DNA of 64,000 nucleotides. Source: Methanolobus sediminis. Its GTDB lineage: Archaea > Halobacteriota > Methanosarcinia > Methanosarcinales > Methanosarcinaceae. Shown piece by piece: positions 1 through 64,000 of the stretch; position 1 is the first letter of the stretch, and every line of letters starts with the position of its first letter. Under the pieces are notes generated by a model. That model was not told where the DNA came from. It worked only from the letters and a program-made list of their open reading frames with translations, and ran no database searches. Both the position numbers and the translations under genes were made by a program. Where the stretch lies: the NCBI RefSeq assembly GCF_031312595.1, contig NZ_CP133592.1:930001-994000 (forward strand), given 5' to 3'.

Positions 1-1
1 G

Positions 2-796
2 GGAGTACTATCATCTGGAGATGACATTACTGAAAGAAAAAAAGCAGAGCAAGCACTTGTTTTTGCAAAATTGATATCTGAAAATGCGAACCGTACTAAA
101 AAACAGTTCCTTTCAAACATAAGTCATGAGCTGAGAACTCCCTTGAATCTTATAATTGGATACTCAGATCTTTTATACGAAGACTATATAGGCACGACAA
201 CAAAAGAACAAAAAAAGTATCTTGAAGTCGTCAAAAAGAGTGGAAACCGCTTACTTCTTCTGCTTAATTCAATGATAGAACTATCAGCAATCGAGGAAGG
301 AAAAATGGAACTGGATCTTAAAGAGTTCTCAATTCCCGTCATAATTAAAGATATAAAGAACTCCACACTTCCAATGGCAAAGAAAAAGAATATTGATCTG
401 CAGTTCTTTATTGATGAAAATATAAAAACAATAAAAGCAGACAAGAACAAGTTCAAAACTGTACTCTACAATCTGATAAATAATGCCATTAAATTCACTA
501 ACGAATACGGAAACATTAAAGTGGATGTTACAAAAGAAGGGCAAATGCTCAATGTTTCAGTAAAAGATGACGGCATTGGAATTAAAAAAGAGAATATCGA
601 TAAGTTGTTCCAGCCTTTCTCACAGATCGATTCCTCACTTAGCCGTAAATTTGAAGGAGCCGGGCTTGGCCTCAGCATTGTAAAGGAATTCGTAGAAATG
701 CACGGCGGAAAAGTTCATGTTGATACAGAGATAAATAACGGAAGCAATTTCAGCTTTACAATCCCACTATCCAATGAGAACACTGAAACTCACTAG
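2..796 (+). CDS. Sensor histidine kinase, C-terminal part (5' end outside window)
   Basis: The frame is open from the left edge, so the sensor half lies outside the window. The visible part begins with DDITERKKAEQAL, the usual tail of a PAS/PAC domain. It continues with a HisKA domain (SHELRTPLN, phospho-acceptor His near visible residue 42), an N box (NLINNAIKF) and the ATP-binding G boxes DDGIGI and GAGLGLSIV. It should autophosphorylate and pass phosphate to a response regulator that cannot be identified here. The ATG at 71 would leave only the kinase core and is unlikely to be the real start. No membrane helix is visible. It ends with TAG, convergent with the next gene. Confidence 0.93.
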   Translation, partial: GVLSSGDDITERKKAEQALVFAKLISENANRTKKQFLSNISHELRTPLNLIIGYSDLLYEDYIGTTTKEQKKYLEVVKKSGNRLLLLLNSMIELSAIEEGKMELDLKEFSIPVIIKDIKNSTLPMAKKKNIDLQFFIDENIKTIKADKNKFKTVLYNLINNAIKFTNEYGNIKVDVTKEGQMLNVSVKDDGIGIKKENIDKLFQPFSQIDSSLSRKFEGAGLGLSIVKEFVEMHGGKVHVDTEINNGSNFSFTIPLSNENTETH

Positions 797-805
797 ACCC
801 ATAAC

Positions 806-1129
806 TCATATATCGACTTTTTTAATCCTTACAGCAGTTCCATATGCAAGTAACTCTGCTGCACCTGCCATTGTCTGTGATGTTGTGAACCTCACATTCA
901 CAACAGCATCCGCATTTAACTGCTCCGCATTCTCTACCATACGTTCATATGCTTCCTTTCGGGCCTGGGTTAGCATATCAGAATATCCTTTAAGCTCGCC
1001 GCCTACAATATTCTTCAAGCCTGCCGCAATATCGCTGCCAATATGCTTGGCACGAACAGTACTCCCAAAAACAACGGAAATAATCTCAAGTTCTTTTCCA
1101 TCAATTCCATCTGTTGTTGTTACTATCAT
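806..1129 (-). CDS. YbjQ/UPF0145 family protein
   Basis: This 107-residue protein has the typical length and pattern of the YbjQ (UPF0145) family: a GKELEIISVVFGSTVRAK start, a central SDMLTQARKEAYERM helix and the NADAVVNVRF strand. The family forms small oligomeric beta-rich proteins, sometimes labelled heavy-metal-binding; its biochemical role is unknown. It is the last gene of an apparent minus-strand operon, 19 bp after the sensor kinase and behind the response regulator. It may be controlled with that two-component system, but nothing shows that it takes part in signalling. Confidence 0.9.
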   Translation of the reverse strand: MIVTTTDGIDGKELEIISVVFGSTVRAKHIGSDIAAGLKNIVGGELKGYSDMLTQARKEAYERMVENAEQLNADAVVNVRFTTSQTMAGAAELLAYGTAVRIKKVDI

Positions 1130-1148
1130 CCATTTACTCCTCCATTAA

Positions 1149-2891
1149 TTATGATTTGGTTAATGTGAAAACAAAAGTGCTGCCTTTACCCCGCTCACTT
1201 GCGGCAGTTATACTTCCACCCTGACCTTCTATGATCCCTTTCACAATTGAAAGACCAAGACCGCTTCCCCCCACCTTGCGGGTAGAAGTACCGTCTATCT
1301 GGTAGAATTTATCAAATATATTCTCCAGCTCTTCGGAATTCATACCGATACCATCGTCACTTACACTTATCCTCACTAAATCAGAATCTTCCTGTGCTGT
1401 TATCCTGATATTACCATTCTTTTTGCTGAACTTTACGGCATTGTTCAGCAGATTTACAAAAACCTGAACCAGCTTATCCTTGTCAGTATAGACCTTAGCA
1501 AGATCATCCGGGATTTCCACCAGTACGTTCATACCTTTCTCTTTGATGACAGCGGAAAGCATCTCAAGAGAAGTATGAACTACTTCCTCTATGTCCAGAG
1601 ATTCTTTATGGAATTTCATGCGGTTGGATTCGATTTTCGAGATGTCCAGGAGGTCATCCACCATTCTGGATTGCCGGTCTATATTCCTGATGATAATATC
1701 CAGCATCTGCCTTCTGACAGGAATACTACATTCATCACTTTCCCGCAGGAACTCACTGGAGGTCCTCATCGCTGTAAGAGGAGTTTTTAGTTCATGCGAT
1801 ACAATGGAAAGGAACTCTGTTTTCAGGCGGTCCAGTTCCTTGAGCTTTCTATTTGCAGACTTCAGGGATTCATTGGATTCTTTCAGTTCCTGAGTCTTCT
1901 CGTCTACTTCCTTTTCAAGACTCTTGCTCCAGTTATAAAGAATTATCACTACGAACGAACTTACAAAAACAATGAAGAGAACTGAAACCATTGCCACAAT
2001 GAAGAGTTTCAGGTAAACTGAAACAATCAGACGGTCAACTTCTGAAGAAGGACTGGTCAGTGCAAGTGACCACTTCTGATTGTACCATTCGATCGGAGAG
2101 TATGACACCAGTCTTTCTTCATAGATAGTTCCATTTTCAAGCAGGAAATATTTCCCATTACCTTCGGAACCATTGATCTGGTCTGCCATAATTTCCTGTA
2201 AACCAGATGCATTGGAACCAAAAATATCAACATAAAGAGCGCCTCGCTTATAGTTATGATCGCCTTCATAAAGTATCCTGCCACGCTCATCAATAAGATA
2301 TGCATAACTTGATGAATTGGACTCAACCACATACCTGTTTTTCAGATCCGACTCTTTGATAATAGCAATGAATGCTCCCCTGAAAACATCGCCTTCAAAA
2401 ACAGGAACCCAGATAAAAGCTCCATAATTTCCTTCCATGAGTTTCAGAGGGTCTGTGATATAAACTTCATTATTATTTTTCACGTATTCAAACGCGCGGG
2501 CCTGATCGTTCTCATAAAGGTTAAAACCAATAGGAACAGATTCTTCCGGATAACCTGACACTATTGTCCCGTTTTCAGCAACATATTCTACCACATAAAA
2601 AAGACCGGCAATATCGTAAACACTTCTTAGATCCGATTCAAAATAGTCATCCGGAACTCCTGAATCTTTTTTTGCTATGACTTCCAGAAGAGAGACTCTC
2701 TCATTAAGGGTTTGTTCTATACTACCAGCAACATGTCTTGTAAGCAACAACTGCTGATTCTGATATTGTTCTTCAACAACAGACCTGACCTCTATATTGG
2801 TCTTCATCCAGAGAAAAAAGATGGAACTTATCAGAAGCAAAACTACTACAGCAAAGAGTATGAGGTTCCATTTGCTTTTACGGTTCCACAT
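1149..2891 (-). CDS. Membrane sensor histidine kinase with extracytoplasmic Cache-like domain
   Basis: The 580-residue protein has an N-terminal membrane helix (about residues 11-30), an extracytoplasmic region of about 250 residues that looks like a double Cache sensor, a second helix (about 295-320) and a coiled-coil linker. The HisKA domain has SHELKTPLTA with His near residue 366. The HATPase_c domain has NLLNNAVKF, DDGIGM and GGSGLGLSIV. It should sense a small extracellular ligand and phosphorylate the response regulator encoded 16 bp upstream in the same operon. The ligand cannot be deduced. ATG is the start; the preceding gene is close enough for co-transcription. Confidence 0.93.
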   Translation of the reverse strand: MWNRKSKWNLILFAVVVLLLISSIFFLWMKTNIEVRSVVEEQYQNQQLLLTRHVAGSIEQTLNERVSLLEVIAKKDSGVPDDYFESDLRSVYDIAGLFYVVEYVAENGTIVSGYPEESVPIGFNLYENDQARAFEYVKNNNEVYITDPLKLMEGNYGAFIWVPVFEGDVFRGAFIAIIKESDLKNRYVVESNSSSYAYLIDERGRILYEGDHNYKRGALYVDIFGSNASGLQEIMADQINGSEGNGKYFLLENGTIYEERLVSYSPIEWYNQKWSLALTSPSSEVDRLIVSVYLKLFIVAMVSVLFIVFVSSFVVIILYNWSKSLEKEVDEKTQELKESNESLKSANRKLKELDRLKTEFLSIVSHELKTPLTAMRTSSEFLRESDECSIPVRRQMLDIIIRNIDRQSRMVDDLLDISKIESNRMKFHKESLDIEEVVHTSLEMLSAVIKEKGMNVLVEIPDDLAKVYTDKDKLVQVFVNLLNNAVKFSKKNGNIRITAQEDSDLVRISVSDDGIGMNSEELENIFDKFYQIDGTSTRKVGGSGLGLSIVKGIIEGQGGSITAASERGKGSTFVFTLTKS

Positions 2892-2907
2892 GGATCCTTT
2901 TAAATAT

Positions 2908-3420
2908 TCAGATATCCTGCCTTCGCAGGACCATTTTTACACGTGCTTTCAGTTCTTTCAGGTTAAAAGGCTTGGTAACGTAGTCATCAGCACCAAGTTC
3001 AATACCTTCTACCTTATCGTCAATCTCTCCGCGCGCTGTAAGCATGATGATCGGAATATGACGATACATATCATCAGATTTTAACTGCCTGCAAACCTCA
3101 AAACCATCAATTCCGGGTATCATAAGGTCAAGCAGGATTGCATCCGGTTTCTCAGAATGAACTTTATCTAAAGCTTCATGACCATCTTTTGCTTCAGCAA
3201 CATTGTAGCCTTCAGCTTCCAGAGCAACTTTCAGTGAAATCAGGGCATCCATCTCATCATCAACAATGAGAATTTTCTGCCTTGTATCAGACATACTCTT
3301 CAGTATATTTTCAACTTGGTCTTCTGGTACTGATAACTTTTCAGAAATTTCCGTTACAGTTATTCCTGGATTCTCCTCCATTAGTGAAAGGATTTTTCCG
3401 CCAATGTTTTCTACTTGCAT
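2908..3420 (-). CDS. Response regulator: short HTH-like N-terminus plus receiver domain
   Basis: Residues 47-168 form a CheY-like receiver with acidic pair D54/D55, phospho-acceptor D98 (LLDLMIPG), T128 and K150 (TKPF). The first 43 residues (GGKILSLMEENPGITVTEIS and following) resemble a small helix-turn-helix, an unusual order because output domains normally follow the receiver. The long start at 3420 is favoured: an AGGT element lies about 10 nt upstream, whereas the internal ATG at 3294 has no clear ribosome-binding site. It is the first gene of the operon with the membrane kinase and YbjQ protein, so it is probably that kinase's partner. Confidence 0.88.
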   Translation of the reverse strand: MQVENIGGKILSLMEENPGITVTEISEKLSVPEDQVENILKSMSDTRQKILIVDDEMDALISLKVALEAEGYNVAEAKDGHEALDKVHSEKPDAILLDLMIPGIDGFEVCRQLKSDDMYRHIPIIMLTARGEIDDKVEGIELGADDYVTKPFNLKELKARVKMVLRRQDI

Positions 3421-3470
3421 GATAATTCTACCTGAATGAGCTCATAAAATATAGCTGGATGATATTATTA

Positions 3471-3497
3471 AAACCTTTCGAAATATGAAAGGGTTTC
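3471..3497. promoter_or_regulatory. Imperfect inverted repeat in the divergent promoter region
   Basis: AAACCTTTC and GAAAGGGTTT form an imperfect dyad (one extra base) between the response-regulator gene and the winged-helix gene. An AT-rich TATA-like element for the minus gene lies next to it at about 3461-3472. It could be an operator for the winged-helix protein or the response regulator; this is inference. Confidence 0.35.
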
Positions 3498-3569
3498 TTT
3501 TTTTGTAAACAACCTATCCGATAAAAGAAAATCTTATAAGCCATAACGGAATATTTAATTAGGATATTA

Positions 3570-3848
3570 ATGGACGCGCTGGAAGAGATATTTGGAAAAA
3601 CTGCTCAGATGACGGTATTAAAGAACCTCATTGCACATAAGGATGAATCAACCTATCTTTCCGGCATTGCAGACGAAACCGGATTATCACACTCCAGTGT
3701 TGCAAGGGTCATAACCCCACTTATCAAAAGTGATATTGTAATTGAAAAGCCGCTAGGTAAGCAAATAAGAACCTTCCGGCTTAATCTGGAGAATGAAAAA
3801 ACAAAGCTGATCCTTGACTTCTATGACCGTCTGAACAGGATGAAATAG
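3570..3848 (+). CDS. Small winged-helix DNA-binding protein
   Basis: This 92-residue protein is essentially one winged helix: MTVLKNLIAHKDESTYLSGI begins the fold, GLSHSSVARVITPLI is the recognition-helix region and IEKPLGKQIRTFRLN is the wing. It resembles archaeal ArsR/MarR-like regulators and has no ligand domain or cysteine cluster. A TATA-like TCTTATAAG at about 3531-3539 would place transcription start near 3563, so the mRNA would have almost no leader before the ATG at 3570. It is divergent from the two-component operon and may regulate it. It ends with TAG. Confidence 0.8.
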   Translation: MDALEEIFGKTAQMTVLKNLIAHKDESTYLSGIADETGLSHSSVARVITPLIKSDIVIEKPLGKQIRTFRLNLENEKTKLILDFYDRLNRMK

Positions 3849-3908
3849 GCCTCATTATAAACACTAATACCTGTTTTTGAATTGTTATTGAAAAACGATA
3901 ACCGGCCA

Positions 3909-4538
3909 TCATAACTGTTTTTCTGAACTGCCCAGCATTATTCTTGCGAAGTTACCTGATATGATAGCCAGCATGTTTAGCACGTGTAAAGATACAAAAC
4001 CCACAAGCATGCCTGACAGTGAAACAATAAATGCTTCCAGAGCTGAATTTACGTCACTCACTCCCAGTAAATAGAGTACAGGAGTGAACAGCATTGTCAG
4101 AGTAAGGCCCAATAGTACTACCATAAGAACCAGTGAGAAAATTCCCAGAGGGAACTTCAACAGCAAAAATATAAGAGCTTTCCATGTAACAGGACTCTTC
4201 ACCCTCTGTATAAATTTGTTAAGTATGCTGTCACCATAAAACGATTGTGTATACATGGAAGGAATTTCAGTTCCCAGTAACCAGATAGCCATCTGTCGCT
4301 CAAATGATGCAATCTCCCACCACGCCAGGAAGATCAGCAAAAGGACCGGGATCCCGACCCACACAATCAGCAGGCCGAAACCAAATGAGAGACCTGTAAC
4401 AAGGAATATAAAATATGCAGTACCCAGAGGGAAAGAGAACAGCAGATACAGGATATTCAGATAGGTCTGCTTCTTAAAAGCAACCATTAAGAATTCGCGA
4501 ATAGCACCCCCTACCTCTACCATTTTTCTCTTCCTCAT
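3909..4538 (-). CDS. Multi-pass membrane protein of the putative-sensor (PF13796-like) type
   Basis: The 209-residue protein has four to five hydrophobic segments (roughly residues 27-75, 118-150 and 160-195) and the pattern of the 'putative sensor' membrane domain found in archaea and actinobacteria, often attached to kinases. No kinase or DNA-binding part is present. It is the last gene of the minus-strand run that starts with the ABC ATPase at 8108, but 92 bp separate it from the gene before, so co-transcription is less certain. The sensed signal is unknown. Confidence 0.65.
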   Translation of the reverse strand: MRKRKMVEVGGAIREFLMVAFKKQTYLNILYLLFSFPLGTAYFIFLVTGLSFGFGLLIVWVGIPVLLLIFLAWWEIASFERQMAIWLLGTEIPSMYTQSFYGDSILNKFIQRVKSPVTWKALIFLLLKFPLGIFSLVLMVVLLGLTLTMLFTPVLYLLGVSDVNSALEAFIVSLSGMLVGFVSLHVLNMLAIISGNFARIMLGSSEKQL

Positions 4539-4630
4539 ACATTACTGTTAAACTAATTAGGCATCCTCTGAAATTTATTGATATTAATGATTCCTGAATA
4601 CTGCTACCTTTCAGAATTACTAATCCCGGT

Positions 4631-4867
4631 TTATTTTCCATACTCCTTAATGCGTTTTGGCCTCCTGATAAAAAAGTACACAAAAGCACCGAGCACATGT
4701 GTGAAAACTATAATTATTATCCAGATCAGCTTATCATTTCCTTCAGAAGGTTCTTTTGTGGCACAATCGATGAGCATCCACAACCAGAACAAAGTCCCGA
4801 TGATCCCGAACCCGAAGACAAATATAAGCAGAAAGAATGAAACTGCCATTCCAAACATATCGAACAT
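4631..4867 (-). CDS. Small membrane protein with PLDc_N-like domain
   Basis: This 78-residue protein has two membrane helices around a short cytoplasmic loop and ends with GAFVYFFIRRPKR. That is the pattern of the phospholipase D N-terminal (PLDc_N) membrane domain, here without any phospholipase catalytic part. It lies 39 bp after the MacB-like permease in the same direction and probably belongs to that operon. Free-standing PLDc_N proteins have no known enzymatic activity. A partner or assembly role for the transporter is possible but not shown. Confidence 0.75.
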   Translation of the reverse strand: MFDMFGMAVSFFLLIFVFGFGIIGTLFWLWMLIDCATKEPSEGNDKLIWIIIIVFTHVLGAFVYFFIRRPKRIKEYGK

Positions 4868-4906
4868 CTTAATATCTCCTTGATTTTCCTTTGATTCCCA
4901 TAGTGT

Positions 4907-6121
4907 TTATTCATGACGGAGAGCATCAACCGGATTCATTCTTGCTGCCTTATTAGCAGGATAAATACCCGCAAGCAAACCAACTATCACTGAAACCAGC
5001 ATGCCGGTGATGATCATGTCAAGCGGGAACACATATGGCAGTCCCATGGCAGTATCCGCGAAATATGCACCTACAACACCAAGTACAATACCCAGCACAC
5101 CGCCAAATAATCCAACAACTATAGATTCCACCATGAACAGGGACAGAACCTCATGGTTCTTGAAGCCAAGAGATTTCATAATGCCGATCTCACCTGTTCT
5201 TTCAGTCACTGTGACAAGCATGATATTCATGATACCAATGGAACCTACTATCAGTGATATCAGTGCAACCGAAGTCAGCAAAGAGCCAAGTGCGGCAGAC
5301 AACTGATTTACCTGTTCCAGTATTTCTCCCTGATTCGTAAGTGCATACGGTTTAGCATCCTCATTATCAAGGTCCCTGAAAGGAACTCCAAGATCCCTTG
5401 CAAGTCTCTTATCGAGTTCTTCGGTTACATCATCAATAGATTCAAGACTTGTGGCGGCTGCAAAATAGCCCCAGTAGTAGTCCTGACCCATGATCTCATT
5501 CATAGTTGCTATTGGAATGAATATCCTGTTGTCAGGCTCTATGCCACTCTGCACAAATGTTGTTTCAGGACTGTCAACAATACCTTTTACCTTAAACTTC
5601 TGAGTTATAACTTCCCCATCAGGTCTTGTAAAACTAAGCTCGATTGTATTCTTGTCAGATATCTTGCGGTCAAACTTATCATATGCAACATCATGCCCTA
5701 TGACGGCCATGTACTTGTCCTTGTCATCAATGAAAGTGCCGCTTTCCATCTGGATATTGGCAACCTGTTCATAATCTTCGGAAACTCCCTGTACAGTTAT
5801 CTGTCGTACAGTGGAGAGATAAGTAACCTCTGCAACTTCCTGGCTCAGGGGAGATACTCCAACAATGCCAGGAGTGTTTTTTATGATTTCCATTTCATAA
5901 TCATGAAAGAGGTTTGAGGTCTTTCCCTCAATTATTATGAAATTGTTGCCTACCGAGCCAATCTCTTCTGTGAAATACTGGTTGAAACTGGCGCCCAGTG
6001 ATACATTTGCAATGACTGCAGCTACACCTATGACAATTCCAAGGGTTGTAAGTGCGGACCTCAGTTTAGAGCTGCTGATGCTTCCTACAGCCATTCTGAA
6101 TGAGTGTTTCAGACTCAGCAT
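4907..6121 (-). CDS. MacB/FtsX-type ABC transporter permease (operon 1)
   Basis: The 404-residue protein has the MacB permease layout: an N-terminal helix (KLRSALTTLGIVIGVAAVI, about 20-42), a MacB_PCD-like extracytoplasmic domain of about 220 residues, and three C-terminal helices with MNIMLVTVTERTGEIG and the ending YPANKAARMNPVDALRHE. It should work with the ATPase encoded at 7404-8108. A ribosome-binding site (AGGTGA) precedes the ATG. Such mechanotransmission transporters usually move lipids, peptides or other envelope substrates; the substrate is unknown. It is a close paralogue of the permeases at 8275 and 9492. Confidence 0.92.
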   Translation of the reverse strand: MLSLKHSFRMAVGSISSSKLRSALTTLGIVIGVAAVIANVSLGASFNQYFTEEIGSVGNNFIIIEGKTSNLFHDYEMEIIKNTPGIVGVSPLSQEVAEVTYLSTVRQITVQGVSEDYEQVANIQMESGTFIDDKDKYMAVIGHDVAYDKFDRKISDKNTIELSFTRPDGEVITQKFKVKGIVDSPETTFVQSGIEPDNRIFIPIATMNEIMGQDYYWGYFAAATSLESIDDVTEELDKRLARDLGVPFRDLDNEDAKPYALTNQGEILEQVNQLSAALGSLLTSVALISLIVGSIGIMNIMLVTVTERTGEIGIMKSLGFKNHEVLSLFMVESIVVGLFGGVLGIVLGVVGAYFADTAMGLPYVFPLDMIITGMLVSVIVGLLAGIYPANKAARMNPVDALRHE

Positions 6122-6137
6122 AGTCTCACCTGTAAGC

Positions 6138-7391
6138 TTAGTTATTGTTCTTTCTGCGCTTCATGAACACTACCGCAGGAACACCAAGTAGTAACAGGAC
6201 AGCAATTGCTCCAACAGCGAGGTTTGAACCGCTACCTTCCTCTTCACTAGTGAGTTTTACATCACGGACAGCAACTTCAGTGTTATGTTCGTTTATCCCG
6301 TTTCTATATTCCACAGTGATGGTTACAGGAACAGTTTCGTCTGTGATGTCTGTTTTTGCATCCACTTCTATTGTGAAAAGCTCATCAGAATCCATTGCTC
6401 CGACAAAGTATTCTTCCGGAGAGAAATCAATACCATCGGCACTCAGTTTTACACTTACAGAACTGAGTGAATTCGGATGCATGTTCGCAACATCGAACTC
6501 AAGGGTTCCTTCTCCGTTGGCAAGTTCCATAGGTTTTGAAGGAATGACCTTTACAGAAGCTGAATCTACTTTGACAGGAATTCTCCAGTTGTTGTTGTAT
6601 GAGTGAGAATTTCCAACCATGGAAAGATCCAGATAATAAGTGCCATCTGTAACATCATCTGCAACTTCAACATTGTAGCTCAATGTAATAGAATCACCCG
6701 GACCCATTACACCAGAGCCTGTATAACTGTCACTTGTAACATCAATATAGTTGTCACCATAGAGTATTGCAGACTGAACACGTGCATTCGTATCATAGTC
6801 CATACCGTCGATGGTTACAGAGCTATCTGTTGCCGTATTAGTAAGAGTGAAACTGACTGTACCGATATCTCCGGGCATAAATACCACAGGATCACAGGAG
6901 ATATCGGTTAGTTCAATGGTTCCTTTGCTGTCAAATGTGTTGGAACCGACGTTCAGGTCAAAGGTGGACTTATACCAGGATCCACCCTCATAGATCTGGT
7001 AATAGACATCAACTGTGCCTGTGCCCACCTTTGCGTTCTCGTCCACATATAGACGGTATTCGTGTACCGCCGCATCATCGGGAGATAATATTCCTATGAA
7101 TTCCACAGCATTGTTCTGGGAATCCAGTGAGAATGGATATTCAGGGTCCATCTTAATGGAAACTGCATCTGCACGTCCGAAACCTGTATTCTCGATCTTT
7201 ACACTGACATCTACATATTCACCAATCTGAGCCGGGAAAGGATCATAGTCAATTATATCGATCTTCATGCTAGGTGCCGAATCTGCAGAGACCGGCATAA
7301 TGGAAGAAGTACTAAATAAAGCTATGCAGAGTAAAATGTAAAATGATCTTTTCATCATCTTCTCAATACTTAAAATATCTATGAAATTCAT
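6138..7391 (-). CDS. Secreted, C-terminally anchored COG1361-type protein (operon 1)
   Basis: The 417-residue protein has a signal peptide (after MMKRS, hydrophobic core ILLCIALFSTSSIMP), a long beta-rich extracellular region and a C-terminal helix (about 388-410) followed by MKRRKNNN. The extracellular part resembles the S-layer-like COG1361/NEW3-CARDB proteins, with a repeated theme of 'IGEYVDVSVKIENTG'. The ATG at 7391 has GGGTGG upstream, so the first 12 residues are probably translated. It sits between the ATPase and the permease of one MacB-like transporter and may be its extracellular adaptor. The paralogue at 10732 has the same position in operon 2. Confidence 0.85.
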   Translation of the reverse strand: MNFIDILSIEKMMKRSFYILLCIALFSTSSIMPVSADSAPSMKIDIIDYDPFPAQIGEYVDVSVKIENTGFGRADAVSIKMDPEYPFSLDSQNNAVEFIGILSPDDAAVHEYRLYVDENAKVGTGTVDVYYQIYEGGSWYKSTFDLNVGSNTFDSKGTIELTDISCDPVVFMPGDIGTVSFTLTNTATDSSVTIDGMDYDTNARVQSAILYGDNYIDVTSDSYTGSGVMGPGDSITLSYNVEVADDVTDGTYYLDLSMVGNSHSYNNNWRIPVKVDSASVKVIPSKPMELANGEGTLEFDVANMHPNSLSSVSVKLSADGIDFSPEEYFVGAMDSDELFTIEVDAKTDITDETVPVTITVEYRNGINEHNTEVAVRDVKLTSEEEGSGSNLAVGAIAVLLLLGVPAVVFMKRRKNNN

Positions 7392-7403
7392 GTAAAACCA
7401 CCC

Positions 7404-8108
7404 TCAATTGTTGCCGATATTACCGTCCTTTATAAGGACAACTCTGTCAACATACTGCTCCATTTCAGGATCGTGTGTTATCATCACTATGGTGCGTCCT
7501 TTCTTATGGAGATCAGAGAAAATGTCCATGATCTCGACACTTGTTTTGGAGTCAAGATTGCCTGTTGGTTCATCGGCAAGGATCAACGAAGGATCGTTTA
7601 TCAGAGACCTGGCTATTGCAACTCTCTGTCTTTGTCCACCCGATAATTCTGAAGGTTTGTGTCCTATACGGTCATCGAGACCTACTAGATTCAGCAGGTC
7701 TCGTGCCCGACCTGACGTGTCCATTCCTTTCTTAGTGTTGGAATAAGTTGGAAGCAATACGTTCTCATAAGCACTGAGCCGTGGTATAAGGTTGAAATTC
7801 TGGAAAACAAAGCCGATCTCAAATCCTCTGAGCTCTGCAAGCTCATTGTCTGTGATGGTGTTCGTGTCTTTTCCCATAAGCATTACTTTGCCACTAGTGG
7901 GCCTGTCAAGACAGCCGATCATATTCATCAGAGTACTTTTTCCGGAACCGGAAGGACCCATGATAGCCACAAATTCCCCTTTTTTAATACACAGATCTAT
8001 TCCATGAAGTATGGGAACTTCCATATTACCCAGAAAATAACTCTTCTTCAGACCCTGAATATCTATCACATTGTTAGTTTCAGGGTTTTGCACATTACAA
8101 CCAGCCAT
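7404..8108 (-). CDS. ABC transporter ATP-binding protein, LolD/MacB type (operon 1)
   Basis: The 234-residue ATPase has Walker A GPSGSGKST (51-59), signature LSGGQ (155-159), Walker B LILADE (175-180) and the D-loop/H-loop regions. FQNFNLIPRLSAYENV is typical of the LolD/MacB group. It is the first gene of operon 1 and should power the permease at 4907-6121. A TATA box and an inverted repeat lie just upstream at 8131-8182. It is very similar to the ATPase of operon 2, so the operons probably arose by duplication. Confidence 0.95.
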   Translation of the reverse strand: MAGCNVQNPETNNVIDIQGLKKSYFLGNMEVPILHGIDLCIKKGEFVAIMGPSGSGKSTLMNMIGCLDRPTSGKVMLMGKDTNTITDNELAELRGFEIGFVFQNFNLIPRLSAYENVLLPTYSNTKKGMDTSGRARDLLNLVGLDDRIGHKPSELSGGQRQRVAIARSLINDPSLILADEPTGNLDSKTSVEIMDIFSDLHKKGRTIVMITHDPEMEQYVDRVVLIKDGNIGNN

Positions 8109-8130
8109 ATTAATTCACCTTTGTACGCCC

Positions 8131-8160
8131 GACTTGACTATTTATCGACAAGTCAGTCAA
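8131..8160. promoter_or_regulatory. Nested inverted repeats at the operon 1 transcription start
   Basis: GACTTG (8131-8136) pairs with CAAGTC (8149-8154), and TTGACT (8134-8139) with AGTCAA (8155-8160). The dyads overlap and fall about 25 bp downstream of the TATA box, where transcription of operon 1 should start, so this is a good candidate repressor site. Bases 8134-8150 also form a 17-bp motif repeated upstream of operon 2. Confidence 0.5.
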
Positions 8161-8167
8161 TGTGAAG

Positions 8168-8182
8168 AAAATATTTAAACCT
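8168..8182 (-). promoter_or_regulatory. TATA box for ABC operon 1
   Basis: On the minus strand the sequence reads GGTTTAAATATTTT, a good archaeal BRE/TATA element. It lies about 65 bp upstream of the ATPase ATG and about 25 bp upstream of the dyads. Confidence 0.55.
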
Positions 8183-8274
8183 TTCTACAAATAGTCTGAT
8201 TTGCATATTTAGAGTATATAGACTATATATGTAAGATAAAACACGGAAAATGAAACTCAACAACCAATCACAGT

Positions 8275-9489
8275 TTATTCATGACGAAGAGCTTCCACAG
8301 GATTCAGATTTGCAGCTTTGTTAGCAGGATACACACCTGCTACAAGCCCTACAAATACCGAAATGAAGAATCCCAGAATGATCAGGTAGAACGGAAATAC
8401 AGGAGTTATCCCCAGATATACTTCTACAATATAGGAACCGACAATACCAAGAACTGTGCCCATTATGCCACCTATCACACCTACAATAATAGACTCCATG
8501 ATGAAAAGAACAATAATGTCCGGTCTGGTGTATCCCAGTGATTTCAAAAGACCGATCTCGCTGGTCCTTTCAGTTACCGTGACAAGCATGATATTCATAA
8601 TTCCAATGGAACCTACTAAAAGTGCCACAGCGGCGATCATAGTAATAAGTATGGTAAAAGCATTTGTCAGGGAATCAAGCTGCTCAATTATTTCTGCCTG
8701 GTTAAATATCCGGTAAGGTTTCGCATCATCATTATCAAGGTCTCTTGTTGGAACACCAAGATCCCTCGCAAGTCTTTTATCAACCTCATCCGAAACTTCC
8801 TGAACAGACTCAGCTGAACCGGTCTTCGCAGAAAAACCACTATAATCAGTGACATTCAACAATTCATTCATGGTCGCTATCGGAATATAGATAGTCACAT
8901 CACGATCTGGACCACCGGTTACAAATGTGTTATCTTCACTTGCAAGAATACCTTTTACACGGAACTTGCGGGTCACACTTGTACCATCGTTTCGTTTGAT
9001 TGTAATGTCGATGTAATTTTTCACAGATACATTCTTATCAAACTTTTCAGTTGCAACCTCTTTACCAAGAACAGCCACATACCTGTCCTTGTCTGTGAGG
9101 AAACTCCCCTCTTCGACTCCCAGATTGGAAATATACTGAGCATCTTCCGACACACCCTGAACATCGATCTGACGAGTGGATGAAAGATATGTTATGGCCG
9201 CAGTCTGTTGATTAAATGCCGAAGCGCCTTCTATTCCCGGAGTGTTCCTGATGAGTTCCAGCTCCGTATCATAGAAAATATTGACATCCTGACTGTAGAT
9301 AATTATGAAATTCGAGCCAAGAGAACCAAGTTCATCGGTGAAATATTGATTGAAACTCGCACCCACAGATACGTTTGCAACAACAGCAGCGACACCTATG
9401 ATAATACCCAGAGCCGTTAAAGTTGAGCGCAGCTTTGCACTGCGTATGCTTCCAAGTGCCAGAACAAAAGCATATCGCAGGTATATCAT
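8275..9489 (-). CDS. MacB/FtsX-type ABC transporter permease (operon 2, second permease)
   Basis: The protein has the MacB permease layout: one N-terminal helix (STLTALGIIIGVAAVVANVS), a large extracytoplasmic domain and three C-terminal helices ending YPANKAANLNPVEALRHE. The start at 9489 (ATG) is chosen because AAGGAG lies five bases upstream. A GTG two codons earlier overlaps the stop of the preceding gene and is less likely. It is the last gene of operon 2, directly after a paralogous permease. The two may form a heterodimeric transporter with the operon's single ATPase. Confidence 0.92.
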   Translation of the reverse strand: MIYLRYAFVLALGSIRSAKLRSTLTALGIIIGVAAVVANVSVGASFNQYFTDELGSLGSNFIIIYSQDVNIFYDTELELIRNTPGIEGASAFNQQTAAITYLSSTRQIDVQGVSEDAQYISNLGVEEGSFLTDKDRYVAVLGKEVATEKFDKNVSVKNYIDITIKRNDGTSVTRKFRVKGILASEDNTFVTGGPDRDVTIYIPIATMNELLNVTDYSGFSAKTGSAESVQEVSDEVDKRLARDLGVPTRDLDNDDAKPYRIFNQAEIIEQLDSLTNAFTILITMIAAVALLVGSIGIMNIMLVTVTERTSEIGLLKSLGYTRPDIIVLFIMESIIVGVIGGIMGTVLGIVGSYIVEVYLGITPVFPFYLIILGFFISVFVGLVAGVYPANKAANLNPVEALRHE

Positions 9490-9491
9490 AC

Positions 9492-10706
9492 TCACTCCTT
9501 CCTCAAGGCTTCAACAGGGTTCATACGTGCAGCTTTTCTTGCGGGATAGACTCCTGCTACAAGTCCCACCAGCACAGATACGAAAAATCCCAGGAAAATA
9601 AGACTTGCAGGGAAAACATCCGGAACATCAAGGAGATCATTAGCTATAGAGGCAGCACCGATTCCCATAACCGTACCGATTATCCCACCTATAAGGCCAA
9701 CGATCATTGATTCGATGATGAACAGTAACAGGATATCATGCTCACTATACCCAAGAGATTTGAGAAGACCTATCTCAGGTGTTCTCTCGGCAACAGTCAC
9801 AAGCATGATATTCATGATTCCGATAGAACCTACTAACAGGGAAATGAGAGCTACTGATATCAGTAGCGATGTTAAAGCTGCAGAAAGCTGGTTAGTTTCT
9901 TCCAGTATCTCGATCTGGTCAAACATAACGTAAGGCTTGGCATCATCATTTTCCAGATCCCTGCTTGGGACGCCCAGAGTGCGTGCCAGTCTTTTATCGA
10001 TCTCATCCGAGGTCTCACGGACAACTTCAAGGCTCTCTGCCTTTATGAAAAAGCCACCATAGTCATCTTTTCCAAGAATCTCATTCATTGTATCTATTGG
10101 AATAAAGACACGAATTTCAGGTTCTACTCCGGTCTGGGCAAATGTTGTGTTGGGATCAGTAATCACACCTTTTACAATGAATGTTTTTGTGACAACACCG
10201 CCATCCTCCCGCCTGAATGTGATATCTATCGGATTTTTAATTGATATTTTCTTATCAAATTTATCATAGGCAACCTCTGCGCCTATAACTGCTACGTAGC
10301 GGTCCTTGTCAGTAAGAAAAGTACCAGAATCCATTTTGAAGTTTGCAACTTCATCATAGTCCTGGGTCACTCCCTGAATGTCGATCTGCCGGGAAGTTGA
10401 CATATAGGTGACCTTCGCCATCTGCTGATTTATCGGGGAAACACCCTCCACGCCGGGCGTATTCCTGATAACTTCAAGTTCCTTGTCAAAAAAAACGTCT
10501 ATATTCTGGCTGTAAACCACTATGAAATTCGATCCTACGGCACCTATCTCATCATTGAAATACTGGTTAAAACTTGCACCAAGAGAAACATTGGCTATAA
10601 CTGCCGCTACACCGATAATGATTCCAAGGGTTGTGAGGGCAGACCTTAGCTTTGCACTGCCGATACTTCCCAATGCGATATTTATAGCCTGGGCCGGATT
10701 TAACAT
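9492..10706 (-). CDS. MacB/FtsX-type ABC transporter permease (operon 2, first permease)
   Basis: The 404-residue protein matches the permease at 4907 more closely than the one at 8275. All three share the N-terminal KLRSALTTLGIIIGVAAVI-type helix, the ASFNQYF segment, the FxPIATMNE-like motif and the MNIMLVTV-ERT-EIGLLKS coupling-helix region. It lies between the secreted COG1361-type protein and the second permease. It should pair with the ATPase at 12019-12732. Having two permeases in this operon and one in operon 1 suggests a later permease duplication or loss. Confidence 0.92.
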   Translation of the reverse strand: MLNPAQAINIALGSIGSAKLRSALTTLGIIIGVAAVIANVSLGASFNQYFNDEIGAVGSNFIVVYSQNIDVFFDKELEVIRNTPGVEGVSPINQQMAKVTYMSTSRQIDIQGVTQDYDEVANFKMDSGTFLTDKDRYVAVIGAEVAYDKFDKKISIKNPIDITFRREDGGVVTKTFIVKGVITDPNTTFAQTGVEPEIRVFIPIDTMNEILGKDDYGGFFIKAESLEVVRETSDEIDKRLARTLGVPSRDLENDDAKPYVMFDQIEILEETNQLSAALTSLLISVALISLLVGSIGIMNIMLVTVAERTPEIGLLKSLGYSEHDILLLFIIESMIVGLIGGIIGTVMGIGAASIANDLLDVPDVFPASLIFLGFFVSVLVGLVAGVYPARKAARMNPVEALRKE

Positions 10707-10731
10707 GAAATGTTCATCCTGAACTGCTTAC

Positions 10732-12003
10732 TTATTCTTTCACCTTTTTGTCCTTGTTCTTCCTGTAGAAATAATAAATTCCGGCTCCGGCAACTACCAG
10801 CAGGATAACTACCAGATATATCCCCGAACCGCCACCTGTTTCCACAACATGATTCTGAAGCTGGCGGGTGGTTATCTCTTCTGTATGTTCGTTTAGTCCG
10901 TTCCTGTAATCTGCAGTAATCACAAGATCCAGAGGGAAAGTAATGTCTTTAGAAACTGCTTTTGCATTGATTTCAATAGTGAACAACTCATCAGAATCCA
11001 TTGAACCAATGAAATATTCAGAGGGTGAGAACTCAATACCTTCTGCTTCAAGTTTCACGCTCACAGATGAAAGCGCATTGGGGTGGATATTAGCAACATC
11101 GAATTCCAGAGTCCCCTCTCCATTTTCAAAAGCTAGTGGTTTTGAAGGTATGACCCTTACAGAAGATGAATCTACCTTGATAGGAATTCTCCAGTTGCTG
11201 TTATAGGAATGAGAACTTCCAACGATTGAAAAGTCTAGATAATAAGTGCCATCAGGAGTGCCGTTTGCAACCTCTATATTGTAGGTCAGACCGATTGATT
11301 CCCCAGGGCCAATAACACCATTTCCATAGTAAGTGCCGGTTGTGACTTTAATACCCTCAGTTCCTTCAAGGGAAGCAGACTGAATCCTGGCATTTGTATC
11401 ATACTGCTCATCATCAATTGTAATAGTATAATCAGTAGCACTGTTCTTGAGTGTGAATGAAATTGTTCCTTCGTCCCCTGGCATGAACACTTCAGGTTCT
11501 TTTACCGGCTCACCCACAAGTTGTATTGTTCCTTTGCTGTCAAAGGAATCAGAACCAACTCTTAATTCAAATTCTTTCTTGAACCAGGTGCCATCAGATT
11601 CTTCCTGGTACCACACTTCAAATGTTCCGGTTCCCTGCTTGGCAGCAGAATCAGTGTAAAGCCTATATTCGTGAACAGCTGCATTATCCGGAGTTAATAT
11701 TCCCACATTAACAAGAGCATTTTCACTGCTGTCAACTGAGAATGGATAATCTGGAACCATTTTTATGGAAAGATCATCGGCTTTTGCATAACCGAGGTTC
11801 TCTACTTTGACCCAGACACTCACATATTCACCAATCTCTGCTGGCACTGGCTCATACCTGAGTACACTTACTTTAAGATCGGCACCTTCTGCGGCCGATG
11901 CAACGAATGATAATGATAGAAACAAAGCCAAGATCAGTGATATTCGCAACACTAACGATGCAGTAAATGTCAGTCCTTTTTTCCTATTCCCCAACACCAA
12001 CAT
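10732..12003 (-). CDS. Secreted, C-terminally anchored COG1361-type protein (operon 2)
   Basis: The 423-residue paralogue of the protein at 6138 has an N-terminal signal segment (LRISLILALFLSLSFVASAA), an extracellular beta-rich body with CARDB/NEW3-like repeats (IGEYVSVWVKVENLG; GEGTLEFDVANIHPNALSSV) and a C-terminal helix IYLVVILLVVAGAGIYYF followed by lysines. A GAGGTAA ribosome-binding site precedes the ATG. Its conserved place between ATPase and permease in both operons supports a role as extracytoplasmic adaptor or substrate-handling subunit of the transporter (inference). Confidence 0.87.
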   Translation of the reverse strand: MLVLGNRKKGLTFTASLVLRISLILALFLSLSFVASAAEGADLKVSVLRYEPVPAEIGEYVSVWVKVENLGYAKADDLSIKMVPDYPFSVDSSENALVNVGILTPDNAAVHEYRLYTDSAAKQGTGTFEVWYQEESDGTWFKKEFELRVGSDSFDSKGTIQLVGEPVKEPEVFMPGDEGTISFTLKNSATDYTITIDDEQYDTNARIQSASLEGTEGIKVTTGTYYGNGVIGPGESIGLTYNIEVANGTPDGTYYLDFSIVGSSHSYNSNWRIPIKVDSSSVRVIPSKPLAFENGEGTLEFDVANIHPNALSSVSVKLEAEGIEFSPSEYFIGSMDSDELFTIEINAKAVSKDITFPLDLVITADYRNGLNEHTEEITTRQLQNHVVETGGGSGIYLVVILLVVAGAGIYYFYRKNKDKKVKE

Positions 12004-12018
12004 AGTAATTACCTCATT

Positions 12019-12732
12019 TTAATTATTTTCAATAATTCCATCCTTAAGATAGATTACACGATCTGCATATTCCGTGAGATCAGGATCGTGAGTAATCATA
12101 ACTATTGTCCTTCCCTTTTCATGGAGATCAGAAAATATCTTCATGATCTCGTCGCCGGTTTTTGAATCCAGATTTCCTGTGGGTTCATCGGCAAGTATGA
12201 GAGATGGGTCATTTATCAAAGCCCTTGCAATTGCAATCCTCTGTTGCTGCCCACCAGACATCTCCGAAGGTTTGTAATTCATGCGTTCCTTCAGACCAAC
12301 CATTTCCACAAGCTCCTTTGCTTTTTCTCTGGTATCCACTCCGATTTTTTTATTAGCGTAAGTAGGAAGTTCCACATTCTGGAGTGTTGTGAGCCTTGGA
12401 ACAAGGTTGAAGTTCTGGAATACAAACCCGATCTCCATCCCTCTCAACTTTGCAAGTTCAGGATCGGAAAGTGTGTCAACATCTTTTCCCATCAGAAGAA
12501 CCTGTCCACAGTTTGGCCTGTCAAGACAGCCGATCATATTCATCAGTGTGCTTTTCCCGGAACCGGAAGGACCCATGATCGCAACAAATTCTCCCGGCAT
12601 GACCTTCAGGTCGATACTTTTGAGGATAGGTACATTCATATCCCCAACATGATAACTCTTGCAAAGGTTCACAAGCTCAATCACAGGTGTTTTGTCCCTG
12701 TCTTTTTCATCATGGGCAGCTTTTGAATCCAT
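12019..12732 (-). CDS. ABC transporter ATP-binding protein, LolD/MacB type (operon 2)
   Basis: With the start at 12732 the ATPase has 237 residues: Walker A GPSGSGKST (54-62), signature MSGGQ (a Leu-to-Met variant), Walker B LILADE and an H-loop ITHD. The longer frame to 12924 would add 64 residues unlike the family. The chosen ATG has a GGGGGA element upstream, and a TATA-like TTTTTATAAG lies near 12818-12828. It is the first gene of operon 2 and a close paralogue of the ATPase at 7404. Confidence 0.93.
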   Translation of the reverse strand: MDSKAAHDEKDRDKTPVIELVNLCKSYHVGDMNVPILKSIDLKVMPGEFVAIMGPSGSGKSTLMNMIGCLDRPNCGQVLLMGKDVDTLSDPELAKLRGMEIGFVFQNFNLVPRLTTLQNVELPTYANKKIGVDTREKAKELVEMVGLKERMNYKPSEMSGGQQQRIAIARALINDPSLILADEPTGNLDSKTGDEIMKIFSDLHEKGRTIVMITHDPDLTEYADRVIYLKDGIIENN

Positions 12733-12964
12733 ACGTGTCCCCCATAGAAACGCACTTAATAAGTCATATTTTTCCTTCAAAGAAGAATGTATCCAGTACT
12801 CAAAATAATTCAGGTTTAAACTTATAAAAAGCTTCTTTGCAGGCAAATATAGAGACGTGAAGAAATACGTGGAAAAATGAGGTTTCACCAGAGAACATAG
12901 AAAAATATGAAAAATACTGTTCACAAAAGTAAAAAAGTATAAATAATCTCAATCCTATGGATTA

Positions 12965-13011
12965 TTGACTAAATATCGTCAGATATGAATATAAACAATT
13001 GCTTCATATCT
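12965..13011. promoter_or_regulatory. 17-bp motif shared with operon 1, followed by a perfect 9-bp inverted repeat
   Basis: TTGACTAAATATCGTCA at 12965-12981 matches the operon 1 sequence at 8134-8150 at 14 of 17 positions; all three differences are A/T swaps. It runs into AGATATGAA (12981-12989), which pairs perfectly with TTCATATCT (13003-13011). The site lies between operon 2 and the divergent gene at 13171, about 230 bp from the ATPase start. It may be a binding site for a shared regulator. Confidence 0.4.
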
Positions 13012-13065
13012 TGAATTTGATTCTAATTCATGGATTATATCTTTGTATATATCTGAAAGTGTCAT
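12979..13065 (-). CDS. Possible 28-residue ORF or truncated regulator remnant
   Basis: An ATG at 13065, preceded by AGGGA at good distance and by a TATA-like CTATTTATAG near 13122-13131, opens a frame of 28 residues (MTLSDIYKDIIHELESN and so on). The N-terminus looks like the first helices of an archaeal winged-helix regulator, then stops. It overlaps the 9-bp inverted repeat. It may be a remnant, a genuine small protein or chance. No function can be given. Confidence 0.28.
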   Translation of the reverse strand: MTLSDIYKDIIHELESNSRYEAIVYIHI

Positions 13066-13170
13066 GTGCTGTTTCCCTATATTTGATAATCTGTATGAAG
13101 ATAGTAATTAAACTCACAGATTGCTATAAATAGTATCAAAAATAACATAATGAAATACAGGAGCCCTGAC

Positions 13171-14283
13171 ATGAAATCTGCTTTTTTGTCACTTACAGCC
13201 ATAGTAATGGTACTTTTTTTAGTAATTCCTAGTTCAGCACTTGATTGTTCATCAAATGAATACAATGTGACTGTCACAGATATCTACTCTGATCTGGAAA
13301 CCTGCGACATCACATTGCACGGCTCAGAAAATGCAAGCGGACTGGAACTTGACATAAGTCTTGTTCATTCAGGCACTGTGCTGGACAGCAAAACTTTCAT
13401 TATCGACAGTATCACACCGGACTCGGACGTTACTAAAGCTTTCAGATGGAACACTGATAATCTGGAGGATGGAAAATATACAGTAACCAGCACTATATCA
13501 AAAGACGGATGCACCATTTCCGAAAATACATATAGTTTTGTTAATGGAAGACAGACTATTCCAAGAATTACCGTTGATGACCTTGTACCAAACTCACAGG
13601 GATTCAGTGTGATGATAACACCAATAGATGCAGTGCTTGTAGATATTGAATACATGCTCATGGATGACTCGGACGTGATATACTCCGGCTCCGAGAAGAA
13701 AGTCTCTGTAAGTACGCTTCCTCTGGAAGTAAGTAAAGATTGGAATGTCCTGCTTGAGAATAACAAAGATTACAGCGCAAGAGTGAAAGTCAAACTTTAT
13801 TCGCCTTCTGTCACTTATATCGCACTGACAGAGGATTTCACCGCGCATGACGACGTATTCATCAGTGACACATACGAAGATGATATCGGAGCAAGTGCTA
13901 CCATTGATGGTATCTCACAGGTTCCGTTTAAAGGTTCAGTCAGATTTTCCGTTTCACAGGTTGACGGAAATGATAAAAGTGAGATCATATCAGTGGTTGA
14001 AAAATCACCTGTTATTCTTAACGGTGATGATGAGACTGTGGAAACCATATGGAACGAGCGCCTGACAGCCGGAGAATACGAGCTTCTTATAGAGGTCATT
14101 GGTAATGATGGCAATATTCTGGATGTAGAGGAAAAAATAATTGAATCTGATTATGAACCGTTGGTTAACCAGACAAATGCAAGTTCTGATCAGAGTGCCC
14201 AGCAATCCCCCGGCTTCCTGCTCCCTGTTGCGTTGATCTTTATTACAATTGCAGCAATTATATCCAGGCAGAAGCAACACTGA
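13171..14283 (+). CDS. Secreted protein with C-terminal PGF-type anchor, partner of a LolC-like permease
   Basis: The start at 13171 is chosen over 13150 because AGGAG lies seven bases upstream of it. The 370-residue product has a signal peptide (MKSAFLSLTAIVMVLFLVIP), an Ig/NEW3-like beta-rich extracellular body and a C-terminal SPGFLLPVALIFITIAAI followed by basic residues. That ending resembles the PGF-CTERM signal processed by archaeosortase A. It is followed after 12 bp by an FtsX-type permease, echoing the adaptor-permease pairs of the two ABC operons. A TATA-like GCTATAAATA lies at about 13123-13132. Confidence 0.8.
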   Translation: MKSAFLSLTAIVMVLFLVIPSSALDCSSNEYNVTVTDIYSDLETCDITLHGSENASGLELDISLVHSGTVLDSKTFIIDSITPDSDVTKAFRWNTDNLEDGKYTVTSTISKDGCTISENTYSFVNGRQTIPRITVDDLVPNSQGFSVMITPIDAVLVDIEYMLMDDSDVIYSGSEKKVSVSTLPLEVSKDWNVLLENNKDYSARVKVKLYSPSVTYIALTEDFTAHDDVFISDTYEDDIGASATIDGISQVPFKGSVRFSVSQVDGNDKSEIISVVEKSPVILNGDDETVETIWNERLTAGEYELLIEVIGNDGNILDVEEKIIESDYEPLVNQTNASSDQSAQQSPGFLLPVALIFITIAAIISRQKQH

Positions 14284-14295
14284 AAGGTGTGAATG

Positions 14296-15453
14296 ATGCG
14301 TTATGAACTGTTCATTGCACTTCGTCATATAAAAGCAAGGAAAAGACAGACAATTCTCTCTGTTGCCGCAATTGGGATTGCTGTCATGATCCTGATGGTA
14401 TCACAGGCATTCATGGCAGGATTTACCCAGGAACTTTACAGCAAGACTGTGAACAACCTGCCCCATGTTGTAGTTTCTCCGCAGGATGGCGAGGATTACA
14501 TTCATCTCTACAAGAACATCGTTGATAAGATTAACAATATTGATGGCGTTGTCGCTTCTTCACCATATCTTATAGGAGAGGCTTCGTTCAAATTCAAAGA
14601 CAATACTAAAAATGCTGCACTCAAAGGTATAATGCCTTCCAGGGAAGATGCTGTAGCTCACACAAAAGATGACATCATCAAAGGAAACTATGATGAGCTG
14701 ACCTATTCTGATAAGAGTATTATTGTTGGAGATAAATTTGCAGAGGATATGGAACTTGATATTGGTGACAATGTTGAGGTTTCGTTTCCAAATGCTAATC
14801 CGGTTTCCCTGAAGGTCGTTGCGATATATGACACAGGAACAGTTCTGGATGAGAGTATGACATATACTTCACTTAATACTGCTCAGGATTTCTATGATAC
14901 AACAGACGTAATTAACGGGATATCCCTGAGAATCGCAGACTTTAATCAGGACACGGAGATAGCACAGAATATCGAGGACTACGGCTACAATGCTGCCGGA
15001 TGGACCAAGAACAATCCTGAAATTCTGAGGACCATTGCCATCGAAACGGTTTCCAACAATGTGACACTGGGATTCATTCTTCTTATCGCATCTTTCGGAG
15101 TTGTCAGTACTTTGAACATGGTCGTTATGGGTAAAGTAAAAGAGATTGGTATATTACTTGCCATGGGTGCCAGCAAGTCAAGTATCAGAACCATATTTTT
15201 AATTGAGAGCGGCATGCTTGGACTTGCGGGAGCTGTTTTTGGGACTGCCGCCGGTGTAGCCCTGGCACTTTCCATAGGGAGTTATCCGCTTCCTGAAGGA
15301 GCATACGGACTGGATTCAATTCCTGTTGTTGTCAGAACGGGAGATGTACTGGCGATAATAACTCTTGTCTTTTTGCTGAACCTGTTTGCAGGAATTTATC
15401 CTGCGCAGAGAGCAGCAAGTCTTGATCCGGTAGAAGCAATATCTACACATTAG
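14296..15453 (+). CDS. LolC/E-like FtsX-family ABC transporter permease, no adjacent ATPase
   Basis: The 385-residue protein has an N-terminal helix after MRYELFIALRHIKARKRQ, an extracytoplasmic domain of about 220 residues and three C-terminal helices ending YPAQRAASLDPVEAI. The start at 14296 is preferred to the overlapping ATG at 14293 because of its better distance (six bases) from GGTG. It is paralogous to the permease at 16531 (LRHI-ARKR; VNNLPHVVVS versus VENSPHIVIT) and more distant from the MacB-type permeases. No ATPase adjoins it; the LolD-like ATPase at 22245 is a possible partner. Confidence 0.9.
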   Translation: MRYELFIALRHIKARKRQTILSVAAIGIAVMILMVSQAFMAGFTQELYSKTVNNLPHVVVSPQDGEDYIHLYKNIVDKINNIDGVVASSPYLIGEASFKFKDNTKNAALKGIMPSREDAVAHTKDDIIKGNYDELTYSDKSIIVGDKFAEDMELDIGDNVEVSFPNANPVSLKVVAIYDTGTVLDESMTYTSLNTAQDFYDTTDVINGISLRIADFNQDTEIAQNIEDYGYNAAGWTKNNPEILRTIAIETVSNNVTLGFILLIASFGVVSTLNMVVMGKVKEIGILLAMGASKSSIRTIFLIESGMLGLAGAVFGTAAGVALALSIGSYPLPEGAYGLDSIPVVVRTGDVLAIITLVFLLNLFAGIYPAQRAASLDPVEAISTH

Positions 15454-15460
15454 GCAGGTT

Positions 15461-15532
15461 ATGGCTTTTGGTGTTTCAGATAGGACTATAACGAGACTGG
15501 AATACATCCCTGTAGAGTTCCTGCTGATGTGA
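15461..15532 (+). CDS. Possible 23-residue small ORF
   Basis: ATG at 15461 follows an AGG element and opens a 23-codon frame (MAFGVSDRTITRLEYIPVEF and so on) just after the permease. Composition looks protein-like, but the frame is short, the spacing from AGG is very tight and no family is recognised. It may be a gene remnant. Confidence 0.18.
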   Translation: MAFGVSDRTITRLEYIPVEFLLM

Positions 15533-15675
15533 GTGACACAAACTTTGCTCTTTTCTTTTTAAGTTCTACAAAAACAACCTTCAATCTAAAAAACAAAATA
15601 ACCATCCGCCGAATGCGGCACATTCCTATGCCTGCGATATAGAATGTAATTCCAATAATTAGTGCGGTTATACTA

Positions 15676-15867
15676 CTAATTCTGCAGAAGTTCAGCAAAG
15701 ATAGTTTTCCTGGATAGCATACAGATTGTTTTTTCTTCTTCGTCTTGTGGAAAAACGCCGGCTTCGCCGCACCCTTCGGGACCACTCAAGTTATTCATGA
15801 GGTACGGTGTTTGCAAACTGATAACAACGCAAGTATCCTCTGCTGTAAAAAGAATCGTTGCATTCAT
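15676..15867 (-). CDS. Possible small protein downstream of the pyrophosphatase-like gene
   Basis: This 63-residue frame starts one base after the stop of the pyrophosphatase-like gene, an arrangement that could allow coupled translation. It contains an unusually GC-rich piece (NNLSGPEGCGEAGVFP) in an AT-rich area, which includes a small CGGC-TTC-GCCG hairpin at about 15762-15772. I recognise no family. The remaining DNA between 15533 and 15675 holds nothing I can identify. Confidence 0.25.
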   Translation of the reverse strand: MNATILFTAEDTCVVISLQTPYLMNNLSGPEGCGEAGVFPQDEEEKTICMLSRKTIFAELLQN

Positions 15868-15868
15868 T

Positions 15869-16270
15869 TCATTTATACCACACTATACCTTCAAACCGGC
15901 ATTTTGCAATCTTTCTTTTGAGAATCAGGTAATATGAGACCTTGAATGTTGCATAAAGATGAAAATAAAAGTAGAATAGAGGCTTTGAGTAAAAACCACT
16001 GGTGAAGACTATTTCTTTATTGTCTTTAAGGGAATCATCCACAAACTTTACAACACCGTGGAAACTATCGACGTTTAGAATTGTACCCTGTGGTACACGG
16101 GGACCTATGACAACAACATCTTTTTCCATGCCGTCATCGGCAAGGCTCCCTTCGATGAAACCATAATTGAATATTGTTGGTATCGGAGACAGGAACTCTT
16201 TGACAAAACGAGAACCCTGTTTATTGTATTTGAAAAAACTGTATTTTGGTGTCTCGATAACAACTTTCAT
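15869..16270 (-). CDS. Divergent inorganic-pyrophosphatase-like protein
   Basis: The 133-residue protein resembles family I soluble pyrophosphatases: KYSFFKYNKQGSRFV, then PTIFNYGFIEGSLADDG and DVVVIGPRVPQG follow the family order. The metal-binding signature DGDPxD appears as DGMEKD, so one catalytic Asp and the Pro are replaced. Total length is also shorter than the usual 165-180 residues. It may have lost or changed activity. A TATA-like TTTTTTATTTATTAAG at 16288-16303 would start transcription almost at the ATG, giving a leaderless mRNA. Confidence 0.55.
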   Translation of the reverse strand: MKVVIETPKYSFFKYNKQGSRFVKEFLSPIPTIFNYGFIEGSLADDGMEKDVVVIGPRVPQGTILNVDSFHGVVKFVDDSLKDNKEIVFTSGFYSKPLFYFYFHLYATFKVSYYLILKRKIAKCRFEGIVWYK

Positions 16271-16312
16271 ATCAGCTAATTGATACGCTTAATAAATAAA
16301 AAACATAGGGGA

Positions 16313-16397
16313 TGCGAACGGGCTAAAGGTGGTTGAATGCACAGGTATGGTGACATTGGAGTGGTTGGAGAGGTACTAAGTAATATACCCGTTCGCA
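16313..16397. repeat. Perfect 10-bp inverted repeat with 65-nt spacer
   Basis: TGCGAACGGG (16313-16322) pairs perfectly with CCCGTTCGCA (16388-16397) and is GC-rich in an AT-rich gap. In the plus-strand transcript it would close a loop holding the ribosome-binding site and start of a small ORF. On the minus strand a TATA-like CATTTATATCC (16418-16428) upstream and six T residues (16298-16303) downstream would also fit a small structured RNA of about 100 nt. The sequence alone cannot decide. Confidence 0.5.
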
Positions 16398-16438
16398 AAC
16401 ATACTAACGACATATTAGGATATAAATGTTTCGTATAA
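16337..16438 (+). CDS. Candidate 33-residue small protein
   Basis: ATG at 16337 lies four bases after a strong AAAGGTGG ribosome-binding site (16325-16332). The frame reads MHRYGDIGVVGEVLSN and continues with a natural-looking composition to TAA at 16436. An AT-rich TTAATAAATA at about 16289-16298 could be the TATA box. Codons for Pro-Val-Arg form one arm of the 10-bp inverted repeat whose other arm is in the leader. No known family is recognised. Confidence 0.42.
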   Translation: MHRYGDIGVVGEVLSNIPVRKHTNDILGYKCFV

Positions 16439-16451
16439 TCACGAACAAACG

Positions 16452-16473
16452 ATATATATATATATATATATAT
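16452..16473. repeat. AT dinucleotide repeat
   Basis: An uninterrupted run of eleven AT units lies in the intergenic region downstream of the permease at 16531. It is a simple repeat likely to vary in length; no other role is indicated. Confidence 0.9.
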
Positions 16474-16530
16474 TAATTTGAAAGAGTGTCAAATCCGCGT
16501 AATATCTGAGGAAATATATTAGAAATTCTT

Positions 16531-17703
16531 TCATTCACTCTCAATGGCTTCGACTGGATCAAGTGCAGCCGCCTTTCTTGCAGGATAGACACCTGCAACT
16601 ATGTTGATGAAGAATGAGAAAAATATTGCGTAGGCATAGTTCATTGGATCGGTCTTGAGTGGCAGAGTAGTCAGGCCAAAGTACATTTCCTGCGGTAAAT
16701 CTATCTGATATGATGCCAGCGCCGTGGAACCAACATAGCCAAGCACACAACCCAGAAGCACACCCATCGTACCAAGTATCAGTGATTCCAGCAGGAATAT
16801 TACTGTGATATGACGCTTTGAGGCACCCATTGCCATTAGCATGCCGATCTCTTTTTTCTTGTCCATGACAACCGTAAAAAGTGTGTTGGCAATTCCAAAA
16901 CCTGCTATCATGTAGATAAGTCCATAGTAAAGCCAGACAATAACAACCTGGGTATTGATAAGTCCTAATATCTCGCTGTTGGCTTCTATCCAGCTAACAG
17001 CTTCAAGCCCGGAATTCTGACCTTCAATAGAAGCTGCGATAACATCTGCCTGGAATGGATCGGTAACTCTTACGTTTATCTTGCTTGCAACTCCGTTTTC
17101 CCGGAAGAAATCAAGAGCTGAATCAAAACGGACGTATGCAATACTTTCATCACTGGATGTTCCAGTATCGAATATCCCAAGAATCTTGAATGACCTGCTT
17201 CCAAAGCCAGGCATCACTATATCGACTTTATCCCCCAGGACAACTTCCAGATCTTCAGCAAGCTTGTCACCGATTATGATTCCGTTGTTGCTTCTGCTGA
17301 GAGAGAGTAGATCGCCTGATACAATGTCATCAGAGATGTGCATGACAGCATCCTCGGCAACAGGATCAATACCATTGAGATTGATGCCTTCGGCATTATC
17401 CTTGTGACTTATGGCTGCCTGCCCTACAAAGACAGGAGATACTGCTTCCACACCATCCATTAAAGCTATCTTCTGCGAGTAATAGTTGTAGAAATGAACA
17501 TAATCCGCCTGTTTATCAGATGAAGTTATCACGATATGCGGTGAGTTCTCCACCGTAGAACTGATGAGCTCCTCGGTAAACCCGGTCATCATTGACATGA
17601 GAACTACAATAACTGCTATGGCTAACGCTACCGCAAACACCGCAAAGAATGTGAGTCGCTTTCTTGCACCTATATGCCTCAGGGCTATTCTCATTTCAAA
17701 CAT
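16531..17703 (-). CDS. LolC/E-like FtsX-family ABC transporter permease, no adjacent ATPase
   Basis: The 390-residue paralogue of the permease at 14296 has MRIALRHIGARKRLTFFAVFAVALAIA at the N-terminus, an extracytoplasmic domain and three C-terminal helices with KKKEIGMLMAMGASKRHI and the ending YPARKAAALDPVEAIESE. It is a monocistronic minus-strand gene without ATPase or adaptor nearby. It may pair with the permease at 14296 as a LolC/LolE-like heterodimer using the ATPase at 22245; this is inferred from family logic only. Confidence 0.9.
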   Translation of the reverse strand: MFEMRIALRHIGARKRLTFFAVFAVALAIAVIVVLMSMMTGFTEELISSTVENSPHIVITSSDKQADYVHFYNYYSQKIALMDGVEAVSPVFVGQAAISHKDNAEGINLNGIDPVAEDAVMHISDDIVSGDLLSLSRSNNGIIIGDKLAEDLEVVLGDKVDIVMPGFGSRSFKILGIFDTGTSSDESIAYVRFDSALDFFRENGVASKINVRVTDPFQADVIAASIEGQNSGLEAVSWIEANSEILGLINTQVVIVWLYYGLIYMIAGFGIANTLFTVVMDKKKEIGMLMAMGASKRHITVIFLLESLILGTMGVLLGCVLGYVGSTALASYQIDLPQEMYFGLTTLPLKTDPMNYAYAIFFSFFINIVAGVYPARKAAALDPVEAIESE

Positions 17704-17810
17704 TGACCAGCTTCCAATATAGAAATGATTTGACTGTTATTATATAACTATTTATGAAGCTGTGGGAGAAAAATAGATGAAAAATAGAAATTGTTCTGTT
17801 AGAACTATAC

Positions 17811-18437
17811 TCACTGATGTGCAAATGCAAGCTCGATCCCAATAACTGAATAAATACCAGCCTTTGCCCAGTTGATCTTCTTACCCAGACCTGGCTTTTC
17901 CATGATTTTAGTCCCTATCATTCCGGCAAAGAATGATACTATGAAAAAGACCACTATTGCCTGTGCAAAGAACACTGCACCCAGGAATATCATTTGAAGA
18001 GGGATGCTGCCTGAATCTGCATTTATGAACTGAGGCAGGAATGCAAGGAAGAACAGGGAAACCTTGGGATTTAAGATATTCATGAAAATACCTCTTCTGT
18101 AAAGTAGTGACAGATTCTTTTCTTTAACAGATTCAAGTGATGTGAGGCTGCCTTCTTCACGAATTGCCTTATAAGCAAGGTAGAGAAGATAGATAGCTCC
18201 TGCATATTTCAGGAGAGAGAAAGCCACCGCAGAACTGTACAATATCGCAGAAACCCCAAGTGCTGCCGCAGTTGTGTGGAACAGCAGACCGGTGCAAAGG
18301 CCGGTGGCTATTGCCATACCTGCTGTTTTTCCCTGAGATATGCTCTGTGTGAGCACGAAGAGAATATCAGGGCCGGGCAGGAGAGTGAGAGCCACTGAGG
18401 CTGCGATGAAGTAGACGAGTTGCGTGGTTTCTATCAA
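17811..18437 (-). CDS. LysE/RhtB family amino-acid exporter
   Basis: The 208-residue membrane protein has six hydrophobic segments and the family motif LLPGPDILFVLTQSISQGK near residues 18-37, as well as the NPK motif (MNILNPKVSLFFLAFLPQF). LysE/RhtB proteins export amino acids such as homoserine, threonine or lysine. The start is TTG at 18437, supported by AGGTGA at correct spacing. It is divergent from the larA-like gene; the substrate cannot be told. Confidence 0.92.
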   Translation of the reverse strand: MIETTQLVYFIAASVALTLLPGPDILFVLTQSISQGKTAGMAIATGLCTGLLFHTTAAALGVSAILYSSAVAFSLLKYAGAIYLLYLAYKAIREEGSLTSLESVKEKNLSLLYRRGIFMNILNPKVSLFFLAFLPQFINADSGSIPLQMIFLGAVFFAQAIVVFFIVSFFAGMIGTKIMEKPGLGKKINWAKAGIYSVIGIELAFAHQ

Positions 18438-18510
18438 TTTGTCACCTGTCTTTAAACTGGAATACTTGTACTTCCTTTGAAGTTATGGTTTTCTTTCTAT
18501 CTGGAGAGAA

Positions 18511-18522
18511 TGCTATAAATAA
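18511..18522 (+). promoter_or_regulatory. TATA box of the larA-like gene
   Basis: TGCTATAAATAA fits an archaeal TATA box and would start transcription near 18540. That leaves a short leader carrying GGAGG at 18562-18566. Confidence 0.5.
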
Positions 18523-18549
18523 AGCTTCCTATTATGAACTATCCAGTTA

Positions 18550-19824
18550 TTGACCTTATCTGGAGGAATTTTTATCAAAATACCGATACCTTATGGAAAA
18601 GAATTCGTAGACCTTGAAGTGGAAATACCCCATGAGGTCGTTTCACCTAATTCTGTTGAAGTCGGCGCTGAGTCCGAAGTAATAGACGAGGCACTGAACA
18701 ATCCGGTTGGAATGGAGTCACTTGAGGATTTCATGAAAAACAGCGAGAGGATATTGATTCTTGTAAATGATGCCACAAGGCCAACTCCTACTGCAAAGAT
18801 CCTCCTGAAAATGCGTGATATGCTAAGAGAGCATGGAGACGTAAGATTCATGGTTGCTACAGGTGCTCACAGAGGACCAACTGAGGATGAATATAGATAC
18901 ATCTTCGGTGAGATATACGACGAGTTCAAAGAGAATATATTCGTACACGATGCCCGCAAGGATGAGGACATGGAATATCTTGGCGTGTCAAGCAACGGAA
19001 CAGAGATGTATCTCAACAAAATGGTGAATGAAAGCAAGAACATCATCGTCATTGGAAGTGTTGAGCCTCACTATTTTGCAGGTTATACTGGTGGAAGAAA
19101 AGCATTCCTGCCGGGAGTTGCTTCCTACAAGACCATCGAAATGAACCACAAACATGCACTCTCAGAAGCTGCACAGCCGCTTGCAATCAAAGGAAATCCT
19201 GTTGCAGAGGACATGGAAGATGCAATGAAAGTGCTGAAAGACCTGAACGTATTCTCAATTCAAACTGTCCTTACAGCAGACCACGGACTTTATGCCACGG
19301 TTGCAGGTGATCTTTTCAAGTCATTTGATATTGCAGTTGAGAGAGCAAAAGAAGTATTCTGTTCAAATTGCAGCCGCAAGGGCAATATTGTGCTCACTGC
19401 AGCGCCATATCCAATGGACATCGACCTCTACCAGTCCCAGAAAGCACTTGAGAACGGCAAGCTTGCACTGGAAGATGGCGGAGTCATCATCCTTGTATCA
19501 AAATGCAGGGACGGCGTGGGAGATGATACATTCCTGAACCTGCTTTGTTCTGCAAATACATGCGACGAGGTCATGTGTAAGATCGATGAAGGCTACAAGC
19601 TCGGATACCATAAAGCTGCTAAGATGGCACAAATTGGAGTTTATGCTGAAATGTGGGCAATCTCAGACCTAGATGATGATACTATAAAAATGGCAAAACT
19701 TCAACCACACATGGATATTCAGGAAACATTCAACAAAGCGGTTGAAAAGATCAAAGAGCAGGGCAAGGAACCATACGCTGTGATTTTACCACAGGGGAGC
19801 CTCACCGTACCGCTGCTTGAATAA
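18550..19824 (+). CDS. larA: LarA-like lactate racemase family protein (DUF2088)
   Basis: The protein shows the LarA motifs in order: NDATRPTP, GAHRGPT, EPHYFAGYTGGRKAFLPG with the Lys that binds the nickel pincer cofactor in LarA, HKHAL and a C-terminal domain. LarA interconverts lactate enantiomers, and relatives act on other 2-hydroxy acids. No larB/C/E cofactor genes lie in the window. The start is odd: TTG at 18550 has no ribosome-binding site, while strong GGAGG at 18562-18566 is followed seven bases later by an in-frame ATC (18574), giving the natural-looking N-terminus KIPIPYGKEF. I report the longest frame. Confidence 0.85.
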   Translation: MTLSGGIFIKIPIPYGKEFVDLEVEIPHEVVSPNSVEVGAESEVIDEALNNPVGMESLEDFMKNSERILILVNDATRPTPTAKILLKMRDMLREHGDVRFMVATGAHRGPTEDEYRYIFGEIYDEFKENIFVHDARKDEDMEYLGVSSNGTEMYLNKMVNESKNIIVIGSVEPHYFAGYTGGRKAFLPGVASYKTIEMNHKHALSEAAQPLAIKGNPVAEDMEDAMKVLKDLNVFSIQTVLTADHGLYATVAGDLFKSFDIAVERAKEVFCSNCSRKGNIVLTAAPYPMDIDLYQSQKALENGKLALEDGGVIILVSKCRDGVGDDTFLNLLCSANTCDEVMCKIDEGYKLGYHKAAKMAQIGVYAEMWAISDLDDDTIKMAKLQPHMDIQETFNKAVEKIKEQGKEPYAVILPQGSLTVPLLE

Positions 19825-19910
19825 CTAAAACCCTTTTACCTTTTTTGATTTAAGAAAATAAACGAATTAAAAATAGAAAAGAAAAAAGCAAGATTGAACT
19901 GTTATTCAGT

Positions 19911-21185
19911 TCATATCTGCATATAACGTGCTGCCTCACCAAGGTCCTCTTCAATTCTGAGGAGCTGGTTGTATTTTGCAGTACGTTCACTTCTTGCCGG
20001 TGCTCCGGTCTTGATAAGGTCAGCACCGATTGCAACTGAAATATCAGCGATCGTTGTGTCCTCGGTCTCTGCGGAGCGGTGGCTTACAACAACACTGTAA
20101 CCGTTGCGGTTTGCCATGTTAGCTGCATCGAATGCCTCTGAGAGTGAACCGATCTGGTTTACCTTAAGCAGAAGTGCATTTGCAGCGCCCATTTCAACAC
20201 CCTTTGCAAGACGGTCTACATTTGTAACGAAGAGGTCATCTCCAACAATGAATGTGTCCCATGCATCGTTTGTGAGGGTTGCGAAGTCCTCAAAGGATTC
20301 CTCGTGGAATGGGTCTTCAATAAGGATAATTGGGTATGTCTCAATAAGTTCAAGGTAATAATCAATGAGTTCAGCAGGTTTTAAGAGCTTACCATCGATT
20401 GAATATGTTGCCCCGTCAAAGAACTCAGAAGCTGCCGCATCAAGACCTATGCTGATCTCAGACTCTGTGTATCCTGCTTCCTCGATTGCACTTACAAGTG
20501 CATCGAGAGCATCATGGGTCATCTCAATGGATGGTGCGTATCCACCCTCGTAACCGACATTTGTTGCTGAGCCACCGTATTTTCCTTCGAGTATCTTACC
20601 AAGTGCATGGTATGTTTCAGTACCCATGCGCAGTGCTTCAGAATAGGTTTCCGCACCTTTTGGCTGGATCATGAACTCCTGAATGGAAAGTGCATTTCCG
20701 GCGTGTTTTCCACCGTTAAGGACATTCATTGTAGGAACAGGGAGAGTATATGCATTTATGCCGCCAAGATAGCGGTAAAGTGGCATGTTGAGTGAATCTG
20801 CTGCTGCTCTTGCAACTGCCATGGATACACCAAGGATTGCGTTTGCGCCAAGTTCCATCTTGTTCTCAGTACCGTCCAGAGCAAGCATAAGACCATCGAT
20901 CTCACGCTGCTTCCTGACATCCATGCCCAGAAGCTCTGCTTCTATAGCGGTGTTGACGTTGTCAACTGCATCAAGAACACCCTTTCCAAGGTAGCGTTCT
21001 TCCTTGTCGCGCAACTCAAGTGCTTCGTTACTGCCTGTGGAAGCACCGGAAGGAACACTTGCCCGTCCAAATCCATTAGAAGTATAGACATCTACTTCAA
21101 CGGTAGGGTTTCCTCTGGAGTCAAGAATCTCACGTGCGTGAATCTTTTTAATCTTATAACTTTTGTCATCATCAATATACGGCAT
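19911..21185 (-). CDS. eno: Enolase (phosphopyruvate hydratase)
   Basis: The product catalyses 2-phosphoglycerate to phosphoenolpyruvate in glycolysis/gluconeogenesis. Visible enolase motifs are ILDSRGNPTVEVDV, SVPSGASTG, NGGKHAGN, IEDPFHEE, LLKVNQIGS and SHRSAETED; together they cover the metal ligands and catalytic Lys residues. The start at 21185 is chosen over 21251 because AAAGGTGG lies six bases upstream and the extra 22 residues are not enolase-like. This gives 424 residues, the usual archaeal length. The gene stands alone between the larA-like gene and a regulator. Confidence 0.97.
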   Translation of the reverse strand: MPYIDDDKSYKIKKIHAREILDSRGNPTVEVDVYTSNGFGRASVPSGASTGSNEALELRDKEERYLGKGVLDAVDNVNTAIEAELLGMDVRKQREIDGLMLALDGTENKMELGANAILGVSMAVARAAADSLNMPLYRYLGGINAYTLPVPTMNVLNGGKHAGNALSIQEFMIQPKGAETYSEALRMGTETYHALGKILEGKYGGSATNVGYEGGYAPSIEMTHDALDALVSAIEEAGYTESEISIGLDAAASEFFDGATYSIDGKLLKPAELIDYYLELIETYPIILIEDPFHEESFEDFATLTNDAWDTFIVGDDLFVTNVDRLAKGVEMGAANALLLKVNQIGSLSEAFDAANMANRNGYSVVVSHRSAETEDTTIADISVAIGADLIKTGAPARSERTAKYNQLLRIEEDLGEAARYMQI

Positions 21186-21353
21186 CCTATTCCACCTTTG
21201 ACTTGGTTTAACACCTACTTCGCAATTACTGTATATATTGTTACCGTTCACTTCTTTTCAATTCTACGCTTGAACGACAATTACAGGCATATCTGCTAAA
21301 ACTAAATTATATTTACATAAATTATATAAACTTAAAAGTATTATAGTAACCAA

Positions 21354-21740
21354 ATGAAAAGCGGAGATACTGATCTTTTAAGCGGAAAAGGCTATGAAAT
21401 AATCGAACTTTTACAGGGACTGGATGTACCCAGAACCGAAGCCATCTCTATTGCATGCCTTGTATGTGGAAATGAAATGACCTCACAGAACATTGAACAG
21501 GCATCGGGCCTCAGGCAGCCGGAAGTCAGTATTGCTATGCGTCCTTTGAGAGAAAGAGGATGGATAGAAGAAAGAAACGAAAAAAAGAATACTGACAAAG
21601 GAAGGCCTGTCAAATATTACAAACTCATTGTACCTTTTGAGGAAATAGTCAAAACCTTTGAGTCAAAGGCTCTCAGAAAGAACATGGAAATGGTTGAAGC
21701 CCTTGAGCAGCTCAAGGAACTCAGTGGTAACGGTGAATAA
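21354..21740 (+). CDS. Archaeal winged-helix transcriptional regulator
   Basis: The 128-residue protein has a winged helix in residues 15-95: IACLVCGNEMTSQNIEQASG, then RQPEVSIAMRPLRERGWI as recognition helix and RPVKYYKLIV as wing, followed by a C-terminal helix EALEQLKELS probably used for dimerisation. TATA-like ATTATATAAA at 21322-21331 puts transcription start close to the ATG, so the mRNA is probably leaderless. Two cysteines (CLVC) near the start of the fold could make it redox- or metal-sensitive. Targets are unknown. Confidence 0.85.
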   Translation: MKSGDTDLLSGKGYEIIELLQGLDVPRTEAISIACLVCGNEMTSQNIEQASGLRQPEVSIAMRPLRERGWIEERNEKKNTDKGRPVKYYKLIVPFEEIVKTFESKALRKNMEMVEALEQLKELSGNGE

Positions 21741-21773
21741 GATCTAAACCTGAAATTGTCATAAGAATTATTG

Positions 21774-22220
21774 TCAGCTTTTATCCGGGAAACATACGGG
21801 AGCGAAACCTCTCTCTTTATCGAATATCCTGCTTGCAGAAATACCGGATATTTCCATTATGAAGACTTCTACAACCATGAAGACTTCACTGTTTTCGCGC
21901 AGACATCCTGTTTTTGTAGATTCCCCACGACCTGCTGCTGAATGAAGATGAATCTTAGGTTTATCATTCTCCCAGAAGATATTTCCTATTCCTATAAGCT
22001 CATGGGCATCATGGATGCGAGCCCATTGAGGATCAGGAGGGACAATATTTTCCTTAGGACCAACCACAAGACTGGCTTCCTTTACTGCTCCAAGCATCAT
22101 GAACATTGCAGACCTGATATTCTCTGAAACTGCAAGACCTTCAAGTTCCCCGAGAATGTCATCTCCCTGATCCAGACGAACAGTAAATACTCTACCTATG
22201 CTACCCTGTGAATATTCCAT
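21774..22220 (-). CDS. PPC/DUF296 domain protein
   Basis: The 148-residue protein has the PPC (plants and prokaryotes conserved, DUF296) fold pattern: FTVRLDQGDDILGELEGLA, AMFMMLGAVKEASLVVG and the HLHSAAGRG motif with two His residues that may bind metal. Prokaryotic members are small trimers of unclear function, sometimes annotated as DNA-binding. AAGGTGA precedes the ATG. It is transcribed toward the regulator at 21354 and away from the ABC ATPase upstream on the same strand, 24 bp distant, with which it may be co-transcribed. Confidence 0.88.
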   Translation of the reverse strand: MEYSQGSIGRVFTVRLDQGDDILGELEGLAVSENIRSAMFMMLGAVKEASLVVGPKENIVPPDPQWARIHDAHELIGIGNIFWENDKPKIHLHSAAGRGESTKTGCLRENSEVFMVVEVFIMEISGISASRIFDKERGFAPVCFPDKS

Positions 22221-22244
22221 TAGATCACCTTTTTGCCAGATATC

Positions 22245-22940
22245 TTATCGAAGGGAATCAGACGCTATGCGTCCATCTACAATCCTGATGATACGATCAG
22301 TCTTCCTGGCCATTTCCTCATCATGAGTGACAAGAATAAAGGTTTGTCCCCTGTCCCGGTTAAGCTGCCTTAGAAGCTCATATATTCTGTCACTTGATTT
22401 AGTATCCAGATTTCCTGTAGGTTCATCACCTATGACGATTCCGGGATTATTGGCAAGGGCCCTTGCAATGGCAACTCTCTGGGCTTGCCCTCCGGAAAGC
22501 TGATTTGGAAGGTGATCCATGCGGTCACCCAAACCTACATCCTCCAGAAGTTTAGCTGCAATCTTCTTTGCTTCACTGCGTTTCATTCCACCAATCAGAA
22601 GAGGCATCATCACATTTTCAAGGGCATTGAAATCAGGCATAAGATGATGATACTGGAATATGAAACCCAGAACTTCATTACGCACCTTGGAACGCTCTTT
22701 TTCAGACATATCTGTAACGACCCCTCCGTCTATGGTTATGCTGCCGGAAGTGGGAGTGTCCAGAATACCTATCATATGGAGAAGAGTGCTTTTCCCCGAA
22801 CCGGAAGGACCTGTTATCGAAAGGAACTCACCCCTTTTAATATCAAGGTCGACATTGTCAAGAGCACGGACTTCCACACCATTCAGATATACCTTGGATA
22901 GCCCTCTTGCCTGTATAATATAAGAAGCATCATCATCCAA
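22245..22940 (-). CDS. ABC transporter ATP-binding protein, LolD type, without adjacent permease
   Basis: The 231-residue ATPase has Walker A GPSGSGKST, FQYHHLMPDFNALENV, signature LSGGQ and the Walker B region IVIGDEPTG, where a Gly replaces the more common Ala before the acidic pair. It belongs to the LolD/MacB/FtsE group. TTG at 22940 is the start: AGAGG lies seven bases upstream. No permease adjoins it. The two ATPase-less LolC/E-like permeases at 14296 and 16531 are natural candidate partners. Confidence 0.92.
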   Translation of the reverse strand: MDDDASYIIQARGLSKVYLNGVEVRALDNVDLDIKRGEFLSITGPSGSGKSTLLHMIGILDTPTSGSITIDGGVVTDMSEKERSKVRNEVLGFIFQYHHLMPDFNALENVMMPLLIGGMKRSEAKKIAAKLLEDVGLGDRMDHLPNQLSGGQAQRVAIARALANNPGIVIGDEPTGNLDTKSSDRIYELLRQLNRDRGQTFILVTHDEEMARKTDRIIRIVDGRIASDSLR

Positions 22941-23050
22941 ATAAAAACCTCTGGTAACTTTATTTAGACTTAGACTATTTCAATCTATTTGATTTGAAGA
23001 AAAAAAAGTCAAAATAAAACTAATAAAGAAAAACGAAAAAGAAGAAAAGA

Positions 23051-24157
23051 TCAGTAAGACGGATCCATTCCGTCTATCTGTGAAAATGCGCGATCGACTT
23101 CTTTGACAGTAGCCACACGTTCTTTTTTATCACGTTCATACTTAATAGCATCAACTGCTATGGCATAAAGATTCTCGAGTTCAGATGCAGATTCAAGTGT
23201 GAGTACTGCAAGTACCTGTGGAAGTTCTCCGTTCCTTACAATGATACCCTTAAAGACATGACCTACTGCACTGGATAACTTCTCGACTTCCGTTGAGATC
23301 TCATCGATACTGAGCCGTTCTTTGTCACCCCTGATAATAACCATTGCTCTACTTGCTTCTTTATAGACATCACTTGAGAACAGAAGACCTGAAGGCGACA
23401 GTGCTTTCTGAATAGCACTTCTTACTGGCATATCTGTATCTGCTTCAAAGAAACCGATGGTTGCAAGTCCTGCACCACCACTCATGACAGTCTTGAAGTC
23501 ACCAAGGTCAGTCACCATCATCATTTCACTGTCAAGCGCATCAAGAAGGAAAAGAAGACGTCTGGCAACCATATCATTGATGCCATTATAGGCAGATTCT
23601 ACATTTCCACCCATCTGTTTCAGGAACTGATTATCAGCAAGAATTATACCATCAGCACTACTCTCACGAATATCCCTCAAACAAAAAGCAGCATTCTGAA
23701 GATAGAGTGTGCCTTCTTCCCTGAATGGAAGGACAACAACTGCATAAACAGGAAAATCATATTTATCCTTGAGTTCTTTTACAAGCATTGGAGTGAATGA
23801 AGAACCAGTACCACCTGATGCAGAAGTTATAACAAAGCAAACATCAAAGTTTCCTCGTTCCTCGATCTGCCGCATAATATGGGTTTTGTTGTCTTCAAAA
23901 ACGTGTTTTCCAACATTTCTGTTAGCTCCAACACCATGTAAATGAGGGATATGTATCCTGTCCTTTGCCTTTGTAAATTTCATCTCCTTGAGATCATTTA
24001 CAGCGGTATTGATAGCAATGGTCTGTACATTGCTTTTGTATTTTTGTTGAGAATAGAATTTGGCAAGAGGGCTTTTTTTACCGAAAGCTTCCCTGTTAAT
24101 AGCATCCAGTATGCGGTTTCCACATTGACCGTTACCAACGATGAGTATGTTGAGCAA
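23051..24157 (-). CDS. cetZ: CetZ-family tubulin/FtsZ-like GTPase
   Basis: The 368-residue protein has the tubulin/FtsZ fold: GNGQCGNRILDAI nucleotide start, an AINTA segment, the GTP-binding loop SASGGTGSS (about 113-119), a NGIND-like region (YNGINDMVARRL) and a C-terminal domain. The combination of QCGN and GGTGSS fits archaeal CetZ rather than FtsZ. CetZ proteins affect cell shape and motility in haloarchaea; the role in methanogens is less known. TTG at 24157 is the start, with GGAGG six bases upstream. Two 13-bp direct repeats lie just upstream. Confidence 0.88.
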   Translation of the reverse strand: MLNILIVGNGQCGNRILDAINREAFGKKSPLAKFYSQQKYKSNVQTIAINTAVNDLKEMKFTKAKDRIHIPHLHGVGANRNVGKHVFEDNKTHIMRQIEERGNFDVCFVITSASGGTGSSFTPMLVKELKDKYDFPVYAVVVLPFREEGTLYLQNAAFCLRDIRESSADGIILADNQFLKQMGGNVESAYNGINDMVARRLLFLLDALDSEMMMVTDLGDFKTVMSGGAGLATIGFFEADTDMPVRSAIQKALSPSGLLFSSDVYKEASRAMVIIRGDKERLSIDEISTEVEKLSSAVGHVFKGIIVRNGELPQVLAVLTLESASELENLYAIAVDAIKYERDKKERVATVKEVDRAFSQIDGMDPSY

Positions 24158-24172
24158 ATAATTCCTCCGAAC

Positions 24173-24200
24173 TGTAATATAATTAAGTGTAATATAATTA
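24173..24200. repeat. Tandem 13-bp direct repeat upstream of cetZ
   Basis: TGTAATATAATTA occurs at 24173-24185 and again at 24188-24200 with a 2-bp spacer, 16 bp upstream of the cetZ start codon. It overlaps where the promoter should be and could be a double regulator or TBP site. Confidence 0.6.
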
Positions 24201-24253
24201 TAGTAAGATAAATCTTGTGATAAATCCAGTTTATGTTAACTGTAACTCTTGTA

Positions 24254-25516
24254 TCAGAACTTATATTGTTTGTGCCTGTGATAAATCCATCCTACGATAG
24301 CTCCGATAATTATCAGAGGTATTACATAGAAATATATAGGCTGCTCGAAAAGGTAATCATATTCCCCTTTGACAACGTATATTTTATTTGTTACAGACTC
24401 TGATGTGACTTCTTCCAGTTGCGTATCTACCCCATTGTCAAAAAGATAACTGTTTTCCATAGAAAGTGTATACGTTCCAACTTCAGTAGCTTTCACAGTA
24501 AAGGTAAATTCTTTCTCCTGCTGTACACCAAAAGATTCGAGGTAAATGGTAGGGACGCCAGATATTACTTCAATATCAGATCCACTTTGGAACTCCAGAC
24601 CATCTGGAATCATAATGTCAACTGTTACAGCTTTTGCAGGAGCATCACCGTTATTCTTTATTATAATAGTTCCCTGTATCTCATCATTACGGTTGACAGT
24701 ATACTTGTCAAGAGTTGTTGTAAATTCAAGATCCGCATTAACCAGATCTGCAGCTGCGTTTACGATCACTGTTGGCGAATTAGAAGAAACATCATCAAAA
24801 TCCAGACCCGCTTCATTTGTAAAACTTGCTGTTACCGGATTCAATGAAAAAGTACCAGCTTCGGTGGCTTTCAGATCATAGACATATATCTTTTTAGTTG
24901 AAGCACCTTTTTCTACATCAATCTTACCCGGTTCCCCAAGAATATTATCGACTAGAATAAATTTTGCCTGTTGTGCGTCTGAAAAAACAACATCTACAGC
25001 ATCATCATCACCAGTATTTTCAACGGTGACGGTCACACGCACAACTTCGCCTACATCTATTTCAGACTTGTCGACTGATTTTATGATTTCAAGTGCAGGC
25101 GTTCCAGAGTAAATAGCATACTCATTACCACCATCAACAATTGAGCTTTCAAAGAGATCGCTTACACGATAGTTGTTAACAATGATGGACACTCTTGCTA
25201 CAGGAAGTGTACCACTACTTACTGATATAAGGGTGACTTTCACATCTGCATCGCCTTCAAAATCAAATTCATAGGAATCGCCCACATTGATTAGGAAACT
25301 ATCGACCTCATCACCATTCTCATACACATAGAATGAGGCAGAATCCGCACTAGGGAATGCATCAGTTAAATCAATTACAAAATTATTAAGTTGGTATCCA
25401 TCACCTGTTGTAATAGAACCATTATAAATCTCTACTGCCGCAGCATTTCCTGCCAGTGCCAGACAGAAGAAAACCATGCACAAAGAAATAACCAATAAAC
25501 GAGCAACTCGGACCAT
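24254..25516 (-). CDS. Membrane-anchored surface protein with CARDB/DUF11-like repeats
   Basis: The protein (420 residues from 25516) has a signal peptide (RLLVISLCMVFFCLALAG), an N-terminal beta domain, two CARDB/NEW3-like repeats (DVGEVVRVTVTVENTGDDDA; NRNDEIQGTIIIKNNGDAPA), a C-terminal helix FYVIPLIIIGAIVGWIY and a basic tail. It should be anchored outside the cell membrane. The ATG at 25516 is chosen because GAGGA lies five bases upstream; the first Met of the longer frame is a TTG. It follows no ABC gene, unlike its relatives at 6138 and 10732. Function is unknown. Confidence 0.82.
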   Translation of the reverse strand: MVRVARLLVISLCMVFFCLALAGNAAAVEIYNGSITTGDGYQLNNFVIDLTDAFPSADSASFYVYENGDEVDSFLINVGDSYEFDFEGDADVKVTLISVSSGTLPVARVSIIVNNYRVSDLFESSIVDGGNEYAIYSGTPALEIIKSVDKSEIDVGEVVRVTVTVENTGDDDAVDVVFSDAQQAKFILVDNILGEPGKIDVEKGASTKKIYVYDLKATEAGTFSLNPVTASFTNEAGLDFDDVSSNSPTVIVNAAADLVNADLEFTTTLDKYTVNRNDEIQGTIIIKNNGDAPAKAVTVDIMIPDGLEFQSGSDIEVISGVPTIYLESFGVQQEKEFTFTVKATEVGTYTLSMENSYLFDNGVDTQLEEVTSESVTNKIYVVKGEYDYLFEQPIYFYVIPLIIIGAIVGWIYHRHKQYKF

Positions 25517-25638
25517 TGTTTTCCTCAAATAACAGAATTTGATTTTGTTTTTCAGGTAAAATACGCAGTTATTAATATAAACCTTATGATTATGATAATT
25601 TTTAAAGATTGTGTGAAAACAACTACAATAAATTGATT

Positions 25639-26478
25639 TTACTCCTGAACTTTAACAATTTCAAGACTGACATCTATCCATTGTGACCTATGGATAAGAG
25701 AACCCATGGAGATAATGTCAACCCCGGTCTTTGCATACTCTTCAAGGTTATCCATGTTAATGCCTCCTGAAACTTCAATAATGATGTGTTCAGAGATAGA
25801 TGAACTTTTCAGATAATCAACTGTTTTTACTATATTTTCAGGGTCCATGTTGTCAAGCATTATAATGTCAGCACCTGCCTTAGCAGCTACCAGGGCATCG
25901 GCAGGTGACTCCACTTCAACATCTATTTTCTGGGTAAAACCTGCTTTTTCCTTTGCAGACTTTATTGCAGCTTCCACTCCCATCATCTTGACATGATTAT
26001 CCTTTATCATAACAGAATCTGTGAGATTGAACCTGTGCGGGTCACCACCTCCTGCAATAACAGCCATTTTCTCATACTTGCGAAGTCCGGGTGTTGTTTT
26101 TCTTGTACATGCGATCTTTGTTTTATCGGAATAACTGCGTACTATATCCACACACCTGCTTGTGTTGGTGGCTATACCACAGAGATGTCCCAGGAAATTA
26201 AGGACCAGTCGTTCTGTCCTGAGAATTGACAGGGAACTTCCTTTCAGGGTAAATATTACATCATTCTTTGATAATCTGTCACCATTCGAATAATCTGTGG
26301 AATATTCAATCCCAAAATAATCAAAAAAGGAAATTGCAACATCAACTCCTGCAAGAGTACAGTCCTCTTTTGTGAAAATAATGGCTTCTACATTATGATC
26401 CGGAACAAGCTTGCATGAAATATCGTTATATCCAAGGTCTTCTTCCAGAAAACTTTCGATCTCGTGTGTGTATATCAT
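25639..26478 (-). CDS. nadC: Nicotinate-nucleotide pyrophosphorylase (quinolinate phosphoribosyltransferase)
   Basis: The enzyme converts quinolinate and PRPP to nicotinate mononucleotide, CO2 and PPi, the last dedicated step of de novo NAD synthesis. The 279-residue protein has family motifs ERLVLNFLGHLCGIAT, CTRKTTPGLRKYEK, GGGDPHRFNL, MIKDNH, VEVESPAD and EVSGGINMDNL. AGGTAA precedes the ATG. It is divergent from nadX-nadA across a 128-bp region, so the NAD pathway genes are gathered here and may share control. Confidence 0.96.
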   Translation of the reverse strand: MIYTHEIESFLEEDLGYNDISCKLVPDHNVEAIIFTKEDCTLAGVDVAISFFDYFGIEYSTDYSNGDRLSKNDVIFTLKGSSLSILRTERLVLNFLGHLCGIATNTSRCVDIVRSYSDKTKIACTRKTTPGLRKYEKMAVIAGGGDPHRFNLTDSVMIKDNHVKMMGVEAAIKSAKEKAGFTQKIDVEVESPADALVAAKAGADIIMLDNMDPENIVKTVDYLKSSSISEHIIIEVSGGINMDNLEEYAKTGVDIISMGSLIHRSQWIDVSLEIVKVQE

Positions 26479-26606
26479 ATTACCTACGGATATGTATGGT
26501 AAAGTGATTTATATTCTTTCAGCATATAAGCAAAACCTACTTAACCAATCAATATAAGCAGTAAACGAAATTAATCTAATTATACTTTAATTTTCAGGGA
26601 TCTAAA

Positions 26607-27422
26607 ATGCTCAGTATAGGACTTATCGGCTGCGGAACAATAGGTACCAGCATATGTAAAGCCATTGATGACGGAACTATTGAGGCAGAGCTTGTAGCCA
26701 TTTATGACAGGAACCTTGATGATGTGGATAAGCTATTGTCCACTTTAGAAAGATCAAAACCTCAGGTAATGGAAGTCACTGAAATGGTCAGGAATATAGA
26801 CCTGCTTGTAGAATGCGCCTCACAGGAAGCAGTCTATGAGATCATACCCACTGCACTGCATGCACATTGCGATGTTATGATCATGAGTGTTGGTGCTTTT
26901 TCTGATGAGAAGTTGTACAAGACCATAAGAGAACTTGCAAAGGAGAACAAATGCAAGGTTTACCTTCCGTCAGGAGCCATTGTTGGTCTTGATGGTCTGA
27001 AATCAGCCTCTGCAGAGAAAATTTATTCTGTCACACTTACAACCCAGAAGCCACCCGCAGGACTTGCCGGTGCTCCCTACATTATCAGGAACAAGATAGA
27101 TCTCGATAAAATAACCGGAAAGACAGTTATTTTCGAAGGACCTGCCAGTGAAGCCGTAAAGGCATTTCCTGCAAATGTGAACGTTGCAGCCACAATTAGC
27201 CTTACAGGCATTGGTTTTGAGAAAACCAAGGTCAAAATAGTGGCAAATCCGGCACTTACACGCAACATACATGAAATATCCGTGGAAGGGGCCTTTGGTG
27301 AATTCACAACGAGAGTCGAGAACGTTCCATCCCCTTCAAATCCAAAAAGCAGCTACCTGGCATCACTTTCGGCTATAGCCACCCTGAGAAAACTCTCAGA
27401 CCCGATCCAGACTGGCACATGA
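26607..27422 (+). CDS. nadX: L-aspartate dehydrogenase
   Basis: The 271-residue protein has a Rossmann start IGLIGCGTIGTSI, the NadX pattern VECASQEAV and MIMSVGAFSD, and the active-site region NVNVAATISL with a conserved-looking His in LTRNIHEISVEG. It oxidises L-aspartate to iminoaspartate with NAD(P), supplying NadA, and replaces the bacterial aspartate oxidase NadB. nadA follows after 66 bp, in which a TGCAGGAT/ATCCCTGCA near-perfect hairpin lies. The ATG at 26607 gives the expected family length. Confidence 0.95.
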   Translation: MLSIGLIGCGTIGTSICKAIDDGTIEAELVAIYDRNLDDVDKLLSTLERSKPQVMEVTEMVRNIDLLVECASQEAVYEIIPTALHAHCDVMIMSVGAFSDEKLYKTIRELAKENKCKVYLPSGAIVGLDGLKSASAEKIYSVTLTTQKPPAGLAGAPYIIRNKIDLDKITGKTVIFEGPASEAVKAFPANVNVAATISLTGIGFEKTKVKIVANPALTRNIHEISVEGAFGEFTTRVENVPSPSNPKSSYLASLSAIATLRKLSDPIQTGT

Positions 27423-27488
27423 ACTAAAAACAATACTGCAGGATAGTTTTGATCCCTGCACAAAATTCAAATTTAAGGTAATGATCCC

Positions 27489-28406
27489 ATGCAGGACACC
27501 CAAAAAACCATTGAAAGGATACTGGAACTAAAGGAAGAACGTAATGCAGTGATTCTTGCACACAACTATGAAAGAGGAGAAATACAGGACATTGCAGACT
27601 TTACCGGAGACTCACTGGGACTTAGCATACAGGCCACCGAACAGGAAGCCGATGTAATTGTTTTTTGCGGAGTGAATTTCATGGCGGAAAGTGCTGCCGT
27701 TCTCAGCCCGGAAAAAACTGTGCTGTTGCCTGAGATTCACGCAGGATGTCCGATGGCTTCAATGGTCACTGCCGAAGCACTGCGCGTGGAAAAGAAAAAA
27801 TATCCTGATGCTGCAGTAGTATGTTATGTGAACTCCACAGCAGATGTGAAAGCAGAAAGTGATATCTGTTGCACGTCCGCAAACGCTGTGGAAGTTGTAA
27901 ACTCCCTTAAAGAAGAGGAAGTGCTCTTCGTACCGGACAAGAACCTTGCAGACTATGTGTCAAGATTCACCAGCAAGAAAATTATCCCATGGAATGGATA
28001 CTGTCCTACTCATAACCAGATACTCACCACTGATGTGATCAAAGCAAAGCATGAGCATCCGGGCGCAGAAGTGCTCGCACATCCGGAATGCAGAAGAGAG
28101 GTTATTGACCTTGCAGACAAAGTATTCAGCACCACAGGAATGGTGGAGCACGTCAAAAATGCAGGTGATGAATTCATCATTGCAACGGAAAGAGGAATCA
28201 TCCACAAACTGCAGAAGGACAATCCAGAAAAGAAATTCTATAACGTATCTGAATTTACCGTGTGTCCTGAAATGAAAGCCATAGACCTTGATTCGTTATT
28301 GCTTTCACTTGAGAAGATGCAGTATGTGATCACAGTCCCTGAAGACATTAGTGCAAAAGCAAGAATTGCACTTGAGAGAATGCTGGATATAAAAAGGAAC
28401 AGGTAA
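27489..28406 (+). CDS. nadA: Quinolinate synthase A
   Basis: NadA condenses iminoaspartate with dihydroxyacetone phosphate to quinolinate using a [4Fe-4S] cluster. The 305-residue protein shows [58 protein letters not shown] and VCPEMK, which include the three cluster cysteines expected in the family. It is encoded between nadX and a UbiA prenyltransferase gene whose ATG begins 7 bp after the nadA stop. Confidence 0.97.
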
Positions 28407-28413
28407 TCTCTAA

Positions 28414-29283
28414 ATGCAGACATATCTGAAACTTATGCGTTCAGGCAACTGCCTTATGGCAGCCATTGCCGCCCTTGTAGGAGTATTCATAGCATATAAC
28501 ATAGTTTCATCTAATGTCTCACCGGACTTTTATGCTGTTGCATTTCCTACAGTCCCCATTTTAGATTCATTTAAAGTGTTCCTTGTAGTATTCCTGGTAA
28601 CAGGTGCAGGGAATGCCATTAATGATTATTTTGACATAGATATAGACAGGATAAACAAACCTGACAGACCAATCCCTTCCGGGAAAATCGGTCTGAAAGC
28701 TGCACTATATTTCTCACTTGCACTTTTTGCAGCAGGAAGCATAATTGCAGCATCAATCAACATTATTTGTGGAGTCATCGCTCTTGTAAATTCATTACTG
28801 CTTATTTATTATGCGAGCACTCTCAAACGTACCGCACTTCTTGGAAACATAGCAGTAGGTTATCTTACAGGTTCAGCATTCCTTTTCGGAGGAGCTGTTT
28901 TCTTTGAGTACGGAGGTATTAAAGCTGTGTTTGTCCTCTTTGTGCTGGCAACCATGGCAACAATTGCCCGCGAGATCGTCAAGGATATAGAAGACATAGA
29001 AGGCGACAGAGAAGACGGAGCACAAACACTGCCAATAATTATCGGCCCGAAAAAAGCAGCTTATCTGGCATCACTTATCGGACTTGTTGCAGTTCTGGCA
29101 AGTCCTCTGCCATATATTCAGTCACTCATGACTGTGCGTTATCTTATACTGGTAGCTGTTGCAGACCTACTTTTTGCAGTGGCCGTATATGAAATACTTG
29201 GAAAAAACAATCCTGCAAGATCCTCAAAAATGTTTAAGATGGCAATGGCATTTGCCCTTATTTCATTTATTGCAGGTGCATAA
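28414..29283 (+). CDS. UbiA-family prenyltransferase, digeranylgeranylglyceryl phosphate synthase
   Basis: The 289-residue integral membrane protein has the UbiA motif [20 protein letters not shown] (about 70-89) and a second acidic motif [17 protein letters not shown], with eight to nine hydrophobic segments. This fits archaeal DGGGP synthase, which adds the second geranylgeranyl chain in ether-lipid synthesis. An AGGTAATCT ribosome-binding region overlaps the nadA stop, so it is probably co-transcribed with nadX-nadA. A related prenyltransferase of another pathway cannot be excluded, but motif and length favour DGGGP synthase. Confidence 0.9.
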
Positions 29284-29287
29284 GTTT

Positions 29288-30502
29288 TCAGCATACGGGA
29301 ATCATACCCCTTGCAAGCTGCATACAAAAGTCCTGTATATGCTCCAATTCAAAATCGATGACCTCTTCTATCTCCCTTGCAACTGAATCCACTGAACCTT
29401 TATTCATTATTACCTGAGCAGCAGCTACCTTTGGAGAATCTATGGCAACACCTATGTCACTCAAAAGCCACACATAGGCCTCTTTAACATCAGGTACTTT
29501 TTCCACTATCCTTGCTGCAATGTGATGGGAAAGCACATTGTATATCTTGCCCACATGGCTTACAGGATTCTTTCCGGCTGCTGCCTCACTACTTACCGGA
29601 CGATTCAGGGGAATAATTCCATTGACACGATTACCTCTGCCAACCTGCCCGCAGTCGGCATCCTCGGCAGAAGTACCTGTTACACTGGTATAGATCCCTT
29701 CCATTCCTCTACCCGGAATGTCAAGGTTATTAAATGAAATAGATGCATTCATCTGCACATTATTTTTTTCCAGATAACCAGCAAGATACGCATTCATTGA
29801 TCTGAAAATTTCCTGTTTCATATTGAAATAGTGCTGCTCCGAGTCCACAAATAAATCAATAAGAGGCATTGCAACAGTTACATCAAACTTAGAACCACGC
29901 CTTACACCCATAATCTTTACGTCTTCACCAGATTCAGGGAATTCTTCTTTGAAAACTGAAGAGTTCAGGTGTCTCTCCATATCCAGAACTGCCTGTTCCG
30001 TAAATGAAAGAGGTGCATAACCAACTGCTGCTGATGTATCGTTGGAACCAAGTATGCCTTTTTGTCTTCGGAAAATATCCGTAAGCTCTGCAGACCCGGG
30101 TTTTAGTTCCACCTGATATTCCACAAAATCTGGTTGGACAAAGCGGAGTTTCTCATCAAACCATCTTTTTGCAGTATCAACTGCTATATTGGCTACATCT
30201 ATCTCGATGTCCTCAGCCTTGAAAGTTGCACGATCCCCAATGACCAGAAGCATGGGGTCTACCATAACACCACCACCAAATATCCCGGCAGTCTCACCTG
30301 CAACAAGAAGGCATTTGTCTATGTTATGATGCAGGATCGCATCGAATTTTTCAAGATATTCAGTACACAGGTTTACAGATATAGCATCCATAATAGCATC
30401 ACATATGCTGTCAGGATGTCCCAATCCCTTTCTTTCCACAATTTCCAGATGTTGTTCAGAAGCACTTACAGACCTGAATTTCTCTACAGTAATGTATCTC
30501 AA
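29288..30502 (-). CDS. mat: S-adenosylmethionine synthetase, archaeal type
   Basis: The 404-residue protein matches archaeal methionine adenosyltransferase (COG1812), which makes S-adenosylmethionine from ATP and methionine and is distinct from bacterial MetK. Visible motifs are VERKGLGHPDSICDAIMDAI, GGGVMVDPM, GRGNRVNGIIPLNRP and AAGKNPVSHVGKIYN. TTG at 30502 is the start, supported by GGGAGG seven bases upstream; an ATG between them is followed at once by TAA. It is convergent with the prenyltransferase gene. Confidence 0.96.
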   Translation of the reverse strand: MRYITVEKFRSVSASEQHLEIVERKGLGHPDSICDAIMDAISVNLCTEYLEKFDAILHHNIDKCLLVAGETAGIFGGGVMVDPMLLVIGDRATFKAEDIEIDVANIAVDTAKRWFDEKLRFVQPDFVEYQVELKPGSAELTDIFRRQKGILGSNDTSAAVGYAPLSFTEQAVLDMERHLNSSVFKEEFPESGEDVKIMGVRRGSKFDVTVAMPLIDLFVDSEQHYFNMKQEIFRSMNAYLAGYLEKNNVQMNASISFNNLDIPGRGMEGIYTSVTGTSAEDADCGQVGRGNRVNGIIPLNRPVSSEAAAGKNPVSHVGKIYNVLSHHIAARIVEKVPDVKEAYVWLLSDIGVAIDSPKVAAAQVIMNKGSVDSVAREIEEVIDFELEHIQDFCMQLARGMIPVC

Positions 30503-30591
30503 TTACATTCCTCCCTGATACACTGCCCACTATCGAAGCGGAATATCCGAATAATGTTTAAAATTAGACCGGATAGATTTAATAACTACTC

Positions 30592-31290
30592 TTATTCATG
30601 AGATAAGCCACCTGATGAGTCAGCATGTTTCAGGTATTCCTGCAATATCATAGGGAAAGTGCTTGCAGGTACGAATCTCACACCAAGTTCCTCAGCCCAT
30701 TTCTGAATCCCGAAATCACTTGCTACTACTGCAGCATCCAGTTCCTTTGCAAGGATAAGTACATCAATATCCGGGGCACTGTCAAGAATACCATAACGAA
30801 GTGCCGAACGATATTTGTTCCTGAACTTCCCTATATGACTTCCTATAACCCTTCTTTCAATATCAAAACTGATGTCTTTCTTAGATTCGGCCTTTGACTC
30901 GGTGAGAAGACACTCAGTGGAAGCTTCCCAGATTGTTTCCTCGGCAATAGTCATACCTTTATTAATGCGTTCCCGCATGTGCGATACATATTCATGGAAT
31001 ACCTTGGAAGGAATCTGTACATTATACCTGTCAGGAGCCTTTTTTACAAGCCATGTGTCGATCTTTGCAATGACATCACTGTCACAGCCGTTGTTATGGG
31101 CGAACTCCTGCAACTCCTTGTAGACTGATGGAAAAGGCACATAGCAACTGATACCAAGATTCAATCTGGAACTGGCTATCAGGTCCAGCACTTCCCGCAT
31201 ACCGCCACACATGCCATCCTGTTCCAGCTTTTCTCTCACCTGTAGATCGGTCAATGCAGTTGTATCAAGAACGAAACGCTGTCTTAGCAT
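30592..31290 (-). CDS. HARP: RNA-free RNase P homologue (PIN-domain RNA ligase partner family)
   Basis: The 232-residue protein matches the 'RNA ligase partner' PIN family, now known as HARP (homologues of Aquifex RNase P). It opens with [13 protein letters not shown] and has the acidic C-terminal motif [30 protein letters not shown]. HARPs can cleave the 5' leader of precursor tRNA without RNA, although archaea with HARP usually also keep RNA-based RNase P. A TATA-like ATTATATATAAAAA lies at about 31323-31338 and GAGGTAA precedes the ATG. It is monocistronic. Confidence 0.93.
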
Positions 31291-31916
31291 AGAATTACCT
31301 CATATGTATCCGATCAACCGGACTTTTTTATATATAATTGGGCAGGACGAGGTTAAAGTATTTTTGGTAGTCATTAATTTACACGGCACAATAGAGGTCC
31401 AAGGTTTGTAAGAAAGAGAAGAGGAACAAGGAGGGATTTATCCCACATATTGAGAATCTCAATAATAAAAGATTCAAAAATGAAATTGAAATCTGTTCAT
31501 AAATTTAAAAGATGATACATCATGGCAATAATGCTGTATTTTATTATACTTTTTTACAGGTTTAATGACGCCTGAGTTTTGCTGCTCCTAGTGTAAGAAC
31601 CTGCGAATGTTCCGTAAACTGCTGTGCAGATGCCATATAGTCAAAGTTATTTGTTCAAAAAATAAGATTTGTAAATATTGAATAATCGGATTTACTCAAA
31701 AATACTTCAACAACAAATCAATTAAACAAAATTAAACCTGAAGTACTATGATATATATGTATCGGTCATTGGAACTTAGAGGGCATATAAAAGCGAACCG
31801 GTTGGCACACACAATACAATCAAAAAATATAGCATAATTTATATATTTAAAATTCACTATTTATACTTTGTGTGACGGTGTTGCACTGTTCTAAAAAGGT
31901 AAACAAAGGAATAAAT
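31291..31916. other. Long intergenic region with palindromes and chemoreceptor promoter
   Basis: The gap contains the HARP promoter near 31323-31338, a palindrome GGGATTTATCCC (31433-31444) and a 17-bp palindrome TATTGAGAATCTCAATA (31448-31464). It also has a possible short ORF at 31562-31636 and two TATA-like elements (CATATAAAAG at 31783-31792 and TTTATATATTTAAA at about 31839-31852) that could start the chemoreceptor mRNA. No RNA gene is recognised. The two adjacent palindromes have no obvious gene to serve. Confidence 0.5.
31562..31636 (-). CDS. Possible 24-residue ORF or gene-tail remnant
   Basis: ATG at 31636 opens a frame MASAQQFTEHSQVLTLG and so on, ending with LRRH before TAA. Composition is protein-like and resembles the tail of a longer gene, but there is no ribosome-binding site and a TGA lies six codons upstream. 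A decayed gene end is as likely as a real small protein. Confidence 0.25.
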   Translation of the reverse strand: MASAQQFTEHSQVLTLGAAKLRRH

Positions 31917-34073
31917 ATGGATTTTAAAAAAATGAATATAAGAAATAGACTTCTCTTATACATCGTTACCAGTATTATTATACTGATGGCCATAAGCACC
32001 TATGTGACCGTTCAAAAGGTCACGGAACAGGAAACAACCATGGCCTTGTCAGAGGCTGAAAGCGTTGCCAAGAGCTATGCATATCAATACGACAGTGATA
32101 TGAGATCAAATCAGATGATGGCTCAAACCATGGCTACAACCATGGAAAATTATGATACGGGCAGCAGGGATGAAGTAAATTCCATCCTAAAGAGCCTGCT
32201 TGGAGAAAATCAGGGGCTTTTAGGCACATATGTTGCATACGAAGCCAACGCTTTTGATGGAAAGGATTCGGACTATGTAAACAGTCAGGGACATGACTCT
32301 ACCGGGAGATTTATTCCATACTGGAGCAGAATCGGTGGTTCTGTTGCTCTTGATCCGCTTGCAGGTTACGAAACAGATGATTATTACCAGCTCCCTAAAA
32401 CCCTGAAACAGGATGTTATACTTGAACCTTTCATGTATAACGGAGTCATGATGATCAGCTACGTTTCTCCGATTATAAAAAACGGAGATTTCGTAGGTAT
32501 TGCCGGTGTTGACGTTTCTCTTAATTATATCGATGACGAGGTTTCAAAGGTCAGCATTTTTGATACTGGCTATGCATTCATGGTCAGTAACACAGGTTTG
32601 TTTATGTCACATCCAACTGAAAAAAACTGGATAGGTACCAAGACCCTTGCGGATCTCAATGACCCGCAGATCGATAAAATGGCAGAAGATATCGGAAAAG
32701 GAGTCAGCGGACATATAGAGGTCACTGACCCCACAACCGGAAAAGATGTTGTAATGGTATACAGCCCGGTTAAAACCGCTGATTATGCATTTGTACTGAC
32801 TGTGCCCAAAGAAGAGATGTTCGCAGGCGCAATGGAACTTAGAAATCAGCTGATCATTATTTCCATTATTGGTATTATCGCAATGGCAGGAATTGCTTAT
32901 CTTATAGCCCAATCGATTACCAAACCAATTAAAGAGATTGTCGTTGATTTCGAAAAGATCTCAACTGAGGCTCTTGATGGTAAACTTGATCGCAGGGCTG
33001 AAACCGATATTGGAATCGATTTTGAGGCAATCCCGAAAGGTCTGAATCATATATTGGGTTCACTTAGCAATATTATTACCGATATCAGCAGGAACTCGAA
33101 TGTGATTGCAAGTACATCAGAACAGATGTCTGCTGCAATAGAGGAAGTTACTGCAACATCAGAGGAGGTCTCAAGGACGGTCGGGGAAATTGCTTTTGGA
33201 GCAAATGAACAGTCTGCAAAGGCCGATGACATTGCCCGTGCAATGAGCGATATGTCACTCAGCGTTCAGGATATTGCTACAAGTGCACAGATGTCTGCAG
33301 AGATCGCCCTGGAATCAAGTGAAAAGACAAAGGGTGTTGGCAACAGGTCTGAGGAACTGGTGAAACAGATGCAGGAGATCCAGAAAAGTTCAATGGAATC
33401 TGTTGATGCTATCAAGGAACTTGAATCAAAATCCAAGATGATAGGTGAGATCGTCAGTCTCATTACCAATATCGCAGACCAGACAAACCTGCTTGCTCTT
33501 AATGCTGCTATTGAGGCGGCAAGGGCAGGAGAACACGGAAGAGGTTTTGCTGTTGTGGCTGATGAAGTTCGTAAGCTTGCAGAAGAATCCGGAAAGGCGG
33601 CAAGCCAGATATCCGACCTTATCAATGAGATCCAGCTCGAGACTAATGTCGTGGTTGATTCAGTTGAGAGAGGAAATACTACAGTACATGAAGGTGTGAC
33701 TGCACTTAATGAAACTGTCAACGCCATGAGGGAAATTGTTGAGGGTTCCATCAAGGTTTCTGAAATGGTCCAGAATATTGCTGCTGCTGCACAGGAGCAG
33801 TCTGCCAGCATTGAAGAGATCACTGCGTCTATCGAGGATGTTACATCCATATCTCAAGAGACAGCAGCAGGAACCGAGCAGACTTCCGCATCTGTGGAAC
33901 AGCAGAATGCTTCCATGCATGAACTGGCGCAGAGCTCACAGGAGCTTGCAGGAATGGCAGTTTCAATGCAGGAAATGGTCAGCAAGTTCGTACTTGCCAG
34001 CGAAGAACATGTTATGCATGAGAATGCACCGAGGAGTGCACCAAAATTAGAAGGAAATAAGAAGGGACTATGA
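31917..34073 (+). CDS. Methyl-accepting chemotaxis protein with extracellular double-Cache domain
   Basis: From the ATG at 31917 (AAGGA six bases upstream) the protein has 718 residues: a first membrane helix (about 12-30), a double-Cache sensor ([39 protein letters not shown]), a second helix (about 305-325), a HAMP-like linker and a long coiled-coil signalling domain. The tip reads [20 protein letters not shown] and [20 protein letters not shown]. It should signal to CheA/CheW, but no che genes lie in the window. The ligand is unknown; double-Cache receptors often bind amino acids or small acids. Confidence 0.96.
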
Positions 34074-34085
34074 TCGTCCCTTTTT
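34062..34085 (+). terminator. Intrinsic terminator after the chemoreceptor gene
   Basis: AAGGGAC (34062-34068) pairs with GTCCCTT (34076-34082) around a 7-nt loop and is followed by a T-rich run. The stem overlaps the end of the coding region. Confidence 0.7.
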
Positions 34086-34120
34086 GTTTTTCTTTTTATT
34101 ATTTTGTTTGACTTCTTTTC

Positions 34121-36352
34121 TTACTGATACGCCCTTTCATCAATATCCTGCTCTTCCTCGTTTGCCGCATACATTGCAAATGATTCGGCAGCCTGCTCAT
34201 AGAAATTCATAACACTGCGGGATGTTGTTGGTTTCACGCGGCTTTTGGCTTTGAGGAAGTGGTCATAAGTTATCGTTATGCCTTCTGCTTTTTTCAGGGC
34301 TTCTTCCTGACTGATACCCGGAGTTATTACTTCACGCAGGGCCAGCATTGAAGCTTCACGGCAGATGGATTCGATATCAGCACCAACGTAACCTTCGGTC
34401 ATCTCTGCAAGTTCATCAACGTCTACGTCTTCTGCAAGCGGCTTGTCGGCAAGGTGGATATTGAATATCTTTTCACGCCCCTGTTTATCAGGAGGACGGA
34501 CGTATATCAGGCGGTCGAATCTTCCCGGGCGCAGAAGCGCAGGGTCTACAATATCAGGGCGGTTGGTGGCTGCGACTATCACTACGTCTTTAAGTTCTTC
34601 GACTCCATCTATCTCGGTGAGAATCTGGCTTACAACACGCTCGGTTGTGTGGGCATCGATACTTGATCCACGTTCTGATGCCATTGAATCGATTTCATCG
34701 AAGAATATTATTGTTGGTGCAGCCTGCCTTGCCTTACGGAAAGTCTCACGAACTGCCCGCTCGGATTCTCCAACGTAGCGGCTCAGCAGTTCCGGTCCTT
34801 TGATACTGATGAAGTTTGCCTCACTTTCTGTAGCAACAGCCTTTGCGAGCATGGTCTTTCCGGTACCCGGAGGACCAAAGAGCATTATTCCTCTTGGTGG
34901 TTTGGTATTTACGGTCTCAAAGAGGGCAGGATATTTCAGAGGCCATTCTACAGCTTCTGCAAGTTCCTGTTTTGCTCCTTCAAGGCCGCCGATGTCATCC
35001 CATTTCACATGAGGGACTTCCACGAAAACCTCACGCATGGCTGAAGGCTCGATGTTCTTCAGAGCTTCATCGAAGTCCCTTCTGGTGACTTCAAGCTTTT
35101 CCATGAACTCCGGCGGAATTTCGTCTTCAACATCATCGATCTTAAGTTCAGGGAGCAGTCTCCTGAGGGCGTGCATTGCAGCCTCTTTACACAGGGAGGA
35201 AAGGTCAGCACCTACAAAACCGTGAGTTACTGCGGCTATTTCCTTTAGCTCAAGGTCTTTTTCAAGAGGCATCCCCCTTGTGTGAACGTAGAGGATCTGC
35301 AGCCTTCCGTCTGCATCAGGAATTCCTACCTCTATCTCACGGTCAAACCTTCCTCCACGGCGCAGGGCTTCATCAATGGAATTGGGACGGTTGGTGGCGG
35401 CTATGACTATGACCTTGCCTCTGGATGCAAGTCCGTCCATGAGTGAAAGCAGCTGAGCGACTATCCTGCGTTCCATTTCCCCGACTACTTCATCTCGTTT
35501 TGGAGCGATGGAATCTATCTCATCTACGAAAATAATGGTTGGAGCGTTGCGCTGGGCTTCCTCGAATATTTCACGGAGCTTCTGCTCGCTTTCACCGTAG
35601 TATTTGGAAACTATCTCAGGTCCGCTTACGGAGATGAAATTTGCATCGGTCTCGCTGGCAACTGCCCTTGCGATCATGGTCTTTCCAGTTCCCGGTGGAC
35701 CAAAAAGCAAGACTCCTTTTGGAGGGTCGACGCCGAGCTTGTTGAATAGTTCCGGGTGCTTGAGCGGGAGTTCTATCATCTCACGCACGAGTCCAAGCTC
35801 ACGTTGCAGACCTCCGATGTCCTCATACGTGACAGAACCTGCGGCTGATTCTGCTATGGCGGCTTTCTCACGCAGGTTTATCTGGGTGTTGCGGGTCACT
35901 ACCACCGGGCCTGATGGTTTGGTGGAGAGTACAACAAAAGAAATTGGGTTGTTCACTGTCTCGACACGGATGTTCTGTCCTTTTGCAACGGGACGACCTT
36001 CCAGTATCCTGAGTATGAAACGTGCTCCTCCTACAAGGTGAGTTTCCCTTGTCGGTGCAAGGGTGATAGCTTCTGCTTCCACGACCTGCACTTTTTTGAG
36101 TGTAACTGAGTCATCGATACCTACTTTGGCGTTATTACGCAGGTTACCGTCTATGCGTACTATGTCCTTGCCTGCATCTTCAAGATAACCCGGCCAGACT
36201 ATTGCGTAGCATTTCTCCTTGCTCTTGATCTCAATTATATCGCCGCTTATGGCACCGATCTGTTGCATGAGAGTCTTATCGAGCCTGGCAATTCCCCTGC
36301 CTGCATCCCTTGGATAAGCCTGACCTACTTTTACAGTTATTTCATCTGTCAA
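34121..36352 (-). CDS. cdc48: CDC48/VAT-type AAA ATPase
   Basis: The 743-residue protein has an N domain (residues 1-180: a double-psi barrel beginning [20 protein letters not shown]) and two AAA modules, each with GPPGTGKT (near 220 and 492) and IIF-DEIDS Walker B motifs. Archaeal CDC48/VAT hexamers unfold proteins, often upstream of the proteasome. TTG at 36352 is the start, supported by GGTGAT five bases upstream. It is monocistronic, convergent with the chemoreceptor gene. Confidence 0.96.
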
Positions 36353-36753
36353 GCCATATCACCACATGACTGTTTTTGAATACGGTATCGACGGTCGTCA
36401 TCAATAATATATTCAGCAGAAGTATGATTTAACGTTTCTGGGGTTTTTGGTGGAGGGAAGAGTGGGACGATTAAAAAAGCAGGAAATAATGTCCACAAGG
36501 ATTTTTGCACGAACAACACTGCAAAGAACATTATATGTGAAGACGGTATGACAAATGATATCTGTCAGGATATACGGAACGGAAATAAACAGACAGAGAG
36601 AAATCATCCCACCCAAAGCAAGATGATTTAAACAGCATCAATAGACATGTTAAAAGATGCAATAGTAATGTGTATAAAGCAAATGAAGCATTGCATACAA
36701 GTATAAATACCATTAATTACATATTACCCATATACCTAAAAAGAGGGATGCAT
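36353..36753. other. Intergenic region at the left edge of the AT-rich island
   Basis: The gap separates cdc48 from the island genes. It holds a possible 29-residue plus ORF (36462-36551), an overlapping minus frame up to 36607 behind GGGTGGG that looks hydrophobic but unconvincing, and a TATA-like GTATAAATACC at 36699-36709 that should start the gene at 36754. I see no tRNA, integrase or repeat marking an attachment site. Confidence 0.45.
36462..36551 (+). CDS. Possible 29-residue basic small protein
   Basis: GTG at 36462 lies five bases after GGAGG (36452-36456) and opens a basic frame (MGRLKKQEIMSTRIFARTT and so on). A TATA-like AATAATATAT at about 36401-36410 is upstream. The strong ribosome-binding site is the main support; no family is recognised, and a minus-strand frame competes for the same DNA. 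Confidence 0.3.
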   Translation: MGRLKKQEIMSTRIFARTTLQRTLYVKTV

Positions 36754-37212
36754 ATGACTCCATCTAGCAACACATTAACCTATAACTTAGAGAAAGGAGA
36801 AATTAACTGGGATCCATCCCAGATGCAGATTTCAGAAATCAATCAGAATGAAGACGGAGTGTCAATTCGATTGAAAATAATGGCTCCAACTTCCAATTAC
36901 ACTACAGAAAACAAAAAAACCTCAAATCTTAATGACTTACCAAGCGTAGAAGAAGTAACTAACTACATATTAACAAAACCAGATTATAAACATGATAGCA
37001 TCGAGCTGCAAACACATTTTTTGGGACGAATAATAAAATCAAGAGGGGCCCACCAGAAATTGTACCAGACATTTGCAGGAATAACCCGAAATGCTCGTGA
37101 TGCAATCGAGAAAAAATACCAAGGAACATGGATAACTCCAAATAAAAGACGCGTTGAAGGTCAAAGACCTGTTACCATTTACGAGTTTTCTACTACTCAA
37201 ATAGATTCGTAA
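36754..37212 (+). CDS. Uncharacterised protein in the island
   Basis: ATG at 36754 is chosen because GAGGG lies six bases upstream; the product has 152 residues. I do not recognise it. It is polar and without membrane helices or cysteines. The C-terminal half is rich in basic residues (RIIKSRGAHQKLYQTF; NKRRVEGQRP) and may bind nucleic acid. Codon use is more AT-rich than in neighbouring genes, and it is followed by an SNase-like gene and a small membrane protein, a group that looks like a mobile or viral remnant. Confidence 0.75.
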   Translation: MTPSSNTLTYNLEKGEINWDPSQMQISEINQNEDGVSIRLKIMAPTSNYTTENKKTSNLNDLPSVEEVTNYILTKPDYKHDSIELQTHFLGRIIKSRGAHQKLYQTFAGITRNARDAIEKKYQGTWITPNKRRVEGQRPVTIYEFSTTQIDS

Positions 37213-37233
37213 TTATGTATTTAGCTACATAAT
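37212..37233 (+). terminator. Hairpin immediately after the island gene
   Basis: ATTATGTA (37212-37219) and TACATAAT (37226-37233) form a perfect 8-bp stem with a 6-nt loop right after the stop of the gene at 36754 and overlapping the first base of a TAGGAGG ribosome-binding site. It could end transcription or hide that site; no T-run follows. Confidence 0.35.
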
Positions 37234-37248
37234 AGGAGGACTAAAAAG

Positions 37249-37332
37249 ATGTAACCAGAGATTAAGGAACAACACCAAAAGGCACTGCTCCGTAATCGTG
37301 TGCAAGAGATACTACGGTTTGCAGATTTATAG
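37249..37332 (+). pseudogene. Strong ribosome-binding site with ATG followed by TAA, then a coding-like frame
   Basis: TAGGAGG (37233-37239) is followed nine bases later by ATG at 37249, but the second codon is TAA. If the TAA is ignored, the frame continues for 25 codons with a strongly helical, protein-like composition (PEIKEQHQKALLRN and so on) to TAG at 37330. It looks like a small gene killed by one point mutation, or a minimal start-stop element. Confidence 0.3.
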
Positions 37333-37376
37333 AACTTTTGGTATAGCTAATAATTTAGCTGTAGGCATACAAACAA

Positions 37377-37712
37377 TTGATTAACAGAGTGATTAACTTG
37401 AATAATTTGAAACTTTATTTAGATAGAAAATGGCATTCTGCTACCGTAGTTAGATATATAGATGGTGATACATTCTTGCTTAATGTTGGTATCAAAATAC
37501 GTTTGTCCAACGTTAGAGCACATGAATTACACCAATATGGTGGAATGAAAGCAAAAAGAACATTATCAGGCATGATTGGTAGACATGGACGAAAAATAAA
37601 ATTTAAAGGCGTCCACATCGATCGAGATAGACTTGTTGCGGAAGTAAAAAATGGTGATGGATCCATAAACGATCGAATGCGCAAAAAAGGATATAGATCA
37701 AAAGGCAGGTAA
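37377..37712 (+). CDS. Staphylococcal-nuclease-like (SNase) domain protein
   Basis: The protein is about 110 residues and follows the SNase fold order: VVRYIDGDTFLL (the GDT motif), IRLSNVRAHE where the family has RLLxVDTPE, a helix, and DRDRLVAEVKNGDGSINDRM where the family has YGRxLAxV and SLN. The first metal Asp, an Arg and the Glu are kept, but the second metal Asp is replaced by Arg, so catalysis is doubtful. The start is uncertain (TTG 37377 or GTG 37389) with no clear ribosome-binding site; a leaderless mRNA is possible. It is part of the island. Confidence 0.72.
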   Translation: MINRVINLNNLKLYLDRKWHSATVVRYIDGDTFLLNVGIKIRLSNVRAHELHQYGGMKAKRTLSGMIGRHGRKIKFKGVHIDRDRLVAEVKNGDGSINDRMRKKGYRSKGR

Positions 37713-37751
37713 TCAAACCGTGCATTATTACACAAATAAGGAGACATCATC

Positions 37752-38078
37752 ATGTTAAATCCTCTTGAAATAATGGCAGAAAGCTTAGGCTACCAAATTG
37801 GTATTTTTGATTGGTTTTTATTGACAATTGCGTCATACATCATTTTTGGATTTGGCGGGGCAGTATTTGATACTGCCAGTAACCGGTTTAGAGACCAATC
37901 AACTGGTAGATATGTAAAATGGGAAATTCCGCTAATAACAGGAACTCTTGGAGACTTAGCCTTTTTTTATGTAACATTTCCCACAATAGATTTTTTGGAC
38001 AAAGTAAGTTCTATTGCAGCACTTGTCATCTCAATAGTTCTTACAGTATATTTGGGAATGGGAACTCGAAAGAATTGA
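37752..38078 (+). CDS. Small membrane protein in the island
   Basis: The 108-residue protein has three hydrophobic segments (about 20-40, 60-78 and 85-103) with a polar stretch TASNRFRDQSTGRYVKW between the first two. AAGGAG precedes the ATG at good spacing. No family is recognised. It shares AT-rich composition and direction with the two genes before it. A T-rich stretch follows, with no further gene before mfnB on the other strand. Confidence 0.75.
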   Translation: MLNPLEIMAESLGYQIGIFDWFLLTIASYIIFGFGGAVFDTASNRFRDQSTGRYVKWEIPLITGTLGDLAFFYVTFPTIDFLDKVSSIAALVISIVLTVYLGMGTRKN

Positions 38079-38184
38079 GTTCATCATTTTATTTTTTGTT
38101 TTTAAAACATTTTATTGTGGGCAACCATATCCGATGTAAAAAATCAAGTAACAAAAATTAAAAATAGAGAAGAAGTAACCGAAG

Positions 38185-38883
38185 TTACATCTCGTTTCTA
38201 AGTTTCTCGACAAGTTCTGCCTTGATGCAGGAAGTCCTGTCGCCGCCGCATACCATGCCGCGAACACCGATGATGTCAGGCTGGATGCGTTTGAGCATTG
38301 GGAGGTCCTCGAACTTGAGGGTTCCTGCAAGAGCGGACTCAAGACCGACTGCGCGGATAGCACTTGTGAACTTTGTAAGCTCTTCCTCGTCCATGAACTC
38401 AAAGGTTGAGCGTCCGTCCTTGATACCTGTATCGACCATCACAACATCAACACCTGCCTTTGCACCGATTGCAGGGAGGAGATGAGGGTTGATTGAATTG
38501 ATACGCTCGTAATCAGAGTAACCTGATGCGACAACCTTCTTTGAAGAGTCGTAGTTTTTCACTGCCTTGGTGATGTTAGTAAGCATTTCAAGGGCCTGTT
38601 CTTCGGTCTGAACATCATACAAACCGACCTTGATATAATCTGCACCGGCAACTGCCGCACCAAGAGCAGCGAGAGATGCAGTACCAGGCTTGAAATTAAA
38701 GTCGCCGATCGTTGCACTGATAGGTTTACCGGCATTGATAGACTCCTTTACAGAGCTAATGATCCATGGGAAGTTTGCACCAAGTGAACCTTCTTTAGGA
38801 TTCTTCACGTCAACAATGTCAGCACCACCTTCATATGCTGCAATTGCCTCTTCAGGGTTGATCGGACTGATGAGTAATTTCAT
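38185..38883 (-). CDS. mfnB: (5-formylfuran-3-yl)methyl phosphate synthase, methanofuran biosynthesis
   Basis: MfnB condenses two glyceraldehyde 3-phosphate molecules to the furan precursor of methanofuran, the C1 carrier at the oxidative end of methylotrophic methanogenesis. The 232-residue TIM-barrel protein keeps the catalytic lysines K27 (VDVKNPKEG) and K155 (DTGIKDG) known from the Methanocaldococcus enzyme. It is divergent from a HisA-like gene across only about 46 bp. The minus-strand TATA-like CTATAAAAAA at about 38897-38906 implies a very short leader. Confidence 0.96.
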   Translation of the reverse strand: MKLLISPINPEEAIAAYEGGADIVDVKNPKEGSLGANFPWIISSVKESINAGKPISATIGDFNFKPGTASLAALGAAVAGADYIKVGLYDVQTEEQALEMLTNITKAVKNYDSSKKVVASGYSDYERINSINPHLLPAIGAKAGVDVVMVDTGIKDGRSTFEFMDEEELTKFTSAIRAVGLESALAGTLKFEDLPMLKRIQPDIIGVRGMVCGGDRTSCIKAELVEKLRNEM

Positions 38884-38929
38884 AATTTTAACCTCTTTTT
38901 TTATAGCATGACAGATGTATCAATTATAT

Positions 38930-39640
38930 ATGTTTCGTATCATCTTCGTTCTTGATATATTCAACCAGACAATAGTCCATGCACAGGGCGGTACTCGTAG
39001 TGAATACAAGCCCATTCACTTTTCAAGTCACATATGCAACACATCCGATGCAAAACAGATAGTAGAGACCGCAAAACCAGCAGAGGTCTACATCGCAGAC
39101 CTCAACCTGCTTGAGAGGATCGGCAAGAGGGAAAAGAACTTCGATGTCATACAGGCAGTCTCAGAGTATGCAAAAGTAATGCTCGACCCCGGTGTGACCT
39201 CAGTCTCAGAAACAGAGGATGTAATGGAAATAGTACAGACCGTCATCCTCGGAACCGAGACTGCCTCACTTGAAACAATAAAAGAGGCAAGTTCCCTGTA
39301 CCCCGGAAGGATCAGCGTCAGTATCGACAAAAAGCATGGCAAGATACTCACCAACGACCCGAATATGCCCGATGACCCATTTAAGATCGTGGAAATCCTC
39401 AACGACTACGACCTTGCAGATATCATAATCCTCGACCTTGACAGAGTAGGAACCGCAAGCGGCGTGGATTCACAATTCTTAAGTAAGATAGTTTCAATCT
39501 CAAGGCACAATGTGCTTCTGGGTGGCGGTGTAAGCAACGTGGAAGACATCAAGACCCTGGAAAATATCGGGATAAAGGGCGCACTTGTGGCAACAGCCCT
39601 GCATAACGGCTCAATACCACTGGACATGGTCAGGCAGTGA
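38930..39640 (+). CDS. HisA-like TIM-barrel protein (COG1411)
   Basis: From the ATG at 38930 the 236-residue protein begins FRIIFVLDIFNQTIVHAQGG, the HisA-type start; the upstream ATG at 38915 would add five residues not expected in the family. It has EVYIADLNLLERIG, MLDPGV and LLGGGVSN, the phosphate-binding end of the barrel. It lacks the full HisA signature and belongs to the HisA-related COG1411 group of methanogens, of unknown reaction. Divergence from mfnB suggests a link to C1-cofactor synthesis (inference). The mRNA may be leaderless. Confidence 0.85.
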   Translation: MFRIIFVLDIFNQTIVHAQGGTRSEYKPIHFSSHICNTSDAKQIVETAKPAEVYIADLNLLERIGKREKNFDVIQAVSEYAKVMLDPGVTSVSETEDVMEIVQTVILGTETASLETIKEASSLYPGRISVSIDKKHGKILTNDPNMPDDPFKIVEILNDYDLADIIILDLDRVGTASGVDSQFLSKIVSISRHNVLLGGGVSNVEDIKTLENIGIKGALVATALHNGSIPLDMVRQ

Positions 39641-39794
39641 ATCACAGTAAATGAAATACTGCAACCCAACTCACCTTTTACGGAAATTTCAGAGTAATAT
39701 TATATACCAATAAAAATAATCTGAAATAAAGTTCAATTTGCATTATTGAATTCAGATTTAAATTCCAATTTAAATTTTAATTATCGGTGTTATC

Positions 39795-40031
39795 ATGGCA
39801 GACAACGAAGAAATAGTAGATATAGGCGAGAACTATGGAGAGATCAAGATGGGAGCAGGCTGGTTCCTGACCATCACGCTTGCAACAAGCGAGAGATACG
39901 AGAACGAATACATAGAGATCGCAAAGGAAAGAGGCGGACAGAAAAAGTCACGTTTCAACCTCAATCCAAAATACACACGCGTACTTGGAGAGGCACTCAT
40001 CAAATTCGCCGATGAGAACGGACTTGAGTAA
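39795..40031 (+). CDS. Small conserved-looking archaeal protein, function unknown
   Basis: The 78-residue protein reads as a compact alpha/beta fold: GEIKMGAGWFLTITLATS, a basic turn (RGGQKKSRFNLNPKYTR) and a C-terminal helix. The acidic N-terminus and basic middle suggest nucleic-acid or protein binding, but I recognise no family. A TATA-like TTATATACC at about 39699-39707 lies upstream. A clear terminator overlaps its stop codon. Confidence 0.8.
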   Translation: MADNEEIVDIGENYGEIKMGAGWFLTITLATSERYENEYIEIAKERGGQKKSRFNLNPKYTRVLGEALIKFADENGLE

Positions 40032-40052
40032 CCGAACGGTTACTCCTTTTTT
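40026..40052 (+). terminator. Intrinsic terminator
   Basis: GAGTAACC (40026-40033) and GGTTACTC (40038-40045) form an 8-bp stem with a GAAC loop, followed by TTTTTT (40047-40052). The stop codon of the 78-residue protein lies in the stem. Confidence 0.85.
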
Positions 40053-40091
40053 ACTTCATTTAACTATTTTCTAATTTACCAGAACTAATTT

Positions 40092-40706
40092 CTATCTAGT
40101 TCCAACCAGAGAGAATATAGCTTCCAGAACATCTTTCTCAATCTCATCGACCGGCCTGTCAGTATTGATAATAACAAACCTCTCCGGATGTGCTTCTGCA
40201 AGTTTCAGATAATTTGCCCTCACTTCCTCAAGGAAATCTATCTTCTCGAATTTGGTCTGCTCACCACGGTTGCCACACCTCTCCACTGATATCTTCGGGT
40301 CAATATCAAAAAGAACTGTAAGGTCAGGGTCAACCGTCCATCCGCGGTGTATTTGCTGTATCCATTCCATTGGTTCCGGGAACTTGCCTTTAAGAGTCAC
40401 GGCCTGATATGCATACCTGCTTCCTGAATACCTGTCAGAGATAACATTCTGGCCACTTTCAAGTGCAGGAAGGATTAGTTTAGAAATGTGTTCCGCATGG
40501 TCTGCGGTGAAAAGCAAAAGCTCTGCAAGGTCATCAGTATCCGAATGAATGGCACGGTTTACAGCATCACCGATCCAGCCGGTGGTTGGCTCCCTTGTGA
40601 AAACAAAATCCTTAAAATCAGGATTTGAGCGCAGACGCTCTGTTATAGTGGACTTGCCGGAACCGTCGATACCTTCCAGAGTAATGAGTTTACCTTTCAT
40701 TGACAT
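40092..40706 (-). CDS. tmk: Thymidylate kinase
   Basis: The enzyme phosphorylates dTMP to dTDP. Motifs: P-loop LEGIDGSGKST, the DR(Y/H) motif ISDRYSGSRYAYQ and a lid region. With the start at 40706 the protein has 204 residues; the longer frame adds five residues without support. A TATA-like TCTAAATAGTA at about 40728-40738 would place transcription start at or just before this ATG, so a leaderless mRNA is likely. A small zinc-ribbon gene lies 62 bp upstream in the same direction. It ends with TAG. Confidence 0.95.
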   Translation of the reverse strand: MSMKGKLITLEGIDGSGKSTITERLRSNPDFKDFVFTREPTTGWIGDAVNRAIHSDTDDLAELLLFTADHAEHISKLILPALESGQNVISDRYSGSRYAYQAVTLKGKFPEPMEWIQQIHRGWTVDPDLTVLFDIDPKISVERCGNRGEQTKFEKIDFLEEVRANYLKLAEAHPERFVIINTDRPVDEIEKDVLEAIFSLVGTR

Positions 40707-40768
40707 CAACAATGAAAGCAAAGGAATACTATTTAGAATTTGTTCCAGAGGACAAACAGAACTTAAGT

Positions 40769-40897
40769 TCAGGTCCTTGAAACATCCTCACTACTACACT
40801 GTAGACACCTTACTGGAAACAAAGAAGGATCTTCCATAAATAAGAAGTCGCAAGCGTTGCATCTGAAATAAACTTTATTGGGGTCGTATTCGTCCAT
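40769..40897 (-). CDS. 42-residue zinc-ribbon protein (unannotated small gene)
   Basis: ATG at 40897 follows GAGGT at suitable spacing. The product is a compact zinc ribbon: CNAC at residues 13-16 and CLQC at 31-34, with FFxx-type aromatic and acidic residues between them and a short basic-acidic tail. It should bind one Zn ion; such tiny ribbons often act on nucleic acids or as protein-interaction modules. It lies directly upstream of tmk in the same direction, 62 bp apart, and is too short for usual ORF cutoffs. Confidence 0.8.
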   Translation of the reverse strand: MDEYDPNKVYFRCNACDFLFMEDPSLFPVRCLQCSSEDVSRT

Positions 40898-41038
40898 GAT
40901 CAAAACCTCATAGGAATATGAATAATCATAATTAATATACTAATCGGTACAATAAATACGCCGGTCTTTCCGAAACTATCAAACACTGCATATCCGGCAG
41001 GCATATATGCAAAGGAAGTAACCTTTTTAGAGAGAAAA

Positions 41039-41707
41039 ATGACCACCATCGGAGTTATCACCAGAGGAAAATACGGAAACAGGCTCATTGAGACTATCCT
41101 CTCAAAAACTGACCTTGAAGTCGTTCAAACAGCAGTTCCGGAACTATTGCCTGATTTCATAGACGAGCCAGAGGAATTCCTGGAAGGACTCAACATAGAT
41201 ACTTCGATATTTGATTCCAATATCGTGATAACTTACTCCCTGCACCCCGACCTTACAGTTGCAATAGCACACATGGCAGGAAAAGCAGGTGTCAAAGCCC
41301 TGATAATTCCCGGAGGTGCTTCCAAGGCTCCTGTTGTGGAACTCCAGGAAATAGCAAAAAAATACGGAATGGTCATCGAAGTGGAAGACATTTGCTGCAC
41401 CCTTGAAGGTAAACCTGAAACCGAAGAATTCTGTAAATACCTGTCAATACCCGAACTGGAAGTTGACATCGATAAAGGTATAATCAGTTCGGTCAAAGTA
41501 TTATGCGGGGCACCGTGTGGAAGCACATGGCACATGGCAAAAGATCTTGTGGGAACAAAAGTGGAAGATGCACCTGCAAAAGCCGGACTCCTTATACAGC
41601 AATACCCATGCAGGGCTGTAAGAGGGGGACCGGGCGGCATCCACGAATCCGGCGACATTCACAAAAAAGCCGTGGAAGATGCCATCAAAAGAAAGAAGGA
41701 AAACTGA
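41039..41707 (+). CDS. DUF166 family protein
   Basis: The 222-residue protein matches DUF166 (COG1810), a family mostly of methanogens and relatives, sometimes mislabelled thymidylate synthase. Visible features are a TTIGVITRGKYGNRLIETI start, several conserved-looking cysteines (ICC, EFC, LCGAPCGSTW, YPCRA) and the RGGPGGIHESGDIH end. The cysteines may bind an iron-sulfur cluster or metal. The gene starts a short plus-strand group with polX, 14 bp downstream. The reaction is unknown. Confidence 0.88.
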   Translation: MTTIGVITRGKYGNRLIETILSKTDLEVVQTAVPELLPDFIDEPEEFLEGLNIDTSIFDSNIVITYSLHPDLTVAIAHMAGKAGVKALIIPGGASKAPVVELQEIAKKYGMVIEVEDICCTLEGKPETEEFCKYLSIPELEVDIDKGIISSVKVLCGAPCGSTWHMAKDLVGTKVEDAPAKAGLLIQQYPCRAVRGGPGGIHESGDIHKKAVEDAIKRKKEN

Positions 41708-41721
41708 TCCAACGGGATAAC

Positions 41722-43452
41722 ATGGACAACATCCGGATAGCTGAGAAGTTCAACCATATGGCACAAATGCTTGAATTCAAAGGCGAAAGCCAGTTCAAGA
41801 CACGGGCCTACACAAATGCAGCACGCACGATCAAAGGACTTGACGAGGAACTTCAGGTACTTCATAAAGAAGGGAGCATAGAAGATATTCCCGGAATTGG
41901 AAAAATCCTCAAAAGCAAGATCGTGGAAATGTTTGAAACAGGAACTTTTGAAGCTTATGAGAGAACAATGGATGAAATCCCCGCAGGAATCATTGAAATA
42001 ATGAATGTCCCCGGAATAGGCCCTAAAACTGCAAGACTGTTCTATGAGAAACTTGGTGTGCAGACCGTTGATGAGCTCAGCAGGGCTGCAAGGGAACACA
42101 GAATACGAAGACTTCCACGCATGGGAGAGAAGCAGGAAGACAAAATACTACGTTCCATTGCAAGACAAAAAGAAGATAAAGACCACGGGAGACATCCTTA
42201 TGTGCTGGCAAAGGACATTGCCAGGGAAATTACAGATAACCTTAAACAAAGCAGTGATATTGAAAAAGTGGCAGTTGCCGGAAGCCTGCGAAGAAAACAG
42301 GATACCGTTGGTGACATTGACCTTATAGCAATCTCCGAAGAACCGGAGAAAGCAATCAGCTGTTTTACCGGAATGGAAAAAGTGGAAGAGATACTGGAAT
42401 CAGGAACAACTAAAGCAGCCATTATCTATCCCGGAAATTTCCATGTTGACCTTCGGATTGTAAGCAGGGATTCCTATGGTTCCATGCTGCAACATTTTAC
42501 AGGTTCAAAGGAACATAACATTCACCTTCGAAAGCTTGCACTCTCAAAAGGATACAGCCTGAATGAATATGGAATGACTGACGAGAGCACAGGTAAACTC
42601 ACAAAATTCAGCAGTGAAGATGACTTGTATAAGAATCTTGGACTTGAATATCTGTCACCTGAACTCCGTGAGGACAGAGGTGAGGTCGAAGCCAGTCTTA
42701 GAGGAAAACTTCCAAAGCTAATCGAAAGAAAGGATATCAAAGGTGACTTCCATGTACACTCTAACTGGAGCGACGGCGCCAACACCATGGAAGAGCTTGC
42801 AGAGGCTGCTATTTTGAGAGGATATGAGTACATCGCAATCACCGACCATTCACACTCAACTGGTGTGGCCAACGGCCTGTCGGATAAGAGATTACTGGAA
42901 CATATCGATGCCATTGACAAGCTCAACGAGAAGTATGATGAGATAAGGATCCTTTCCGGAACCGAGTGTGATATTAAGGCTGACGGCAAGCTGGATTATA
43001 GTAACGACCTGCTGGAGCAACTTGATATTGTGGTTGTTGCAGTCCATGCAGGGCTTGACCAGGACAGGAAGAAAATGACTAAAAGAATAGTCTCTGCCCT
43101 TGAGAACGAGCATGTTGACATCATGGCACATCCAACCGGAAGGAAATTCGGAAAACGGCCACCTTATGATATGGATATGGAAACTGTTATTCAGGCTGCA
43201 AAGGACAATGAAAAAGTGCTTGAGATCAACTCATCCCCCTGGAGACTTGACCTCAACGACATTAATGCAAAACGTGCAAAGGAACATGGAGTAATGCTCG
43301 CTATAAACACGGACACTCATACAATTGATCATCTGGATAACGTTGAATTTGGGATCAATATGGCCAGAAGAGCATGGCTTGAACCTGATGATGTCCTGAA
43401 CACAATGAGCCTTAAACAAATTTGTTCCAGACTGGATATTCCTAAAGAATGA
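41722..43452 (+). CDS. polX: DNA polymerase X family protein with PHP domain
   Basis: The 576-residue protein combines helix-hairpin-helix DNA-binding motifs (IEDIPGIGKIL; MNVPGIGPKTARLFYE), a PolX palm with GSLRRKQDTVGDIDLI (near 185-202), a second acidic motif (HVDLRIV), and a C-terminal PHP phosphoesterase domain (FHVHSNWSDG near 342-351, ITDHSHSTG). It should fill gaps in base-excision repair, and the PHP part may give 3'-5' exonuclease or AP-site activity. The ATG at 41722 is chosen because the longer frame overlaps DUF166 and is not PolX-like. Confidence 0.95.
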   Translation: MDNIRIAEKFNHMAQMLEFKGESQFKTRAYTNAARTIKGLDEELQVLHKEGSIEDIPGIGKILKSKIVEMFETGTFEAYERTMDEIPAGIIEIMNVPGIGPKTARLFYEKLGVQTVDELSRAAREHRIRRLPRMGEKQEDKILRSIARQKEDKDHGRHPYVLAKDIAREITDNLKQSSDIEKVAVAGSLRRKQDTVGDIDLIAISEEPEKAISCFTGMEKVEEILESGTTKAAIIYPGNFHVDLRIVSRDSYGSMLQHFTGSKEHNIHLRKLALSKGYSLNEYGMTDESTGKLTKFSSEDDLYKNLGLEYLSPELREDRGEVEASLRGKLPKLIERKDIKGDFHVHSNWSDGANTMEELAEAAILRGYEYIAITDHSHSTGVANGLSDKRLLEHIDAIDKLNEKYDEIRILSGTECDIKADGKLDYSNDLLEQLDIVVVAVHAGLDQDRKKMTKRIVSALENEHVDIMAHPTGRKFGKRPPYDMDMETVIQAAKDNEKVLEINSSPWRLDLNDINAKRAKEHGVMLAINTDTHTIDHLDNVEFGINMARRAWLEPDDVLNTMSLKQICSRLDIPKE

Positions 43453-43585
43453 TTTGAGATTTAAAATGCAATTTATTACAAATAAATCATGAAATAAATA
43501 TATAATTTGCATTGACCCTGTTTTTCTTACGGAAAAAAACAAAAAATATAAATTCCTGTTGTACAAATCTCTTTTTGATAAATAC

Positions 43586-43705
43586 ATGACAGGGGTAGAT
43601 TTACTAAAAAGTACAGGTTTGCAGGCTATTTTTAGTTTTCCGAGCTTTATGCTTCGCCGGTAGTTAAACGAATCATTTGTGATCGCTTATGAGGTGCTAT
43701 TTTGA
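43586..43705 (+). CDS. Possible small ORF with an in-frame TAG
   Basis: ATG at 43586 opens a frame (MTGVDLLKSTGLQAIFSF and so on) to TAG at 43661. If TAG were read through, as pyrrolysine in a Pyl-decoding methanogen, the frame would continue 13 sense codons to a TGA at 43703 that overlaps the TTG start of the next small gene. There is no ribosome-binding site; a TATA-like AAATATAAATT lies near 43546-43556. Chance is a serious alternative. Confidence 0.22.
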
Positions 43706-43800
43706 AAGGTACAAAACCCAACAGGCATGACAGATCTATGAAAAAGCATGAGATCGAGTTCCAGAAAGAAGTAAAAAGGCAGCAGAAGAGAAGAGTTTAG
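43702..43800 (+). CDS. 32-residue highly basic small protein
   Basis: TTG at 43702 lies five bases after GAGGTG (43691-43696). The product (MKGTKPNRHDRSMKKHEIEF and so on, ending RQQKRRV) is extremely basic with helical character, like a small ribosome- or nucleic-acid-binding protein. TTG starts with strong ribosome-binding sites are common in this window. It ends with TAG, and a terminator hairpin follows. No family is recognised. Confidence 0.55.
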   Translation: MKGTKPNRHDRSMKKHEIEFQKEVKRQQKRRV

Positions 43801-43850
43801 GCACATAGCTGTTTTATAACCCGCTTTAAAAGTAAATGTAAAATATTAAC

Positions 43851-43868
43851 TGGCAGGAATACCTGCCA
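43851..43868. terminator. Bidirectional terminator hairpin
   Basis: TGGCAGG (43851-43857) and CCTGCCA (43862-43868) form a perfect 7-bp stem with an AATA loop between two convergent genes. The plus side is followed by a T-rich stretch. Confidence 0.7.
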
Positions 43869-43887
43869 ATTCATCTTATTCTGATTC

Positions 43888-45324
43888 TTACTTATTCTGT
43901 AATTTAATACGCTGTGCAAGGATACATTTTCCTCCCCTGTGACCACCCAGAGGATTAAAGGTCGTTCCAAGGGAATTCATGCATCTTGCCATTACAGCCG
44001 CACCACGTGCAAGACCATCGTCTACGAATACCACGTGTTCTTCTATATTGTGATTTATTCCAAGCTCGTGAAGATATTTTAGCACCAGCTTTGGCTTGTT
44101 TCCGGTGATACCTGCTCTTCCAGTGATGCCTATCGCGCTGTCCTCAAAGACAAGACCTTCATCCTGTGCAACCTTTACAAGACGCTGGACAACACGCGCC
44201 ATTACTTCATCGATAACAGCGAACAGAACTTTCACATTGTGCTTTTCGTATATCTCAGCACCAAGCTGTGCAAGCTTATCAAGATCTGTACCATTCTCAC
44301 CGACATCACACCCTATCAGAACAACATTAATAGCATCTGCAGCTTCAGAATTTACAGGCACACTACCATATCTTGTACGTCCCTTTGGAACTTTTTCAAT
44401 GATAATGTAACTCAATATCTTCTCAGCATACTCGTTTATGACCTTGCTTTTCAGTTTCAGTGCAATACCATCAAGGGATTTGCCATCGAAAATGTCAAGA
44501 GCAGTACCTTTTTTGGAATCAACCATTCCTGTTCCTTTAATGATGGTATCAGGAATTGCACCTGCATAACCACAGAAATTTCCTATTGTCTTTGCATAGG
44601 GGAGATCCGGACTGATTATCCTGCCGTCAAGGGTTGTACCAAAGTCCATTGACAGACAGGGGTTGCGGAAATCAACATCCACCCACTTTGCACCTTCCTT
44701 GATACCGGCTGTTGCAAGCTCACCTTCCATCTCGTTAGCAACGATCTCAACACCTGTCGCACCGACAGGAGGAGTTACACTTGCCACCGCACCGTCAAAT
44801 ATGACCTTCTCAAGCTTGGAATATTTCTGGAACCTATCAGGGATATTTGAGATGGCCATTGGAGGTGTCATTCTGTTTGGTGGAACACCTGCCTGAAGAC
44901 ACCCGTCTGCCAATGCCTTGATGAATTCTCCAACCTCATCAGGTGAATCAAAACCCGCTACAACACCAGTTGAACGGACTACAAAATGAACGTCAGTCTT
45001 TATGTCAAGATTTGCCTCTTTCACAGCACCCAGAAGAGTATCCTTTACAAGTTCGCCCACAGACTCCCTTGTCAGCTCTACACCGTTAAGTGTTTTTCCA
45101 AAAACCTCTTCTCCGGGTTTTGGAGGGCGTACATCCCTTGTCATACTAACTGTTTTCTTAACAAGTCTGGTCTTTCCGTCTTCAAGGTTAGTTGCGGTAA
45201 GGATACATTTAGTGGTAGTGTTACCAACTTCTACCGAGGCTACAATAAAATATGATTTTGATTTGTCCTTTAAGTCAAGTAAACGGACTGAAGGGCTTTC
45301 TGCAATTCTTGGTTTATGTGACAT
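43888..45324 (-). CDS. Methanogenesis marker protein 14
   Basis: The 478-residue protein matches methanogenesis marker 14, a family restricted to methanogens and their relatives. It starts with an actin/acetokinase-like phosphate motif, FIVASVEVGNTTTKCILTATN, and has further ATPase-like stretches (SMDFGTTLDGRI; GAAVMARC). Marker proteins are linked to methyl-coenzyme M reductase maturation or related functions, but the role of marker 14 is not established. GAGGGA precedes the ATG. It follows thioredoxin by about 9 bp, so the two are probably one operon. Confidence 0.93.
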   Translation of the reverse strand: MSHKPRIAESPSVRLLDLKDKSKSYFIVASVEVGNTTTKCILTATNLEDGKTRLVKKTVSMTRDVRPPKPGEEVFGKTLNGVELTRESVGELVKDTLLGAVKEANLDIKTDVHFVVRSTGVVAGFDSPDEVGEFIKALADGCLQAGVPPNRMTPPMAISNIPDRFQKYSKLEKVIFDGAVASVTPPVGATGVEIVANEMEGELATAGIKEGAKWVDVDFRNPCLSMDFGTTLDGRIISPDLPYAKTIGNFCGYAGAIPDTIIKGTGMVDSKKGTALDIFDGKSLDGIALKLKSKVINEYAEKILSYIIIEKVPKGRTRYGSVPVNSEAADAINVVLIGCDVGENGTDLDKLAQLGAEIYEKHNVKVLFAVIDEVMARVVQRLVKVAQDEGLVFEDSAIGITGRAGITGNKPKLVLKYLHELGINHNIEEHVVFVDDGLARGAAVMARCMNSLGTTFNPLGGHRGGKCILAQRIKLQNK

Positions 45325-45333
45325 TTATATCCC

Positions 45334-45726
45334 TCAGATGTAAGGCTGAAGTTTCTGGATGATAGTTTGTTTAGGGACAGCACCTATAAGTTTATCGACA
45401 AACTCCCCGTTTTTGAAGATCAGCATTGCAGGAATGCTGGTGATTCCAAACTTTATGGCAGTCATTTTTTCCTCGTCCACGTTCAGTTTCCCGAATACGA
45501 CCTTTCCCTGCATTTCAACAGCCAATTCGTCAAGAACCGGGGAAAGCATGCGGCATGGACCACACCAGGGTGCCCAGCAATCCACAAGAACAAGCGGATA
45601 TTTTGACACTAACTCGTTAAAAGAAGCATCATTTATTGTTACAGGGTTTGAAGGATAGTCCTTCTTTTCCAGAGACTCTTGCAGTTGCTGCATTCTTTTC
45701 TGCCTGATAGATTCTATATCATCCAT
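45334..45726 (-). CDS. trx: Thioredoxin
   Basis: From the ATG at 45726 (AGGGTGA five bases upstream; the longer frame begins with GTG) the protein has 130 residues. After about 30 polar residues comes a thioredoxin fold with WAPWCGPCR (WCGPC at 54-58), the cis-Pro loop GITSIPAML and the ending LIGAVPKQTII. It reduces protein disulfides. Its operon with marker protein 14 hints that redox control is useful to that protein (inference). Confidence 0.95.
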   Translation of the reverse strand: MDDIESIRQKRMQQLQESLEKKDYPSNPVTINDASFNELVSKYPLVLVDCWAPWCGPCRMLSPVLDELAVEMQGKVVFGKLNVDEEKMTAIKFGITSIPAMLIFKNGEFVDKLIGAVPKQTIIQKLQPYI

Positions 45727-45939
45727 TCGATTCACCCTTTTGAATAATACAATTTACAGATATTTAACTGTAGACATGATTTAATATAGACGTGTTAATT
45801 CTTCCTACTATCTATACTCAATGCATTTAAGTTTTTGTATGGTTGTGCGATAACTCGACAATACCATGTAGTACAGGCCAAAACAAATAAACATTAAGAG
45901 GATAGATATTTAGAAAATAATAGGATATCAAGGATTAGA

Positions 45940-46962
45940 ATGGCAAAATGGACTGTTGAACATCTGCTTGGAACTGACCCGCAGGACTTTGAGGTTCTGC
46001 TCTCCCGGTTATTTTCAAAGATGGGATACCACACGGAACTTACCCAGTACTCCAGAGACAAAGGAATTGACCTGGTTATAAGGATAGAAAATTTTGGATT
46101 GGTTCACACATGGCACGTTCAGGCAAAAAGATACTCCAACCCGGTTGGTGTAAAAGATGTCAGGGAATACAGTAGCATCAGGTATCGTGACCATGTTGAT
46201 GGTGTCATAATTGTCACAAGTTCGTCCTTTACTAAGGAAGCCATTGAAGAAGCAGAGCAACATAACCTCAAGCTCATTGACGGTTACCTGCTTGTGGAGA
46301 TGCTGAACCATTATCTTCCAGATGAGTGTGCAGATTCAGATTTTCAATCTGAAAACAATGCACAAGCAAAGCAGGAAGAAAATAATACCGGCGCAATTCT
46401 CAAAAGAGGAGAACAGGTTCTTGCAAATGAAACTGTAATGGTGGGAAACGAGAAATTCACGCTTACCATCACTAACAAAAACATATTTTTGAAAAGGATA
46501 AGCTCCGGTCTTTTCTCAAAAAGTTCAGACATCGAGGAACGTATCGAACTCAAAGACCTTTTAGGACTACACTGCGAACCCGGTAAAATTGTCCTGGTAA
46601 CAGGTAACAAGAAACTTAAATTATACTCACTCAGTTCAAGAAAACTGCAGGTCATCGAAGAAATACTGGAAAGCATGCGTCCTGAATATGTCAGAGGAGA
46701 ACACCTCATCAATTCATCCCGAAATGGAACAAATCTCACTTTACTCACAAATAAACGTCTTGTAATTATGGATAATACAGGAAATGCAGAGCTTGACATA
46801 CCTAACAAAAAGATAGTTGGTGTGGAATTAAAAGGTGGATTCCTGAAAAAAGAGCAATTGATCGTTTCAGAGGATTCAGGAAACATGAAGAAACATTTTC
46901 TGATGGTTGAAAATCCTGCAGAATGGAAAGAAATGATAGAACAATGCGTGAGGAATGTCTGA
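45940..46962 (+). CDS. Mrr-like restriction endonuclease domain fused to two PH-like domains
   Basis: Residues 1-125 form an Mrr-type PD-(D/E)xK nuclease: DPQDFEVLLSRLFSKMGY, then D44 (GIDLVI) and Q61-x-K63 (VQAKRY), and SFTKEAIEEAEQHNLKLIDG. After a polar linker, residues 145-245 and 250-335 look like two bacterial PH/GRAM-like domains (GEQVLANETVMVGNEKFTLT; LTLLTNKRLVIMDNTG). Mrr proteins cut modified or foreign DNA; the PH-like parts may bind proteins or membranes. It is monocistronic with no methylase nearby. Confidence 0.82.
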   Translation: MAKWTVEHLLGTDPQDFEVLLSRLFSKMGYHTELTQYSRDKGIDLVIRIENFGLVHTWHVQAKRYSNPVGVKDVREYSSIRYRDHVDGVIIVTSSSFTKEAIEEAEQHNLKLIDGYLLVEMLNHYLPDECADSDFQSENNAQAKQEENNTGAILKRGEQVLANETVMVGNEKFTLTITNKNIFLKRISSGLFSKSSDIEERIELKDLLGLHCEPGKIVLVTGNKKLKLYSLSSRKLQVIEEILESMRPEYVRGEHLINSSRNGTNLTLLTNKRLVIMDNTGNAELDIPNKKIVGVELKGGFLKKEQLIVSEDSGNMKKHFLMVENPAEWKEMIEQCVRNV

Positions 46963-46999
46963 ATAATAACCAGGACTTCACAAGCGTGAAACCTATATA

Positions 47000-47017
47000 G
47001 TTAGCATCCATACTAAC
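47000..47017. promoter_or_regulatory. TATA element and short inverted repeat upstream of copZ
   Basis: CCTATATAG at 46992-47000 resembles a TATA box; GTTAG (47000-47004) and CTAAC (47013-47017) form a short dyad between it and the expected start of transcription. It may be the operator of a copper-responsive regulator that is not in the window. Confidence 0.35.
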
Positions 47018-47043
47018 AATCAAACAATCGGAGGCTCGAAATC

Positions 47044-47253
47044 ATGACAACAGAAGTTATCAAAATTGAAGGCATGATGTGCGGACACTGCCAGGCAAAT
47101 GTGGAAAAATCCATCGGAGCCGTAGCAGGTGTCAGCGATGTTAAAGTCGATCTTGCAGCAAAGCAGGCCACAGTAACCTTTGACCCTGGTGTTGCAAGTC
47201 TTGATGCTATCAAGTCAGCGGTTACAGATGCTGGTTACACCGTTGTAGCCTGA
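47044..47253 (+). CDS. copZ: Copper chaperone, heavy-metal-associated domain
   Basis: The 69-residue protein is a single HMA domain with metal motif GMMCGHC (about 10-16) and the usual beta-alpha-beta pattern ([19 protein letters not shown]). It should bind Cu(I) and hand it to the ATPase encoded 38 bp downstream. The Gly-His insertion in CGHC rather than C-x-x-C with Ser/Thr is found in some CopZ variants. GGAGG precedes the ATG. Confidence 0.93.
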
Positions 47254-47291
47254 TATTTGAAAACCCCTTTTATTATTTTTCTTTTCAACAA

Positions 47292-50060
47292 ATGAAAGCT
47301 AATATCAAAGTCTATGGCATGACATGCATGCACTGTCATAAGCGTGTCACCGATGCAATATCAGCTCTTGAAGGAGTGAATTCTGTAGATGTCAGCCTTG
47401 AAGAGGAAAATGCATCTGTTGATTTCAATCCTTATACTGTCAGTATTGAAGAGATCAAACAGGCAATCACAGATGCAGGATATGAAGTCGGAGAAGATGC
47501 CTGCTCAATTCCTGTTGCAGAGGAGGAAGCCGCATGTCCGATAATAATAGAGGACGATGAACCGGATGTGAATAAAACCGAACCCGGTTCTGTCGAGGAA
47601 ATTGCCTTCAAAGTATCAGGAATGCAATGTTCCGCCTGTTCGCAGAATGTGGAAAGAACACTGAAGAAGCTTGATGGAGTTGTATCGGCTTCAGTAAATC
47701 TGCCAATGGAGAGAGCATCGGTCAGCTATGACCCCGCACTAGTCAGTCTTGAAGATATGGAAAAAGCCATTGATGGAATTGGCTACCATGCGGTAAGGGA
47801 CAAGGTCGTGCTGGAAGTAGGAGGTATGAAGTGTGCGTCCTGCTCGCAGAATGTTGAAAAGATCCTGAAGAAACTCAAAGGTGTCAGTTCCGTAAATGTG
47901 AATATCACTACTGGAAGAGCACAGGTAGAGTACAATTCATCACTTGTCTCAGTTGACGAGATGAGGAAAGCCATCGAAGGTATAGGATACACAGCTTCCC
48001 TGCCTGCTGACAGATATGAAGCTGAAGACAGGGAACGAAAAGAAAGAGAAAAAGAGATACGTAGCCAGAGAAACAATCTGCTGACATCCATTGTTATTCT
48101 TATTCCTATAATGCTCGGAAACATGAGCAACATGTTCCCTGCGTATTTCGGGTTTGTGCCGGATTTCTTTTCAGACAAGAATCTGCTGTTCCTGCTGGCA
48201 ACCATTGTAATGGTGTTCCCGGGAAGACAGTTCTTTGTCGGTACCTACAAGGGCCTGAGGCATGGCGTTACTGACATGAACCTGCTCATTGCCACCGGAA
48301 CGGGTGCAGCTTATGTAATCAGTATTGCAGCTACCTACCTGAACCTTGGCCCTGGTTACCAGCATGTGTACTATGACACCGCTGTAATGCTTATCACTTT
48401 CATAACCCTTGGCAGATACCTTGAAGCAAGGGCAAAGGGAAGGACATCCGAATCCATAAAGAAGCTCATAGGACTCCAGGCAAAGACCGCACGTATCATC
48501 GTTGCAGGTCAGGAGAAGGAAATTCCGGTTGAGGATGTACAGGTTGATGACATCGTTTTTGTCAGACCCGGTGAGAAAATACCGGTTGACGGTGTTGTTA
48601 CTGAAGGAACTTCTGCAATTGATGAATCCATGATAACAGGTGAGAGCATACCTGTTGAGAAAAATGTTGAGGACATGGTGATCGGCTCTACCATCAACAA
48701 GTCAGGAGCACTTAAATTCAGGGCAACAAATGTTGGTGCAGATACAGCCCTTGCAAGAATTATCGAGCTTGTGGAGAACGCCCAGAACTCTAAAGCACCA
48801 ATACAGCGTATTGCCGATGTTGTTGCAGGCCACTTTATTCTTGTAGTTCACGTAATCGCACTTGCAGCATTCTTTTTCTGGTACTTCATTGGATATGAAA
48901 GATTCAATGCTGCAATGAACTCCGGAATCTCAAGTCCGTTCCTGTTCTCACTGCTAATCTCGATCACAGTGCTTGTAATCTCATGCCCATGCGCTGTTGG
49001 ACTCGCAACACCTGCAGCCATCATGGTGGGAACTGGCAAGGGAGCCGAGAATGGTATTCTCATAAAAGGCGGGGAAGCCCTGGAGACAACACTAAAGATT
49101 GATACAATTGTGTTTGATAAAACCGGAACTCTGACAAAAGGCAAGCCTGAACTTACAGATATAATACTTAGTTCAGGACACGACAATGACGAAATACTTG
49201 CAATCGCAGCAAGCGCCGAGAAAGGCTCCGAACATCCTCTTGGAGAAGCTATTGTAAAAGCTGCCCAGGACAAACAACTCAGCCTGAAGAACATTGAGCA
49301 TTTCAATTCTATTGCAGGACACGGGATTGAAGCAACAATTGACGGCAGTAAGGTATTGCTTGGAACCCGCAAGCTCATGGAAGATAATGATATTGACAGC
49401 TCATCGTTGAACCTTGACATGGAAAAACTTGAATCCGAAGGCAAGACTGCCATGATAGTTGCAATGGACGGACAGGCAATTGGTCTGGTTGCCGTTGCAG
49501 ATACACTCAAGGAAAACTCAAAGGAAGCCGTTGAGAAACTTCAGAAAATGAACATTGAAGTTGCAATGATAACCGGTGACAACCGAAGAACTGCCGATGC
49601 CATTGCAGCACAGCTTGGAATTCAAAGAGTTCTGTCTGAAGTTCTTCCCGGAGACAAGGCTTCAGATATCAAAAAGCTTCAGGATGAAGGCAGAATCGTT
49701 GCAATGGTAGGAGATGGCATCAATGATGCACCTGCTCTCACACAGTCCGACATTGGAATTGCCATGGGAGCCGGAACTGATATTGCCATGGAATCTGCAC
49801 AGATCGTCCTGATAAAGAATGATATAAGAGATGTGCTGGCCTCCATCAGACTTAGTCGCCTGACAATGAACAAGATCAAACAGAACCTTTTCTGGGCCCT
49901 GGGGTACAACAGCATCGGAATTCCTCTTGCAGCAGGAATACTTTATCCGTTCATCGGTAAGATAGTCATCACTCCGGAACTGGCTGCCGCATTCATGGCT
50001 ATGAGTTCTGTATCGGTTACAACCAATTCACTGCTGATGAAAAGAAGCAGGATAAAATAA
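47292..50060 (+). CDS. copA: Cu(I)-exporting P-type ATPase with three metal-binding domains
   Basis: The 922-residue P1B-1 ATPase has three N-terminal HMA domains with GMTCMHC, GMQCSAC and GMKCASC, eight membrane helices, a TGES actuator motif, the CPC metal site ([13 protein letters not shown], near 563), phosphorylation motif DKTGT (near 609), an HP motif (SEHPLGE) and GDGINDAP (near 806). [12 protein letters not shown] and [10 protein letters not shown] match the Cu(I) site helices. It pumps excess Cu(I) out of the cell. Three HMA domains is more than the one or two usual in archaea. It forms an operon with copZ. Confidence 0.97.
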
Positions 50061-50075
50061 AGGAGGAGATGATCA

Positions 50076-50306
50076 ATGGATAATGTATCGGAAAATAAAG
50101 GAAAATATGCTTTCATTGCCAGCATTGTTTCTTCACTTGCACTTGTGATAATTTTTGCAGTCTTCTCCTTTGCAGTGAATGGCTCAAGAGATGTTCCACT
50201 GTACAGTCAGGTCGATATCATTGCAGGTATGATCTTTGTTTTTATTCTCAGCATGATAGTGGCAGCTTCGGTCTGGCCGGGGATCATTGAGAAAAGGATG
50301 AAATAA
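50076..50306 (+). CDS. Small two-helix membrane protein after copA
   Basis: The 76-residue protein has two hydrophobic segments (about 12-34 and 47-68) and a basic end, EKRMK. GGAGGA lies before the ATG, 15 bp after copA, so it is in the copper operon. No family is recognised and it has no cysteine or Met-rich copper motif. It may help assemble the ATPase or only share its control. Confidence 0.75.
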   Translation: MDNVSENKGKYAFIASIVSSLALVIIFAVFSFAVNGSRDVPLYSQVDIIAGMIFVFILSMIVAASVWPGIIEKRMK

Positions 50307-50360
50307 AACCAGGCCACTAATTACTATTTTTATAGAATAGCCTCATTTACTTAAAGTGAA

Positions 50361-50896
50361 ATGCAGATTATCGCAGATGATTTTACTTTAAGGAACTGGG
50401 AAGAAAAAGATGCAGAAAAGCTTGCATCTATTGCAAACAACATGAAGATAGCTGAAAATCTGAATGATGGATTTCCTCATCCCTATTCCATTGAAGATGC
50501 CAGACAGTTCATCTCGCATTCCAGAAAGGATGATCCCACTTACCTGCACCTTGCAATTGAGAAAGAAAGTGTTATTATAGGTAGCATTGGTGCATATTTC
50601 AAGGAGAACGTTCACCGTAAGAACGTAGAAATTGGATATTATCTGGCTGAAGAATACTGGGGACAGGGAATAATGGCAAAGGCTGTCAGGTGCTTTACTC
50701 AATACCTCTTTGACAATTACGATATTATCAGAGTCTGTGCACTGCCGTTCGCAAGGAATGCAAACTCAAGAAGAGTACTGGAAAAGCAGGGTTCAGATGT
50801 GAAGCCATCCTAAAAAATAGTATTATCAAAAATGGCATTGTACAGGATGACTGCATCTATGCCATTCTGAAAAATGAGTTCAAAACTGAATCATGA
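50361..50896 (+). pseudogene. GNAT acetyltransferase with a frameshift near its C-terminus
   Basis: The protein is a RimJ/RimL-like N-acetyltransferase: FTLRNWEEKDAEKLASI, IGYYLAEEYWGQGIMAKAV (the acetyl-CoA loop) and ARNANSRRVLEKQG. The main frame stops at 50811, just after this motif. The missing end continues in the next frame from 50792 (FRCEAILKNS and so on, to TGA at 50894), which is the usual GNAT C-terminus. One base appears lost in GGTTCAGA near 50790-50794. It is a recent pseudogene or a sequencing error. Confidence 0.85.
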
Positions 50897-50902
50897 TTTA
50901 AC

Positions 50903-51886
50903 CTATTCCTCAAGATCGATATGAGGATTTATGTCACATCCGGTACACGGCAGGCACATTGTCTCAAAAGTATCCGCACGCAGACCATATTCATCCAGTT
51001 TCTCTTTAAGGAAACGATTGAGATCAAGTAATCTTTCTGCTGACGGCCTTTCGATTATAACCTCACCCTCACGCAGCGGATGTCTGGCTGCTGCCCTGAG
51101 GATTGGAACAACACCAATGGAAACAAGTTCCTCAATCCCCTTCCTTGCGGATTCATCAGATTCTCCAAGGCCGATAATGACATTGGAACAAACCTTATTC
51201 TTGCCAAATACCTTCACGCCCTCTCTGAGAGCATTGAGCAGGTATTCAAGGTCCTGATCAGGACATAATTCTGCGTGGAGTTTACGGTCCATTGTCTCAA
51301 CATTGTATTTGAGTTCGGTAGCACCTGCAAATTTTAGTCTGCAAGTTGAATCTTCAGTTGGATAGACTGAAACTCCGATTGGAACGTTGTATTTTTCCCT
51401 GAGCCTGCGGATGAGTTTCTCTGCTCTGTCAACTTCATCTTCGGCTGATATTTCCACACCGGAAGTAATTGAAATAGCTTTCATCCTTCCAGTTTCATGA
51501 GCTTCGGCTATCATCTTAAGCATCTGATCCATGCTCTTGACCTTACCGCTAAGTTTGGGAACCGGACAGAACTTACAGTCAAAGATACATTGCTCGCACA
51601 TGGTTATGAACGCCTGATCAGGACAGTGGATAAGCTCTTCTTCAATACTGCCTCTGGCGATCTCAACACCATCTTTTCTGATAACAAGTTCCTCACCTTC
51701 CATTTCGGCCTGAAGAGGAGATTCCTTTTTCACAGCAAGACGGACACGGTGTCCTTCTGAATTGAAAAAGAAAGCAACGTTGCCAGCTCCAGGACCTGCT
51801 GTAGGTATGGTTAACCAGTGAATGAGTGAGGGGTCCATATTTACAGAACCCACAGAGATGAGTTGAGCTTTAGTTTCTGGTTTCAT
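50903..51886 (-). CDS. Radical SAM protein, biotin-synthase-related (COG2516-like)
   Basis: The 327-residue protein has the radical SAM motif CIFDCKFC (C100, C104, C107), SITSGVE and ELKYNVETMD, and a C-terminal CLPCTGCD that could bind a second cluster. An N-terminal part of about 85 residues precedes the barrel, which is unusual for BioB. The product is unknown; related enzymes insert sulfur or make small cofactors. It lies 70 bp after the siroheme-reductase-like gene in the same direction and may be co-transcribed with it. GGAGA precedes the ATG; it ends with TAG. Confidence 0.85.
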   Translation of the reverse strand: MKPETKAQLISVGSVNMDPSLIHWLTIPTAGPGAGNVAFFFNSEGHRVRLAVKKESPLQAEMEGEELVIRKDGVEIARGSIEEELIHCPDQAFITMCEQCIFDCKFCPVPKLSGKVKSMDQMLKMIAEAHETGRMKAISITSGVEISAEDEVDRAEKLIRRLREKYNVPIGVSVYPTEDSTCRLKFAGATELKYNVETMDRKLHAELCPDQDLEYLLNALREGVKVFGKNKVCSNVIIGLGESDESARKGIEELVSIGVVPILRAAARHPLREGEVIIERPSAERLLDLNRFLKEKLDEYGLRADTFETMCLPCTGCDINPHIDLEE

Positions 51887-51956
51887 GAATTCTCCGACAT
51901 CAGTAATATGGTCGTTTTTACTAAATAAATGATTATACCGGTTATTTTTGCCGGGA

Positions 51957-52811
51957 TTATTTCACTTTTTCCCCAAACTTATCAATGCCACATCGATCTA
52001 TGACATCACCCAATCGTTCTCCTTCAAGGGCATCCTCCCGATAGAATTCAAGGGTCTTTTCAAGGATATCAAATACGTAATCTTTATTTTCAGTTCTTAG
52101 CAGCATGTCACCCATGCGTGGCTTTTTGCCTACTTTACCACCGACAAATATTGTAAATCCCTGTACCTGTTTCTGCATGGCATCCTTGCGGCATGCACTT
52201 ATGCATGAACCACAGGATACGCACTTATTCATATTAAGATAAAGAATACCATTCTCTATTGTGATAGCAGATGAGCCGCATGCTTTCTCGCATGCCCTGC
52301 ACATCACACAGTTCTCTTCAATGAAAAACGGCTCGCAGAATCCCATGATACCAAAGTCATTTTCCTGGACTTTGAGGCATGATGCAGGACAACCTGTTAC
52401 CGCAATCTTGAATTTGTATGGTACAGGTTCTGCAAAATAGAGCTCATCAATTTCTTCACATATTCCCTGACAGTCAATAAGTCCGCGTTTGCATACCCTG
52501 TCCCCCTGGCAGGCGACTACTGCACGTATTTTTTTACCTGAAGCTCCGGGTCCTATGTCTTTAGAATCCATGTCATTTCTGGCAGCTTCGGTATTGTCCA
52601 GATGGACAAACGGAATTTCAATTCCCTGACGTGAGGTTACGTGAACATATCCTTTGCCATAACGGTCCGCTGCATCTGCAACTGCCCGAAGGTAGTCAGA
52701 TGTCAGATTTCCACCCGCAGCATGAAGGCGCATTGAGAAGAAATCTTCCTGCCTCTGGGAAAGAAAGCCTTTCTCCTTGAGCAGGTCTTTGTTTGTGTTG
52801 GTTTTTACCAT
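51957..52811 (-). CDS. Siroheme sulfite/nitrite-reductase-like protein (Dsr-LP type) with 2[4Fe-4S] ferredoxin insert
   Basis: From the ATG at 52811 (284 residues) the protein has a ferredoxin-like half HVTSRQGIEIPFVH, siroheme-cluster cysteines C101/C107 (CQGDRVC) and C141/C145 (TGCPASC), and two [4Fe-4S] motifs (C168-C178 and C197-C207). It matches the small Dsr-like proteins of methanogens and the C-terminal half of Fsr. It should reduce sulfite, nitrite or a related substrate, receiving electrons from a partner. The divergent YHS-FrhB gene is the obvious candidate. The start is chosen for AAGTGA upstream; a GTG three codons earlier is possible. Confidence 0.88.
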   Translation of the reverse strand: MVKTNTNKDLLKEKGFLSQRQEDFFSMRLHAAGGNLTSDYLRAVADAADRYGKGYVHVTSRQGIEIPFVHLDNTEAARNDMDSKDIGPGASGKKIRAVVACQGDRVCKRGLIDCQGICEEIDELYFAEPVPYKFKIAVTGCPASCLKVQENDFGIMGFCEPFFIEENCVMCRACEKACGSSAITIENGILYLNMNKCVSCGSCISACRKDAMQKQVQGFTIFVGGKVGKKPRMGDMLLRTENKDYVFDILEKTLEFYREDALEGERLGDVIDRCGIDKFGEKVK

Positions 52812-52958
52812 TTGGGTCACTTCTGTTCCAGTTGGTATTTTAGTTACTTAATTATGCCATAGAATACACATTCAATGATTTAAAAACAAGTTTACTTGAT
52901 ATACCGTATCTTGTAAAAACATTGTGCCCTGAATTTTCTCATAAATAATAATTATAAC

Positions 52959-52994
52959 TAATAATCATTATGCTGCGAACCATCATGATTATTA
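52959..52994. promoter_or_regulatory. Perfect 10-bp inverted repeat in the shared promoter region
   Basis: TAATAATCAT (52959-52968) and ATGATTATTA (52985-52994) form a perfect dyad with a 16-bp spacer midway between the divergent siroheme-reductase-like and YHS-FrhB genes. TATA-like elements lie on both sides (about 52880-52890 minus and 53009-53016 plus), so it could control both genes. Confidence 0.55.
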
Positions 52995-53070
52995 AATTCA
53001 AATTTAGTTTTATACCATAAGAACGATATACGAATTATACTAAGGACATCCGCGATCCTGGGAGATTAAG

Positions 53071-54231
53071 ATGCCTATCGATCCAATCTGTAAAAATAAA
53101 GTGCAGGAAGACACCTCATATTCTGTGAATTATGCAGGGAAAAAATATCGTTTCTGCTCGTCTGAATGCAAAGATAAATTTGACATTGTTGAAAAAAGAG
53201 TCATACGCCTGAAGAAGTCTATCGCTGAACAGGAAAAGATCTCTTTTGGAAAGCTCAGGAAGGAAATTATCAAGCCTGGAATCTGCACTCTTTGCGGAGC
53301 CTGCGCTGCTTCCTGTGATTCTATTGTTATTAAGGATGAACAACCCACTCTTGTAGATAAGTGTACAGCGTGTGGTGTTTGTTACAACCAGTGTCCAAGA
53401 ACGATTACGACTGAAGCCGGACTGGTTGGTAAGTTACGTCATGCTTACTGTGCAAAGTCAGCTCTTCCTGAACTGAAAGGACAGGATGGAGGTGTTGTCA
53501 CCGCCATGCTTGGCTACGCACTGGATGCAGGACTTATTGACTGTGCCATTGTAACCACCAGGTCAGAGGAAGAGCCATGGAAACCTGTCCCTATCGTTGC
53601 AAAGACCTACGAGGATATTCTGGAGGGGTCGGGCAGTATTTACAGTCACAGTATGACCCTGAAAGCTTTGATGGACGCTGTTAAAGAAGGCATGAGAAGC
53701 ATTGCTTTTGTCGGACCAAGCTGTAATATCGATGCGGTAACCAAGATGCAGAAAAGTCCGCAGGGATTCCTGCACCATTTCATGAGAGCAAATATCCTTA
53801 AAATGGGTCTGTTCTGTATGGATACTTTCTACTATGAAGGAATTAAGGAGTTCGTTGAGAGCAGGGAAATGAATCTTGCTGACATCGAATCTATGAAGAT
53901 CCGCAAGGGTAAATTCGAGTTCCAGACACAGGATGAACTCAGGGTTTTCCCGCTTGAGGAGTTTGACCAGTACAGGAGCAGTTCATGTAAATACTGTACG
54001 GATATGGCAGCTGAGAATGCAGACATCTCATTTGGCGGTGTTGGCACACCTCAGGGATGGACCACAGTGCTTGCACGTTCCAGTATTGGATATGAGATAT
54101 TCAACGAAGCCGTAGACAATGGATATATTACATCACGTTTGCTTGAAGAAAAGGAAATGAAGAATGCCCTCAACCTGGCAAAGATGAAGAAGATCCAGAT
54201 GTATCCCATCCACCGCAGAGAAAAATTATAA
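53071..54231 (+). CDS. YHS-domain fusion to F420-reducing hydrogenase/dehydrogenase beta subunit (FrhB/FpoF-like)
   Basis: Residues 1-45 form a YHS metal-binding domain (DPICKNKVQ, YRFCSSECKDKF). Residues 70-110 carry two [4Fe-4S] motifs (CTLCGACAASC; CTACGVCYNQC), and the rest is an FrhB/FpoF-like F420 oxidoreductase (LPELKGQDGGVVTAMLGYAL; FVGPSCNIDAV; GTPQGWTTVLAR). FrhB proteins oxidise reduced F420 via FAD and pass electrons to Fe-S clusters. With the divergent siroheme-reductase-like gene this re-creates the two halves of Fsr. GGGAG precedes the ATG and a terminator follows. The YHS fusion is unusual. Confidence 0.88.
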   Translation: MPIDPICKNKVQEDTSYSVNYAGKKYRFCSSECKDKFDIVEKRVIRLKKSIAEQEKISFGKLRKEIIKPGICTLCGACAASCDSIVIKDEQPTLVDKCTACGVCYNQCPRTITTEAGLVGKLRHAYCAKSALPELKGQDGGVVTAMLGYALDAGLIDCAIVTTRSEEEPWKPVPIVAKTYEDILEGSGSIYSHSMTLKALMDAVKEGMRSIAFVGPSCNIDAVTKMQKSPQGFLHHFMRANILKMGLFCMDTFYYEGIKEFVESREMNLADIESMKIRKGKFEFQTQDELRVFPLEEFDQYRSSSCKYCTDMAAENADISFGGVGTPQGWTTVLARSSIGYEIFNEAVDNGYITSRLLEEKEMKNALNLAKMKKIQMYPIHRREKL

Positions 54232-54239
54232 GTTACATA

Positions 54240-54270
54240 GTATTGCTACCTGCAATACCAATACTTTTTT
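54240..54270 (+). terminator. Intrinsic terminator after the YHS-FrhB gene
   Basis: GTATTGC (54240-54246) and GCAATAC (54252-54258) form a 7-bp stem with a 5-nt loop, followed shortly by a run of T. Confidence 0.75.
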
Positions 54271-54356
54271 ATCTTTTTTCCATTGATTTGTTATACTGTT
54301 ATTGTGATGTTTAATTTAGTTCATCACTGATACTTAATCAGAAAGATTAGAGGCTT

Positions 54357-55985
54357 TCAAGCCCCTAAAATTTCCGTGACAGCTCCAAAGAAAGCATCCA
54401 CTTTTTCATTGATAAAAGAAGCAATACTGTCATTATTCTCCGTTTCTGACTGTTGGCTTATTTCAGTAGTAACATCCGTCCCATCAGGGACTGAACTGTA
54501 AGTGTCATTTCCAATTGATGTGACTGCCTGATCTTCAAGGCCCTGAAGTTCCATGATGTAACCATCAACAGCTATGGAATAGCCTGAAGGATTCAGACTT
54601 ATTGTTTCAGGGTATGCTATTGGTGTTGGAATAGACCATGCTTCATTCGTAGCAGTATTAAGATAGGAAATTTTTGAATCTGAAACGAATATGAGATCGT
54701 TACCTTCCAGACTGTAATAGTACACATTATCTATTTCCATCTGATCCTGCCCGCTGAGCAAAGTGAGATTATACATTCTTGATGGGACATCCCGGTCTAA
54801 GGTACGACAGATAACCAGAACACAGCCATTTTCACTAAGCATTGTATCAATATCCGAATCAACTCTGAACAATTTCTCAATTTCACCATTTATTGAAACT
54901 GCAAACAATTCATGCATCTTACTCGAACCATTAGAAACTAAAAGTCTTTCACTGTCCGGATACCACGCTTCAATAATTCCATAATCTAATAAGGGTATTA
55001 TAGCAGGTTTTTCCCCATCCATATCGTTGAAGGACAAAACATAAAGAAGGGTGCCACCTCCTTCTGAAAGACTATCTTGAGTGAATGACAGTTTTTTACT
55101 ATCTGGACTCCATTTTACAAAATAAAAATTTGCGCCTTCTACGGAATATATCTGGTCAATATCTCTGGTTTCGATATCTACAAGAAACATTTCTTTATGG
55201 ATTTTGGTATAATTATCTTCCAGCATCGAGAATACCAGTTTGCTTCCATCACCTGATAATGTAACATCTTTAATCTTGAAATAATTATCACCTATGTCCA
55301 AACTGAAATTAGTATTGTCTTCTAAATTGTAAACGACTAAGTTTCCCGGGATAAAAGTAATAATTTTATCCTCTACAGGTGACCATTTATAATTAACAGG
55401 CATCTCAGAAATTGATCCACTTACGTCCAGATCCTGATCAATCCTATGAACAGGCTGAAGATCATTTGACATTATCCCAAGCTGGGAAGATTTTACCCGA
55501 TACATTCCTCCTGTTGATTCTTCCACATATGCAAAATAATCGCCAGAAGAGCTCCATACAGGTGATCTAATTATCAGACCTTCACTGGATTTTGATTCCC
55601 CCCATACAACGCACTTTAAATCTGAACCGTCTGCATCTGCAATGTAAAGAGCGTATACTATGGCACTGCCAAAATCCCCTCCCCCTATCATATGAAGAAA
55701 AACAGATGTCTGGATTAACATCTGATCACCATCAGGACTCCAAATTACATTAAAATAAGGGGTCGTGTTTTCGTCATAGCCTTCATAAACATCAGTATCC
55801 ACAAGACTGAGTAAGTCTTCACCTACTGTTTGCTGGAGGTCTGCTACAATAGTTGCATTTACCTGTTCCGGATTACTACCTGCAACTGCCGGATGCAAAG
55901 AAATACAGGTAAGAGCGACTAGAATCAACAAATTAATCCTGAATCTTAACGTTGACGATTTATTTATACTATTGGAAAAATTCAT
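54357..55985 (-). CDS. Secreted TolB/PD40 beta-propeller-like protein
   Basis: The 542-residue protein has a signal peptide (RINLLILVALTCISLHP) and a series of WSPDGDQ/WSSSGDY/WSPDSKK repeats typical of the PD40 blades of a TolB-like beta-propeller: FNVIWSPDGDQMLI, VWSSSGDYFAYVEES, FVKWSPDSKKLSFT and AWYPDSERLLVSNG. It ends with a Ser/Thr/Glu-rich stretch and a short hydrophobic tail. It should be extracytoplasmic and bind proteins or ligands. It is monocistronic; no partner is visible nearby. Confidence 0.87.
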   Translation of the reverse strand: MNFSNSINKSSTLRFRINLLILVALTCISLHPAVAGSNPEQVNATIVADLQQTVGEDLLSLVDTDVYEGYDENTTPYFNVIWSPDGDQMLIQTSVFLHMIGGGDFGSAIVYALYIADADGSDLKCVVWGESKSSEGLIIRSPVWSSSGDYFAYVEESTGGMYRVKSSQLGIMSNDLQPVHRIDQDLDVSGSISEMPVNYKWSPVEDKIITFIPGNLVVYNLEDNTNFSLDIGDNYFKIKDVTLSGDGSKLVFSMLEDNYTKIHKEMFLVDIETRDIDQIYSVEGANFYFVKWSPDSKKLSFTQDSLSEGGGTLLYVLSFNDMDGEKPAIIPLLDYGIIEAWYPDSERLLVSNGSSKMHELFAVSINGEIEKLFRVDSDIDTMLSENGCVLVICRTLDRDVPSRMYNLTLLSGQDQMEIDNVYYYSLEGNDLIFVSDSKISYLNTATNEAWSIPTPIAYPETISLNPSGYSIAVDGYIMELQGLEDQAVTSIGNDTYSSVPDGTDVTTEISQQSETENNDSIASFINEKVDAFFGAVTEILGA

Positions 55986-56014
55986 GTTTATACTTCATAT
56001 TTGTAAATAGTTTA

Positions 56015-56152
56015 ATGGGTGAAACGAATGATAAATTTAGACTGAAACGATATATTGAAACGTCATACATAGATGAAACAAAGGTACATGACACAGGTTT
56101 AGCATGTACTGCAAGATTGACGTTTACACTCCAAGCAAATAATCGTAAGTAA
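56015..56152 (+). CDS. Possible 45-residue small protein
   Basis: ATG at 56015 lies about 25 bp after a TATA-like TTTATACTT (55987-55995), so the mRNA could be leaderless. The frame (MGETNDKFRLKRYIETSY and so on) is polar and basic, with no recognised family. The DNA from 56153 to 56300 also holds an 8-bp inverted repeat (GATGAAGT/ACTTCATC at 56225-56264) and a short coding-like stretch; nothing firm can be assigned there. Confidence 0.28.
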   Translation: MGETNDKFRLKRYIETSYIDETKVHDTGLACTARLTFTLQANNRK

Positions 56153-56308
56153 CAATTGATATAAATTATGGCCATAGCTCCAACTAATTAAAATGTTATA
56201 CATAACTTACATTGATACTTTGTAGATGAAGTGGGGACAGAAGAAGATACAGATATACTTCATCAACCGCAGGCAGAATGAATGAAATACATTCTTTTTT
56301 AATTTTGC

Positions 56309-56330
56309 AACAACTTTTTATACTGTTGTT
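56309..56330 (+). promoter_or_regulatory. TATA box framed by an inverted repeat
   Basis: AACAAC (56309-56314) and GTTGTT (56325-56330) flank TTTTTATAC, placing the TATA box of the gene at 56346 in the middle of a dyad. Transcription would start within a few bases of the ATG, giving a leaderless mRNA. Confidence 0.5.
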
Positions 56331-56345
56331 ACAAAATATTGACTA

Positions 56346-56657
56346 ATGAGTGAAGTTAGTCTATCGCTAATCCCCCCTATTAGTAAAAAAACAACAACTG
56401 CCATTATTATTGCTGAATGTTGGGTATTCATTGCACTGATAACTGCTGATGCTATGGGAGTAGTAAGTTATGGAGAAACTAGGTATTTCCACTGGATAAT
56501 CTCACTAAGCCCCCCCATATGGGTACTGCTTATGGCAAATCCAAATAGCCAGAACTTAAGTGGCAAGGATGAAAAGAGAGCCATTATGGCAATGGTAGTT
56601 ACTTTTGTAATCGTTATAGTTGTAGCTCTGGAATCCATACTACAGGGAAATATATAA
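56346..56657 (+). CDS. Small membrane protein
   Basis: The 103-residue protein has three hydrophobic segments (about 16-38, 46-62 and 76-97) and short polar loops (NPNSQNLSGKDEKR). No family is recognised. The promoter predicts a leaderless mRNA, and a dyad covers the TATA box, so its transcription is probably regulated. It is convergent with the HxlR regulator, which is a candidate for controlling it. Confidence 0.72.
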   Translation: MSEVSLSLIPPISKKTTTAIIIAECWVFIALITADAMGVVSYGETRYFHWIISLSPPIWVLLMANPNSQNLSGKDEKRAIMAMVVTFVIVIVVALESILQGNI

Positions 56658-56722
56658 TCTCAATATAGTTGTGAAGAAATCAATACTTAAAAGAGAGATT
56701 AAAGATATTTCACAAAATTATT

Positions 56723-57100
56723 TTAATCCTCTATATTCAACAGTTCTTTAGTCAACTCATAGCTATGTTCTGTACATTTGGGAGTAGACTCATCAGCACA
56801 TTCTTTATATGCAAATCCAGAAAGCTCATAAAGCACTTTGTTAAGGTTCCTGCCTTTACTGGTCAGGTGATATTCTATTGTTACCGGTGTCTTGGATACA
56901 ATTACCTTTTCTATTAACCCGTCCTGTTCCAATTGACGCAATTTACCGGACAGAACCTTGCTACTAAGTTTAGGATTGTTTTTTAGGAATTCATTAAATT
57001 GCTTTTTTCCACAGAACATATCCCTGATTATGTTGAGCGTCCATTTCTTACTTATTAGTTTTATTGCCAGGTCTATAGGACTGCGTTCCAGGTCTCCCAT
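56723..57100 (-). CDS. HxlR-family transcriptional regulator
   Basis: The 125-residue protein is a typical HxlR winged helix: PIDLAIKLISKKWTLNIIRD, FNEFLKNNPKLSSKVLSGKLRQLEQDGLI and a wing VTIEYHLTSKGRNL. HxlR proteins often sense aldehydes, disulfides or electrophiles. Cysteines occur at the kinase-like start (MFCGKK) and C-terminal (ECADESTPKCTEH) ends and could be sensory. It is divergent from fae, the formaldehyde-activating enzyme gene, a suggestive pairing since bacterial HxlR responds to formaldehyde. GGTGA precedes the ATG. Confidence 0.9.
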   Translation of the reverse strand: MGDLERSPIDLAIKLISKKWTLNIIRDMFCGKKQFNEFLKNNPKLSSKVLSGKLRQLEQDGLIEKVIVSKTPVTIEYHLTSKGRNLNKVLYELSGFAYKECADESTPKCTEHSYELTKELLNIED

Positions 57101-57114
57101 GATTTCTCACCAGG

Positions 57115-57128
57115 TTACCAAATGGTTA
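57115..57128. promoter_or_regulatory. Candidate HxlR operator
   Basis: TTACCA-AA-TGGTTA (one mismatch) lies between a TATA-like GTAAATAG (about 57136-57143, minus) and the expected start of hxlR transcription. The position fits autorepression, and the site is within 140 bp of fae. Confidence 0.45.
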
Positions 57129-57250
57129 GAATAACTATTTACATGTTCTCCTGTTATGTGATGATGTGAAAATAAGGAACGGTAGAAATGTCTTATGTAT
57201 AAATAAAATTATACAATGCGTTTCTCCAAAGTTCTGATTGAGGAAATAAG

Positions 57251-57754
57251 ATGACAAAAATACTAAATAGCCTGGTAGGCGAAGCCTTAGTTGGTGAAGG
57301 ACCGGAAGTTGCTCATATAGACCTTGTGATAGGAAGAAAAGGAAGTGCTGTTGAAACTGCGTTTATGAATTCCCTTGCAATGCCAAGACAGGGACACTCT
57401 CCTTTACTTGCCGTACTTGAACCAAATGTCACACCAAAACCCGCAACACTTCTTGTGAACAAAGTAACTATCAAGAATGTGGCACAGGCAGCCCTGATGT
57501 TCGGACCTGCACAGGCATCCATTGCAAAAGCTGTTATGGACAGTGTTGAAGAAGGCGTAATTCCAAAAGAAGAAGCTGAAGACCTACTTCTCATTGTCTC
57601 TGTGTTCATAGAGTGGGATGCAAAAGACAAGGATAAGATCTATGAGTTCAACTACGAAGCAACAAAACTTGCAATCAAGCGTGCGGTTGACGGAACTCCT
57701 ACAGTCGACGAAGCACTTGCTAAAAAGGATATTGCAGCACACCCATTTGCATAA
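57251..57754 (+). CDS. fae: Formaldehyde-activating enzyme
   Basis: The 167-residue protein matches Fae, which joins formaldehyde to tetrahydromethanopterin (or tetrahydrosarcinapterin) as methylene-H4MPT. The conserved catalytic His sits in EVAHIDLVIG, followed by MNSLAMPRQGHSPLLAVLEPN and FGPAQASIAKAVMDSVEEG. In methanogens Fae homologues may detoxify formaldehyde. A TATA box TATAAATAAA at about 57198-57207 and GAGGAAA before the ATG support expression. It is divergent from an HxlR regulator and ends with a terminator. Confidence 0.96.
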   Translation: MTKILNSLVGEALVGEGPEVAHIDLVIGRKGSAVETAFMNSLAMPRQGHSPLLAVLEPNVTPKPATLLVNKVTIKNVAQAALMFGPAQASIAKAVMDSVEEGVIPKEEAEDLLLIVSVFIEWDAKDKDKIYEFNYEATKLAIKRAVDGTPTVDEALAKKDIAAHPFA

Positions 57755-57763
57755 ATGAAATAT

Positions 57764-57784
57764 TCCTGCAAGATCATTGCAGGA
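57764..57784 (+). terminator. Terminator after fae
   Basis: TCCTGCAA (57764-57771) and TTGCAGGA (57777-57784) form a perfect 8-bp stem with a 5-nt loop, followed 10 bp later by a T-run. Confidence 0.75.
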
Positions 57785-57871
57785 TCAACTTCCTTTTTTG
57801 ATGAATGTCATTTAAATTGTTCAATATTTAATTCATTATTGAAGAGCATCCAGATAGATTTCGAAATAATA

Positions 57872-58732
57872 TTACTGCCACATGACCTCAAGTGGCTTCC
57901 TGCGGGGAATGCCATGTACCTTATACATAGGATGCCCGAATAAGATTGCATAAGCACTTTTCCTTCCTGACGGCAGGCCAAGTTCTTTCTGGAGAGGTTC
58001 ATAATAGGTTGCAGCGGCAGCAACAAAACCGGCCCAGCAGGTACCTACTCCAAATGCAGGTGCTGCGATATCGAAATGGGTGAGAGCAATTATAGCATCG
58101 GTAGCTGCAATTGGATTTTCTTCGGGAATATGTGCAAAAAGCAGATGCGGAGCATCCCGGCAGATGACATCATGCCCATGTTCCCATGCTGAAATGAATG
58201 CAGGTACGTAGCCACTCATTGGATGTGAGGTGTTCACAAGGCTCTTCATCCATTCGATTGTGAGTCCGGCAATCTTCCTGACTCTTTCAGGATCATGAAC
58301 AACCAGCCACTGAACAGGTTGACCATTTGTTCCTGATGCAGCGTAGCGGGCAATATCAAGGATTTCAAGTATTTTCTCCCGTGGAACAGGCTCTTTTGTA
58401 AAATGCCTTATTGACCTGCGTTTCTTAAGATAAAAACCTATATCTTCAGTAGAGATATCACCAACACCGGCGGGCAGAGTTACTTTCTCATCAGGACGAA
58501 GATTCAGAATCAACGCCTCAGACGGACAGAAAACCTCACAGTGTCCGCATTTGATGCAGCGCAGAATGTTTGCTTCCTTCACCTGTGGAAGATTTGACTT
58601 TTCAGCTAATTCGATAATACGCGTAGTACATACTTTTGTGCAAATACCGCAACCTGTGCATAGATCCTGATCAACGATAATGAGAGTAATGAGTATCAAC
58701 TCCTGATAATGAGCGGATATACAGACACACAC
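57872..58732 (-). CDS. Nitroreductase with N-terminal 2[4Fe-4S] ferredoxin domain
   Basis: After LIIVDQDLCTGCGICTKVC and ILRCIKCGHCEVFCPSEAL (two [4Fe-4S] motifs) the protein has an FMN nitroreductase domain (RRSIRHFTKEPVPREKILEI; YAASGTNGQPVQWLVV; GVGTCWAGF). Such archaeal fusions are thought to reduce flavin-dependent substrates with ferredoxin electrons. The start is unclear: GTG at 58732 gives 286 residues with an odd first 17, and AGGAG near 58702-58706 is followed nine bases later by ATT in frame, with no ATG. I report the longest frame. Confidence 0.9.
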   Translation of the reverse strand: MCVCISAHYQELILITLIIVDQDLCTGCGICTKVCTTRIIELAEKSNLPQVKEANILRCIKCGHCEVFCPSEALILNLRPDEKVTLPAGVGDISTEDIGFYLKKRRSIRHFTKEPVPREKILEILDIARYAASGTNGQPVQWLVVHDPERVRKIAGLTIEWMKSLVNTSHPMSGYVPAFISAWEHGHDVICRDAPHLLFAHIPEENPIAATDAIIALTHFDIAAPAFGVGTCWAGFVAAAATYYEPLQKELGLPSGRKSAYAILFGHPMYKVHGIPRRKPLEVMWQ

Positions 58733-59067
58733 CCGGCTCTTTTTGTGATAGATATACTAACGGCATTATTCATTTGCTTTTCTCTACAGATATTTCCAGC
58801 CTCTAAATGTGTCATATCAGTAGAATGCTTACGGTTCTGATTGTAATGAATTATATTGAAAATGACTAAAAAAGGGATGATTACAGGACTATTCTCCTGA
58901 ACTCATACGTTCAATCGTTTCGTCCTCACTACTGGATTCTATCCTCATGGCTAATTTTAGCCATAATCTATTAATTTATTGATGTTATAACTAAAATCAT
59001 ACAAAATGAAGAAAACTATAGGTAATATATCAAACAGAATTCATGTGGTCAAACAGGGCTAAATACT
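58733..59067. other. Intergenic region between the nitroreductase and transglutaminase-like genes
   Basis: It holds a perfect 18-bp palindrome ATGGCTAA-TT-TTAGCCAT (58947-58964), a weak CAGGA/TCCTG hairpin (58884-58899) and a possible 19-residue minus frame at 58889-58948 (MRIESSSEDETIERMSSGE) without ribosome-binding site. The palindrome could be an operator for the transglutaminase-like gene, about 100 bp upstream of its ATG. No RNA gene is recognised. Confidence 0.45.
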
Positions 59068-59952
59068 ATGAAAAGATCGATACTTTTTATTTTCCTGATA
59101 GCAATACTGATGTTCTCGGTTTATGCTGTATCTGATGGGGATGATGGTACAGTTACATCTTTTTCTTCTGTTACTCCTGAAGAAAATGTTTCAGACAATA
59201 TGAGGGCAGAAGATACAATAAATGCTGTTCCTTCAAACGCTCTTTCTGAAAATAGTCTTATGGATCCGGCTCCATGCATACAGCAGGAAATGGCTGACAA
59301 AAAAGAACTCAAAGATTTTCTTCCGGCTAACCCTCCTGAAACGACAGGTGTTTTACGGATTCAGGAATATGTAACACCATACGCTGATGCTGTGCAGGAC
59401 TATCTTAAGGATGAAGATCTTGATGATGCAGATGAGATATATGAGACTGCAGTTTCATGGATATGGGTGTCTGATACTACCCTGAACTACCAGCCGGATG
59501 GATGGCTCACTCCTACAGAGTTTCTGCAAGATACTCCGGACTTCGATTCAAACCCTGTGCCAGGTGAGATCGTAAGTGATTGTACCGAACAGGCTAATAC
59601 TCTTGCATCGTTACTGATAGGCTCCGGTGAATATGATGAAGAGACCTTAAGGGTTGTTATGGGTCAGGTAACCAGCAGTAACATTAATGGTGGACATGCA
59701 TGGGTCGAGGTCTACGAAGATGGGGAATGGTTCCCTGTGGATGCCACAGTAGGTCCGTATTATGACGAGGACCTTGAGGAAGTGGTCTATCCCGACAATT
59801 ACAAAGATATTGATTTCGATTACTTCCGGGATGAAAAATACTCTGTGGTAGAGCTCTGGTATTATTATAACAATGAATACATCATTGATGTCAGTTCAGG
59901 TACAGGAGATGCACCTGATTATTGGTATTCTATTCCTTCCAGTTATTATTGA
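59068..59952 (+). CDS. Secreted transglutaminase-like protein
   Basis: The 294-residue protein begins with a hydrophobic signal (SILFIFLIAILMFSVYAV) and an acidic linker. The C-terminal half is a transglutaminase-like cysteine-protease fold: C172 in DCTEQAN, H210 in GGHAWVEVYEDGEWFPVD and D225 in VDATVGPYY form the expected Cys-His-Asp triad. Such proteins cross-link or cleave peptides, or modify surface proteins; here the setting is the cell envelope. ATG start; no clear ribosome-binding site. No partner gene is obvious. Confidence 0.87.
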   Translation: MKRSILFIFLIAILMFSVYAVSDGDDGTVTSFSSVTPEENVSDNMRAEDTINAVPSNALSENSLMDPAPCIQQEMADKKELKDFLPANPPETTGVLRIQEYVTPYADAVQDYLKDEDLDDADEIYETAVSWIWVSDTTLNYQPDGWLTPTEFLQDTPDFDSNPVPGEIVSDCTEQANTLASLLIGSGEYDEETLRVVMGQVTSSNINGGHAWVEVYEDGEWFPVDATVGPYYDEDLEEVVYPDNYKDIDFDYFRDEKYSVVELWYYYNNEYIIDVSSGTGDAPDYWYSIPSSYY

Positions 59953-60445
59953 TTTTTTATCTGCTTAATCTTTTTTCAGTTCAGTAGAAATCCTCATTTT
60001 AATGGTTATGCGATTACGCATGCTGCCATGATTGCAGACTATCAATATTGTGGGAGAACTGCAGATTCAAATTCATACCAAAACATATGAAGAAAAAATC
60101 AACTCTTTTTCCCACAACCACAAACCCATTCTCAATTAACAAAAACACCAGTTACTTCTCAGTAAAGTGATGAGCAGTATAAGCAACCTCTCCAGTCTTT
60201 TCGGAATATAAGCGGAAAATAAGCCTTCTTCTTTTGTCACTAACAAGTTCCTGAGATTACGTGCACGTTCATAATTAAAAATAGAATAGAAAAGAACAAG
60301 ATGATCCTGACATAGATGACTACATTTTCCTTTATAAGTAACTAACTTGTGGTGGGGATGATGTAGGGAGAGATATCCAGAACCATCTTGATTTACAATC
60401 CTAAAAAAATATATTGTAAAAAAGAAAGGGAAGGGACCCTTACTT
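59953..60445. other. Non-coding remainder around the methyltransferase fragment
   Basis: Besides the pseudogene fragment, this stretch has an ATGCG-ATTA-CGCAT hairpin (60008-60021), a stop-free plus frame ending in DSNSYQNI near 60090 without a start, and T-rich sequence behind the surface-protein gene (about 60405-60443, minus direction) that probably ends its transcript. No intact gene is seen. Confidence 0.5.
60101..60275 (-). pseudogene. Decayed C-terminal fragment of the methyltransferase gene at 62140
   Basis: The DNA here is clearly similar to the 3' end of the methyltransferase gene 2 kb away: 60121-60275 aligns with about 62226-62380, including a 20-bp-plus identical stretch around AGTAAAGTGATGAGCAGTAT. 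The flank 60101-60130 also matches 62144-62171, so about 60 bp between two short CAAAYCCATT repeats are missing. In the minus frame NLRNLLVTKEEGLFSAY corresponds to YLRDLPVTKEEGSFLAY before the frame breaks. Only this fragment is duplicated. Confidence 0.85.
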
Positions 60446-61627
60446 TTACTTACGTCTGTTGAAGAACAGTGCCAGACCAACTATTGCAAGTACAGGAACA
60501 GCAATTGTTGGGAATTCTGGAATATCACCATCTAGCACCCACGTCTTATTAACAGGATCTTCTATTTCTACCTTAACTCCCTGGTCATCATAGAAGTAAG
60601 CTGTTATCTCATCCATTCCAATTCCACCATCACCTGTGTATGTGAAAGTTGCTTCTCCGTTTGAATCTGTTACATCCGTACCAGTGTCTCCAGCATTTGG
60701 TCCGCTTATTACCTCAAAGTAGACCGTGACATTTTCAACTGGCACAGCCTGACTAGTGACCGTTGCAGTAACGGTGTGATCAGTATTGACTACATTCTGG
60801 GCACAGCATGGTGTCAGGCCGATGCCTGTAACAACGTATCCACATGGCAGGTTGGAAGGATTGAAAGACTGCTGGAGCTCCTGATACCATATCTCCCTCA
60901 GAGCAGCGCTACCAGGATAAGAAAGGCCTATGTAATCGATATCAAATCCATTATAGATGAACAGGCCTGTATCTGTGCCAGTAGGATATTTTGCATATGT
61001 GTGCACGGGACCGAATACATTATTAGTGTTTGTACCAGTCATATCCAGACACCAGTGAGAATCATGGGTTGTCATGACATTCATATCACCTACTGCATCA
61101 ACAGGATACGTCAACATAGCTGCAGTGTCAATGTAATAAGGACTGCTTGTATCTGTTGAAGACAGCGAGTTCTCTTCTACTATGGTGAGGGCTACACCAA
61201 CCCTACCTGTTGCGCCAGGATTATTGGTAGTGAATGGATATGGCAGCCAGCTGTAGTCCTGCGTTGTTTCTTCACTGTCATAGATAATAAGTTTGTTACC
61301 GTTTGCTACAAAGTTTATAATGGCTGTCTTCTGCGCAGCAGTGAGTGTACCTGTACTGGGCAAAGCGTTATTTCCAACCAGCATCACTACAGTGTCATAG
61401 GGAGCAAGGTTTGCATCATTAACATCTGCCGGGAGCATTGTATCAAAGGTCATACCAGCGACTACTGTAGGAAGAGTACCACCATTAGGTGTGCTATATC
61501 CACCTATTGCAACTACATTCTGACTGCTGGTCAGAGCCGATGCTGATTGACTTAGCAGACCTATACACACAGCTATTACTAGAATGGTAGTAACAGCTGA
61601 TTTTACTGTTAATTTCTTGATTTTCAT
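60446..61627 (-). CDS. PEF-CTERM surface protein
   Basis: The 393-residue protein has a signal peptide (VTTILVIAVCIGLLSQSASA), a first domain with a glutamine-amidotransferase-like or ThuA-like look (TVVMLVGNNALPSTGTLTAA; KLIIYDSEE), a bacterial-Ig-like domain (VTVYFEVISGPNAGDTGTDV) and the C-terminal signal PEFPTIAVPVLAIVGLALFF followed by NRRK. That is a PEF-CTERM tail, recognised by archaeosortase C-type enzymes in methanogens, so it should be anchored on the cell surface. Its leader may fold over its ribosome-binding site. Confidence 0.88.
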   Translation of the reverse strand: MKIKKLTVKSAVTTILVIAVCIGLLSQSASALTSSQNVVAIGGYSTPNGGTLPTVVAGMTFDTMLPADVNDANLAPYDTVVMLVGNNALPSTGTLTAAQKTAIINFVANGNKLIIYDSEETTQDYSWLPYPFTTNNPGATGRVGVALTIVEENSLSSTDTSSPYYIDTAAMLTYPVDAVGDMNVMTTHDSHWCLDMTGTNTNNVFGPVHTYAKYPTGTDTGLFIYNGFDIDYIGLSYPGSAALREIWYQELQQSFNPSNLPCGYVVTGIGLTPCCAQNVVNTDHTVTATVTSQAVPVENVTVYFEVISGPNAGDTGTDVTDSNGEATFTYTGDGGIGMDEITAYFYDDQGVKVEIEDPVNKTWVLDGDIPEFPTIAVPVLAIVGLALFFNRRK

Positions 61628-61632
61628 ATCAT

Positions 61633-61664
61633 ACCACCTCTTTCTTGATTTTGCAATAGGTGGT
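61633..61664 (-). promoter_or_regulatory. Leader hairpin that would cover the ribosome-binding site
   Basis: In the minus-strand mRNA ACCACCT (61664-61658) can pair with AGGTGGT (61639-61633), the ribosome-binding site just before the ATG at 61627, around an 18-nt loop. The perfect 7-bp pairing would hide the site and could switch translation. Confidence 0.5.
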
Positions 61665-62139
61665 GTTCAGAAGTTAGCACATATACAGCCCTAGCTATAT
61701 ATGCACAGTAATTCGTTCTATTTCCGCACCCCACTTATGCAAAAATTAAAGATAGGAATTTCCAACTATCCCTAATAAAAAAGTGATGAACATCATATAT
61801 AATTGCACCGATTGCATACAAAATTATATCTCTAAAAATAAATATATATCTAAATAAAATAGATTTTTAATTAATAATTTAATTAATAGTAACAAATAAT
61901 TATGAATAAACAGAAGAAAAATTAAATTAAAAATAGTTTTTTAAAAATTTACATAAAAATAAATATAACAGTTGCTGATCTAAAGTACGTAAAACCTAAA
62001 ATATAGAGAAGATGCCAGGGCTTTTTCCATTATTTTAATTTGATATACACCACCTTATACTCAACAAAATCACAAAATCTTGAAGATTGCCGCATCTCAG
62101 ATTCAGCAGATTTGATATTATAGCATCAACCTTTCCAAT
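61665..62139. other. Very AT-rich intergenic region
   Basis: About 475 bp between two minus-strand genes. The part from about 61840 to 61980 is almost entirely A/T, with TATA-like stretches that probably hold the promoter of the surface-protein gene. No ORF, RNA gene or clear dyad is recognised. Confidence 0.5.
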
Positions 62140-62817
62140 TCAGACTTTCTTCCCCACAATCACAAATCCATTAACCTGATTCCCTGTCCTTGTCACAAAA
62201 GTATCCCTCTTGAAAAACTCCACCTCAAACCCATTCTCAACTAACAAAAACACCAATTCCTTTTCAGTAAAGTGATGAGCAGTATAAGCAATCTCACCAG
62301 TCTGTTCATCATAGGCTAAGAATGAACCCTCTTCCTTTGTCACAGGCAAATCCCTTAGGTAACGTTCACGATAGATATCAGAATGCCAGGTCTGTCCAAA
62401 ATCTGCAATATAGAGGTAGGTACCTGGCTTAAGAACACGGCAGGCTTCACGTACAATTCTGGAGCGGTCTTCCTTTGAGACAACAACCGTGAGGAAAGCC
62501 TGCATAATAACAACATCAAAACTCTCATCTGCAAACGGAAGAGCAATGGCTGTGGCTCTTGCAAATGCAGGAACCATCTGGATTTCATATTCTATGGCTG
62601 CTTTTGCGGTCATCTCCAGAGCATCGTGGTTGATGTCGATGCTTGTTACTGGAAATCCATGTGAAGCTAGTTCTATGCTCACTTTTCCAGTGGCACATGC
62701 AACATCAAGAATATGGGCATTAGCAGATATATACTTGAAGATGACAGGATCAAGTTTTATTGTTGCAGGGAGTCCTTTTCCCTCAACATCAATCCACGGG
62801 TTTTCATGTTTACTCAT
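62140..62817 (-). CDS. SAM-dependent methyltransferase (UbiE-like)
   Basis: The 225-residue protein has class I methyltransferase motifs: ILDVACATGKVSIELASHG (SAM site), VTSIDINHDALEMTAKA and DESFDVVIMQAFLTVV, then a C-terminal part with LRDLPVTKEEGSFLAY and a GKKV end. The substrate is unknown; UbiE-like enzymes methylate quinones and many small molecules. GAGGGA lies upstream of the ATG. A broken copy of its 3' end lies at 60101-60275. It is divergent from gatC. Confidence 0.9.
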   Translation of the reverse strand: MSKHENPWIDVEGKGLPATIKLDPVIFKYISANAHILDVACATGKVSIELASHGFPVTSIDINHDALEMTAKAAIEYEIQMVPAFARATAIALPFADESFDVVIMQAFLTVVVSKEDRSRIVREACRVLKPGTYLYIADFGQTWHSDIYRERYLRDLPVTKEEGSFLAYDEQTGEIAYTAHHFTEKELVFLLVENGFEVEFFKRDTFVTRTGNQVNGFVIVGKKV

Positions 62818-63009
62818 GATTTAAAAATCCCTCATTGAAATTTCTGAAGAAGAATATAATTCAGTAGAAGAAATAGATTCTCACAAAAAACAGTTAATTA
62901 TCTGCCAGACATAAGCAAACTGCTTAACCAACATTTTTAATATAATCGCCTGCTTTTCTAAGACTTAAATATACTACATATTACCCTATTTCAATTAGAG
63001 GAACTTACG

Positions 63010-63291
63010 ATGATCACTAAAGAAGAGGTAGAACACGTAGGCTGGCTCGCACGTATCGAGATCGATGCAAAAGAATCTGATGCGTATGCAGAGAAGCTCA
63101 ACTCCGTACTGGACTATTTCGGGCAGCTCGATGAGGTTGACACCGAAGGCGTAAAGCCAACATACCACGTAGCGGACATTGTAAACGTGTTCAGGAAAGA
63201 CGAAGTCACAGAATCGATGTCACAGGAAGAAGTGCTTGCAAACACCGAACACAAGCAGGAAGGAAACTTCAAAGCTCCTAAGATCATGTGA
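63010..63291 (+). CDS. gatC: Asp-tRNA(Asn)/Glu-tRNA(Gln) amidotransferase subunit C
   Basis: The 93-residue protein matches GatC: EVEHVGWLARIEIDAKES, a LDYFGQLDEVDTEGVKPTYH helix region and FRKDEVTESMSQEEVLANT. GatC is the small subunit that bridges GatA and GatB in the amidotransferase that makes Asn- or Gln-tRNA from misacylated precursors. GAGGAA precedes the ATG. gatA follows after 9 bp with its ribosome-binding site in the gap. Confidence 0.95.
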   Translation: MITKEEVEHVGWLARIEIDAKESDAYAEKLNSVLDYFGQLDEVDTEGVKPTYHVADIVNVFRKDEVTESMSQEEVLANTEHKQEGNFKAPKIM

Positions 63292-63300
63292 GGTGGACAA

Positions 63301-64000
63301 ATGGCAGCATGGACAAACATTTCAGGCATCAGACAGAAGATTGCAGACTCTTCAGCTGAAGAGGTCACTGCCTCTTACATAGAGACTATTGGCAAGAGCA
63401 AGATCAACGGATTCACCACTCTCTCAGACGAGGCGATCAACACAGCCCGTGAGATAGACGCAAACGGTCACGAAGGACCTCTTGCAGGTGTACCGATCGC
63501 GATCAAGGAGAACATTTCCACAAAGGGACTCTCCACAACCTGCTCATCAAAGATACTTCAGGGATATGTGCCACCATACGATGCACATGTCATTGAGAAG
63601 CTGAAGGAAGCAGGAGCAGTAATTCTTGGAAAGACCAACATGGACGAATTTGCCATGGGAACTTCCACCGAATCAAGCTACTATGGACCAACATTTAACC
63701 CATGGGATATGAACAGGGTCCCAGGAGGTTCTTCCGGTGGCAGTGCAGCAGTCGTTGCAGCAGGTGAAGCACCTGTATCACTTGGTTCTGACACCGGAGG
63801 TTCAGTCAGGTGTCCGGCAGCATACTGTGGTGTGGTTGGAATAAAACCAACCTATGGATGCATCTCAAGATACGGACTTATCTCCTACGCGAACTCACTG
63901 GAACAGATCGGTCCACTTGCAACAAACGTTGCAGACATTGCAACCATTATGGATGTAGTAGCAGGATATGACAACAGGGACAGCACATCCATTAACAGGG
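63301..64000 (+). CDS. gatA: Asp-tRNA(Asn)/Glu-tRNA(Gln) amidotransferase subunit A (3' end outside window)
   Basis: The frame runs from the ATG at 63301 off the right edge; about 233 residues are visible. It has the amidase-signature family triad region: [14 protein letters not shown] with the catalytic Lys, then [15 protein letters not shown] and [15 protein letters not shown] holding the two catalytic serines. GatA releases ammonia from glutamine (or asparagine) for tRNA amidation with GatB. GAGGTGG lies just upstream, between gatC and gatA. Confidence 0.96.

Follow-up and report, generated by a model that had tools for sequence, protein, structure and literature searches.

A gene of the methanogen genus Methanolobus, a member of the Methanosarcinaceae, encodes a protein in which a predicted nuclease domain of the Mrr family is followed by two PH-like domains in tandem, apparently a new domain architecture within this known family of nucleases. 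Our leading reading, which we hold tentatively, is that the protein is a resident nuclease whose PH module positions it and which acts in genome maintenance or general surveillance. The gene, at 45940..46962 on the forward strand of the window (the whole stretch of 64,000 nucleotides that was analyzed), is one open reading frame of 340 residues with an ATG start. A search of the genome at E ≤ 0.001 finds no match other than the gene itself, and no published description of an Mrr-PH protein was found in the open-access literature.

The N-terminal part had been assigned to the PD-(D/E)xK nucleases of the Mrr type in an earlier, sequence-only reading, and this assignment holds. Residues 12–122 (45973..46305, forward strand) match Mrr_cat (PF04471) in Pfam at E = 2e-30, with 105.7 bits against a curated cut-off of 21; at E ≤ 1 the protein also matches Mrr_cat_2, NA-iREase1 and, weakly, bPH_3, together with CH_2 and RRG7 below the cut-off. 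In the alignment of 53 of the 56 distinct orthologues (A1, from which three sequences with an in-frame stop were omitted), the residues E18, D44, Q61, K63 and R64 are invariant in all 53. When the three open reading frames shortened by the in-frame stop are included, D44, Q61, K63 and R64 are found in 56 of 56 rows and E18 in 55, the remaining row having a gap at this position. We take E18, D44, Q61 and K63 to be the catalytic residues. Compared by VIA, the Mrr part of the model aligns with AF1548 (PDB 1y88; Z 14.8, rmsd 1.9, 110 aligned), AspBHI (Z 12.5, rmsd 2.9, 129 aligned) and MspJI (Z 12.4, rmsd 3.0, 132 aligned). Judged by its sequence, the domain is active-looking, with the catalytic set intact, and is a predicted nuclease.

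The gene is under strong purifying selection, with a dN/dS of about 0.1. Measured against five close orthologues, the ratio is 0.088–0.116 for the whole gene, 0.037–0.057 for the Mrr part and 0.092–0.147 for the C-terminal part. The two parts are joined by a linker modelled with low confidence (residues 134–151, 46339..46392, forward strand; pLDDT below 50 in AlphaFold2), and the stretch 126–150 has a mean top-residue frequency of 0.28 in the 56-row alignment, the lowest of the four stretches compared. One in-frame stop is present in 3 of the 57 copies found in the family, a TGA in genome G045 and a TAG in G035 and G037. The TAG lies near residue 257 in both of the latter (loci L041 and L062, of one genus), and the part downstream of it is conserved. 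Since methanogens of the Methanosarcinaceae can read TAG as pyrrolysine, read-through is possible in these two copies, as is decay.

The C-terminal half is borderline by sequence alone, because its bPH_3 scores in Pfam, 18.2 and 20.3 bits, stay below the cut-off of 23; among 40 orthologous C-terminal parts, 19 give a bPH_3 match at E ≤ 0.1. The two PH-like domains proposed earlier for this half are nevertheless confirmed, at the level of profiles and models, by the PH2 profile, AlphaFold2 and Foldseek. AlphaFold2 folds the chain into two units, PH1 (residues 160–245; 46417..46674, forward strand) and PH2 (residues 256–338; 46705..46953, forward strand), each made of seven strands and one C-terminal helix. 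The helix of PH2 contains W329, which is invariant in the alignment of 53 sequences. As the VIA matches of the full-length model mostly fell in residues 145–252, the tandem was modelled alone (pLDDT 90.2, pTM 0.85), and its VIA matches were again mostly to PH1. Foldseek matched the tandem to 30 PDB chains at E ≤ 1e-3, mostly PH, PTB or tandem-PH proteins. The C-terminal model also aligns with the PH-PTB pair of IRS-1 in VIA (Z 12.5, 164 aligned), at an rmsd of 6.6, a high value which means that the two domains are arranged differently from those of IRS-1.

Profile searches bore out the second repeat and not the first. Profiles were built for the tandem (A2, from 40 of the 53 sequences) and for PH1 and PH2 (A3 and A4, 25 sequences each). 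Among solved structures, the PH2 profile finds the bacterial PH domains 3dcx (E 0.0068) and 3hsa (E 0.014), and a profile of the whole-protein orthologues matches solved bacterial PH domains as well. The PH1 profile found no match in the same search, and the single window sequence matched only ribosomal proteins (E 0.54 and 1.8). The mutual likeness of the two domains is weak, with an hhalign probability of 74.7 over 41 columns.

The surface of this module gives some indication of its use. The mean net charge over the 53 orthologues is +5.2 in PH1 (span 153–248), +1.5 in PH2 and −3.7 in the Mrr domain, and the β1–β2 loops are two residues long in the models of both PH1 and PH2. The short hairpin of the bacterial PH domain has been taken as an argument against phospholipid binding at that site (PMC2817789). 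The tandem PH of human SSRP1 binds DNA via a positively charged patch and showed no histone binding in that study (PMC4685450). Taken together, the charge pattern, the short loops and the structural matches with chromatin-related tandem PH proteins favor docking to protein or DNA over lipid binding as the use of the module, and the earlier suggestion that these domains are suited to partner binding reads them rightly. Short hairpins are compatible with lipid binding too, and are not decisive against it.

The gene is usually found at one chromosomal place, beside a thioredoxin and a DUF2114 protein, and its nearest neighbors are housekeeping genes. The thioredoxin is the divergent neighbor (45334..45735, reverse strand; Pfam 2.3e-29), with the DUF2114 protein beyond it (43888..45324, reverse strand; Pfam 4.4e-233); both serve as context only. 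They are present at 35 and 37, and a radical-SAM gene at 31, of 40 loci that include the window, some of which end at contig ends, where a missing neighbor is no proof of absence. Other genes nearby in the window encode a 4-HFC-P synthase, a His_biosynth protein, a thymidylate kinase, a nitrite/sulphite-reductase-type protein and an FrhB-type protein. We also considered a functional link to the downstream copper ATPase and dropped it: the ATPase cluster is found at 20 of the 40 loci, mostly just downstream, and not at the other 20. By eye, positions 46992–47017 show a TATA-like box and, after it, an imperfect inverted repeat (GTTAG...CTAAC), ahead of a metal-binding-type small open reading frame at 47044. 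A regulator of the copper genes may bind there, in which case these genes would be on a transcript of their own.

Near-full-length orthologues appear in the match lists of 57 of the 111 Methanosarcinaceae genomes searched. They are carried by 26 of 27 genomes in the window's own genus (g1), by the one genome of g3, 6 of 11 in g7, both in g9, all eight in g10, all six in g11, 2 of 3 in g12 (one of the two split between two contig ends) and 6 of 7 in g14. Beyond these 57, G048 of genus g1 has the gene broken in pieces. No near-full-length copy was found in the 30 genomes of g13, the genus with the largest genomes (G074–G103, four of them listed without a genus label), or in the 16 genomes of g2, g4, g5, g6 and g8. 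A search of 237 genomes of the class added two carriers, G184 and G186, which belong to a different family within the order. Over a sample of 392 genomes of the phylum, the C-terminal profile matched in 42. In 39 of these, all of the family, the match is the known orthologue; the other three matches are weak, two of them in family genomes to a PAS histidine kinase and one, in another, to an unassigned 231-residue protein.

The manner in which the gene is absent is informative as well. The space between the thioredoxin and the radical-SAM gene is clean at L162, L164 and L165 (g7) and at L166 (g12), and a tblastn search with orthologues found no gene remnant in seven such regions (best E 0.056). 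At L161, transposase-type and helix-turn-helix open reading frames occupy the nuclease's place. Sequence identity of the nuclease tracks that of DUF2114 (Spearman 0.68), as does that of the thioredoxin (0.67; 33 of the 40 loci). Because the locus is mostly fixed, the absences keep their flanks and identity follows DUF2114, a chromosomally resident gene with vertical descent and losses fits better than island turnover.

In a tree of Mrr domains with 62 rows, the 14 rows of the target group form one clade with a support of 98/97. The 48 other rows are a sample, comprising 39 proteins from 38 genome regions chosen from a longer list and nine from eight plasmid records. The tandem-PH profile A2 gave no match in these 48 relatives at E ≤ 1, and it is on this profile, not on the Pfam scan, that the absence of PH domains rests. 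Mrr_N was found by Pfam in 18 of the 48 (among the first 25 of 55 families listed), and at least one transmembrane segment is predicted in 17 by a plain hydropathy threshold, which is crude. Other combinations are seen among Mrr proteins: in L186 2137–3693, from a genome of the genus Methanolobus, Pfam finds a sulfatase-modifying-factor domain beside an Mrr domain, with two membrane segments predicted, and L182 2382–3587 encodes an Mrr protein that ends, as read by eye, in a DnaJ domain.

The protein had been pictured as a single-gene unit, which proved incomplete. In many genomes a small open reading frame lies directly upstream, with the pattern FDQKCxTCGTWM ... TYxCxECGLxY of a zinc ribbon. 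The protein is 54–79 residues long at 14 loci, and its reading frame overlaps that of the nuclease by 4 nt in 6 of the 14 clustered loci; examples of the zinc-ribbon gene are L049 7726–7914 (forward strand) and L047 9125–9289 (reverse strand), as well as L054, L058, L059, L067 and others. Pfam assigned no family above the cut-off to the four members scanned. In a search of 237 genomes, a profile of 11 of these proteins (A6) gave matches at E ≤ 6.6e-14 in 31 of the 57 nuclease-carrying family genomes, the copy in G041 having an in-frame TGA; in the other 54 family genomes its best E is 0.0057. In every one of the 33 genomes with both genes (the 31 of the family plus G184 and G186), the zinc-ribbon gene lies 3–17 nt upstream on the same strand, and the ancestral unit was therefore probably a two-gene operon of zinc-ribbon protein and Mrr-PH nuclease, a pairing that is new here. 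G184 and G186 keep the pair although its surroundings differ: DUF1786 lies upstream in one genome, and the second has a phosphoglycerate kinase and a glycosyltransferase.

The window itself has the nuclease alone. The intergenic stretch 45736..45939, where the zinc-ribbon gene is located in other lineages, holds none according to the ORF scan, the DNA alignment and the genome search: no open reading frame of at least 25 residues ends near the nuclease start, and the whole genome has no zinc-ribbon match at E ≤ 0.05. The same state, a nuclease with no zinc-ribbon match, is found in 26 of the 57 family genomes, this one among them. We infer that the window's lineage once had the gene and later lost it. 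In other families of the order, the zinc-ribbon protein is present (E < 1e-8) in 41 genomes that have no nuclease, so the link between the two may be loose. Twenty of these nuclease-free neighborhoods were looked at; DUF1786 is just upstream in eight and HMG-CoA reductase in five, and the genes downstream vary, with V4R, a DUF5803 protein and once RmuC. Such varied neighbors mean that the zinc-ribbon protein is not specific to the Mrr-PH nuclease, and since they are mostly metabolic or unassigned, they suggest a broader role for it. The RmuC-family gene is in G185 (L271 1565–2620, Pfam 2.5e-33), 24 nt after the zinc-ribbon gene and in place of the Mrr-PH nuclease.

A role in defense had also been put forward for the protein, and here the context gives no support. 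PADLOC matches the protein to PDC-S02 (best 1.5e-15), ZorD and mREase_IV, all within residues of about 3–126 only. Two of ten neighbors match as well, at 40092–40721 (PDC-M51B 7.7e-14, VakA 9.2e-8) and 51957–52820 (BrxP 5.7e-7); Pfam identifies the former as a thymidylate kinase (3.3e-41) and the latter as being of the nitrite/sulphite reductase type (3.1e-35), and both matches were discounted because these are housekeeping genes. With PADLOC seeing only the Mrr part of the protein and these two neighbors, a defense island was rejected. The survey of neighborhoods found no spread in defense islands, which goes part of the way to refuting the claim. A search of 72,556 plasmid and 50,697 phage records found no full-length Mrr-PH copy; matches came from 326 plasmid and 5 phage records, none covering 80% of the query, and the 25 matches listed align to the Mrr part. 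A pattern scan of viral contigs found no relative, and phage or plasmid cargo was rejected on these results.

The nearest rival to our reading, possible though rather unlikely in our estimate, is a stand-alone type IV-like restriction enzyme, its Mrr domain cutting foreign or modified DNA that the PH tandem or a partner would recognize. The families that match best are restriction nucleases (Mrr_cat, PDC-S02, ZorD and mREase_IV, with the folds of MspJI and AspBHI), and the gene is dispensable, missing as it is in many relatives. It is harder to reconcile such an enzyme with a mostly fixed locus, a vertical pattern and strong purifying selection, with PADLOC-matching neighbors that are both housekeeping genes, with plasmid and phage records that hold no full-length copy, or with a protein in which Pfam at E ≤ 1 finds no domain known to read DNA modification, such as SRA or the Mrr_N winged helix. 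The transmembrane segments predicted, if crudely, in 17 of the 48 Mrr relatives bring to mind another arrangement, a nuclease parked at the membrane to cut incoming DNA as SNIPE does, where the PH module would replace the transmembrane anchor of some relatives. Some SNIPE homologues have N-terminal PH-like domains, and PH domains can localize to membranes, as the authors of the SNIPE study note (PMC13190303). The window protein, however, has no transmembrane segment by hydropathy and no DUF4041 or GIY-YIG domain by Pfam, and its two-residue β1–β2 loops form a site where phospholipid binding is not expected in bacterial PH domains (PMC2817789); we find this arrangement very doubtful. The tight pairing with the zinc-ribbon gene, adjacent in 33 of 33 genomes and overlapping by 4 nt in 6 of 14 clustered loci, would also be seen in a toxin–antitoxin-like pair whose zinc-ribbon member restrains the nuclease. 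This is the least probable of the alternatives, and a highly improbable one, given the 26 of 57 family genomes that keep the nuclease without a zinc-ribbon match, the window's included, and the 41 others with the zinc-ribbon protein and no nuclease; an essential-antidote role was rejected since so many genomes keep the nuclease alone.

A resident nuclease in maintenance or surveillance thus stands ahead of restriction, membrane parking and a toxin–antitoxin pair, in that order, and this reading draws on the invariant catalytic residues, the low dN/dS, the synteny, the single clade and the PH fold. Two considerations count against a maintenance role. The gene is dispensable, as seen in g13, five other genera and four clean losses, and losses would be rarer for a core repair enzyme; known Mrr-family proteins, moreover, mostly restrict foreign or modified DNA. 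In the mechanism we propose, the N-terminal Mrr domain would cut DNA, and the PH tandem, flexibly linked and non-cutting, would position it by binding a partner. This might be a further subunit or a protein that sits on DNA, or it might be DNA itself, bound through the basic PH1. The zinc-ribbon mini-protein, presumably co-expressed in the ancestor as the first gene of the operon, is perhaps an accessory binder of nucleic acid or protein. In the cell the protein would most likely process DNA that is damaged, branched or unprotected; mobile antiviral defense is the less likely task. A bolder form of this proposal, improbable in our judgment, is a previously undescribed two-gene chromatin-guided nuclease, the zinc-ribbon protein together with an Mrr domain whose FACT/Rtt106-like tandem PH would dock onto chromatin proteins or DNA.

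In a family of methanogens, a restriction-type nuclease domain seems to have become a lasting component of the genome, with a docking module of a kind best known from eukaryotes. A partner, if found, would show by what means cells direct such a nuclease to its target and prevent it from doing harm, and the zinc-ribbon/nuclease pair is a small two-protein system that is directly testable.

There are several known systems with which the protein can be compared. The Mrr_cat (PF04471) nucleases, among them AF1548 (1y88), have the same N-terminal fold and catalytic residues, but the C-terminal tandem PH is unmatched in the 48 relatives sampled. MspJI and AspBHI share the Mrr-like nuclease domain, the matching part being C-terminal in those enzymes and N-terminal in the window protein. 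Both are modification-dependent, with a modification-reading domain that precedes the nuclease part, whereas no known reader was found in the window protein. The tandem PH proteins Rtt106, Spt16 and Pob3/SSRP1 give Foldseek matches over the whole tandem, at about 10–15% identity, a query TM-score of about 0.39–0.49 and an rmsd of about 7–9; these are eukaryotic histone-chaperone proteins without a nuclease. SNIPE is a GIY-YIG nuclease with DUF4041 whose defense function was shown by experiment, and although the window protein has neither domain, it resembles some SNIPE homologues in combining a nuclease with a PH-like domain (PMC13190303). Closest to the C-terminal half are the bacterial PH domains (PF08000/PF14470; 3dcx and 3hsa), with which it shares the seven strands and helix, the short β1–β2 loop and the PH2 profile match; it scores below the bPH_3 cut-off and differs from them in having two such domains in tandem, joined to a nuclease.
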